Shown: positions 1 through 34,701 of the stretch, in pieces
How positions within the stretch are numbered: the stretch's first letter is position 1
Layout: the number at the start of each line of letters is the position of its first letter
IMG/VR virus record: IMGVR_UViG_3300006790_000058
Coordinates: 1-34,701 of that record
Source of the DNA: a virus
Length of the DNA stretch: 34,701 nt
Direction: 5' to 3' (one strand)
Translations under genes and position numbers: made by a program
The notes under the pieces: generated by a model
The model's database searches: none
The model's input: only the letters and a program-made list of their open reading frames with translations
What the model was told of the DNA's origin: nothing

Positions 1-57
1 CCACGCATCACACGCTACCGCTACCAACATTAAGCCTACGACTATATACTCAGTCAT
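1..57 (-). CDS. Partial CDS, start of a small membrane protein
   Basis: An ATG at 57-55 overlaps the TGA of the upstream gene in an ATGA arrangement and is preceded by an AGAGGTGAGGA ribosome-binding site. The frame stays open to the window edge and gives 19 residues (MTEYIVVGLMLVAVACDAW). The stretch IVVGLMLVAVA is hydrophobic enough to begin a membrane helix or signal peptide. The rest of the gene lies outside the window, so no function can be assigned. The overlap and strong RBS make a real gene start likely. Confidence 0.5.
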   Translation of the reverse strand, partial: MTEYIVVGLMLVAVACDAW

Positions 58-302
58 TCCTCACCTCTCAAAAAGTATTTTGAGAGCTTATGCTCCAGTC
101 TTTCTATGGTTTCGCGCTGAACCTTATGCTCCAGTCTTTCTATGGCTTCGCGCTGTGTCTCCTGATAATCAACAATGTTTTTAATCTCCTCGCTCAGTTC
201 CTCAATGCGTGTCGCTTGCTCCATACACGCACGTTCTACTCGTATCAGCCTGTCACTGTCGCTCATCATCGCCATCGTTACCTCATTTACATTTGCATTC
301 AT
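54..302 (-). CDS. Small coiled-coil protein with an internal tandem duplication
   Basis: Unknown protein of 82 residues. The ATG at 302 (MNANVNEV) is preferred over an upstream in-frame ATG because AGGAGA lies 7-8 nt before it. The sequence is strongly helical and charged, with heptad-like spacing through RLIRVERACMEQ and the C-terminal half. Near the C-terminus a 12-residue unit (REAIERLEHKVQ, then RETIERLEHKLS) occurs twice because of a 36-bp tandem duplication. The gene follows the sigma-factor gene in the same direction and overlaps the next start by ATGA. A soluble oligomeric coiled coil is the most that can be said. Confidence 0.6.
   Translation of the reverse strand: MNANVNEVTMAMMSDSDRLIRVERACMEQATRIEELSEEIKNIVDYQETQREAIERLEHKVQRETIERLEHKLSKYFLRGEE
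87..155. repeat. 36-bp-period tandem repeat inside the coiled-coil gene
   Basis: Positions 87-119 and 123-155 are 33-nt copies differing at one base (ggttt versus ggctt). The period is 36, so the reading frame is kept and a 12-residue coiled-coil unit is added. Confidence 0.9.
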
Positions 303-359
303 TTTATTTCTCCTAAATGTTAGGTTCTTGTGTTCAATAGCCATCTCTACCCCCTTTAT

Positions 360-1040
360 CTAAGCCAGTTTTCGGCATCGCTTTTCCATTTGCCCTTTTG
401 CCTTGCTGACGATTTGCCTCACACGCTCACGGCTCAAGCCATATACATGCGCGATCTCTTGCAGTGTTAACGGCTCACCACCTGCAAAGCCGTAATACAG
501 CAACAGCATGTCTTGATCGCGCTCAGGTAACAGTGCCATAACGTCACCCAACTTTTTTACACGATCAGATTCTATAGCCTGCTGTAAAGGGCTCGGCTTT
601 CGATCGGGAAAACGATTGTGGAGTGATGGCGTAAAACTGCCCTCATCATCTGTTGTTTCTTTATCTAACGAAATGTATATGTGATAGGCACCATCGTTGA
701 TCTGATTGTATGGTATCCTCACAATCTCTTTGTAATCATCTCTATACCGCTTTAAGCTGTTCATCACCCACCATACGGCATACGTGATAAACTTGTATCC
801 TCTCTCTTTTTTCCACCGTTGCGCTGCCTCACACAAGCCCATGTTAGCCTCTTGCACACAATCATCTACCGGCAATCTGTTGCGATTGGCAAAGCGGTAT
901 GCTGTTTGCATAGCGAACTGGATGTTGCAGGTGATAAGATCGGCTTTGCTTGCTTCCCTCTCGGCATCTTTGCCCATTGGCCCAGGCAATCGCTCGATGT
1001 CTTTCTTATAGATGTCTTGCATTGTCATCGTTGCTGGCAT
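360..1040 (-). CDS. Phage-encoded sigma-70 family RNA polymerase sigma factor
   Basis: Protein of 226 residues that would bind host core RNA polymerase and redirect promoter choice. Region 2 is visible at about residues 33-105: QTAYRFANRNRLPVDDCVQE for the core-binding part, then GYKFITYAVWWVMNSLKR for the -10-recognition and melting part, followed by an RIP motif as in RpoD/RpoH-type factors. Region 4 is the C-terminal helix-turn-helix: LLPERDQDMLLLYYG, then LTLQEIAHVYGLSRERVRQI, which recognises the -35 element. Region 1.1 and a clear region 3 are absent, so it is a compact factor. The ATG at 1040 (MPATMTMQ) has AGGAGA about 7 nt upstream and overlaps the methyltransferase end by 16 nt. Its place at the end of the DNA-metabolism block suits a middle or late switch, which is inference. 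Confidence 0.92.
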   Translation of the reverse strand: MPATMTMQDIYKKDIERLPGPMGKDAEREASKADLITCNIQFAMQTAYRFANRNRLPVDDCVQEANMGLCEAAQRWKKERGYKFITYAVWWVMNSLKRYRDDYKEIVRIPYNQINDGAYHIYISLDKETTDDEGSFTPSLHNRFPDRKPSPLQQAIESDRVKKLGDVMALLPERDQDMLLLYYGFAGGEPLTLQEIAHVYGLSRERVRQIVSKAKGQMEKRCRKLA

Positions 1041-2245
1041 ATTCGTTCTCCTATCCATCGTAAACATGGCACTGCAATACTGTTGCCGATGGCTTTGAAT
1101 CGTGGACCATCGGGGCAATCTTCTTTGGGCTTTCCTCGCCACGGTATGCGTGTATAATTATCCCTCATACCCATTAAGCGTTCGCATTCTACAGGGATAA
1201 GCCTACGGACAACCATTGGGGATGAAATATAGGTTCTCTGATTCATCCCCTCATTGCTACCCAGTGCTCCTGCTGTTTGCCCATCACCACCAATGTATCG
1301 CACCTCATCTCTGGTGTTTTGCGTGAATGCTTTATTGTGGATAGGTATCGGCTCTATCACGCATTGAAAATTGTCTTTGTCGGGCATACGCTGACTTCCA
1401 GACGCATTTCTGGAAGTCAGCGTATTGCAAACCTTTTCACCATTCCAGTAGCTTGCTACACAGGTCTGCCGTTGCCCACCAGAAGCAGTGTTTAAGGATG
1501 GGGCAACTACTTCCCGCGCATCTCCGTAGATGCGCGGTTCTCCATCCTGACTGCGTGGGTCAAAGACAATTCCAGTTCCTTCGGCAACTTCTTGCCCCGT
1601 TTCTTTGCCCTTCTCAGTATCCCCTTGCAGGCTGTCGGGCTTAAATAATATTTCTGATGGGCTGAAGTTTCCAACACCTGAGACAACTGCAAAGACACGC
1701 CTCCGTCTTTGGGGGACGCCATAAAACTGAGCATCGAGAGTGCGCCACGCGACTTGTCCATAGGGTGAAGTTGTACAACCTGCGTCTGCCCATTTTCCCC
1801 CTGCCGTTGATAGGGGATGTTCTTCTCCCACCATTCCTGCCAAGAAGCACCCGAAAGCATTGTCAGGGGTGTTGAGGACTCCTGGCACGTTTTCCCAAAT
1901 AGCATAAGTTGTTCCACGTTCTTTTAATTCCTTCCATAGCTTTGTAAACATCAGCGACAAGTTGCCCCTGTCATCATCCAATGACTGCCTCTGCCCTGCC
2001 ACGCTGAATGCCTGACAAGGTGTTCCACCAAACAATACATCTGGTGGATTGTCCAACATATATTGCCAACTATCTGGTGCCGTAAAGTCACCCACGTTTG
2101 GCACATCGGGATAATGGTGCTTCAACACTGCCGATGGGAATGGCTCTATCTCTGAAAACCATAGCGGTTTAAATCCCAATGACTCCCATGCCAAACTTGG
2201 TGCCTCTATTCCACTGCAAATTGTTCCGTATGTTAGCATACCCAT
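1025..2245 (-). CDS. DNA (cytosine-5) methyltransferase
   Basis: A 406-residue C5-cytosine methyltransferase. Motif I (TYGTICSGIEAPSLAWESLG) binds S-adenosylmethionine. Motif IV (GGTPCQAFSVAGQ, about residues 74-86) carries the catalytic Cys. Motif VI is ENVPG (about 118-122) and motif VIII is QRRRRVF (about 179-185). Motifs IX and X are RRLIPVECERLMG and AIGNSIAVP near the C-terminus. The target-recognition region lies between VIII and IX and includes NTLTSRNASGSQRMP; it would set sequence specificity, which cannot be read from sequence alone. GAGG precedes either ATG 2245 or ATG 2239; the upstream 24 in-frame residues are disfavoured. No restriction partner is nearby, so self-protection or another phage role is likely. 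Two strong DNA hairpins lie inside the target-recognition coding region. Confidence 0.93.
   Translation of the reverse strand: MGMLTYGTICSGIEAPSLAWESLGFKPLWFSEIEPFPSAVLKHHYPDVPNVGDFTAPDSWQYMLDNPPDVLFGGTPCQAFSVAGQRQSLDDDRGNLSLMFTKLWKELKERGTTYAIWENVPGVLNTPDNAFGCFLAGMVGEEHPLSTAGGKWADAGCTTSPYGQVAWRTLDAQFYGVPQRRRRVFAVVSGVGNFSPSEILFKPDSLQGDTEKGKETGQEVAEGTGIVFDPRSQDGEPRIYGDAREVVAPSLNTASGGQRQTCVASYWNGEKVCNTLTSRNASGSQRMPDKDNFQCVIEPIPIHNKAFTQNTRDEVRYIGGDGQTAGALGSNEGMNQRTYISSPMVVRRLIPVECERLMGMRDNYTRIPWRGKPKEDCPDGPRFKAIGNSIAVPCLRWIGERICQQR
1386..1425. repeat. 17-bp perfect inverted repeat inside the methyltransferase gene
   Basis: Arms 1386-1402 and 1409-1425 are perfectly complementary over 17 bp around a 6-nt loop (cgcatt). 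The segment encodes residues around TLTSRNASGSQRM of the methyltransferase. Such a stem would be stable in mRNA or as a DNA cruciform and is unusual within coding sequence. Confidence 0.93.
1514..1537. repeat. 10-bp GC-rich hairpin inside the methyltransferase gene
   Basis: CCGCGCATCT (1514-1523) pairs with AGATGCGCGG (1528-1537) around a 4-nt loop, within the codons for EPRIYGDAR. It lies 88 nt from the 17-bp hairpin in the same gene. Confidence 0.9.
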
Positions 2246-2270
2246 ATGCCCTCTATCAGTGACGCGCCAA

Positions 2271-2504
2271 TTACTCTGACGTATATTTCTGTTGACGCTT
2301 GAGCTTGGCATACATTGCATCAGCGAGCTTGTTAGCCTCTAACAGCGCATCAGCCATATCCGCTAATCCATTATGAATCTGATTCTCTACCCATGCCTCT
2401 TGAGACAAGCCACTCAGCTTTGCAGCACGTTCAATTTCAAGCTTCACAAATCGTGGCAGTCGAACATTCAGTTGAGGTTCTTCCATAAGGAATCCTTTTT
2501 TCAT
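2271..2504 (-). CDS. Small ribbon-helix-helix-like DNA-binding protein
   Basis: A 77-residue protein. Residues about 10-42 (PQLNVRLPRFVKLEIERAA then KLSGLSQEAWVENQI) match the pattern of Arc/CopG ribbon-helix-helix regulators: a short strand of alternating polar and hydrophobic residues, then two helices. The remaining C-terminus is helical and charged. The ATG at 2504 has GGGAGAGGG just upstream; the longer frame includes the translated RBS and is rejected. It sits directly before the methyltransferase, so local transcription control or replication regulation is plausible. The target is unknown. Confidence 0.65.
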   Translation of the reverse strand: MKKGFLMEEPQLNVRLPRFVKLEIERAAKLSGLSQEAWVENQIHNGLADMADALLEANKLADAMYAKLKRQQKYTSE

Positions 2505-2523
2505 TTTCCCTCTCCCACTGCTC

Positions 2524-2766
2524 TTAAGCGACTTGTTTATTCCCGACAGATTTGAGGTGACTATGCGCGTCTTCGTAATCCATGCCCTTGATATTTGCAT
2601 ATGCACGTACCGCAACACGCAACAGACCACGATCCATGAACGACTCTTTTTCTTTCACATCATCGACACTCGGAATCAATCGCATCTCACTGATATGTTT
2701 CATGCGAGTAAAGCGACCAATCCGGTAGTTGGCACTATGCCACAACGCTGATTTATGCCGGTCCAT
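2524..2766 (-). CDS. Unknown small basic phage protein
   Basis: Not recognised. About 80 residues, basic N-terminus (MDRHKSALWHSANYRIGRFTR), C-terminal helix ending YEDAHSHLKSVGNKQVA. Two starts are possible. ATG 2766 has GGAAGGGG about 10 nt upstream and overlaps the preceding gene by 14 nt. ATG 2805 has AAAGGG 6-7 nt upstream but would overlap by 53 nt. The shorter form is chosen because the extra residues (SSGRGK) look like a translated RBS. It belongs to the run of small genes between the resolvase and the methyltransferase. Confidence 0.5.
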   Translation of the reverse strand: MDRHKSALWHSANYRIGRFTRMKHISEMRLIPSVDDVKEKESFMDRGLLRVAVRAYANIKGMDYEDAHSHLKSVGNKQVA

Positions 2767-3010
2767 CAGCGTTTTGCCCCTTCCAGAACTTGCGATGCTT
2801 TTCATATGATGCCCTTTCTGTTGGTGGTGCCAGATCGATATTCACATACCTCATGAGCAATTCGGTTCCTTCGTAAACACGCAGTCTATAATTCTGGCTA
2901 ATGAAATGATCTATTGCTTGCTGAAAGTTGTCATCGTATTCAGGTGCCTCATGCTGCAAAGAACACTTGCCACCAGGCACATCCATCGTATATATCGAAA
3001 ATGTGGTCAT
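2753..3010 (-). CDS. Unknown small phage protein
   Basis: 85 residues, no recognised family. It is mixed alpha/beta in appearance and acidic in the middle (HEAPEYDDNFQQAIDHFI), with VYEGTELLMRYVNIDL as a likely strand pair. The ATG at 3010 overlaps the upstream TGA (ATGA) and follows GAGGG at about 9 nt, so translational coupling is likely. Confidence 0.6.
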   Translation of the reverse strand: MTTFSIYTMDVPGGKCSLQHEAPEYDDNFQQAIDHFISQNYRLRVYEGTELLMRYVNIDLAPPTERASYEKHRKFWKGQNADGPA

Positions 3011-3327
3011 GCTATTTGCCCTCGCATTTCACGATACTGCGATACCTGTTCTTCCCACGATCTTTGTAGCCACACCCGGCATGCCTCTTCAATTCTTTCG
3101 TTTTCTTCTCTTGACAACGGAGCCGGCTTTGATTTAAGACGCATTCTGGTGCCATCAGACGCTTCCCAAATGCAAAGCCCATGCTCCATGCCAAGATATG
3201 TCACTGTTGTTCCCCTGTTGCCGTCTGTATGCGCCCACCACAATGCCTCTTGCTTGAGTTGTATGGGCGTTAATTCTCGGATCACATCTAATGCCGTAGA
3301 TCCTGAATGCGCGTCTTGTTTAATCAT
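3007..3327 (-). CDS. Unknown small phage protein
   Basis: 106 residues, family not recognised. The N-terminal half could be a small beta domain (GTTVTYLGMEHGLCIWEASDG). The C-terminal half is a charged helix (SREENERIEEACRVWLQRSW). The ATG at 3327 has GAGG 6 nt upstream and overlaps the RusA gene end by 8 nt. It sits in the recombination/replication gene run, but no function is claimed. Confidence 0.6.
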   Translation of the reverse strand: MIKQDAHSGSTALDVIRELTPIQLKQEALWWAHTDGNRGTTVTYLGMEHGLCIWEASDGTRMRLKSKPAPLSREENERIEEACRVWLQRSWEEQVSQYREMRGQIA

Positions 3328-3694
3328 CTATTGCCTCGCTGACTGTTATTATGGTGCGCTCATCGGGGTCTATTGTTCTCCACACATGCAGATCATCAAT
3401 TACCACATCATCGGTATAGACCATATTGTTCATCGCATCACAGCACGTTTTTGCGTGATTGTCAAGGTCGCCACGCCTCCCCTTCTGCACGATCTCTATA
3501 TCTACACGAACAACTCCTGCCATCTTCTTGATGCGACCCTCTTGCATCGCAACAAAGGCATGATCCCGAATACGTTTCTCCTGACGTTTCGTGCGCTCAG
3601 GCGTATATGCTCGTTTGCCAACGACACGAGCTCTTGCCTTTGGCACTGGTGTTCCTGGCACCACGATTTTCACCCACTGACTATTGACCCACAT
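3320..3694 (-). CDS. rusA: RusA-family Holliday-junction resolvase
   Basis: 124 residues, the usual size for RusA. RusA dimers cut four-way DNA junctions with Mg2+ after recombination or before packaging. The N-terminal motif VPGTPVPKARARV is the typical first strand of the family. The acidic active-site block is present: GRRGDLDNHAKTCCDAMNN followed by MVYTDDVVIDDLHVWR, matching the D-x-D-N and D-D-x-x-I patterns of RusA. The ATG at 3694 overlaps the end of the upstream nuclease-like gene by 14 nt. Together with the annealing-protein and nuclease genes it makes a compact recombination module. Confidence 0.9.
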   Translation of the reverse strand: MWVNSQWVKIVVPGTPVPKARARVVGKRAYTPERTKRQEKRIRDHAFVAMQEGRIKKMAGVVRVDIEIVQKGRRGDLDNHAKTCCDAMNNMVYTDDVVIDDLHVWRTIDPDERTIITVSEAIDD

Positions 3695-4181
3695 ATCTCA
3701 TCAACCTCGCCATCGGTTTAAAATGTTCATGCTTAACAGAAAATCTTCTGCCATATCCATAATCTGCTATGTGATGCTTTGCGATTGCTTCGTCACGTTC
3801 TAAGTATCCAACAACCTCTACTGCCCCTTGGTCGTGATACCAACACAACACGTTGATATCTTCTAATCCGTTGGCATCCGTATTTTTGAGGTTGAAGTCG
3901 TAAAGGGGTCTTCCCGTTTTTACCTGAAGCGTTTTGCCTTGCCACATCAGATCGGCACCCGTATCTGCTCCGACATACACCGTGGAATCGATGTCTACGC
4001 CCAACAGCAGGGCAACAGCAGATTCACCGGAGATCCCCATTTGATGAATATCTATATCGCTCATATGGGGGTTGATCTTCTGGTTACACACCTGATGCTT
4101 CCCTTTGTTATCTTGAAAAGCCATTGCCAGAGCATGGATACGCGATTGCTCATGGGGCGTATATGTAACGGTGAATGTCAA
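3681..4181 (-). CDS. Probable PD-(D/E)XK-type nuclease
   Basis: 166 residues starting with TTG at 4181, which has GAGG 8 nt upstream and lies 3 nt after the previous stop. A GESAVALLLG helix is followed by ADLMWQGKTLQVKTGR. The Glu, then an Asp, then a Q-V-K motif on successive strands, has the spacing expected of the PD-(D/E)XK nuclease fold found in restriction enzymes and phage resolvases or exonucleases. The rest is small alpha/beta without a recognised DNA-binding domain. A role in DNA end or junction processing fits the neighbours. It could instead be a non-catalytic relative; fold prediction would settle it. Confidence 0.55.
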   Translation of the reverse strand: MTFTVTYTPHEQSRIHALAMAFQDNKGKHQVCNQKINPHMSDIDIHQMGISGESAVALLLGVDIDSTVYVGADTGADLMWQGKTLQVKTGRPLYDFNLKNTDANGLEDINVLCWYHDQGAVEVVGYLERDEAIAKHHIADYGYGRRFSVKHEHFKPMARLMRYVGQ

Positions 4182-4184
4182 GAT

Positions 4185-4670
4185 TCAGACCTCAAACTCG
4201 TTGGTGCATTTCGGACAACGCACAAAAACAACCTCACCAGGTTTTTGCTGATGAGGTTCTATATGGGGAGCAAACAGGGCATAGATATCGGATACGGAAT
4301 TACCCGACAACAATGCTTCAATGATTTGCTCGGCAACTTGAAGATCTCCATCTGGAATATCATAAAGCTGATCGAGAATGGTGTAGGGTATATAACCCAA
4401 TCGCATCGTATCAATCTCATAGTCTGTATGCCAACGATACGCCCTTACGCGCCTATGAGCAGTGCGATAATCCACATTCAGGTGATTAACACAAAACTGC
4501 TTCCACGTTTGCCCATATTGGATATGCGCGTCTTTGGCTTTCAAACTGGCAATATATTTGCCTTGCATGATGGCAGAGTCATCGATGGTCTTTTCAAGCT
4601 CGATTACTTGCGTGATCTCCTCGATAATCTCCGACTGTTGTTGCACAACTTCTTCAGTAAATGCGTTCAC
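4185..4670 (-). CDS. Unknown protein with helical DNA-binding-like core and C-terminal CPKC
   Basis: 161 residues. GTG 4670 is chosen because GGAGG lies 6 nt upstream and the GTG overlaps the upstream TGA (GTGA); the longer TTG frame contains the RBS. The N-terminus is a coiled-coil stretch (QQQSEIIEEITQVIELEKTI). The middle (TWKQFCVNHLNVDYRTAHRR) resembles the helix-turn-helix block of DUF3102-like or plasmid partition-like proteins. The protein ends VRCPKCTNEFEV, a half zinc-binding site that would need a second pair of ligands or a dimer. Function unknown. Confidence 0.6.
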   Translation of the reverse strand: MNAFTEEVVQQQSEIIEEITQVIELEKTIDDSAIMQGKYIASLKAKDAHIQYGQTWKQFCVNHLNVDYRTAHRRVRAYRWHTDYEIDTMRLGYIPYTILDQLYDIPDGDLQVAEQIIEALLSGNSVSDIYALFAPHIEPHQQKPGEVVFVRCPKCTNEFEV

Positions 4671-4888
4671 TTGATACCTCCATTTATCATATCCCAAAAA
4701 CTGATATGGTCGGTAGCAACAAAAGCGACATCTTTACGCGCAGCAACCCAACGCGACTCTTCCAGCTTGAACACTGACCACTTGCTCTTCAATTTGCGAT
4801 CATCCAATGCCTTGAGGTGCTTGCACCGGACACGAGCAGGACATGAGCAGAAATTGCTCTGCGGGTTCATCCGATAGATCACGCTCAT
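4667..4888 (-). CDS. Small SWIM-like zinc-finger protein
   Basis: 73 residues. FCSCPARVRCKHLKAL gives C14-x-C16-x5-C22-x-H24, the CxCxnCxH signature of SWIM zinc fingers, with an unusually short spacer. SWIM fingers bind DNA or protein and, in Shu-type complexes, assist recombinases. This gene lies between the Rad52-like gene and an unknown gene, with ATGA coupling upstream and GTGA coupling downstream. A recombination accessory role is therefore attractive but inferred. No other domain is visible; the C-terminal half is WSVFKLEESRWVAARKDVAF with unknown structure. Confidence 0.65.
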   Translation of the reverse strand: MSVIYRMNPQSNFCSCPARVRCKHLKALDDRKLKSKWSVFKLEESRWVAARKDVAFVATDHISFWDMINGGIK

Positions 4889-5478
4889 TGCTTGCCATCC
4901 TTAACCTCTAAGGCGCGTTTAATCAGCGCAGAGGCACGTTCACTGGTCTTGAGATATTCATCCGTTAAAAACTCGTTGATCGCGTTTTTTGCCTCTTCAG
5001 GCAACGCATTGTCATTGGCAAGCCCTTTGAGCATCTTCTCTTGCTTCTCGCTCATTTCTTTCAAGTTTTTGACATTTGGGCTTGTATTGTCGTTCCGGGT
5101 ATAAACACCCACACGACTTTCATTGGACACTGGTGCAGAGTCTCCACCCAACTCTTCCATCGCAGTCATCCCGATGTTGGTAGCAAAACGAAATGCTCTT
5201 GCCACTGCACGAGTCTCTGCCATGCGGATCAGATGAACAGCAATCATCTTATTGCCCACGCTTGTTGGTGACGCATCACCGATGCCGGAGAATGAACCCT
5301 TCTCTGTTGCCACACGGGCTTGCACGATGCATGTCATGTCATTCTCTGCCGATGGGAATTGCACGATATCTGTGTGGACCTCTTTAAGCCCTTCTTGGTG
5401 GGCTAAGTCCAAGAGTCCTTCAAAAAGGACGAAGTCTTTGCCGTGAAGATTTGTCACGAACCGTTGATCCAATTTCAT
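4885..5478 (-). CDS. Rad52-like single-strand annealing protein candidate
   Basis: 197 residues. The N-terminal ~115 residues are an alpha/beta domain with HTDIVQFPSAENDMTCIVQA (strands), GSFSGIGDASPTSVG, then the long helix HLIRMAETRAVARAFRF and NIGMTAMEELGG. This pattern occurs in conserved phage proteins of the Rad52-like annealing group, which coat single-stranded DNA and promote annealing. The C-terminus is a helical tail (EKQEKMLKGLANDN, then SERASALIKRAL) after a linker. The ATG at 5478 has AGGTAGGA upstream and an ATGA overlap. RusA, a nuclease and a SWIM protein follow, as expected for a phage recombination module. The family call rests on motif memory only. Confidence 0.5.
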   Translation of the reverse strand: MKLDQRFVTNLHGKDFVLFEGLLDLAHQEGLKEVHTDIVQFPSAENDMTCIVQARVATEKGSFSGIGDASPTSVGNKMIAVHLIRMAETRAVARAFRFATNIGMTAMEELGGDSAPVSNESRVGVYTRNDNTSPNVKNLKEMSEKQEKMLKGLANDNALPEEAKNAINEFLTDEYLKTSERASALIKRALEVKDGKQ

Positions 5479-5678
5479 TTTCCTACCTCTTTCTCTGCAA
5501 TGATCGATGCCATTAATACCAGCATGGAGTCATCAAATGAAAGGTCACCTAAGTCGTGACCGTGTTGCTTCCACCGATAGGCAATTAGAAACATCTCTAC
5601 TTCTGTGGGGTGGTTTAATGGTTGGCGCATCAACTGGCTCATGCGCTTGAAGTCTTGCTTCATTTCTTCTTTCGTCAC
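5475..5678 (-). CDS. Unknown small helical protein
   Basis: 67 residues, or 62 from the ATG at 5663. Helical and Met-rich (KRMSQLMRQPL, DDSMLVLMASIIAEKEV). The GTG at 5678 has only a weak upstream GGAT, so the start is uncertain. Its stop overlaps the Rad52-like gene start (ATGA), suggesting coupled expression. No family recognised. Confidence 0.55.
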   Translation of the reverse strand: MTKEEMKQDFKRMSQLMRQPLNHPTEVEMFLIAYRWKQHGHDLGDLSFDDSMLVLMASIIAEKEVGK

Positions 5679-5760
5679 GTTGAATTATCCGTTGTTTTTT
5701 TGTGGGGTGCCTCCCCGGTCAACAGTTCCCTCAAAGAGTCACCTACCCTTTGCTGCTGAA

Positions 5761-5937
5761 TCGCAATTGCGATCACCCCACAGTTTTGTAGTCGGGCACC
5801 CTCTCCCCCGTGGGTTGTGCGATCCCTCTCCCCAAAGAAAATCGCACAGATGCCCGACTATAGTTTCCTGCAAGCCGTTGTTAGAGTTATTTGATTGCCT
5901 GGGATCAAATAGAAAGCACTCATGATTGGCTTGCAGG
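5761..5937. other. Non-coding region rich in nested inverted repeats (5679-5941)
   Basis: The 263-nt gap between two genes holds several precise dyads. TCGCAATTGCGA at 5761-5772 is a perfect palindrome. TAGTCGGGCA 5789-5798 pairs with TGCCCGACTA 5851-5860 and encloses TGTGCGAT 5816-5823 paired with ATCGCACA 5841-5848. CCTGCAAGCC 5867-5876 pairs with GGCTTGCAGG 5928-5937 and encloses TATTTGAT 5888-5895 paired with ATCAAATA 5904-5911. A CCCTCTCCCC run occurs twice. A 68-codon GTG-start frame covers the region (5739-5945), but its composition looks non-coding. A structured RNA, replication origin or regulatory element are alternatives. Confidence 0.6.
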
Positions 5938-5941
5938 TTGT

Positions 5942-6406
5942 TCACTGATACATTGCCCTTACTTCATCGGGGCACATATCTGGTTGACCATCGGGCATCG
6001 GCACCGACTGACCATATTTGGCGTAAGAGATTCGACTACGTGCTTCTCTCCTGCGCTCGATATGATCTACTGCCAATTTGATGGCTTGTTCGTGCTTCTT
6101 TGCCAAACCTCTGCGTTGTTCTTGAGGCAGTAGAGATATAAATGTTGCGATTGCCTCATCAGCGATAATCTCTTGTTGCTTGCGAGTCTCTGCCTTGATC
6201 TTTGGCAACTGGTCGCGTGTCACTTCATTGCGAAACTCAAGTTCTTTCTTCAAGGCATCACGTTCTTCAACCAATCTGCGAATATCTGAACGCATCAAAT
6301 TCATCGTGTTGACATTGTCGTGGGCATCCATCATAAACTTTTCAAACTGCCCAACATAGTCACATACTTCTTCATGGTGAAGATCACCAATCTCTTTATA
6401 AGCCAT
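5942..6406 (-). CDS. Unknown coiled-coil protein
   Basis: 154 residues. A long charged helix runs through the centre (MRSDIRRLVEERDALKKELE, then KIKAETRKQQEIIADEAIA), typical of a coiled-coil oligomer. The C-terminus (MPDGQPDMCPDEVRAMYQ) is a short tail. The ATG at 6406 shares one base with the upstream TAA (TAATG) and has GAGAGG about 8 nt before it. No enzymatic motif is visible. Confidence 0.65.
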   Translation of the reverse strand: MAYKEIGDLHHEEVCDYVGQFEKFMMDAHDNVNTMNLMRSDIRRLVEERDALKKELEFRNEVTRDQLPKIKAETRKQQEIIADEAIATFISLLPQEQRRGLAKKHEQAIKLAVDHIERRREARSRISYAKYGQSVPMPDGQPDMCPDEVRAMYQ

Positions 6407-6624
6407 TACGCAACCTCTCTTTCCACATGCCAGTTACGGTATGCATCAATGGCATCTGCCACTTCCAACAAGGTATGCGAGTATTCCATGCCCCGTGGAA
6501 CCCAACCGTTCTCCACTGCTCGGTTGATGATCTTCTCTGCAACCAATACCTCACAAGGGGTGATGGTTGCTGAAGACCCGATCTTGTTGAGCAATTCGAT
6601 GTCTCTGCTCATCCGGTCAGTCAT
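6406..6624 (-). CDS. Unknown small phage protein
   Basis: 72 residues from ATG 6624, which has GGAG 8 nt upstream; a GTG nine bases earlier is too close to the RBS. Contains a helical segment CEVLVAEKIINRAVENGWV and a second helix SHTLLEVADAIDAYRNWHV. It is the first gene after a terminator and an operator-like palindrome, so it likely heads a separately controlled unit running into the recombination genes. No family recognised. Confidence 0.6.
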   Translation of the reverse strand: MTDRMSRDIELLNKIGSSATITPCEVLVAEKIINRAVENGWVPRGMEYSHTLLEVADAIDAYRNWHVEREVA

Positions 6625-6640
6625 TTTTAGCACTCCTTCT

Positions 6641-6661
6641 CGGTGACAATGGTTGTCACCG
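6641..6661. promoter_or_regulatory. Operator-like 9-bp dyad upstream of the 6406-6624 gene
   Basis: CGGTGACAA (6641-6649) and TTGTCACCG (6653-6661) form a perfect dyad with a 3-nt centre, immediately upstream of the RBS. The size and symmetry are those of a dimeric repressor site, though a small mRNA hairpin is possible. Confidence 0.5.
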
Positions 6662-6665
6662 TATG

Positions 6666-6725
6666 AAAAACATAAAAGGCACCGAATCGTGTCATGCTAC
6701 GAGTAGTAGCTGTTGATCCGGTGCC
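6666..6725 (-). terminator. Rho-independent terminator after the 6845-7270 gene
   Basis: On the minus strand GGCACCGGATC (6725-6715) pairs with GATTCGGTGCC (6688-6678), 11 bp with one G-U pair, enclosing a small GCTAC/GTAGC hairpin. The stem is followed at once by TTTTATGTTTTT (6677-6666). It would end transcription of the 7721-6845 genes. The 6726-6844 interval upstream is AT-rich and has no convincing gene; a 71-codon frame across it overlaps the terminator and is not credited. Confidence 0.7.
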
Positions 6726-6844
6726 CTATTTGATTAACTACCGTTTGCATGACAAAACAATAATACGCACAAAATAAATGGTAGTCAACAATAAAATGCA
6801 TTTTTTCTAAAAAAATCTGCGTATCAACAACAGACACCACTCCT

Positions 6845-7270
6845 TTAAAAATGATATGCTTTGCCAGAACAAACAAGGCACTTTTCATACACCTCATTAT
6901 CCCAAAAATCATCCACCGGATGCCATTTGTCTGTTATCGTGCGATTGCAAAGGGTATGTTTCCCATCGTATCTAAGCACATGAACTTTGTTTGATGATTT
7001 GTTTGATGATTTGAGTTTTGTCAAGTTTGTCCGCTTCCTTTCCTCGGACATGCTCATCTCAAAAAGCTCCCGTTCTATCAAATCTCTTGGGTTTGGAAAT
7101 ACACTGCTCATTTCACGCAAAGCACATTTAACGGCAAGCTTGCATGAATCTACAGGTAAGCCCATGTTCCCAATAAGAAAGTAGTAATGGATTAACAGAC
7201 TTCCGAAATGATTATAATGCTCATCCTCTTTCATATTCGCATCATTGCTCACGTTATCTCCACCTGGCAT
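6845..7270 (-). CDS. Small protein with C-terminal HxxC...CxxC zinc motif
   Basis: 141 residues from ATG 7270, which has GAGG 7 nt upstream; two upstream in-frame ATGs lack this site. The N-terminal half is helical (FGSLLIHYYFLIGNMGL, SCKLAVKCALREM). The C-terminus holds KHTLCNRT...YEKCLVCSG, which gives H, C and a CxxC pair suitable for one zinc ion. The 8125-8403 gene ends with the same arrangement (KTLCG...VSCKLC), suggesting related small zinc-binding proteins. It is the last gene before a terminator. Function unknown; nucleic-acid binding is possible. Confidence 0.6.
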   Translation of the reverse strand: MPGGDNVSNDANMKEDEHYNHFGSLLIHYYFLIGNMGLPVDSCKLAVKCALREMSSVFPNPRDLIERELFEMSMSEERKRTNLTKLKSSNKSSNKVHVLRYDGKHTLCNRTITDKWHPVDDFWDNEVYEKCLVCSGKAYHF

Positions 7271-7514
7271 CGTTAATCCTCGGTTGTGATTCATTGTGAT
7301 CTTTTCGCCAAACACGACAACCTGTGCCCTCTTTGTCTATGGGCTTCCAATGGGTCACAACTAATGGGCGAATGTGTTTTTCCCATTTGTTGCAGTATGG
7401 TACAAACTCACCATCTTTTTGGGTCAGGTGAACACAGCAGGGCAAGTCAAGCCCCCATCTGCTTTCTGCGCTACATTTGATAAGGAATTTTAAGCCCTCT
7501 TTTCGGATTGCCAT
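7254..7514 (-). CDS. Unknown small Cys-rich protein
   Basis: 86 residues with five Cys (KCSAES, LPCCVHL, PYCNKWEKH, TGCRVW). Two or more Cys and His pairs could bind zinc, but the spacing fits no motif I recognise. The ATG at 7514 has GGAG 6 nt upstream. The gene overlaps the next by 17 nt. Confidence 0.6.
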   Translation of the reverse strand: MAIRKEGLKFLIKCSAESRWGLDLPCCVHLTQKDGEFVPYCNKWEKHIRPLVVTHWKPIDKEGTGCRVWRKDHNESQPRINDARWR

Positions 7515-7517
7515 TGA

Positions 7518-7721
7518 TCACTCCTCATACTGCATATCAATCATTTCCTCTTCATACACCTCTGACAGCTTATCAAATGCTTTTTCAAGCTCCTTTTTGT
7601 AATCCTCACGTAGATTTTTTTCTATGTGTATCTCACCCAAAGCCCAAGCTTGCCCAATGTAAAACATAGCATCGTGCATATCGTTGCCACCATCGTTTAT
7701 CTTCAGTTGGTTATCCAGCAT
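7518..7721 (-). CDS. Unknown small acidic helical protein
   Basis: 67 residues, acidic and helical, ending in a charged helix (DYKKELEKAFDKLSEVYEEE). The ATG at 7721 has AAAGGAGAG just upstream, the strongest RBS in this block. The RBS lies in a short upstream frame that stops with TAA directly before this ATG. No family recognised. Confidence 0.65.
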   Translation of the reverse strand: MLDNQLKINDGGNDMHDAMFYIGQAWALGEIHIEKNLREDYKKELEKAFDKLSEVYEEEMIDMQYEE

Positions 7722-8124
7722 TTACTCTCCTTTCCTCTTAGGGAACACCTTGTGTGTACTCACCATCTTGTGTGGTCTATTGGCGTATGAACCAATACAC
7801 CCCTTAAACAACGCTTTTGGTGTAGTTGTTTAGAGGTCGTGCATCTTTGAAACTCGTTGCTCTGGCTTTACTACCCTATGCAAACAAGCTGTGATGGCAA
7901 CCCAAGCCCTGCCCTACAAGTGAACCCGAATAGATTTACCGCCATTACCAGCATCCCCCGTGACGAGTTTATAGTCGGTCACCGCGACACAACTTTGTAA
8001 GCTCAAACACTTACCACACCCGAAAGAGATCACCGTATCTCTACAGCAATGTTTCAGGGTGCATTACTATCAACGCTAAATCCCCTTTAGCGTAACCTGT
8101 CACGCGACTTCCAGGTATAGGGTT
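7722..8124. other. 403-nt gap with several stem-loops and no clear gene
   Basis: No frame longer than 60 codons was found. Stem-loops seen: TAAACAAC 7805-7812 with GTTGTTTA 7825-7832; AGAGAT 8025-8030 with ATCTCT 8037-8042; ACGCTAAA 8073-8080 with TTTAGCGT 8086-8093, a perfect 8-bp stem with a TCCCC loop; GTGAC/GTCAC near 7960-7982. CGCGACTT occurs at 8103-8110 and again at 8133-8140. On the minus strand one frame reads through with only two stops (TAG at 7914, TAA at 7830) up to the TAA that abuts the next gene. A structured leader RNA or a decayed gene are both possible. No tRNA fold was found. Confidence 0.55.
7914..8033 (-). CDS. Possible 39-residue Cys-motif peptide
   Basis: A GTG at 8033 opens a frame of 39 codons ending at TAG 7914-7916. 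It begins VISFGCGKCLSLQSCVAV and ends NGGKSIRVHL. CGKCxxxxSC resembles a small zinc site, like the neighbouring small Cys proteins. There is no strong RBS. The same frame continues for two more open segments after the TAG, which could mean a broken longer gene. Low confidence. Confidence 0.25.
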   Translation of the reverse strand: MISFGCGKCLSLQSCVAVTDYKLVTGDAGNGGKSIRVHL

Positions 8125-8403
8125 CTATCTGGCGCGACTTAGCCTATCAATGCACAGCTTACAACTTACTTGCTCGTAATACTCTGTAACGTGAAAGCCC
8201 TTTGTACCGCACAGCGTCTTTGTATAATTGAAGTTTTTGGATGGGTCTAGGTAATGTGTGATTCGCTTGCGGTTGGGCTTATGAGCAATCTTAATACGTT
8301 TTGGCTCTGATGGCTCTTTGGCTTTGGCAGTTGTCATGGCATCACTACGCCACTGAGCGTATTTCCTACGTGCCTTTCTGCTTCGCCTTTTATATGTTGC
8401 CAT
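8125..8403 (-). CDS. Small basic protein with C-terminal zinc motif
   Basis: 92 residues from ATG 8403, which has AGGTGA 5-6 nt upstream. The N-terminus is very basic (MATYKRRSRKARRKYAQWR), suited to nucleic-acid contact. The C-terminus is NYTKTLCGTKGF...QVSCKLCIDRL, an H/C...CxxC arrangement also found in the 6845-7270 gene. A longer TTG frame from 8490 crosses a terminator hairpin and is not preferred. The gene is the first one behind the attenuator-like leader, so its product may be an early phage protein. Function unknown. Confidence 0.65.
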   Translation of the reverse strand: MATYKRRSRKARRKYAQWRSDAMTTAKAKEPSEPKRIKIAHKPNRKRITHYLDPSKNFNYTKTLCGTKGFHVTEYYEQVSCKLCIDRLSRAR

Positions 8404-8420
8404 CGTGTCACCTGTAAGCA

Positions 8421-8470
8421 ATAAAAAAACCCCGATACCATTACCTTGCGCGGAAAGAAGTATCGGGGTT
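8421..8470 (-). terminator. Terminator hairpin in the leader of the 8125-8403 gene
   Basis: On the minus strand AACCCCGATAC (8470-8460) pairs perfectly with GTATCGGGGTT (8438-8428), 11 bp with a 21-nt loop, and runs directly into TTTTTAT. It stands between the promoter candidate and the first gene of the block. Transcription would stop here unless the hairpin is prevented. Confidence 0.75.
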
Positions 8471-8519
8471 GAAACCGGTTTACATTTCAAAAATAGTGAT
8501 TTGGGTCTTTCCGCGCAAG
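8445..8519 (-). promoter_or_regulatory. Anti-terminator pairing of an attenuator-like leader
   Basis: Segment 8519-8506 (CTTGCGCGGAAAGA in the transcript) is perfectly complementary over 14 bp to 8458-8445, which is the loop of the terminator hairpin. The 5' terminator arm lies between the two segments and the 3' arm lies outside. Both helices can coexist only as a pseudoknot; otherwise they exclude each other. The upstream segment begins just after the predicted transcription start. This is the topology of an RNA switch, but no ligand or trans-factor can be named. Confidence 0.6.
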
Positions 8520-8528
8520 TGGTTCACT

Positions 8529-8558
8529 AATATACTTACAACCCCCATGATCGCGCAA
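8529..8558 (-). promoter_or_regulatory. Promoter candidate for the DNA-metabolism block
   Basis: On the minus strand TTGCGC (8558-8553), an 18-nt spacer and TATATT (8534-8529) resemble a sigma-70 promoter with a good -10 and a weak -35. The start would be near 8522. The -35 lies in a CGCGCAAG copy (8552-8559) that is repeated at 8512-8519. The candidate upstream of the small terminase has the same spacing and -10. Confidence 0.5.
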
Positions 8559-8640
8559 GGGCAAAATACAACTTTTTTGAAAAAAAACGCCAACAAGAGC
8601 ATAGTCCAGGTGATTTGCCCCAACAGGCACTGACAATACT

Positions 8641-8691
8641 GACAAAAGGACGGGTCATTTGGTGTGTTTATTTCATGGCAAATAACCCGCC
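8641..8691 (-). terminator. Terminator after the 8700-8957 gene
   Basis: On the minus strand GGCGGGTTATTTG (8691-8679) pairs with CAAATGACCCGTCC (8661-8648) with one bulge and one G-U pair, followed by TTTTG. It would close the virion/lysis operon before the leader region. The rest of 8404-8699 holds the leader, the promoter and a T-rich/A-rich segment near 8570-8590. Confidence 0.6.
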
Positions 8692-8699
8692 CAAAAGTT

Positions 8700-8957
8700 T
8701 TATTCCTTTTCCAAGAGTTGAAGGCGCAGTTCATGTTGTGCAATGCTGTTACGCAAATCTTTGTCAGGGTGCTGTATCAGATGGCTGTTTAGCTGTGCTT
8801 GTGTTGCAATGGTTCCTGCCTTGATCTCTTTGATATCCTCGCGTATATCTGCCAGGGTCGTGTTTATCGCCCACCCACCAATAGCCATAATTATGGCAAA
8901 TAATCCCGACATTATCCATCCTGCCAGTGAGCGTGCATTGTCTGTAGCAACAGCCAT
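8700..8957 (-). CDS. Small one-helix membrane protein with coiled coil (holin/spanin-like candidate)
   Basis: 85 residues. One membrane helix spans about residues 13-31 (GWIMSGLFAIIMAIGGWAI). It is followed by a charged amphipathic helix (LADIREDIKEIKAG) and a C-terminal helix (QHELRLQLLEKE). This layout occurs in phage lysis accessory proteins, but no family motif decides between holin, spanin and others. The ATG at 8957 directly follows the upstream TAA, with AGGAG 7 nt before it. It is last in the operon, before a terminator. Confidence 0.6.
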   Translation of the reverse strand: MAVATDNARSLAGWIMSGLFAIIMAIGGWAINTTLADIREDIKEIKAGTIATQAQLNSHLIQHPDKDLRNSIAQHELRLQLLEKE

Positions 8958-9389
8958 TTAATACTCCTGCTCTCGTTTTTGTGCAAGCCGTATTGCATAC
9001 GCAACCAACCACCACCCGACACCTAACAAGCTAACAATAACCCACACATGATTAGGGATAACAGACACCACTTGATGTATGATTGCCTCTTCGTCAATGT
9101 AGCCGTTGCCCTTCGCCCACGCATACGCGGAAGCGACAGGTGCGATGGACCCTGAGAGTCCAGATGCCCCTTTTGAGGCGTCAATAACGGCATGTTTATG
9201 TGATCGCGCATCAATCCTTCCTTTGGGCTTGGGCTTTGGCTTGTATCTTAACTTCTGGACACGATCGCTATACTTGGCATGGTAGATGTTTTCTAAGCCA
9301 TCCCACCGGCTCAGTTGATCCTGCCAGTGTTCTCGCTCCATGTCTGTTTTTGCGTTGCGGATACGTTGGAGTATCTCATCGCGAGACAA
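8958..9389 (-). CDS. C-terminally membrane-anchored protein, possible lysis gene
   Basis: 143 residues from TTG 9389, with AGG 8 nt upstream. The N-terminal half is helical and charged (KTDMEREHWQDQLSRWDGL), then a Lys/Pro linker (RYKPKPKPKGRIDARS) and a Ser/Gly/Ala segment. The C-terminus has one membrane helix, HVWVIVSLLGVGWWLVAYAI, followed by a basic tail. It sits among other small membrane proteins downstream of the fibre gene, the common place for lysis genes. No catalytic muralytic motif is seen. Confidence 0.55.
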   Translation of the reverse strand: MSRDEILQRIRNAKTDMEREHWQDQLSRWDGLENIYHAKYSDRVQKLRYKPKPKPKGRIDARSHKHAVIDASKGASGLSGSIAPVASAYAWAKGNGYIDEEAIIHQVVSVIPNHVWVIVSLLGVGWWLVAYAIRLAQKREQEY

Positions 9390-9393
9390 AACA

Positions 9394-9633
9394 TCAACCT
9401 ACATCTTTCTCGACAACTTCATACTTCCTCACCCACTGCCACGCGACATTTACACCGGCAGATACCGCACCACCCAACAGAGTAGCAGTCGCACCATCAA
9501 ACCCCTGTGCCAATAGCAATCCTGTTACGCTTGCCTGTAGCGTAGCAAAGCCACCACCTTTTACGGATTTAAATAGCCCGACCTTACCCATCACGAAACG
9601 CCCGACAGATACTACATTTCCAAGACTTGGCAT
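9394..9633 (-). CDS. Small hydrophobic protein, holin-like candidate
   Basis: 79 residues with two hydrophobic stretches (GGFATLQASVTGLLLAQGF and ATATLLGGAVSAGVNVAWQW) and a charged C-terminus (VRKYEVVEKDVG). The size and hydrophobicity suit a holin, but the segments are Gly/Ala-rich and family assignment is open. The ATG at 9633 follows GGGG at 8 nt and overlaps the previous stop by a few bases. Confidence 0.5.
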   Translation of the reverse strand: MPSLGNVVSVGRFVMGKVGLFKSVKGGGFATLQASVTGLLLAQGFDGATATLLGGAVSAGVNVAWQWVRKYEVVEKDVG

Positions 9634-9637
9634 ACTG

Positions 9638-9823
9638 TTACCCCTTTTTTACGGGTGCTTTTTCTTCCTTCTCATCTTCCATAGAGCCAACAACACGATT
9701 CAATGCACCAATCTGCCCCTGCAGGTTGCTCCACACACTATCACCCTGTGCGAGTTGGTTCAGTCGTGCCTGTGCCTGTTCCTGCAACTGCTCGATCTCT
9801 GCTACGAGTTGTTCTTTGTCCAT
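9638..9823 (-). CDS. Unknown small coiled-coil protein
   Basis: 61 residues from ATG 9823, which shares a base with the upstream TAA (TAATG) and has GGAG 8 nt before it. Helical heptads run through MDKEQLVAEIEQLQEQAQA and the next segment. The C-terminus is Lys/Glu-rich (MEDEKEEKAPVKKG). Probably a small oligomer; function unknown. Confidence 0.6.
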   Translation of the reverse strand: MDKEQLVAEIEQLQEQAQARLNQLAQGDSVWSNLQGQIGALNRVVGSMEDEKEEKAPVKKG

Positions 9824-10029
9824 TATGCATGCTCCGCGTCGTAAATCCTGCGTTTGTCTGCGATTGGCAAATGGGTAAACCAATGATCCCACTTCTTTGT
9901 TAGTATCGCTTCAATCTTTCCGTCTGCTTCTGATTGTATAAGTTCATCTGTTGTTATCTCTTTGGTAGTAGCAATAGCATCCAGTTCTGCTTTTGCCTCA
10001 TCATCATATTGTATAGTCGTGCTGTTCAT
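9823..10029 (-). CDS. Unknown small acidic protein
   Basis: 68 residues. N-terminal acidic helix (YDDEAKAELDAIATTKEI), then KWDHWFTHLPIADKRRIYDA. The ATG at 10029 overlaps the fibre gene stop in an ATGA arrangement, so it is probably translated after the fibre and could be a fibre-associated protein. This is inferred from position alone. Confidence 0.6.
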   Translation of the reverse strand: MNSTTIQYDDEAKAELDAIATTKEITTDELIQSEADGKIEAILTKKWDHWFTHLPIADKRRIYDAEHA

Positions 10030-11987
10030 TGTTCTTCGCCCCTTTCGAGCAAACTGATACGCGCATTTTGTTTCTGGACTAAATCCAAGAGAAGGATTGT
10101 TAGTTGTGCATTTCTCACTGAGTATGGCAGACCCTCTTTGAGGTTTGCAAGCTCTGGTATTTCTCTTGCCACTTCTTCAGCGATAAGACCAAAATCATCC
10201 ATCCCTGCACTACCACTATGCTCTGCCCAAGTAAAATCCTTTACGTTGAGGTTGAGCAATTTTGAACTGTCAACAGACAATGGACGCTCATTGTCTTTCC
10301 ATCGCCTTGACGATGTAACAGAATGCAGTTCGTTTGATCCGTTGATGTTTACGTCTGTAGAAGCAGCAGCAGCAAGCAAGTTGTAGGCATAAATACCACC
10401 GTCAGAGTGAATCCTAAACTGCTCTGTGCCTGTTCTGGTTGTTACGCCTGAAGCAGTATAAAAACGAATGGATGTTGCTGTGTTGTATGACGCATTGCCA
10501 CCACCAACGAAAATAACATTCTCGCTTGGGTCGCCCTGTGAACCAAGCAACTGCCAACCTTCTGATTCTGCGTCACTCGCATAGTTGCGAGTGATAAACG
10601 AATACAGCTTTGAAACGTTATTGCCACCTACATCACTGTATCGACTCACACCGTCAAGCCCATTAACGTCAATATCATACGACCCTTGCCCACTCGTTGC
10701 CCCAATGGTCAGGTTTTGTGCAAGACCAACTTGACCGCTTGCGTTAATGCCGATGCTCTGCGTTCCCCCGTTAGTTATCGTTATAACATCAGAGCCAGCA
10801 AAAGTTATGTTAGTATCAGCATCAGCATCACCAACAATGCTATCCACGTCAATTTGCCCAACATTAGTGATGTTGTTGTCACCAACATTTAAAGTGCCAC
10901 CAAGCGTTAGGCTTGTTAGCGTTCCAAGACTTGTCACATTCGTTTGTGCTGCTGTTTGCAATGTTCCTGTAAGTTGGGAAGCTACAACACCTGTTGTAAC
11001 AGTAATGTCATCGACATACAAGTTTGCCCATCGTACAGAAGTTGTGCCTAAATCATCCGTAGAATCCGTATCGCTAACAACATTTCCACCGTGCGTAGTA
11101 ACACCAGTAAAGGTCGTTGTTGTCGATACCGTCAAAGCACCTGTAATTGCAACTGTTCCAGCAGTCACATTGACATTGTTTGCGCCAGCAGTAACCGTCA
11201 GTGCTTGCCCCGTATCACCAATGCTGTCAACATAAAGGTTTGCCCAACGCACAGAAGTTGTGCCTAAATCGTCCGTAGAATCCGTATCGCTAAGGATGTT
11301 GCCACCCGTTACAATACCTGTTGTGGGGGCTGTCGCATTGTCTGTGCTTATCCCACCAACAAAGCGCACATCATCAACGCCATCTTGCACATCGAAGATC
11401 GTGCCATCTGTGCCACCACCATCCACACTTGTTGATCTAAACTGGAACTGTGTTCCTGAGTTGTTGTATACCAACCAATAGTCTGTGCCAGCACCAAATT
11501 GGAGTTGGTCATCGTCACCCATTGCGTATGTGCCACTCGCTGTGAGTGTGCCGGTGACTTCCATGTCACCCGTAACGATCAACTTATCAGCACTCTCATC
11601 CCAGGTCATGTTCTTGCCACTTGTCGCACCGTAGAAGATCACATCGTGACCCGTATCGTCGGCACCTACCGTAATGCCACCGTTGACCTGAACGACTCCT
11701 GAGCCCACTGCATTTGGCTCTATGACCAAGTTTGTAGCATCGTAGTAGATCTCCGCATCAGACCCTGTGCCAAAAATCGCTTTTACATTGTCATTGAACG
11801 TCTTTGCAGCAGTCAGTGTCTGTGCCGTATCAACCACCATGATCGCATCAGAACTGGTCTTATCTACATTGGCACTGTCAAGGTTGCCATTGACAAGCCC
11901 CAATACGGTTGTCCAGTTGCTGTTCCAATTCGCTGCTGTGGGAACAGCCCCAAATACAAATGAATATGTCTGCGATATTAAGCCCAT
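10026..11987 (-). CDS. Tail fibre/spike with C-terminal S74 self-cleaving chaperone
   Basis: 653 residues. The C-terminal ~95 residues match the intramolecular chaperone/peptidase S74 domain. SSRRWKDNERPL contains the Ser (about 559) and the Lys five residues on (about 564) expected for autocleavage, followed by NVKDFTWAEHSG, FGLIAEEVAREIPEL and a coiled-coil end. In this family the chaperone trimerises the fibre and then cuts itself off. The rest is a Thr/Val/Gly/Asp-rich beta-repeat shaft. GGN..SDTDSTDDLGTTSVRW occurs twice, from an 80-bp DNA repeat of period 216. The ATG at 11987 has AGGAG upstream. Host-receptor binding is the expected role. Confidence 0.85.
   Translation of the reverse strand: MGLISQTYSFVFGAVPTAANWNSNWTTVLGLVNGNLDSANVDKTSSDAIMVVDTAQTLTAAKTFNDNVKAIFGTGSDAEIYYDATNLVIEPNAVGSGVVQVNGGITVGADDTGHDVIFYGATSGKNMTWDESADKLIVTGDMEVTGTLTASGTYAMGDDDQLQFGAGTDYWLVYNNSGTQFQFRSTSVDGGGTDGTIFDVQDGVDDVRFVGGISTDNATAPTTGIVTGGNILSDTDSTDDLGTTSVRWANLYVDSIGDTGQALTVTAGANNVNVTAGTVAITGALTVSTTTTFTGVTTHGGNVVSDTDSTDDLGTTSVRWANLYVDDITVTTGVVASQLTGTLQTAAQTNVTSLGTLTSLTLGGTLNVGDNNITNVGQIDVDSIVGDADADTNITFAGSDVITITNGGTQSIGINASGQVGLAQNLTIGATSGQGSYDIDVNGLDGVSRYSDVGGNNVSKLYSFITRNYASDAESEGWQLLGSQGDPSENVIFVGGGNASYNTATSIRFYTASGVTTRTGTEQFRIHSDGGIYAYNLLAAAASTDVNINGSNELHSVTSSRRWKDNERPLSVDSSKLLNLNVKDFTWAEHSGSAGMDDFGLIAEEVAREIPELANLKEGLPYSVRNAQLTILLLDLVQKQNARISLLERGEEQ
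11011..11306. repeat. 80-nt direct repeat, period 216, in the fibre gene
   Basis: 11011-11090 and 11227-11306 are near-identical, with the core cagaagttgtgcctaaatc conserved exactly. The period of 216 equals 72 codons, so the repeats add an in-frame shaft unit. This could allow copy-number change by recombination. Confidence 0.85.
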
Positions 11988-11989
11988 AT

Positions 11990-13864
11990 CTACTCCTGAA
12001 TAGTCGAAAGGTCTGTCAAGACATCTGAGCCACGATTTTGTAAACGCTCCAACGCTGCACCTACCGTAATTCCACCTTTGAGCAAGTGCGGTGGAATTTT
12101 TTCCCGCACTTTCTGCAATCCTTGAATTACCTTGCTGGCTTTTGCGCGAGGCATTCCCATTGTTACCTGCGCTATAATTCTCGGAGATGAAGCTGTCAAT
12201 AATGGCAAAGCCAATGCTGCTGAAGGTATTGCAGCACTTAACCCAAAGATGCCTCCTCCGGTAAGTCCTGCTGCCCCAAGAAACTGGATGTGTGATAAAA
12301 ATTGACTTTGAGGTGGGAAAATTTCTCTTGCCTTATATCCCAATACGATGGGAATAACTTCTCTGTTCCTGTCAAGATTTTCCAATAACGCAACATTTTC
12401 TTTTTCAAACCCACTTTCGTAGATACCGATCATCTTCTTTGCAGTTGTCTGTGGATCTTGGTCTGGTCGAATGGAGAATCTGCGCGTTATTTCATCAAGC
12501 TTGCGAGTCTCAACACGATATCCCTCGTTCAGATCCAACAACTGCTGTGCTTCAGGTAAATCGTGCTTTTTGGCAGCATCAGCAATTGCAGTGCGAATCT
12601 TTCCCGTTGCTCGTGCAAGCAACATATCACCAAGACCTGAATCCAAGAAATCTTTACTCTTTTGCAATGCCCCCAAGTTCAACAATGCTTGGCGCATATC
12701 CCTTAAAGACCCGTTTTTAAGCTTGTTTGCTTCTCGCAATATCGCTTCAGCAGCAGTTTTATCACCAGCAACATATGGTGAGAAATTTTCTACATCGACT
12801 TCTTCTGGCAACTTGCGCCCTACAACCATACCAGGCACTTCAACCGTTTCTGCATCGGGCACCCTAATCTCAAAACTCCCCGTATCTACAATTTCCGACT
12901 TCCGATTCTTGACCACAACACCGGAAGTTTCAAGAATATCTTTCATGCCCTCCTTAACACTTTCCCAACCAGGCACTTCTACCGACAAGTCTATTCTTGC
13001 AAGCCCTTGCCCAAACTCTGTTGTTTGAGCACTGCGTCTATCTCTGACAAGTTCTCTGGCTTTGTCAGCAGCAACTGTTGGAGAGATGTTCTCTGCAATT
13101 GCACCATTAAATTTCTCCATCTGTGCTGGATTATTGGCTATTTCTCTTAATTGTTTTTTTGCTTCTACAGGCAATCCAGCTTTTTTATTCATAGCATTGA
13201 TCAATGCTATCGGTGCATTCTTTGTCGCTTGAACGAGTTGACCACCCTTGTCTTTCACTTTTGACAAAGTCTGCATCACATTTGATGAAATCCGATTGTC
13301 TTCAAGGAGATCGGTATCAATACCATCTGCACCATCGCCCGAAAAACGCTTTCTTTTCTTCAATGCGTTTTTCATCGCACCCATTCCACCCTTGGTCAAA
13401 AAAGCATCAGCAGCAAGACCCGCAATATCACCTTGTTCAAAACGATCTTTGACATTGAAAGTCTCCAATGCTCCCATTGCCAATTGCTTGCGACCCTCAC
13501 GATCTGTTAACATGCCAGGAATAGAAGCAAGTGCAGGGAGGAAGTTTGCAAAAGAGCTTGCCGTTTCTCCCGTTTTCTGTTCTACCTGTTCCATCGAAGG
13601 GAATTTCACGCGCGGATTTGCAACCGTGTTCAATCCAATCTGCAATGCCCGATTAACAAGCGCACCACCCGTATCGGTGATCTCGTCAAGAATACCCCCC
13701 TCTTCTTCTTGGACATCCGATGCAGTGACACCACGACTGCGAAGCAGATCGATCTTCTCTTGACGCGACATCTTGTCAATATCAGTAACCGCATTATTTG
13801 AGATGTGGCGTACACCACGCTCGCGCAACAGTTTTATCTTCTCTGCACGACTGAGTTCAGCCAT
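11990..13864 (-). CDS. Probable internal virion/ejection protein with N-terminal repeat
   Basis: 624 residues. The N-terminus has two copies of a short unit: LSRAEKIKLLRERGV and MSRQEKIDLLRSRGV. The middle is helical and charged. Near the C-terminus lies a long Gly/Ala/Leu-rich stretch of about 45 residues (from FLGAAGLTGGGIFGLSAAI to ALALPLLTASSPRIIAQV) that could enter membranes. In podoviruses the large genes between nozzle and fibre usually encode internal proteins ejected into the host, and this fits. No lysozyme motif was seen. TAATG coupling to the gene upstream. Position-based assignment. Confidence 0.5.
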   Translation of the reverse strand: MAELSRAEKIKLLRERGVRHISNNAVTDIDKMSRQEKIDLLRSRGVTASDVQEEEGGILDEITDTGGALVNRALQIGLNTVANPRVKFPSMEQVEQKTGETASSFANFLPALASIPGMLTDREGRKQLAMGALETFNVKDRFEQGDIAGLAADAFLTKGGMGAMKNALKKRKRFSGDGADGIDTDLLEDNRISSNVMQTLSKVKDKGGQLVQATKNAPIALINAMNKKAGLPVEAKKQLREIANNPAQMEKFNGAIAENISPTVAADKARELVRDRRSAQTTEFGQGLARIDLSVEVPGWESVKEGMKDILETSGVVVKNRKSEIVDTGSFEIRVPDAETVEVPGMVVGRKLPEEVDVENFSPYVAGDKTAAEAILREANKLKNGSLRDMRQALLNLGALQKSKDFLDSGLGDMLLARATGKIRTAIADAAKKHDLPEAQQLLDLNEGYRVETRKLDEITRRFSIRPDQDPQTTAKKMIGIYESGFEKENVALLENLDRNREVIPIVLGYKAREIFPPQSQFLSHIQFLGAAGLTGGGIFGLSAAIPSAALALPLLTASSPRIIAQVTMGMPRAKASKVIQGLQKVREKIPPHLLKGGITVGAALERLQNRGSDVLTDLSTIQE

Positions 13865-15429
13865 TAAGGTAATCCCCCTGACTGTTGGATGAGCCTGTCA
13901 ACTTGCTTATCCGAAAGGTCGTCAAGACCATCTTCAGTAAAACCACCAAGATTTACAGCACGATCTGCTTCTTCTATGAAGTCATTTGTGGCAGCACGAA
14001 TCGCTCGTTCATCCGATAACCCTTGATCCTTGTACGATTTTAATCCACCATTGAAGTTATTTATGAGAATTTCATTTACTCGCATAAACGCTTTAAGACG
14101 TACCTTTAATGCTTGTGGGTCTGTAGCAAATCCACCCAAGACACGTTTTAATACTCGCTCAACTTCTGGCTCTGGCACTGCTGCACCAGATCTTTCACGC
14201 AAATGGGTATCGACAAGGTTGTAAAGCGTTGACCCAAGATAATTTACCTCATCAGAAACAAGCTTACCACCAGATACAGCACTCAAAAACTCTGTCCATC
14301 GACCATCTATAGCCCCAAAGTTTTCTGCAATTTCCGGATCATTAAGACTTTCAACTACCCCCTGCGCGATCTCGTTCTGAGATTTTAACAAGACAACCTC
14401 TTTGCGTTCAGGCGTAAACTCTTTCTTGATCCTTTCTTTGCGCTCAGTTTCCTCTACTCGTATATCTGCCTCTGCCTGTTTTGTTTGCAAATCAGTTTGC
14501 AATGCTTCTTCTGTTTTGAGCTTCTCAAATTTAGTTTTCAACTGCCTTGCGATGCTTGAATTTGAAAGATCTGGATTGTTCGCAATAGCATCCAATACCG
14601 ATCCAAGATTGGTAATATCGGCATCTTCTTTCAGCAATTGCCTTGCTTCTGCCAACAATTGCCCTGACCCATGACTTCTGAAACCACCCTTAAAATTTCC
14701 ACCTTGCAATGATGGGGTTTGTTCCCCACCAGAGACTGTTGGTTGTGCATCCGGTAACCCTGCCAACGGTGTCAATGCCCTTTCGCGTTGCTCCAACTCA
14801 GCTTCTGCGTTCAACTGTTCTCTACGATCAGCAAACTCTTTAGCAGTAAGGCGACCTTCATTACGGGCTTGTTCCAAGATGTCTAATTTACCAATCACAT
14901 CTTGCACTTCAGATATTTCTGCATCTACTTGATCTGCTTCACTATCTCCCTGAACTGTGCCCATTGATCCAGAGATAATACTCAGCAAGTCACCATTTCC
15001 CGTTGATGGTAAATTGCGTTTTATGTTAGAAGGAATGGGGCGATTAGGGTCTCTGCGGTCAGGCATATTCTGGACCGGATTACCTGTTGCTCCTGAGGGT
15101 GATGGCAAAGCAATTGGGTTTACTGTTTTTCCCCCATCTTGACTTGGCAATTGTACGCCAGGCTTTGGCAAAGCATCTAACAGTGCTTTACCGCCTACGC
15201 CTGGTCCTTGCCCCATCAAAGCAGTATTGCCCTCAAGAAATTTGCTCACTGCTTGTTGTTTAGCAGGACCATCTGGCATTGCCATGATCAATCGTTGTAA
15301 TTCTGCACGATCCTGTTCCATACGCTTGCGCTTGCGCTCTTCTTCGGCAAGTTTGCGCTCACGATTTTCCCTTACCTTCTCACCACCAGCAATCGTGGCA
15401 GATCCAAGTATGTCTAAAAATGATGCCAT
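13864..15429 (-). CDS. Large coiled-coil virion protein, probable ejection protein
   Basis: 521 residues from ATG 15429, with GGGGAG 6 nt upstream; an earlier in-frame ATG lacks this. The N-terminus (MASFLDILGSATIAGGEKV) is a hydrophobic start, then a charged helix (RENRERKLAEEERKRKRMEQ). Gly/Pro-rich linkers follow, then further coiled coils (RLKTKFEKLKTEE, ADIRVEETERKERIKKEF) and a C-terminal helical domain. No enzyme motif. It lies between two other large probable internal proteins, which supports a virion role. Confidence 0.5.
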   Translation of the reverse strand: MASFLDILGSATIAGGEKVRENRERKLAEEERKRKRMEQDRAELQRLIMAMPDGPAKQQAVSKFLEGNTALMGQGPGVGGKALLDALPKPGVQLPSQDGGKTVNPIALPSPSGATGNPVQNMPDRRDPNRPIPSNIKRNLPSTGNGDLLSIISGSMGTVQGDSEADQVDAEISEVQDVIGKLDILEQARNEGRLTAKEFADRREQLNAEAELEQRERALTPLAGLPDAQPTVSGGEQTPSLQGGNFKGGFRSHGSGQLLAEARQLLKEDADITNLGSVLDAIANNPDLSNSSIARQLKTKFEKLKTEEALQTDLQTKQAEADIRVEETERKERIKKEFTPERKEVVLLKSQNEIAQGVVESLNDPEIAENFGAIDGRWTEFLSAVSGGKLVSDEVNYLGSTLYNLVDTHLRERSGAAVPEPEVERVLKRVLGGFATDPQALKVRLKAFMRVNEILINNFNGGLKSYKDQGLSDERAIRAATNDFIEEADRAVNLGGFTEDGLDDLSDKQVDRLIQQSGGLP

Positions 15430-15439
15430 ATTTGCTCCC

Positions 15440-17902
15440 CTAAGTTGCGCGTCTTGCAGCATTTGCCCCTGCTACCCATGGTTGGTGTGGACCAGGAATA
15501 AGGCTTGCAAGATCAAGTCCTGCGCTAAAAATATCACCCCACCAACTGCGATCCGCATCTTTGCGGTCTGCACTAAACTGTTGGCGTTGCAACTCAAGTT
15601 GGTTCTGTAGCAAGTCTGAGCGATTCTGTGCCTCTGTCTCACGGACACCCAAGTCACCAAGACCAAGCAAACGATCAAGCGTCTGACGACCACCCTGCAC
15701 CTGTGCATCCAGATCTTGAGCACCTTTGCCAAGGTTGAACTGACTCTGCGTCTGACCAAAGCCAAGTGCTTGGTTCAGCGCATTGTCTCTACGCAACTGC
15801 TGGTTCGATTGTAAGTTCAATCGCTCACGATTTTGTGCCTCTCGCAAGTCTCCCAACACACCGGCAGTGTCACCACCACGCAAGATGCCCAATCTGTTGA
15901 GCTCTTCTAACGACTGATCCTTGTCCAGTGCCTGTTGATTGGCTAAGTCTGCGAGTTCTAACTCTGATGTTGCAGAAAAAGCATCGTCATTAAGGATGCT
16001 GTTGAGCCGATTTTGGATGGTGCCAAAGATCTCTGGATCACTGACATTGCTTTGGAAGCTGATATCTTGCTGACCATTGGTGCCAGAAGCAACATCTGCT
16101 AAGACATCACCAACACTTTTGCGTGTGCCAATCGCATTTTGGATGTCTTGCAAGTTAAAGCCGACATTTGCATCTATCGGACCCGTTGCACCAAATCTAT
16201 CGGTCAGCGCACTGGAAATGTCGGCACCAAAGTTACCAACGCCACCTTGTATCTGGTTCAAGATGTCACGGATTGGCCCGTCCTCTCCCAAGGCAGTTTT
16301 GATGTCTCCTAACCCACCAGTGATATTGCTCAGTCCATTTTCGCCACTGAGCAAGTTCTGAATATCTGTTATGCCTCCACCCAAACCACCTTGCCCATCC
16401 GGTCCTTGCAAGATGTTTTGCAATTTGGTAATGTCACCACCCAAAACATCTTGCAAGCCACTAATCTGACCACCCAAACCACCAAGACCGGTAGGATCAG
16501 TCAGCAAGCTTGAGATAGCATTTAAACCGTTTTCGCCTTGGAATATATCGCTCTCCAGACCACTAATCTGACCACGCAGTTGCCCAGGTATGTTCTCAAG
16601 CAATTGCGAGATGCTTAAGTCACTACGTGAGTTGCCGATAAGGTTGGTGATGCTTTCAAAAGGATTGGTACCACCACCAATGCCCAATCGTTCTCCAATA
16701 TCTGCCAATGGGTTGGTAATAGTATCTTGGAATCTGCCACTTCCGAGCAAGTCTTCAGCCGTTAGTGTGTCAAAGTTGCGATTGCCAATGGCATCGTTAA
16801 TTGCAGTTGTAAAGTCATCACCTGTGAAGTTGTTTTGCAAGAAAGTGCTTGCTTCTGTGCCAAACAAATCAGAAGGATCAAACTCGCCAAATGTGTTACC
16901 TGCCTCTTTCTTAAACAAGTCAGAAGGATCAAACCCTGTAAAAGCAGTATTTAATCGGGTATTAAGATCTGCTTTAGGATTGAAGCCCTTAAGGATATCC
17001 TCAAAGGATGTAACGCTGGCACCAAAACGATTTGTCGGATCAGAAAGGTTTGTGTTGAACTGATCTGAAGGATCGAACCCCTCAATACTGTCCACGAACC
17101 CCGACAACCTATTAAGCAAACCATCTAATTCTGCATTGCCCGTTGCGAAAGGTGATCCAGCACCACCAGCACCAGGTTGACCAGCACCACCAGGTTGACC
17201 AGCACCAGGAGTGTCACCACCCAGTGGTGATTGGTTGGGGTTGGGATTTGCAGGGTCACGGAGATTACCAAGACCACCTGTGCCTCCTTGCACAACCGTT
17301 GGATCGGGATCAGCAGTATTTGGGGCATCACTTATATTATGGAAAAACTGTGGACCCTGAGTTTGCAATGCGATAAAGTCCTTAAAATCAATCACCCCGT
17401 CATTGTCAAAATCAAAAGCAGGATTATAAGTAGCCTGTCCTGCTTTTGAGTTGAAAGATGCCTCAAATAAAGGCATTGCCCGTTCAATCGACTGTTGGCG
17501 GTTGGCATCCACTTGCCCAGGCGTAAAGGTACCACCCAGAGTATTATCTGGATGTTGCCCAGGGCTGTCACCAGGGAAACGCTCAACATTCTCATTGACA
17601 TTAAACTCATCTTCTGGTGTATCATCAACACGCTCACCAGGTCGCTGAGTTCCTGAGTCACGATTTGTTACTGACTGCCCAGGCGTTGGTGGAGGGGGAG
17701 GAGGGGGAGGAGGGGGTGGTGGTGCCTGACCAGTTGGACCTTGTGGTGGTGGTGGTGGATTGCTATTCTGCCCACCAAAAGCTTGTAAGCCACCATGCCG
17801 ATTTGCAAGGTCTGTAAAGTCTTGATCGTTAAAATCTGTTACAGGTCGGTTGATAGCATTTGCCTGTAAGATTTTTCGCCTCATATCGTCAGTTATAGCC
17901 AT
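15440..17902 (-). CDS. Large virion protein with polyproline tract and EF-hand loop
   Basis: 820 residues. A polyproline tract (12 consecutive prolines at about 61-72, plus shorter ones) follows a short N-terminal domain. At residues 163-176 FDFDNDGVIDFKDF matches a canonical EF-hand/dockerin calcium loop, with Asp at positions 1, 3, 5, 9 and 12. Then come FDPSDLF-type repeats (about 275-350) and long Gly/Leu/Ile-rich repeats (QISGLQDVLGGDITKLQNIL and relatives). The C-terminal third is Gln/Leu-rich with coiled coils. One EF-hand alone is half of a usual dockerin pair. Position suggests an internal virion or adhesion protein. The ATG at 17902 overlaps the upstream TGA. Confidence 0.55.
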   Translation of the reverse strand: MAITDDMRRKILQANAINRPVTDFNDQDFTDLANRHGGLQAFGGQNSNPPPPPQGPTGQAPPPPPPPPPPPPTPGQSVTNRDSGTQRPGERVDDTPEDEFNVNENVERFPGDSPGQHPDNTLGGTFTPGQVDANRQQSIERAMPLFEASFNSKAGQATYNPAFDFDNDGVIDFKDFIALQTQGPQFFHNISDAPNTADPDPTVVQGGTGGLGNLRDPANPNPNQSPLGGDTPGAGQPGGAGQPGAGGAGSPFATGNAELDGLLNRLSGFVDSIEGFDPSDQFNTNLSDPTNRFGASVTSFEDILKGFNPKADLNTRLNTAFTGFDPSDLFKKEAGNTFGEFDPSDLFGTEASTFLQNNFTGDDFTTAINDAIGNRNFDTLTAEDLLGSGRFQDTITNPLADIGERLGIGGGTNPFESITNLIGNSRSDLSISQLLENIPGQLRGQISGLESDIFQGENGLNAISSLLTDPTGLGGLGGQISGLQDVLGGDITKLQNILQGPDGQGGLGGGITDIQNLLSGENGLSNITGGLGDIKTALGEDGPIRDILNQIQGGVGNFGADISSALTDRFGATGPIDANVGFNLQDIQNAIGTRKSVGDVLADVASGTNGQQDISFQSNVSDPEIFGTIQNRLNSILNDDAFSATSELELADLANQQALDKDQSLEELNRLGILRGGDTAGVLGDLREAQNRERLNLQSNQQLRRDNALNQALGFGQTQSQFNLGKGAQDLDAQVQGGRQTLDRLLGLGDLGVRETEAQNRSDLLQNQLELQRQQFSADRKDADRSWWGDIFSAGLDLASLIPGPHQPWVAGANAARRAT

Positions 17903-19440
17903 CAGATCACCCCTTCTCGACGCTTACGTGTGCGTCCTATTGCACGATATACACATGTCGCTTTACGAATAGACATCTCTTCATCCACCGCAGCATTTTG
18001 ATATTTTAGCCGGATATGTGGGTCATAACCAGACAAGTTCTGATCCAAGTTCAACACCTGTGATGTATCTTCAGCAATTGCACTGACACCGATCTGAAAA
18101 CCCGTTTCTATCGCATCAAAGGTGCCTTTGGGTTCGATAACATCCGTTGCTTCGGGTGAACTGGTCATCGTAGCAGTAAACGCGATGTCATACGAACCTT
18201 TGATATCTAAACTTGTTCGGCAAAACAGCCAACGAGGGGTCACATCTTCACCCTCTGGAGATACTGAAGATGTCTCAAACCACCCATCGATTGCCGTATC
18301 TGTGGTGCCATCACTGTCAGAAAGGTTCGAAGGGTCTTCATCATAAACAAAACCGTCACTGATGCCACCACTGTGGGGGTCACCATCGATAGTAGCAGCA
18401 AATGCGCGTGTCGTTCCCGTCCAAGGAACATAGAAACAACCCAAACGATAGTTATAAACGATGCGATGATTCATCGTTGTCTGACCAGCACCATATGGCA
18501 AATAGAACCATATCTCATTCTGCTTTGGATAGTTGATAGCAAAAGAATCTTTCAACGCAGATGTGTTTATGCTATCCCAATATCGTGACCCATCAAGACG
18601 TTCTGACAACTTACGACTGGTATTCCCATCAAAGGCGTATATCCCATCCTCACGGACATATACCTGCACCTCACCGATTGTCGGTATCGTTACCGTCAAC
18701 AGGCTTGCATTGCTAACAGTTCCCTTTGCCTGTTTTGGCACCTGTCGATAGGGAGTCACTGCATTGCCAGTAGGCACCAACAGTGTAATAGACGATTCGG
18801 AATGGATCACTTGGAAATTGGACATTGACCGCATACCCGTATTTATCGTGCCTGTCTGGAAGAAGCTTGTCGTTCCCCACGACTCGATATTTCCGGTGTC
18901 TGATCGCCAAACATCTTCAGTGCCTGTACTCGTATTCGCTGCCCATGCCCTGTTATCCCAAAAATCCCAATATTTTGCCCATGTAAATCGCCCATCGACA
19001 CTTAATGTGCCGAGGTTGCCACCCGCACTTTCCCACTTGATGATGGTGTCACCACTGACACCGTTATGCCCTATCATCGTGCCAAAAGCATCTGCCAATG
19101 ACCACTTGTTACCACTTGTAATTGTTGCTGATCCGGTGCGATCAACAAAGACACCGTTACTTGCAGAATCTTCGTAGAAAGATGTTCCAGCAAAGGCATA
19201 TACCCTTTTGGTGTCTGCATCGAAAGCATGTTGCCCAAACGTATCTATAGTAGGTGTACCAGATATGGCAGAAGAGTTGTAAGGGGTCGAGCCAGGTCGC
19301 TGACGCAGTGATCCATCGGGCAAGACGCGCATGTTCTCACCGTCATAAATCTCTCGTGGGTCTAAATCGTCAGAAGGTTTGCTTGCATTGAACCCACCAA
19401 CCCAAGGCCCAAGCACATGTGGTGATCCGATAATTGGCAT
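17902..19440 (-). CDS. Tail nozzle-like protein (tubular B-like position)
   Basis: 512 residues. The N-terminal pattern LDPREIYDGENMRVLPDGSLRQRPG (residues about 26-50) is typical of large podoviral tail proteins that open with a segment on natively bound sites, as in tail tubular or stabilisation proteins. The rest is beta-rich (FAGTSFYEDSA, VYVREDGIYAFDGN, IWFYLPYGAGQ), consistent with a beta-propeller. It follows the adaptor-like gene directly, as in short-tailed phages. The RBS is weak. Family assignment is by pattern and position. Confidence 0.5.
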   Translation of the reverse strand: MPIIGSPHVLGPWVGGFNASKPSDDLDPREIYDGENMRVLPDGSLRQRPGSTPYNSSAISGTPTIDTFGQHAFDADTKRVYAFAGTSFYEDSASNGVFVDRTGSATITSGNKWSLADAFGTMIGHNGVSGDTIIKWESAGGNLGTLSVDGRFTWAKYWDFWDNRAWAANTSTGTEDVWRSDTGNIESWGTTSFFQTGTINTGMRSMSNFQVIHSESSITLLVPTGNAVTPYRQVPKQAKGTVSNASLLTVTIPTIGEVQVYVREDGIYAFDGNTSRKLSERLDGSRYWDSINTSALKDSFAINYPKQNEIWFYLPYGAGQTTMNHRIVYNYRLGCFYVPWTGTTRAFAATIDGDPHSGGISDGFVYDEDPSNLSDSDGTTDTAIDGWFETSSVSPEGEDVTPRWLFCRTSLDIKGSYDIAFTATMTSSPEATDVIEPKGTFDAIETGFQIGVSAIAEDTSQVLNLDQNLSGYDPHIRLKYQNAAVDEEMSIRKATCVYRAIGRTRKRREGVI

Positions 19441-19445
19441 AGTAT

Positions 19446-20159
19446 TTAAGAGCTCAAAGACCCTTCGTTGACGTTGAAGTTAAAGTTCTGCCGTACAAAT
19501 ATCTCCCCAGGTCTACCCATACGGTCAGGGGTATTACCACTCTCTGCTTCTGCGTCTACTTTCAAGCTGTTCTGTATTGCCCGTTCATACAGCAGATAAT
19601 CGGTCTGCTCACCATTGAGATCACCGAGCTCTCCCTTGTATTGCGAAGAGATGAAGTATATCAGCGCATTCTGCGCCCAAGGTGGCAATGTCGCAGCAAG
19701 GTCAGTCGCATCGTCACTGCTCGTCTTATCAGCGATAAAGGCAAAATATCGGTATGTTATCGTTGTTGCAGAGTCGTCAGGGATCGGATATACATCAACA
19801 GTCCAGTATCCTGTTGTGGCATTTATCCCTGCCAAATACACCACGCGAGGGTTGCCCGTTTCATCGGCATCTGGATCGGCACGATCAACAACGCTTGCAT
19901 CTACCATATCCATCGTGTGGTTGTCTGTGGTGTTGATAAACGACAACGGGCGCATCACATCAGATGCCAATGAGTAGTTGCGCGTAGAAGCAACAGTGGT
20001 AAACGTGCTCGACTTGAAAAGCCATTTCCATGCTCTTCGTTCTGATAGATCACGCAGTCCGACATTGAAATAGTCTCTGGCATTGTTCAAAAAAGCAGAT
20101 GCTTCTTCATTCAATCCCACCCTACGCAATGCCATTGTCATCACTTTATTAAGTGTCAT
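19446..20159 (-). CDS. Head-tail adaptor-like protein (tubular A-like)
   Basis: 237 residues. The N-terminal helix (MTLNKVMTMALRRVGLNEEA) and LRDLSERRAWKWLFKSSTFT are typical of the gp11/connector-type proteins. They are followed by a beta region YSLASDVMRPLSFINTTD and TTITYRYFAFIADKT, then a helix (PPWAQNALIYFISSQY). This layout matches adaptor proteins that bind the portal and start the tail tube. Its ATG overlaps the upstream TGA (ATGA), and the nozzle-like gene follows. Confidence comes from the pattern and its neighbours. Confidence 0.55.
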   Translation of the reverse strand: MTLNKVMTMALRRVGLNEEASAFLNNARDYFNVGLRDLSERRAWKWLFKSSTFTTVASTRNYSLASDVMRPLSFINTTDNHTMDMVDASVVDRADPDADETGNPRVVYLAGINATTGYWTVDVYPIPDDSATTITYRYFAFIADKTSSDDATDLAATLPPWAQNALIYFISSQYKGELGDLNGEQTDYLLYERAIQNSLKVDAEAESGNTPDRMGRPGEIFVRQNFNFNVNEGSLSS

Positions 20160-20596
20160 TCAAACACCTCGCCAATATCGTCGATATAATATCCCATCAC
20201 GTTCATGTGTATATCATCATCATCGGTTTTGCCATTGACATATACACCCTTGTTGACAATGATGTTCAAGCTCCCCATCGGGAAAATATCCCCTTGCACC
20301 ATTGCCAACTGGAACAGTATGCGATCAACAGTTGTCGATGAAACGCTTGTCGCCTCATAGACAATAACGGTGGCATCTACCGTTGCAGAAACTTGCTTAT
20401 CAGCGCGAGCAAAAAAGCCTGTGATAACGAATTGCTTGCCCTGCTTGGGCATGTAAAAGTTGTATGCCGTATCGGGTTCTGCCAACTCGTTGAACTTTGT
20501 CAAATCATAGTTTAATGGAGCAACAACAAGCTGACCGGAGGGGGTCACCCTTGCCTTTACCTCATTATCGCCTGAAATAACAACGGGCATTGCCAT
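20156..20596 (-). CDS. Unknown virion-associated protein
   Basis: 146 residues, beta-rich (MPVVISGDNEVKARV, KQFVITGFFARADKQ, ATVDATVIVYEAT). A beta-sandwich of head-decoration or fibre type is plausible but not recognised. The neighbour at 20596-21144 has the same size range and similar composition, so the two may be related. The ATG at 20596 shares a base with the previous TAA. Structural role inferred from location. Confidence 0.5.
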   Translation of the reverse strand: MAMPVVISGDNEVKARVTPSGQLVVAPLNYDLTKFNELAEPDTAYNFYMPKQGKQFVITGFFARADKQVSATVDATVIVYEATSVSSTTVDRILFQLAMVQGDIFPMGSLNIIVNKGVYVNGKTDDDDIHMNVMGYYIDDIGEVFE

Positions 20597-21144
20597 TAGA
20601 CAACTTCTCCATAATGCCCCGTGATCGTTACACTGCCCTCTACAACACTCGCTTCTACAACGTCAACAGCAATTGCATGTGTGTCTACAAGGTCATAACC
20701 TCGCAAGTCCAATGTGATATTTTCATCAACACCAAGAGACACGTAACGGATGATATTTGCTACCGTAATACTGTTACCAGTTTCATCAGCATACGCTTCT
20801 GCTTTGGCAAGCTTGCTAAACTCCGTGTTCATAGGGAATCCAACAACTTCTGTTCCAGCAGAGGTATATGCTGTTTTGACGATGTGAACCTTATACACGC
20901 TTGCAACAGAACCAGTAGAGATATAACATTCTGTAATGTGCAATGTCCTATCAGAATCTGTATTCTTCACTGCCAGCATGGTATCGTTAGCAGATGTGGT
21001 ATAAGGAACACTTGTCCAACTGTATGCTTGCCCAAGAGTAGCAGCATGTTCTATTTCAAGTTCTTCAATTGAACGCACTGTCGCTTCGCCATCATCCAAC
21101 ACGTTCAGAGTATTGCCGTTTTCTCCACCTTTTATGACAGCCAT
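20596..21144 (-). CDS. Unknown virion-associated beta-rich protein
   Basis: 182 residues. N-terminus MAVIKGGENGNTLNVLDDG, then alternating strands (TLHITECYISTGSVASV, NITLDLRGYDLVDTHAIAV, GSVTITGHYGEVV). No family recognised. The ATG at 21144 has AAGGA 8 nt upstream. It lies between glycosyltransferase-linked genes and adaptor-like genes. A small head or tail accessory protein is likely. Confidence 0.5.
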   Translation of the reverse strand: MAVIKGGENGNTLNVLDDGEATVRSIEELEIEHAATLGQAYSWTSVPYTTSANDTMLAVKNTDSDRTLHITECYISTGSVASVYKVHIVKTAYTSAGTEVVGFPMNTEFSKLAKAEAYADETGNSITVANIIRYVSLGVDENITLDLRGYDLVDTHAIAVDVVEASVVEGSVTITGHYGEVV

Positions 21145-21156
21145 CGTTTTGTCCTT

Positions 21157-21570
21157 TTAGTATTGTTCTTCGACATCATCGTCTGAGAGTTCATCATCGT
21201 TAAACTCTGCCAAATACTCGTTGACCTTCAACAATTGTGTCATCAGATGATCAAGGTCTATGCCGACATCGACAGCGATTTTGCCATCATCGGTCACTTG
21301 CACCGTTTTCGAGTCTCCGTTTAACGTTTCACCTGTCATGGGGCTTATACAATCTGTTGAAGTGTTGCCATCCGTGTCTGTGCGTTTGATACACAGGCGA
21401 TTATTTGTCTTGTCATACCACATCAGCGCATGACCTGACGGTGGGTCTGCTGGAGTGTCTGTTCTCCCAACGAAGAGCAGTTCACCAAACGAGAGCAAAG
21501 AACCATCACCAGAAAAACCTGTCGCATCTAATATCTCTGGATTACGAGAAAATTGTCCTTCTGGTGGCAT
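21157..21570 (-). CDS. Unknown acidic virion-associated protein
   Basis: 137 residues. Middle part HALMWYDKTNNRLCIKRTDT has the look of a beta-hairpin module found in fibres. The C-terminus is very acidic (FNDDELSDDDVEEQY). The ATG at 21570 has AGGGG 7 nt upstream. No family recognised. Confidence 0.5.
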   Translation of the reverse strand: MPPEGQFSRNPEILDATGFSGDGSLLSFGELLFVGRTDTPADPPSGHALMWYDKTNNRLCIKRTDTDGNTSTDCISPMTGETLNGDSKTVQVTDDGKIAVDVGIDLDHLMTQLLKVNEYLAEFNDDELSDDDVEEQY

Positions 21571-21580
21571 ATTCTATCCC

Positions 21581-22012
21581 CTACATCTGAGCAGTAGCAA
21601 TCATCTCTTCGATTTGTGCTTCGTTTGCATGATCCCAATTCTTCACGTTGCCGTCTAACCACTGCTGTTGCCAGGCATGTACGGCTTGCTCACCCAGTTC
21701 GGTAATATGTTCAGGGGGATTGGGCACAAAACCTTCAGGATGTGCTGCACCACCTGTTGCCAATGCCATATTCTTGATCTCTTCTTCGGTGACACGTTTT
21801 TTTCGCCTTTTTGGGGCACCAATAACTTTTGATATGCCCACCGCTTCAGCAAATGCTGCTTTGTCATCATCACTTGCATGTGCCAATGCATCACGGATAT
21901 CTGAAAGAGAGATTTTAGGAGTATCAACCACTGGTTCTGACACCTCTGAAATGTCAGGCACTGGCAAGTCCATAGGTTCTTGGGAGTTCTTTTTGGTCGC
22001 TTGTTTCGCCAT
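21581..22012 (-). CDS. Unknown protein overlapping the GT4 gene
   Basis: 143 residues from ATG 22012, with AAGGA about 9 nt upstream. N-terminus Lys/Glu/Pro-rich (MAKQATKKNSQEPMDLPVP), a basic patch (GAPKRRKKRVTEEE), then a helical C-terminus (LGEQAVHAWQQQWLDGNV). It overlaps the upstream glycosyltransferase by 59 nt in another frame. Position would allow an accessory of the glycosyltransferase cassette or a virion protein; neither can be shown. Confidence 0.5.
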   Translation of the reverse strand: MAKQATKKNSQEPMDLPVPDISEVSEPVVDTPKISLSDIRDALAHASDDDKAAFAEAVGISKVIGAPKRRKKRVTEEEIKNMALATGGAAHPEGFVPNPPEHITELGEQAVHAWQQQWLDGNVKNWDHANEAQIEEMIATAQM

Positions 22013-22913
22013 GAGAAGTATCCTTGTAAATAGTGTGTAGTGTGTTCTGCCCACTTGCGACATTCGCATAGGACAGGTATTTGTCTACAACATTTTTTGC
22101 ATCGTGATGCTCTCTTACCCATGCAACAAGAGGTTCTTGGTCGTTGTCGGGGCAATTTCTGAGCATATCGGCAAGACCGTCAGCATCTAAGTTTAAAGAA
22201 GTCGCACGACCCGAATAGTTGTTCTGTGCAGAATGTCCGACATTTTCTGGTGTTATCCATCCATCACTGTGATGGTCGCCATTATACGATAATACCTGCA
22301 CACCACAAGCCATTGCTTCTACAACACCGCGTCCTGCCGTGATGACATATGAATATTCTGGTAACAGCTTCCATATCTCATCGACAGGGTTTTCTCTGTA
22401 GTGAGCAATGTCAAAGTCGATGCCGGCACGTTGACAGGCATGTGCTGCTGTTCTCATCGCATCGGTGCGTTTTGGCATGATCAATACCTTGCCATTGCGT
22501 TGATTGTCGGTGTATTTAAACTTGTCGAGGTCTATGGGTTGTCTGATGACATCAGCGAGATATCCCTGCTCTGCTTGTACCATGACAACTTCTTCTGATA
22601 CGCCCACATAGTGGTCAGCCCCACCACAGGTGCGCTCTAATGGGTGTAGTGGACCGTGAGAAGTGAACACCCGTGTGCCTTCTAACCGTTTGAAATGAGA
22701 AAATCCTACGCATGTGTTGTGGTTTATAATGATAACATCATACTCTGTTGCGCTCAGTTCCGTATATGTAGGACATGGCATGTCCAAACCGGTCATAAAA
22801 GACCATGCAGATACGTTGTGTCCTTTGTCCATTGCTGCTTTTGCCAATGTCTGTGTCCATGTTTGCGTACCACCAATTTCACGCAAGTCACGCGTCATAA
22901 ACAGAACATTCAT
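21954..22913 (-). CDS. GT-B fold glycosyltransferase (GT4-like)
   Basis: 319 residues. The N-terminal half starts MNVLFMTRDLREIGGTQTW, the Gly-Gly-containing loop of GT4-type enzymes, and continues DVIIINHNTC and VFTSHGPLHPLERT. The C-terminal half has VLIMPKRTDAMRTA and ITAGRGVVEAMACGVQVLSY, the E-x-x-x-x-G nucleotide-sugar region (Glu about 199). These are features of retaining GT4 enzymes that transfer sugar from an NDP-sugar. Substrate and acceptor are unknown. It overlaps the next cassette gene by 26 nt and the following gene by 59 nt, so it is fully embedded in the virion operon. Confidence 0.8.
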   Translation of the reverse strand: MNVLFMTRDLREIGGTQTWTQTLAKAAMDKGHNVSAWSFMTGLDMPCPTYTELSATEYDVIIINHNTCVGFSHFKRLEGTRVFTSHGPLHPLERTCGGADHYVGVSEEVVMVQAEQGYLADVIRQPIDLDKFKYTDNQRNGKVLIMPKRTDAMRTAAHACQRAGIDFDIAHYRENPVDEIWKLLPEYSYVITAGRGVVEAMACGVQVLSYNGDHHSDGWITPENVGHSAQNNYSGRATSLNLDADGLADMLRNCPDNDQEPLVAWVREHHDAKNVVDKYLSYANVASGQNTLHTIYKDTSHGETSDQKELPRTYGLASA

Positions 22914-23682
22914 TGTTACCCCACTTTACAAAGTGTTTTTCCAACTCGTTGCGCTCAGAAATATATTCAAGTTCGCCATATGGATTACCATAGTCGTCTT
23001 TCATTAGCACCTTAGAAACATTGGGATGCTTGTCATCATAAATGCGCCTTGCATAGTCGCGATCTTTTGGGTCTAAGTCGCCATGTGCTATTGTCGCACC
23101 GAAATGTACCCACCGATCAATGCCTAATATGTCGCAATATTCACAAAAGAAAGAGTCTGTCGGATGTGGCCCCCACTGCAAGAAGGGATTATATCCAGCC
23201 TCTTCCATGCGATCAAAAACGTCTATCTTCACCAAAGTAAATGCCCAGGTCAGCAGGTCCGTTTTTTGCACTTCTGCACCATTGCCACGCTCAAAAGGCA
23301 AAAGAAGGTCGGGATTGCTCTTCTTTGTCAGCGATATCAAACTGGCATCGTCAGATTTTTTACGACAACACATCGAATGCCAGGGAAAGTCTTTGTAATA
23401 TGTCTGGAATCCGATAACATCTTTGTCTTCTTCGAGCAAGACATCCAAACCGTCTATGGGATATCCCCACTGATCATCTTCTGTAAACAAGATGTGTGAG
23501 CACCCTTGCTCTCTTGCAACAAACAATGCCCTTGCCTGTGCCTTGTGGAGTGCCTGTTGGTATATCCGCAAACGCTTCAGATTGTGCTTGTTGCGATTGA
23601 GGGCATACCACTCGATGAAGTGCTCCATATGTTTTTCGTTGACCTTCATCCAAGGTACAAAGACGAGTATCGGATCATTCAC
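22888..23682 (-). CDS. GT-A-like glycosyltransferase
   Basis: 264 residues from GTG 23682, with AAAGGA 8 nt upstream. The N-terminal half holds YQQALHKAQARALFVAREQG and CSHILFTEDDQWGYPIDGLD, the acidic DxD-like metal/nucleotide-sugar motif of GT-A enzymes (about 66-71). LTWAFTLVKIDVFDRMEEAG and TDSFFCEYCDILG are further typical parts. Probably a GT2-type transferase. It sits between the GT4 gene and the dioxygenase gene, 15 nt after the latter. Acceptor unknown. Confidence 0.7.
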   Translation of the reverse strand: MNDPILVFVPWMKVNEKHMEHFIEWYALNRNKHNLKRLRIYQQALHKAQARALFVAREQGCSHILFTEDDQWGYPIDGLDVLLEEDKDVIGFQTYYKDFPWHSMCCRKKSDDASLISLTKKSNPDLLLPFERGNGAEVQKTDLLTWAFTLVKIDVFDRMEEAGYNPFLQWGPHPTDSFFCEYCDILGIDRWVHFGATIAHGDLDPKDRDYARRIYDDKHPNVSKVLMKDDYGNPYGELEYISERNELEKHFVKWGNNECSVYDA

Positions 23683-23697
23683 GCTGACATCCTTTAA

Positions 23698-24477
23698 CTA
23701 TTCATAAGGGATAAGCTCCGTGTCAATGGAGAGGTCAGGGTATGGCAACCACTGCTCACAGGCAGATGCTTTGCAAAACCCGTTCATGTATGTCATCCTG
23801 CTCATGTGCGAAGTGTTCTTGCCCGACCCGTGAACGGTTAGCGCATTCCACACCAACACATCACCAGGTTCTGCCTCTATTGTCACTACCGGCATCGGGT
23901 TCTCTGCTTCTGGTGAGTCAAAAATCACAGGAGGACCGTCTGGTGTTCGCAACCGTGACTTGTCACATAAATCAAGATCTGTACACCTGTGAGAACCCAA
24001 TACAAATGATATGCCCCCATTTTCCCGTGTCATCGGATCGATGCATATCACCGTCTGTAAATAATCTGCCGGATCGAAATTGTCTGTCATCGCCTTACGA
24101 AACATGACATCTTGGTGGTATGCAAAGGCATCACCGTCATTGGGCATTCGGTAATACATCTGGTTATTGAGTTGCTTGACCTCACTCCCCAAAAACTCGT
24201 GAACGATGGTGACAAGCTCTTTACTGCACCTTATAAGGTTCAAAAAGGTGTTCTGTATCGAAGGAAAAAACAGCAAAGCAGGTGATCCTTGCGGGGATAC
24301 TTGCAAGCGACCACCACTGCAATAGGGATGTTTAGGATGCGCGTTTAGCAAGCACATATACGCTTCACTACGCATACGGCAGATGTCTTCGTAGTCGAAT
24401 ACACCCGCAATACGTGCTACACCATCGCGGTCATATTCTCTTTTTGCCTGTTCAAACCTGTCCACGTTTCTTCCCAT
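23698..24477 (-). CDS. PhyH-family Fe(II)/2-oxoglutarate dioxygenase
   Basis: 259 residues. The fold is shown by EYDRDGVARIAGVFDYEDI at the N-terminus, and the double-stranded beta-helix active site: FAYHQDVMF supplies H121 and D123, ALTVHGSGKN supplies the distal H216, and SRMTYMNGF has R227, which should hold 2-oxoglutarate. DPMTRENGGISFVLGSHR is the family's typical turn. PhyH enzymes hydroxylate small molecules such as lipids, sugars and antibiotic precursors. This is not a TET/JBP-type enzyme. The gene overlaps the upstream glycosyltransferase by 61 nt. It likely tailors a product of the glycosyltransferases, which is inference. Confidence 0.88.
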   Translation of the reverse strand: MGRNVDRFEQAKREYDRDGVARIAGVFDYEDICRMRSEAYMCLLNAHPKHPYCSGGRLQVSPQGSPALLFFPSIQNTFLNLIRCSKELVTIVHEFLGSEVKQLNNQMYYRMPNDGDAFAYHQDVMFRKAMTDNFDPADYLQTVICIDPMTRENGGISFVLGSHRCTDLDLCDKSRLRTPDGPPVIFDSPEAENPMPVVTIEAEPGDVLVWNALTVHGSGKNTSHMSRMTYMNGFCKASACEQWLPYPDLSIDTELIPYE

Positions 24478-25163
24478 CGTATTAGAGGGTCACCGTTGTC
24501 ACTCATAAAATTGCTCTTTACTGCCTTCCCTCTGCGACTATTCCATTTGTCTATATACCCAGGATGCCCAAACTCTTCAGCATAATATGAGCACTTCTTC
24601 TCCCACTGTTCTACACTCCACCCTTTACCGAAATGCTTTATTCTCCCTGTTGTTGCGCGACCACCAACACGATGGTTCATAATGCGTTGATCGGGTCGCG
24701 AGAAAGAGCAAGAGGCATCTGCGCGAAAGAAAAAGCCTATCATTCTTGGTATCGGATCTACCCACTGCCGATCTTCAGGATCACCGTCTACATCTTCAGG
24801 GGTGATGTGTACATCAAAAAGTGGGATGTCGATGCGAACAATACGAGGGTCTGCAAGAGGTTCCCTGTCGAAGTCATACAACCATTCGTCACCATCGAAG
24901 TAGCACACCCAATCGGGCTTGAAGCGGAGAGCAGACTGTAAGATAAGATTCCTGTTATACCACTCTGCTCTTAGCCTGTTGGGGTCGAGGTAATCGGAAG
25001 TGACCACCTCGACCACCACAGGATGTTTCTTGCATATCTGTACAGTGTCATCAGTGCTGGCATCATCGTATACGTGTATCGCATCACAGTATTGCGCCCA
25101 GTTGTCGAGCGTCTTCCCTATGATGTGTGCCTCGTTACGAACTTTTGTCAGCCCGATTATCAC
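24417..25163 (-). CDS. GT2-family glycosyltransferase
   Basis: 248 residues from GTG 25163, which shares a base with the upstream TAG and has GAGG 8 nt upstream. N-terminus MIIGLTKVRNEAHIIGKTLD is the typical GT2 opening, then DDASTDDTVQI. VCYFDGDEWL at about 87-95 is the DxD motif (D90, D92). RIVRIDIPLF, SCSFSRPDQRIMNHR and HFGKGWSVEQWEKKCSYYAEE follow. GT2 enzymes transfer sugar from NDP-sugars by inversion. Acceptor unknown. First gene of the cassette after the decoration-like gene. Confidence 0.85.
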   Translation of the reverse strand: MIIGLTKVRNEAHIIGKTLDNWAQYCDAIHVYDDASTDDTVQICKKHPVVVEVVTSDYLDPNRLRAEWYNRNLILQSALRFKPDWVCYFDGDEWLYDFDREPLADPRIVRIDIPLFDVHITPEDVDGDPEDRQWVDPIPRMIGFFFRADASCSFSRPDQRIMNHRVGGRATTGRIKHFGKGWSVEQWEKKCSYYAEEFGHPGYIDKWNSRRGKAVKSNFMSDNGDPLIRWEETWTGLNRQKENMTAMV

Positions 25164-26023
25164 TATTCAAGCCTCAACCATACAGGAGCATATTCAGTAT
25201 CAGCAGCAGCAGACAACCACTCACCAACAATACCTTCTGTCGTCAACTGAGCAAGGTTCTCTTCTGATGCAGCAGTTCCTTGACCCATAACAGTCAAAGC
25301 ACCGTTGACACCATCACTGACTACTGCAATACTGTTGATGGCTACTGTGCCGGCAGATTCGTCAACGAGAGCATATCCTGTTCCGCGTGTCAAAATCCAA
25401 GCATACTCAGCAGCAGCAACATCTACCATTGTCAGCCCACGAACAGGACTATCGCTATTTGCAACGGCAATTGTCATATTCTTGAATGGATGACCAACAA
25501 TACCACAAGATGTCTGTGAGTCGAGAGCAACAGCAAGACCGTCATAAAGTTCAAACTTTATCAACCCTTGCGTTTCACTGAGATCACCAACGGAGCTTGT
25601 CTTAATACGATACGTATGCCCTTCACCTTGATCATCGGTAATGCCGAAATAACCACCAGCATAGTTGTTGACAACATCTGTGTCGGACGCAAACACGGTA
25701 GAGTCGCGAACATAGATGGTTTTGTCACCAACAGCATATGTGTCTTTAGCAGCACCGGCAGAGTCAACAAACTTACCGTCTATACTCGCCACATTTGTCA
25801 AAGAGACATCTTGGGCAGCCATCTTGCCAGGACCACATGCTGTCGAAAAATATGCATAGCGGAAGCAACGACCATCTTCAAACTCCATCTTGTGACCAAG
25901 AGGGTAGTTTTGCGTTGTCGAGACATCATAGATGCCTTGTTTGGAGTTGCCACCACTGATCCCACCGAGTCCAGAAATGTGGGAGTTGTTATCTGCTCCA
26001 CCTGCTTGAAAATTCCATGCCAT
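25163..26023 (-). CDS. Virion protein next to the major capsid protein
   Basis: 286 residues, beta-rich, Gly/Ser/Ala/Thr-rich, with no recognised motif (MAWNFQAGGADNNSHISGLG at the start, AVALDSQTSCGIVGHPFKNM further on). Location directly after the major capsid gene suits a decoration or minor capsid protein. The ATG at 26023 has a strong AAGGAG 8 nt upstream. A 37-nt hairpin lies between the two genes. Glycosylation of this or other capsid proteins by the following cassette is conceivable but unproven. Confidence 0.55.
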   Translation of the reverse strand: MAWNFQAGGADNNSHISGLGGISGGNSKQGIYDVSTTQNYPLGHKMEFEDGRCFRYAYFSTACGPGKMAAQDVSLTNVASIDGKFVDSAGAAKDTYAVGDKTIYVRDSTVFASDTDVVNNYAGGYFGITDDQGEGHTYRIKTSSVGDLSETQGLIKFELYDGLAVALDSQTSCGIVGHPFKNMTIAVANSDSPVRGLTMVDVAAAEYAWILTRGTGYALVDESAGTVAINSIAVVSDGVNGALTVMGQGTAASEENLAQLTTEGIVGEWLSAAADTEYAPVWLRLE

Positions 26024-26050
26024 GTTACATCTCCTTTTTGTCTATGGGCA

Positions 26051-26087
26051 GACTCAACAGGGGCATTGGCTTGCCCCTGAAGGAGTC
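26051..26087 (-). other. Intergenic stem-loop between major capsid gene and its neighbour
   Basis: CAGGGGCA (26058-26065) pairs with TGCCCCTG (26072-26079) around a 6-nt loop, and the outer GACTC/GAGTC (26051-26055, 26083-26087) lengthens the stem. No T-run follows, so RNA processing or partial attenuation is likelier than full termination. Confidence 0.6.
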
Positions 26088-26094
26088 GAAAGTT

Positions 26095-27075
26095 TTAGCT
26101 AATCGTATCACCAGAACCAAGACGACGACGATTGTTAGAAGTCAATTGGATGCCAACCACGATGAAGGCAACTTTCGCCAACTGGTTGGAAGGTTCTTTG
26201 AATGGTGTTTTCGCAAAGTTCAACGAGCGTTCAATAGAAAGCTTGATGTATTTGCTGTTTAAGCAGTAAAGATTCGCAGCAGGGCAATCCCGATCGTACC
26301 ATACGGGAGCATTGCGGTACATCAGATTGTTGTTGGTCTTCTGTGTGCCAAGACCTTTGCCCTCGCGTTGTTCAGTACGTGCATATCCGGTGCCTTCGAG
26401 GATATTTTCATATTCCCCGAAAGTCGTCAGAGTCATCACGATACCGTCAGGTTGCGTGTTACCTTCTGAGCAGTTGTTATACAACGTGCCGAGGGCTTTC
26501 AAGCCCGTATAAGAAGGAGCAGAAGCAGCATCGAAGTCACCGATACTTTGATTTTGACTTCTCCACCACGTTTCACTTCCTGCATTGATACCACCAACTG
26601 TTCCCGTTGTAGGGTCGTCAGGCATCAAGTCCTGAAAGCCGAGGATCGACTTGCCCGTCTGTGCAGAGAAGAGTGCTGCATTGATGGTGTCGCGGGTAGT
26701 GTTCATCGACTGCGTTGTTTTGGCAACCAGCAGTTTTTCGGCACCTTCCGACTTCTTGTTTTCAGTCTCTTCAGTCATCGAAATGGTGATAGGCGTAGCA
26801 ATGTATCGACGAGGATAGAATGCTGCGGTGATGCCATCAACAGCATCGGTGTTGAGGGTGTCATACCCATCGAACCATTCCGAACTGTTGGTGCCATACA
26901 TCAGATCTTCTTTGATCTCTTTGCCACCATTTTCAAGCACCACACGCCCACTTTGTCGGAACCAGGCGAGGGTGGGATACTCATCAAAAATATTGTCAGT
27001 AAGCTTCTTTCGGTGTGCCCGCATGGTCAATGTCCACGCAGCATCCCATGTTTCTGTTGTGCTTGTCGCTGCCAT
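26095..27075 (-). CDS. Major capsid protein
   Basis: 326 residues. The pattern of tailed-phage capsid proteins (HK97-fold class) is clear: a helical N-terminus (AHRKKLTDNIFDEYPTLAWF), then VVLENGGKEIKEDLMYGTNS, PRRYIATPITISMTEETENK, NAALFSAQTGKSILGFQDLM and LNSKYIKLSIERSLNFAKTP. It follows a scaffold-like gene and precedes a decoration-like gene, as expected. The ATG at 27075 has AAGGA 8 nt upstream. No delta-domain or protease is fused. High confidence in role; exact family is by pattern. Confidence 0.85.
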   Translation of the reverse strand: MAATSTTETWDAAWTLTMRAHRKKLTDNIFDEYPTLAWFRQSGRVVLENGGKEIKEDLMYGTNSSEWFDGYDTLNTDAVDGITAAFYPRRYIATPITISMTEETENKKSEGAEKLLVAKTTQSMNTTRDTINAALFSAQTGKSILGFQDLMPDDPTTGTVGGINAGSETWWRSQNQSIGDFDAASAPSYTGLKALGTLYNNCSEGNTQPDGIVMTLTTFGEYENILEGTGYARTEQREGKGLGTQKTNNNLMYRNAPVWYDRDCPAANLYCLNSKYIKLSIERSLNFAKTPFKEPSNQLAKVAFIVVGIQLTSNNRRRLGSGDTIS

Positions 27076-27086
27076 TGCACAAATCC

Positions 27087-28004
27087 TTATTCAAAGCCCA
27101 ATCCCTTTAACCCTGCTAAAGCATCTTCTGGCGTTATCGATCCATTACCTTCAGGAATCCCACCATTTGTCATCGGAACAGTTCCTGCAATAGAAGATTT
27201 TGCATTTTGAGCAACAGACTGTGCCTGTGCTTGCAAGTTCTGCGACTGCTGGTGTAGCTTACCGCTAACAAGTTCATAAGCGTCTTTAACGGTGAAGCGT
27301 TGACCGGTTCGCGGATTTGCTGTAGACATCAGTGCTTTGATTTGTGTGCCGTAGTTGTCTATGTCATTGCCATATTGCCCACGCGCATCATTGACCTCTT
27401 GTTGCAGGGCATTCAACTGTTGAAGTTGCTGTGCCTGTTGCAACTGTTGCACCGACTTTTGCATCTCCTGAAACGCAGTGATCTGATCTCTTATCTCTTG
27501 CGTTTCTGCCGATACGATATTTTTTACCGTATCAACTGCTTGTTGCTGTTCGGGTGTCAGATGAGCAAACTCATCGGGTTTGCTCAACTGCTTAATGGTG
27601 TCTGCTACGGTCTGTTGGACATTTGTAGATGCTTGCGACTCTTTAAGTGCTTTGATCTCTTGAGCAAGCTCTTGTTGCGACTTTGTAAAGCCACTCTGCA
27701 TCTGCCGTAACGCATTTTGTGCGTTCTGTGCAAGACCGCGCATAGATTCCGGCACCGATTCCAGATCGATCCTTTGCAGATCGACTGCGGATGGGTCAAA
27801 ATCTGTTGACGTATTGTTGGTTTGTTGTTCTGCTACTGCGTCAGAGGGTCTTGCCGTTGTGTCTTGAGCGTTGTCAGGAGATTCTTCGCTATTACTCACA
27901 GCAGGGGTACTGACATCTTCTAAAAGACCGTCACCCATCTGTGTGCCAATAGGAGAGTCCTCAACGGTATCAGCGACATCTTGACCAGAGTCTGTGTCTG
28001 CCAT
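27087..28004 (-). CDS. Scaffold-like protein
   Basis: 305 residues, acidic N-terminus (DSGQDVADTVEDSPIGT), followed by a long Gln/Leu-rich coiled coil (QNAQNALRQMQSGFTKSQQE through QLQQAQQLQQLNALQQEV), then FTVKDAYELVSGKLHQQ and a Gly/Pro-rich tail. Scaffolds that direct capsid assembly have this disordered-acidic plus coiled-coil design. It directly precedes the capsid gene. The ATG at 28004 has AAAGGA about 9 nt upstream. Confidence 0.75.
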   Translation of the reverse strand: MADTDSGQDVADTVEDSPIGTQMGDGLLEDVSTPAVSNSEESPDNAQDTTARPSDAVAEQQTNNTSTDFDPSAVDLQRIDLESVPESMRGLAQNAQNALRQMQSGFTKSQQELAQEIKALKESQASTNVQQTVADTIKQLSKPDEFAHLTPEQQQAVDTVKNIVSAETQEIRDQITAFQEMQKSVQQLQQAQQLQQLNALQQEVNDARGQYGNDIDNYGTQIKALMSTANPRTGQRFTVKDAYELVSGKLHQQSQNLQAQAQSVAQNAKSSIAGTVPMTNGGIPEGNGSITPEDALAGLKGLGFE

Positions 28005-28010
28005 TGGAGG

Positions 28011-28445
28011 TTATCCTTTGGTTAATGCTTCTTGAACGATTTTGTCACCATCTTTCTTTAAGATGGCTTCAGCTTGTTTTTCAAATGAGGTGCTATCATC
28101 CATCCAGTAACTGTTGCCCAAGAGTTTCTCCCCTTCCTTCTCTTGCTTCCATGCTTCGTGCTTGTGGTGTTCAGACAAGGACATGCCCTTTTCTTTCCAT
28201 CCAGCCTCTTCCAATCCCAATACTTTTAGTTTTTGCTTCTTGTCATTGGCACTGGTATATGTCAAGCCCGTCTGAGGATCGGTGTAGGGATATCCCGAAT
28301 CGGAATACCCGACGATGTGCTCAGAGTAGTCTTGCTCCATACGGGCACCACAGGCACATTTGAGGTGTTGTGGTAAGGTGTTTAGGGAGAAGTATTGATC
28401 ACGCTTGAGGTGACCATTTGGGCATTTGAAGTTGTATATGGGCAT
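28011..28445 (-). CDS. Zinc-ribbon protein (FmdB-like N-terminus)
   Basis: 144 residues. The N-terminus YNFKCPNGHLKRDQYFSL, then HLKCACGARM gives C8-x3-H12 and C30-x-C32, the FmdB-type zinc-ribbon arrangement. The rest is charged and helical (KLKVLGLEEAGWKEKG, EHHKHEAWKQEKEGEKLL). It lies between a small unknown gene and the scaffold gene. In phages such proteins appear near portal genes; role unknown. Confidence 0.65.
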   Translation of the reverse strand: MPIYNFKCPNGHLKRDQYFSLNTLPQHLKCACGARMEQDYSEHIVGYSDSGYPYTDPQTGLTYTSANDKKQKLKVLGLEEAGWKEKGMSLSEHHKHEAWKQEKEGEKLLGNSYWMDDSTSFEKQAEAILKKDGDKIVQEALTKG

Positions 28446-28447
28446 GA

Positions 28448-28864
28448 CTAAAAATTATCTCTCTGTGTCGGCCCTGCAATTTTTGATTTTAACAATTCCA
28501 ACAAAGAATCCCTCTCAGTAGCCATTGTTGCAACACTATCCTGTCCTTCGGGAGTTATACCCAATATCTTTGATAACACAACTTCTGCGCGAGGCATCCT
28601 GTTAACCATAGAATCTCTTTTTCCTTCTCCTGCCAACTGAGCATTAAAATCTGCTACAGCATTGTTTGCCAATGCTTCTACCCCCTGCTTGTTACTTCCC
28701 AAAGGATTTAGCAATAATTGTTGTATCGCTTTTGCAATTTCTTTTTCTTCAGGAAGCAAACCAGCAATACGCCCCTGCACATCTCCTCGTTGAAATAACT
28801 TTTGGGCAAGACGTTTTTCTAAATCTTCAACGCCACCCATTGAGGCAGTTAATTCATCAGCCAT
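28448..28864 (-). CDS. Unknown small protein between portal and scaffold
   Basis: 138 residues, helical (VEDLEKRLAQKLFQRGDV, KEIAKAIQQLLLNPLG). The ATG at 28864 has AAAGGG about 7 nt upstream. No motif. The position suggests a role in assembly. Confidence 0.55.
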   Translation of the reverse strand: MADELTASMGGVEDLEKRLAQKLFQRGDVQGRIAGLLPEEKEIAKAIQQLLLNPLGSNKQGVEALANNAVADFNAQLAGEGKRDSMVNRMPRAEVVLSKILGITPEGQDSVATMATERDSLLELLKSKIAGPTQRDNF

Positions 28865-28868
28865 ATGA

Positions 28869-29141
28869 CTACCCTTTCTTTGCCTTCTTTGCCTTCTTAG
28901 CTTTTTTTGCTGGCTTATCCTGAGGCTGTGCCCTGCCTTCTAATGCGCTGACATATGCCTGTATCCCACCAAAGGATTCGGGAAACACATTTGATTCATT
29001 GCACAACTGTTCAATGTTTTCGTCATACCCTCGCCTTAATTCTTTCATTTCACTGTTCCTTGTAAGTTGTTCTGCCACAGCGTCTTTACTGCGCGTTGAT
29101 TTGAACATCTGCCTGAATAGCGTTGCTAACATTTTGAGCAT
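28869..29141 (-). CDS. Small protein with Lys/Ala C-terminal repeat, overlapping the portal gene
   Basis: 90 residues. Ends in AKKAKKAKKAKKG, from a short repeat at 28872-28908, which would be strongly basic and may bind DNA. The ATG at 29141 has GGTGAG 6 nt upstream and overlaps the portal gene end by 56 nt. Function unknown. Confidence 0.5.
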   Translation of the reverse strand: MLKMLATLFRQMFKSTRSKDAVAEQLTRNSEMKELRRGYDENIEQLCNESNVFPESFGGIQAYVSALEGRAQPQDKPAKKAKKAKKAKKG

Positions 29142-31104
29142 TGCTTCTCACCGTTCCCACCAAATCCGTTGCTTTTGATGATTCTGAGGGCAAAGACTGT
29201 CTGCCTGTCGATCCACCCTCTTGATCCATCAACTGCTGATGCTGTTGGTTGTGCGCTTCCACGATTTGCATGACCTGTTGTTGCTGTTGTGGCAACATCT
29301 GCTGGAACTCCGGCACCTGTTGTATCTGGTTATGGATTTGCATATGCGTTTGGTGATCTTGCCCACTCTGTGGAGGTATCTCACCACCTCTAACCAGATA
29401 TGCCGTGTTCTCCATCTGCGCCAATCCACTTGCATCTGGATTGATCTCTGGTTGCAACAATTTCTGGAAGTTGACCTTCCTAAATGCCGATCCCAACAGT
29501 TTGACCACTTCTTTGCGGTTTGTAGGAAAGGGCATCGCGATCAGCCGGTCATACAATGCCAAAGTATCGTTGCGCTCAAGCTCTTCATTTAACACCAACA
29601 TAGAGCCAGGGTCTATTTCTACATCCCAACGACCTTGGAACCACCACGATTCCATCACGGATGCCATTCTCGGCTCACCATCACGGTTTACAGACACATA
29701 AAAGTCTTTTGGCAAAAATCGCGCATCTGAAAACATGTTGAACATATTGGTAATGCCCCAACGGTATGCATTTGCCACTGGCACTTGCATCCATTCCCTG
29801 TTTACCTCTGTTGCTGATGCGCGCACTGCTGCTTCTGTTGCAGAGTCGGCACTGCCAGGTTCTACCTGTATGATCTCTGCTTCATAGCGCGAGGCATCAC
29901 GTTCCAAACCGATCTGATCGGCAGGGGCAGTGCCAAAGTCCAAAGGCACCAATGCACTTGTCGGATCATTCACCCACAAGACACCGGCATCGTCAGCATT
30001 GTTGAGATTTTCTGGTAAATTGGGGTCTTGCTCACGTTCCGCTTTTCTTCCCAAGACGACACGCTTGAAGCGTTTTAACAAGTCTTGTCTGCGCGACAGG
30101 GAATCGATGATGATCTGCTCGACACTTTCCTCATAAGCCATCATCGGCTCACCCCAAAAACTGTCTGACAGGTCATATGCCAATGTGTAGTAAGGGAATC
30201 CACCAGACACCAAGAAAGAGTTTGTCGGCTTTGCTGCTATGGTGACCTCTTTACCCGTCATAGGATCGGTATCTGTTACTGGATCATGACGAAGCAGAGG
30301 GTGTGGCACATCTTCAACGGGCTGTTCGATGTCATTGGCAAAGACAATTCGCTTGCGGTGTGTCCGGTCATGTATCTCATACAGGCATACCATCTGATGG
30401 ATATTTTTCGATGTGGCAATATGCTTGTCATCTTCAAATTGGTCGTCACCACCAAACAATGACTCGTTGAACTCTTCACTTTGGTTTTTTGACAGGGGCT
30501 TAAACTGGTTTTTGAACTTGTCAAAACGGGGGTCTTTGCGAACAAACTCTAAAGGAACGAGCATCTTTTCGATGACATATTGTGCTGCGGAGAAATTGTG
30601 CGGAGGGCATAGTGGGTCAACAATGATATTCTTTGCAGATACCCATTGGACATATGGAAAATCTTCTTGCAAGTCGTCAGAAGCAACATATGGTGATACG
30701 GCATCATCACCAGGCGGGTTGTAACCGATCTTGAGGAAAGAACGGAAGGTGAACAGTGCTTCAAACATACACTGGTGCACTTCCCTCTTCATGCCCGTAA
30801 GCTTCATGGCTTGTTCGGCAGCACGTTCCAATGTTGTCTCTGCATTTTGGTGCCTGTTGACAAGTTCTCCCTCGTCCATATGTATAAACACGCGAGGGTA
30901 GTTGTATGCGACACTTGCAATCAGCTTACGCACCAAAGGATAGAACCGTGACACTTTTACCACATGCTCATCTTTCATGCCGGCAACATGGAGATCGAGG
31001 TTGTATCGCTTGTACAGGTCATCCCATACCTCGATCTTGTCCTTCATAAAAGATTCACCGTTCTTGATGATCTTTTGCCACTTGTCTATTTCTGACTGTT
31101 TCAC
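29086..31104 (-). CDS. Portal protein
   Basis: 672 residues starting at GTG 31104, with AAGGA 8 nt upstream. The N-terminus (GESFMKDKIEVWDDLYKRYN, KLIASVAYNYPRVFIHMD) and stem region (PYYTLAYDLSDSFWGEPMMA, YEESVEQIIIDSLSRRQDLL) are typical of phage portal proteins, and the Gln-rich C-terminus (MLPQQQQQVMQIVEAHN) is common. The portal forms the dodecameric vertex through which DNA enters. It follows the terminase genes. The C-terminus overlaps the next gene by 56 nt. Assigned by size, order and pattern. Confidence 0.85.
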   Translation of the reverse strand: MKQSEIDKWQKIIKNGESFMKDKIEVWDDLYKRYNLDLHVAGMKDEHVVKVSRFYPLVRKLIASVAYNYPRVFIHMDEGELVNRHQNAETTLERAAEQAMKLTGMKREVHQCMFEALFTFRSFLKIGYNPPGDDAVSPYVASDDLQEDFPYVQWVSAKNIIVDPLCPPHNFSAAQYVIEKMLVPLEFVRKDPRFDKFKNQFKPLSKNQSEEFNESLFGGDDQFEDDKHIATSKNIHQMVCLYEIHDRTHRKRIVFANDIEQPVEDVPHPLLRHDPVTDTDPMTGKEVTIAAKPTNSFLVSGGFPYYTLAYDLSDSFWGEPMMAYEESVEQIIIDSLSRRQDLLKRFKRVVLGRKAEREQDPNLPENLNNADDAGVLWVNDPTSALVPLDFGTAPADQIGLERDASRYEAEIIQVEPGSADSATEAAVRASATEVNREWMQVPVANAYRWGITNMFNMFSDARFLPKDFYVSVNRDGEPRMASVMESWWFQGRWDVEIDPGSMLVLNEELERNDTLALYDRLIAMPFPTNRKEVVKLLGSAFRKVNFQKLLQPEINPDASGLAQMENTAYLVRGGEIPPQSGQDHQTHMQIHNQIQQVPEFQQMLPQQQQQVMQIVEAHNQQHQQLMDQEGGSTGRQSLPSESSKATDLVGTVRSNAQNVSNAIQADVQINAQ

Positions 31105-31168
31105 TGGTTGCTTCCTTCTTCAGAGTGAAGAGCCGAAACTCCTGCTCCTGTTGCTGCTAAATGCGGCA

Positions 31169-31717
31169 TTATTCTAAGTCCAATAAGTTCAAAAGCCCAA
31201 AGTCTTTAGCAAAATCCCTTGAAATAGGTTTACCATTGAAATATCCCCGTATTTTCCCTCTCTCATCCAATATCAACAATCTTGCTCCTGCCGTCTTTCC
31301 ACCTTTCCCTGCCATTTCGATTGCTGCTTGAAGATCCCCATGAGTGACCTTGTCGTCTGCTCCAACAAAGGTAATGTCGTCACCTTTGTTGGAGCTTGCT
31401 TTAAGGACTCCACCGTTTTCTTTCAATGCCCTTTTTAATTCATTTTTTCTAAAAACAGGACTTATCAAAGAAAGTGTTTCTTTGTTCAGGAACCTTTTGG
31501 CTGTTTTCATTCCTTTACCAATCGGTGTCATGGATGCTGCGGTGATCGCTGCTGCCATGGGAGACTCTTTCGCATTTGCCAATGCTTCTGCATCATCGAG
31601 TAGAAGAAAATCCGCAAGCGACTGTATCCCTGACGACAATGCACCATCTGCTACAGGTGCCAATGGTCTGGAAAAATCTTTTACCTTGCGCCTTGCCTGT
31701 TCAATGATATCTGGCAT
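31169..31717 (-). CDS. Unknown protein between terminase and portal
   Basis: 182 residues. N-terminal helix (IIEQARRKVKDFSRPLAPV), a hydrophobic middle (SPMAAAITAASMTPIGKGM) and a C-terminal alpha/beta domain (GDLQAAIEMAGKGGKTAGAR, then LLILDERGKIRGYFNG). Nothing recognised. The gene contains a 14-bp perfect DNA inverted repeat. The RBS is weak, with AAGGG 12 nt before the ATG at 31717. Confidence 0.5.
   Translation of the reverse strand: MPDIIEQARRKVKDFSRPLAPVADGALSSGIQSLADFLLLDDAEALANAKESPMAAAITAASMTPIGKGMKTAKRFLNKETLSLISPVFRKNELKRALKENGGVLKASSNKGDDITFVGADDKVTHGDLQAAIEMAGKGGKTAGARLLILDERGKIRGYFNGKPISRDFAKDFGLLNLLDLE
31359..31395. repeat. 14-bp perfect inverted repeat inside the 31169-31717 gene
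   Basis: GCTCCAACAAAGGT (31359-31372) pairs with ACCTTTGTTGGAGC (31382-31395) around a 9-nt loop. It encodes residues around ASSNKGDDITFVGADD. Confidence 0.92.
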
Positions 31718-31723
31718 GGATGG

Positions 31724-33241
31724 TTACGCCCTTTTTCGTCTGTTCATCTTCTCAGACATATCTCTTGCAGAGGATAAAATATTTTGTCCATACATAATAT
31801 CTCTTCTCTTCTTCGTATGGACACTGAACCCAGGGGAATATGTCGTATCCAACACGCGCCCCATCAAACTCAGCGTATCTACAGTATCGTCATGGGCACC
31901 ATGTGGGAAATGCATCAACTCATCAACAACGGCACTTGTCCACGAAGAATGCTTAGGAAAGAATATCTTGCCCATTGCCATGCGACCACGTATGCTCTGC
32001 GCCCGTTGTGCCTTGCTTTGCACTGACGGTAACGACTCCACATCGCAATACACACCACGCTCACCCATCATCTGCCTCAAGAAGGGTCCAACTGATCGGT
32101 CTATCTGACCCTTTTCACCGACCCACTGCACAGGCTTCCACTCCTTCATCATCGCAATCATCACCTCTACCCATACATATGAGTCCGACTGCTCACGGTA
32201 ACAGTCCAACACATATATATCTTTGTCTGCTGTGATGCCAAAAACCATGTGAACCGTGTAGTCACCACCCTTGTCGGTGACAGCAAAGTCACTGGTGGCA
32301 TATATCGTCATATCATCGGTATCTGGTCGCTTGCCATAATACTGTATCCACTCCTGCTTGAAAAAATCTCCCTCTTCAGGAGTCGGGTGCTGCTGATACA
32401 TCGCTGACCAGAACCTGTTGCTACCACTTGCGGTGAACAACTGTCGTGTCTCTTCAAGCTTTTCTAACGAATACCAACTGGGCCACAGTGCCTCACCGAC
32501 TTTTCTCCCTAAAACATCGTTTTCCTCTGCTATGGCAGGTAATTTCAGCACATCCCACTGCTGACCACCCTCTTCCATGTCGTTCAGCAGTCTTCCCGAC
32601 AGGTCATCTTCATGCCAACGGGTCTGCACGACAACAATTCTTCCTTCAGGCTGTAGGCGCGTATATGCTACTGTTGCAAACCAATCCCACACCTTGTCGC
32701 GTATGAGCTCAGAATCTGCTTCTGAAGCATCTCTGACCGGATCATCGATGATAAAGAGATCGGCACCTCGCCCTGTTGTTGCGCCTTGCACACCCACAGC
32801 CATATACACACCGTCTTTGTTGGTATGCCACCGATTTGATGCTTTTGAGTCCGGTGCTAAAGACACTTCGGGGAATATTTCACCAAACTCATTGTCAGAG
32901 ATCGTATTTCGCACTTTTCTGCCAAAATCTTCGCTCAGCCTACCCGAATATGATGCTGTGATGATCTGCTTTGTCGGATTCCTGCCAATAAACCATGCCG
33001 GAAAATACACACTCGCCAATGTGCTCTTGCCCGATCTTGGTGGCATGAAGATCATCAACCGCTTGATATCGCCACGCTCTACTGCCATCAACTTGTCAGC
33101 AATCAATCTGTGGTGCTTGGCACATTCAAACTCAGGCATCACGTTCTGCGTGAAGCTTACCAGGTCATCTTGCCCCGACTTCTGCTTGATATATCCCTTC
33201 AAGCTCTCAATCTGCTTGTGGAGGTCTGCAATGTCTGGCAT
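31724..33241 (-). CDS. terL: Terminase large subunit
   Basis: 505 residues. The ATPase domain has Walker A MPPRSGKST (66-73) and Walker B DLFIIDDP (161-168), with TRWHEDDLSGRL (motif III region). The nuclease domain begins ATSDFAVTDKGGDYT (Asp about 318), with WVGEKGQI and HDDTVDTLSLMG (Asp 451/452), the RNase H-like triad. This motor cuts and pumps DNA into the procapsid through the portal. The ATG at 33241 sits 5 nt after a long hairpin and has only a GGG, inside the stem, as RBS, so the hairpin may control its translation. Confidence 0.95.
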   Translation of the reverse strand: MPDIADLHKQIESLKGYIKQKSGQDDLVSFTQNVMPEFECAKHHRLIADKLMAVERGDIKRLMIFMPPRSGKSTLASVYFPAWFIGRNPTKQIITASYSGRLSEDFGRKVRNTISDNEFGEIFPEVSLAPDSKASNRWHTNKDGVYMAVGVQGATTGRGADLFIIDDPVRDASEADSELIRDKVWDWFATVAYTRLQPEGRIVVVQTRWHEDDLSGRLLNDMEEGGQQWDVLKLPAIAEENDVLGRKVGEALWPSWYSLEKLEETRQLFTASGSNRFWSAMYQQHPTPEEGDFFKQEWIQYYGKRPDTDDMTIYATSDFAVTDKGGDYTVHMVFGITADKDIYVLDCYREQSDSYVWVEVMIAMMKEWKPVQWVGEKGQIDRSVGPFLRQMMGERGVYCDVESLPSVQSKAQRAQSIRGRMAMGKIFFPKHSSWTSAVVDELMHFPHGAHDDTVDTLSLMGRVLDTTYSPGFSVHTKKRRDIMYGQNILSSARDMSEKMNRRKRA

Positions 33242-33246
33242 AGAAA

Positions 33247-33309
33247 AACCCGATGGAGGATCATACAGAGTGGGTTAGGGCACTCTGACCCGATCCCTGC
33301 CATCGGGTT
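33247..33309 (-). promoter_or_regulatory. Long nested stem-loop just before the terminase start
   Basis: AACCCGATGG (33247-33256) pairs with CCATCGGGTT (33300-33309), 10 bp. Inside lie GGATC/GATCC (33258-33262, 33292-33296) and CAGAGTG/CACTCTG (33266-33272, 33281-33287). On the minus strand the stem ends in a short TTTTC and then the ATG. It may be an intrinsic terminator, a block on the terminase RBS, or a packaging site. Confidence 0.75.
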
Positions 33310-33347
33310 AAATTCAAAATCAAATGCGTTGTTTAAAGGGGTAACTC

Positions 33348-33698
33348 TTACACGACTTCTGCCTTCTTCATCGCCTCTGCCTGTTTCGTCAAGTCATCCA
33401 ACTCCTCAAGCAAACCACTCACATCGATATCATTATCCAACTTCGACTGAGAAACATGGTGCTGCGTAACATGCGATGCCTTCAAACTCGGAAACGCCTT
33501 ATCCATTATCAACTTCATCGCCTGAATCTGCTCACCAAAGGTCGGCACATCTCCATTCACCATCTCACCATTAGCAATCTGCACCAACCTCTGGAACCCC
33601 GATGTCGCCTCCGCAAAGTAATTCTGCAAAGATGCCACCGACCCACTGTTGATGTAATCCTTCAACTGATTGCGCTGCACAACCTGTAGCTTATCCAT
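33348..33698 (-). CDS. terS: Small terminase subunit candidate
   Basis: 116 residues from ATG 33698, which has GAGG 10 nt upstream. Mainly helical (DKLQVVQRNQLKDYINSG, SLQNYFAEATSGFQRLVQIA, FGEQIQAMKLIMDKAFP), ending in a charged helix (LLEELDDLTKQAEAMKKAE). It lies directly before the large subunit, where small terminases are found, and is in the usual size range. No clear N-terminal helix-turn-helix motif is visible, so the call is positional. Confidence 0.55.
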   Translation of the reverse strand: MDKLQVVQRNQLKDYINSGSVASLQNYFAEATSGFQRLVQIANGEMVNGDVPTFGEQIQAMKLIMDKAFPSLKASHVTQHHVSQSKLDNDIDVSGLLEELDDLTKQAEAMKKAEVV

Positions 33699-33720
33699 AA
33701 CATTATCACCTCTACAACAC

Positions 33721-33750
33721 AATATATGTTATACACCACCTTTTATGCAA
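33721..33750 (-). promoter_or_regulatory. Promoter candidate for the packaging and virion genes
   Basis: On the minus strand TTGCAT (33750-33745), an 18-nt spacer and TATATT (33726-33721) give the same architecture as the 8529-8558 candidate. The start would be near 33714, 16 nt before the small terminase ATG. Confidence 0.45.
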
Positions 33751-33776
33751 CACCTTTTCCACAACATATCGTAGTT

Positions 33777-34190
33777 CTACAACCATACAGACCCCATTTC
33801 CTGTCTCAATACCAACTCGCAAGAGTTGAGGGCAGTCGCATTGGTGCGCTTGCGTTTGCGACTGACTCGTCGTGCATGTTTCAAATCTTCCCACGAAACG
33901 AGCTCAATATCCAACAAATCTGCCTCGCCACGCATATAGTGGCTCATATATGCAGACCGACAATCCACCTCCATGGACTCAACAGTCTTCTCCCAACGCA
34001 CCTCACAAGAAATATCCCACTGCTCACGACTGATAAACTCACCTTCATAACACTCCCTCGCCAATATCCGATACTGTTGAGACTGCTTATACCTTGCGGT
34101 ATTCACCGGAGGATGAGGAGGTATCGCTTGATTCAGTATCGCAAAAGATGGTCTCAACTTACGCAAACTCCCATGCCAGCAGTGGTACAT
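33777..34190 (-). CDS. Unknown protein upstream of the terminase genes
   Basis: 137 residues. Tyr/Glu/Arg-rich middle (RILARECYEGEFISREQW, CEVRWEKTVESMEVDCR, YMRGEADLLDIELVSWED) and a basic stretch HARRVSRKRKR. The ATG at 34190 has AGG 8 nt upstream. No family recognised. A long frame on the other strand covers the same area but has no RBS and is considered a shadow. Confidence 0.45.
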   Translation of the reverse strand: MYHCWHGSLRKLRPSFAILNQAIPPHPPVNTARYKQSQQYRILARECYEGEFISREQWDISCEVRWEKTVESMEVDCRSAYMSHYMRGEADLLDIELVSWEDLKHARRVSRKRKRTNATALNSCELVLRQEMGSVWL

Positions 34191-34432
34191 CGGTCTTGCC
34201 TACTACTTAAACTCAACTTGATATAACCACAACTTCCGTTTAAACGGATGGAAAACAAGTACGTACTGGGGGGGTGGGTATTAAAATCAACTTGTCATAT
34301 CCGATCCGAATCGTCGGGCGCTCGGACACATGAACGATTGCTCATATGAGTGACATGACACACCTGAGCAGGTGAAGTGATAGTCCAGGTCATCGCCCTA
34401 AGTGATTGCAAGAGTGGGGGATATGTGATACG
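34191..34432. promoter_or_regulatory. Palindrome-rich spacer between the repressor and the next gene
   Basis: Perfect palindromes: TCCGTTTAAACGGA (34235-34248), AGTACGTACT (34258-34267) and CTCATATGAG (34341-34350), plus CACCT/AGGTG (34361-34374). A G7-T-G3 run follows at 34268-34278. Their position behind a repressor-like gene suggests operators. No promoter could be named. Confidence 0.5.
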
Positions 34433-34701
34433 CTATTCGATGTCTGGCAATCGATCGCCATTGAGTTCGTAAACGGCTGCGACAAAACGCCTATATACTC
34501 TAACCTCATGTACTAGCATCTCAATTGCAGATTGCAATGATGGCGTCTGCATTAGATCGGTGGGTTTGCAATCAAGCACAGCACATATTTTATGGACGGT
34601 AGCTGGAGAGGCGTTGCTACCCCTGCACAGATTATGTAGGAGTGCTCGAGCAATCCCGGTCTCTCTTGCCAGATCGGCTATCGTTCTTCCTGTGGATAGG
34701 G
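34433..34701 (-). CDS. Partial XRE/Cro-like transcriptional regulator
   Basis: The frame is open from the window edge to TAG at 34433-34435, giving 88 residues; the start is outside. The first part, TIADLARETGIARALLHNLC, then RGSNASPATVHKICAVLDC and KPTDLM, is the lambda-repressor-like helix-turn-helix (helices 2-5) of the XRE family; helix 1 is missing at the edge. The remainder is a helix (QSAIEMLVHEVRVYRRFVAA). A repressor or Cro-type regulator in front of a palindrome-rich region would fit phage gene control. Confidence 0.75.
   Translation of the reverse strand, partial: LSTGRTIADLARETGIARALLHNLCRGSNASPATVHKICAVLDCKPTDLMQTPSLQSAIEMLVHEVRVYRRFVAAVYELNGDRLPDIE

Follow-up and report, generated by a model that had tools for sequence, protein, structure and literature searches.

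A proposed virion-glycosylation module beside a presumed capsid decoration gene in an environmental phage

Which molecule do three glycosyltransferases (GTs) and an Fe(II)/2-oxoglutarate (2OG) dioxygenase modify when their genes lie inside a phage virion operon? The question is raised by IMG/VR virus record IMGVR_UViG_3300006790_000058, of which we analyzed a stretch of 34,701 nt (positions 1 to 34,701, hereafter the window). The original prediction, made from the letters alone, was that the four genes act together on a glycan carried by the virion, a host polysaccharide, or DNA.

Gene content and layout of the cassette

All four predicted open reading frames were confirmed, each on the minus strand: a GT2-family glycosyltransferase (24417..25163; 248 aa, GTG start), a PhyH-type Fe(II)/2OG dioxygenase (23698..24477; 259 aa), a GT-A-fold glycosyltransferase that we call GTA (22888..23682; 264 aa, GTG start), and a GT4-like (GT-B) glycosyltransferase (21954..22913; 319 aa). 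The collinear and mostly overlapping arrangement was also as described. The upstream gene, which presumably encodes a capsid decoration protein (deco; 25163..26023, minus strand, 286 aa), overlaps the GT2 gene by 1 nt, the GT2 and PhyH genes overlap by 61 nt, and the GTA and GT4 genes overlap by 26 nt, with a single 15-nt gap between PhyH and GTA. Deco directly follows the major capsid protein (MCP) gene (26095..27075, minus strand; phrog_9953 major head protein, 8.6e-47), which forms the upstream border of the module; the PHROGs search recognized the flanking TerL gene as well. The downstream border is g21581 (21581..22069, minus strand), a small backbone gene that also occurs in relatives with an empty site and that likely starts at 22012, where the upstream sequence is better. 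Placement between the capsid/decoration genes and the adaptor genes was correct, but four small genes (21581-22069, 21157-21570, 20596-21144, and 20156-20596) separate the cassette from the adaptor-like gene (19446..20159, minus strand), a downstream backbone marker whose order is kept in relatives.

The GT2 protein matched Pfam Glyco_tranf_2_4 (PF13704; 3.1e-11, 44.1 bits against a cut-off of 27.5), and its D90-x-D92 motif is invariant across its alignment. Against the PDB, the GT2 profile ranked designed repeat proteins highest, none of them with a significant stretch, and marginal GT2 enzymes next. The dioxygenase matched PF05721 (2e-19, 71.2 bits against a curated cut-off of 22), and its iron triad (H121-x-D123 and H216) and 2OG-binding R227 are invariant in nine relatives. 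PhyH substrates range widely, which counts against the reading proposed below. GTA belongs to a family absent from Pfam, where it had no match; its weak AlphaFold model (pLDDT 59, pTM 0.63) resembled the GT-A enzymes LH3, ColGalT1, Mnn9, and STIV A197 in Foldseek, with LH3 and ColGalT1 best, and E68-D69-D70 and H200 are invariant across its alignment. The GT4-like protein of the window matched Glyco_transf_4 at 3e-4 and 21.3 bits, below the 28.5 cut-off, while its L140 and L145 relatives scored 49-56 bits; G194-R195 and E199 are invariant across the alignment. Most of the enzymes might have carried inactive-site changes, a possibility that the original prediction had raised against itself; instead, the key motifs are intact, and the cassette supplies phage-encoded glycosyltransferases with intact motifs, the GT4-like one being below the Pfam cut-off in the window.

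Site occupancy and co-inheritance with the decoration protein

The site between deco and g21581 was empty in 61 of 61 MCP-related contigs spanning the interval and was occupied by versions of this GT set in about ten further contigs. The empty-site contigs were collected by MCP similarity, and so come from the less distant MCP clades, and the bearers partly by GT similarity. Because homologous cassettes recur at the same site in these other contigs, chance is excluded. Relatives lacking the cassette did not have the genes scattered elsewhere, as the original prediction had envisaged for the case against it; the site is simply empty.

The idea of four genes forming a fixed set was not borne out. 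Among the relatives compared, the exact combination occurred in the window only; the usual core is GTA plus GT4, with GT2 common, and it is the tailoring enzyme that varies. The dioxygenase takes this place in the window, while other bearers have methyltransferases, a sulfotransferase (with or without methyltransferases), a fusion of sulfotransferase, methyltransferase, and GT (the three-domain sulfotransferase-methyltransferase-GTA protein of L148), or no recognized tailoring enzyme. Among capsid relatives, the dioxygenase was seen in the window only, and most bearers lack PhyH yet retain the GTs. The tailoring enzymes found are all of kinds employed on sugars. In unrelated phages (the L140 group and L156), members of these GT4 and GT2 families are likewise encoded after the major head gene. 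The cassette showed no DNA similarity to phage records, and tblastn found no relatives of GTA, GT2, or GT4 (the last queried with its L136 homologue) in 50,697 deposited phage records. No GTA was confirmed in bacterial genomes. A viral scan for GT4 with a single-sequence query returned no relatives, but an alignment query did find some.

We assign deco as a presumed capsid decoration protein from its position and its weak fold matches. Its model is mostly beta (pLDDT 82.5), and Foldseek gave weak matches to head proteins of Sf11, HFTV1, Pam3, phiCD508, and XM1 and to the phi29 fibre base, all at E values of at least 0.01; a sequence search against the PDB gave no credible match. The deco proteins of 11 of 11 cassette bearers form a single clade (support 100/100), and the deco tree sorts by cassette state. 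A single MCP clade of bearers was rejected (p-AU 9e-36), and the portal, capsid, g21581, and adaptor trees, unlike that of deco, track the phage backbone. Since deco forms one bearer clade while these other genes follow the backbone, deco and the cassette appear to move as one module, although linkage of neighboring genes could also produce such co-inheritance. The GTs are in this way genetically linked with a virion protein, an indirect indication of their acceptor.

In an alignment of 11 bearers and 11 empties, a loop at deco residues 246-256 (MGQGTAASEEN; 25256..25288, minus strand) was filled in most bearer proteins and absent from most empty-site proteins, making it a candidate acceptor region; residues around 250-260 have low pLDDT. 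The Ser/Thr content of deco did not differ between bearers and empties, so we make no sequon argument.

A proposed role in virion glycosylation, and its alternatives

That the enzyme set travels with a single shell-coat protein suggests that the phage puts sugars on its own particle, which most of its close relatives do not do in this way. We consider it probable that the locus is a capsid-adjacent, exchangeable virion-glycosylation module whose enzymes assemble a glycan on the decoration protein and tailor it. The genes most likely do act together on a modified glycan, as predicted, and of the three targets offered the evidence favors the virion, specifically the decoration protein. The late operon would yield the capsid protein, then the decoration protein, then soluble GTs and a tailoring enzyme. 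Drawing on the host's nucleotide sugars, the GTs would work in the cytoplasm and add a short glycan to the decoration protein, either ahead of its binding to the head or afterwards; PhyH would hydroxylate the sugar (an acceptor side chain is less likely), with methylation or sulfation replacing this step in other phages. The outcome would be a head with a chemically distinct glycan coat. We infer this order of steps, as we do deco as acceptor, the glycan structure, the sugar chemistry, and a benefit to the phage.

The best-surviving alternative, though an unlikely one, is that the glycan goes on a different protein of the virion (MCP, one of the small proteins encoded at 20156-21144, or a tail protein) and that deco just travels along as a neighbor. 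Deco does directly adjoin the cassette, mycobacteriophage glycans sit on capsid and tail-tube subunits (PMC12619734), and the GT-PhyH cassette of another podovirus, MW202801.1, comes after a 123-aa protein not recognized as a deco homologue. However, MCP and g21581 border the unit equally closely and did not travel with the cassette, and no counterparts of the small proteins encoded at 20156-21144 were found among the other bearers.

Lower again ranks the reading in which the enzymes remodel a polysaccharide on the host surface, for instance to mask receptors or to exclude superinfecting phages. NodB, methyltransferase, GT2, and sulfotransferase types are also found in bacterial polysaccharide clusters, and a Nostoc contig has one PhyH relative with methyltransferase and NodB genes beside it. 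Against this, none of the four enzymes has a hydrophobic membrane-like segment, Pfam recognized no flippase, lipid-carrier GT, or membrane transferase among the cassette genes (the components of Gtr-type serotype conversion, which acts on host O-antigen), and the cassette lies in the virion operon and is co-inherited with a virion protein.

We seriously considered DNA hypermodification upon finding a C5-cytosine methylase in the window (1025-2320; PF00145, 2.9e-32): the methylase would make 5mC, the dioxygenase would oxidize it, and the GTs would glycosylate the product. Hypermodification of DNA by phage GTs is known (Pyle et al. 2024, as cited in PMC12619734), and the window shares with it the combination of oxygenase and GT genes. 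We now regard this reading as improbable, since we found the methylase in the window only: none of 24 related records has it, bearer contigs of 28-37 kb among them. Moreover, the Pfam search matched the dioxygenase to PhyH and not to TET/JBP, most bearers have the GTs without any PhyH, and the late-operon placement and deco co-inheritance would be left unexplained. Least credible of all is a morphogenesis-neutral cargo site at which unrelated morons gather without joint function: most relatives have nothing at the site, and its content varies elsewhere, but that content, where recognized, is repeatedly GTs and sugar-tailoring enzymes, with overlapping genes, the three-domain fusion, intact motifs, and a covarying deco.

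Returning to glycosylation of the decoration protein, we tentatively entertain a broader possibility: the decoration protein and its dedicated GTs may pass horizontally, as a single unit, from one capsid backbone to another that has diverged from it, and an exchangeable chemistry step (hydroxylation, methylation, sulfation) would give phages surface glycotypes that can be swapped much as bacteria switch capsules or O-antigens. Phage coats with hydroxylated or sulfated sugars would matter for how stable the particles are, how they adhere, and how they are recognized. With a decoration protein that varies in step with the enzymes, there is a specific acceptor to test, and a heterologous host would suffice for this in place of the phage; decoration type plus adjacent GTs would offer a genomic signature for sugar-coated phages in environmental data.

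Comparison with known systems

The pairing of a 2OG hydroxylase with GTs recalls the collagen lysyl hydroxylase/glycosyltransferase LH3 and the collagen-modifying enzymes of mimivirus, and the GTA model matches LH3 and ColGalT1 best. The window differs in having PhyH instead of a procollagen-lysine hydroxylase, and no collagen-like protein was identified at the site. We dropped an analogy with collagen hydroxylation, given the weak GTA model and the different dioxygenase family.

The original prediction was aware of no described system of precisely this composition in a short-tailed phage; we found the exact set in the window only, but GT plus PhyH does exist in the virion operon of a podovirus. 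Podoviridae sp. ctQWt234 (MW202801.1; Manatee Spring) carries GT-PhyH-MT-NodB-GT (MT, methyltransferase) between the major capsid gene and the tail genes. It shares with the window the capsid-to-tail placement and a PhyH that is 39% identical, and differs in its MCP family (phrog_1357) and its radical SAM and NodB genes; no homologue of GTA or deco was detected in it. This cassette is annotated, but we came across no account that treats it as a system. An environmental-phage group with MT-NodB-PhyH-GT2 (L001-L055) has the same PhyH subfamily (33-41% identity) beside sugar enzymes, with a methyltransferase and NodB deacetylase added. In 46 of 55 viral contigs, PhyH of this subfamily comes after genes for a methyltransferase and a NodB deacetylase, and a GT2-sized gene usually comes next.

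The closest precedent for function is in mycobacteriophages, where glycosylated virions have been established only recently (Che8, Rita, and relatives; Freeman et al. 2023, as cited in PMC11256854, PMC12619734, and PMC10877033). Phage-encoded GTs that place glycans on structural proteins of the particle are common to both, demonstrated there and proposed here. The mycobacteriophage GTs are encoded close to the 3' end of the genome, as stated for Maravista, and their targets are capsid and tail-tube subunits. In contrast, the GTs of the window sit between decoration and adaptor genes, are swapped together with the decoration protein, and are accompanied by a variable dioxygenase, sulfotransferase, or methyltransferase step. 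Virion glycosylation itself is known from mycobacteriophages; on the reading we propose, its modular, decoration-coupled form is new.

Cassette and its genomic setting

The four collinear open reading frames of the cassette were confirmed where the original prediction had placed them, all on the minus strand: a GT2 glycosyltransferase (24417-25163), a PhyH-type dioxygenase (23698-24477), a third glycosyltransferase, GTA (22888-23682), and a GT4-like glycosyltransferase (21954-22913). The GT2 and PhyH products scored above the Pfam cut-off and the GT4-like product below it; Pfam made no assignment for GTA, whose predicted fold is GT-A-like, with LH3, ColGalT1, Mnn9 and STIV A197 as the top structural matches of a low-confidence model. 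Cofactor and metal motifs are intact in the cassette enzymes. The virion operon runs TerL, MCP, deco (a presumed capsid decoration protein, 25163-26023, minus strand), cassette, small genes and an adaptor-like gene (19446-20159, minus strand). For two small proteins of this operon (182 and 146 aa; 20156-21144, minus strand), relatives were not detected in the other loci. Elsewhere in the window lies a candidate tail fibre or spike (10026-11987, minus strand) with a C-terminal Peptidase_S74 chaperone domain (1.8e-6). The phage may also encode its own sigma factor, a Sigma-70-type product with regions 2 and 4 in Pfam (360-1142, minus strand).

Exchange of the cassette together with deco

Among the 80 best MCP relatives in IMG/VR, contig L059 was the only carrier of cassette glycosyltransferases. 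The MCP-adaptor interval, ~5.9 kb in the window, measured 1,182-2,073 nt in the 61 of these relatives holding both genes. In the nearest cassette-less phage (L056/L057; MCP 82%, adaptor 89%), the small backbone gene g21581 (21581-22069, minus strand, in the window) directly follows deco. In other cassette-less relatives (L058, L060-L067, L120, L125, L127, L128, L130-L132), the MCP gene is followed by a 150-160-aa protein that was not recognised as a deco homologue, which suggests that even the decoration slot can be exchanged.

The window deco is 41-47% identical to the decos of the bearers L136, L142, L148 and L159, although the MCPs there are only 33-36% identical, and 36% identical to the L056 deco, although the L056 MCP reaches 82%. 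All 11 bearers (10 distinct decos, since those of L143 and L144 are identical) form one clade in the deco tree (100/100; 100% of bootstrap trees), and a grouping of the window with L059 and L056 was rejected (p-AU 9e-4). The MCP tree requires three changes of the bearer label and rejects a single bearer clade (p-AU 9e-36), in a sample of cassette-less contigs chosen by MCP similarity and bearers chosen partly by glycosyltransferase similarity, with cassette-less members of distant MCP clades left out. Bearer decos average 282 residues vs 258; an additional loop common to most of them (window residues 246-256) falls where the model is poorly ordered. Alignment columns less than 30% filled were removed; bearer-only columns (11 bearers = 29.7%) fell below this limit, so the deco tree is not driven by insertions confined to bearers. 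Because deco follows the cassette, whereas the trees of MCP, portal, g21581 and adaptor follow the backbone, we infer from these sequences that deco and the cassette are one exchange unit, bordered at MCP/deco and GT4/g21581. Mere linkage may explain the co-inheritance, yet two genes just as near, MCP and g21581, were not carried along.

Constant glycosyltransferases and variable tailoring

The original prediction had suggested that all four enzymes act together. In homologous cassettes the glycosyltransferases recur after deco; PhyH was found in none of these bearer records, several of them fragments. L146 carries the window's set without PhyH (deco-GT2-GTA-GT4), as does L137, with a further candidate glycosyltransferase lacking a Pfam match (GTx) near the adaptor. 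Methyltransferase (MT) genes are interspersed in L138 (deco-GT2-MT-GTA-MT-GT4, plus GTx) and L165 (deco-GT2-MT-sulfotransferase-GTA-MT fragment-GT4-GTx). In L148, deco is followed by a single 796-aa sulfotransferase/MT/GTA fusion protein (L148 11275-13665) and GT4; only L148 and L165 have a sulfotransferase among these records. Shorter versions are deco-MT-GTA-GT4 (L136), deco-GTA-GT4 (L142, L159, L059) and deco-GTA (L143/L144, with an MT after GTA in L144). With a sulfotransferase in two bearers and PhyH in none, these gene orders identify the glycosyltransferases as the constant part of the cassette, in a set whose additional bearers came from scans with the glycosyltransferases themselves as queries, and the tailoring step as variable.

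Viral PhyH relatives (n=55, 33-41% identity) show the order MT-NodB deacetylase-PhyH in 46 cases, and most have a downstream gene of ~205 aa, which Pfam makes a GT2 in L002. This three-gene group is widespread in environmental phages (L001-L055), usually with a GT2-like gene next. Only four relatives were found among 84,980 genomes: two on short MAG contigs in the viral order, a third in a Patescibacteria MAG and the fourth in Nostoc, where it adjoins MT and NodB genes. These neighbourhoods link the subfamily with genes for sugar modification; the likeliest PhyH substrate is a sugar or glycan.

Proposed acceptor and comparison with known systems

Most simply, the cassette would be glycosylation machinery dedicated to deco, with deco as the acceptor. 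Foldseek matched deco weakly but consistently to components of virus heads, namely the head proteins of Sf11, HFTV1, Pam3, phiCD508 and XM1 along with the base of the phi29 head fibre. Since none of the four enzymes has a membrane-like segment and no flippase or lipid-carrier gene was recognised within the cassette, the glycosyltransferases likely transfer sugar from nucleotide sugars in the cytoplasm, the donors presumably being supplied by the host. Acceptors other than deco are possible. DNA modification, also proposed originally, is less likely: the window does encode a C5-cytosine methylase (1025-2320, minus strand; PF00145, 2.9e-32), but this gene occurred in 0 of 24 related records searched, long bearer contigs included. 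Remodelling of host polysaccharide by the cassette is likewise less likely.

Glycosyltransferases also adjoin capsid genes in other phages. In the L140 group (L140, L145, L147, L149-L151), unrelated phages whose major head protein (phrog_1328) is a different one, the head gene is followed by a head-fibre-like protein with many repeats, then by GT4, GT2, a conserved small protein and one more glycosyltransferase; the repeats include GAVTSAKIG, and one of these phages has an extra methyltransferase. In L156, GT4 and GT2 come after the genes for the portal and the major head protein (phrog_10), and MW202801 has the order MCP, 123-aa protein, radical SAM, glycosyltransferase, PhyH, MT, NodB-like, glycosyltransferase. 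In the literature covered, which excludes most subscription journals, we found no report of an exchangeable glycosyltransferase cassette that is coupled to a decoration protein and has dioxygenase or sulfotransferase steps; virion glycosylation itself is established in mycobacteriophages (Freeman et al. 2023, as cited in PMC11256854, PMC12619734 and PMC10877033).
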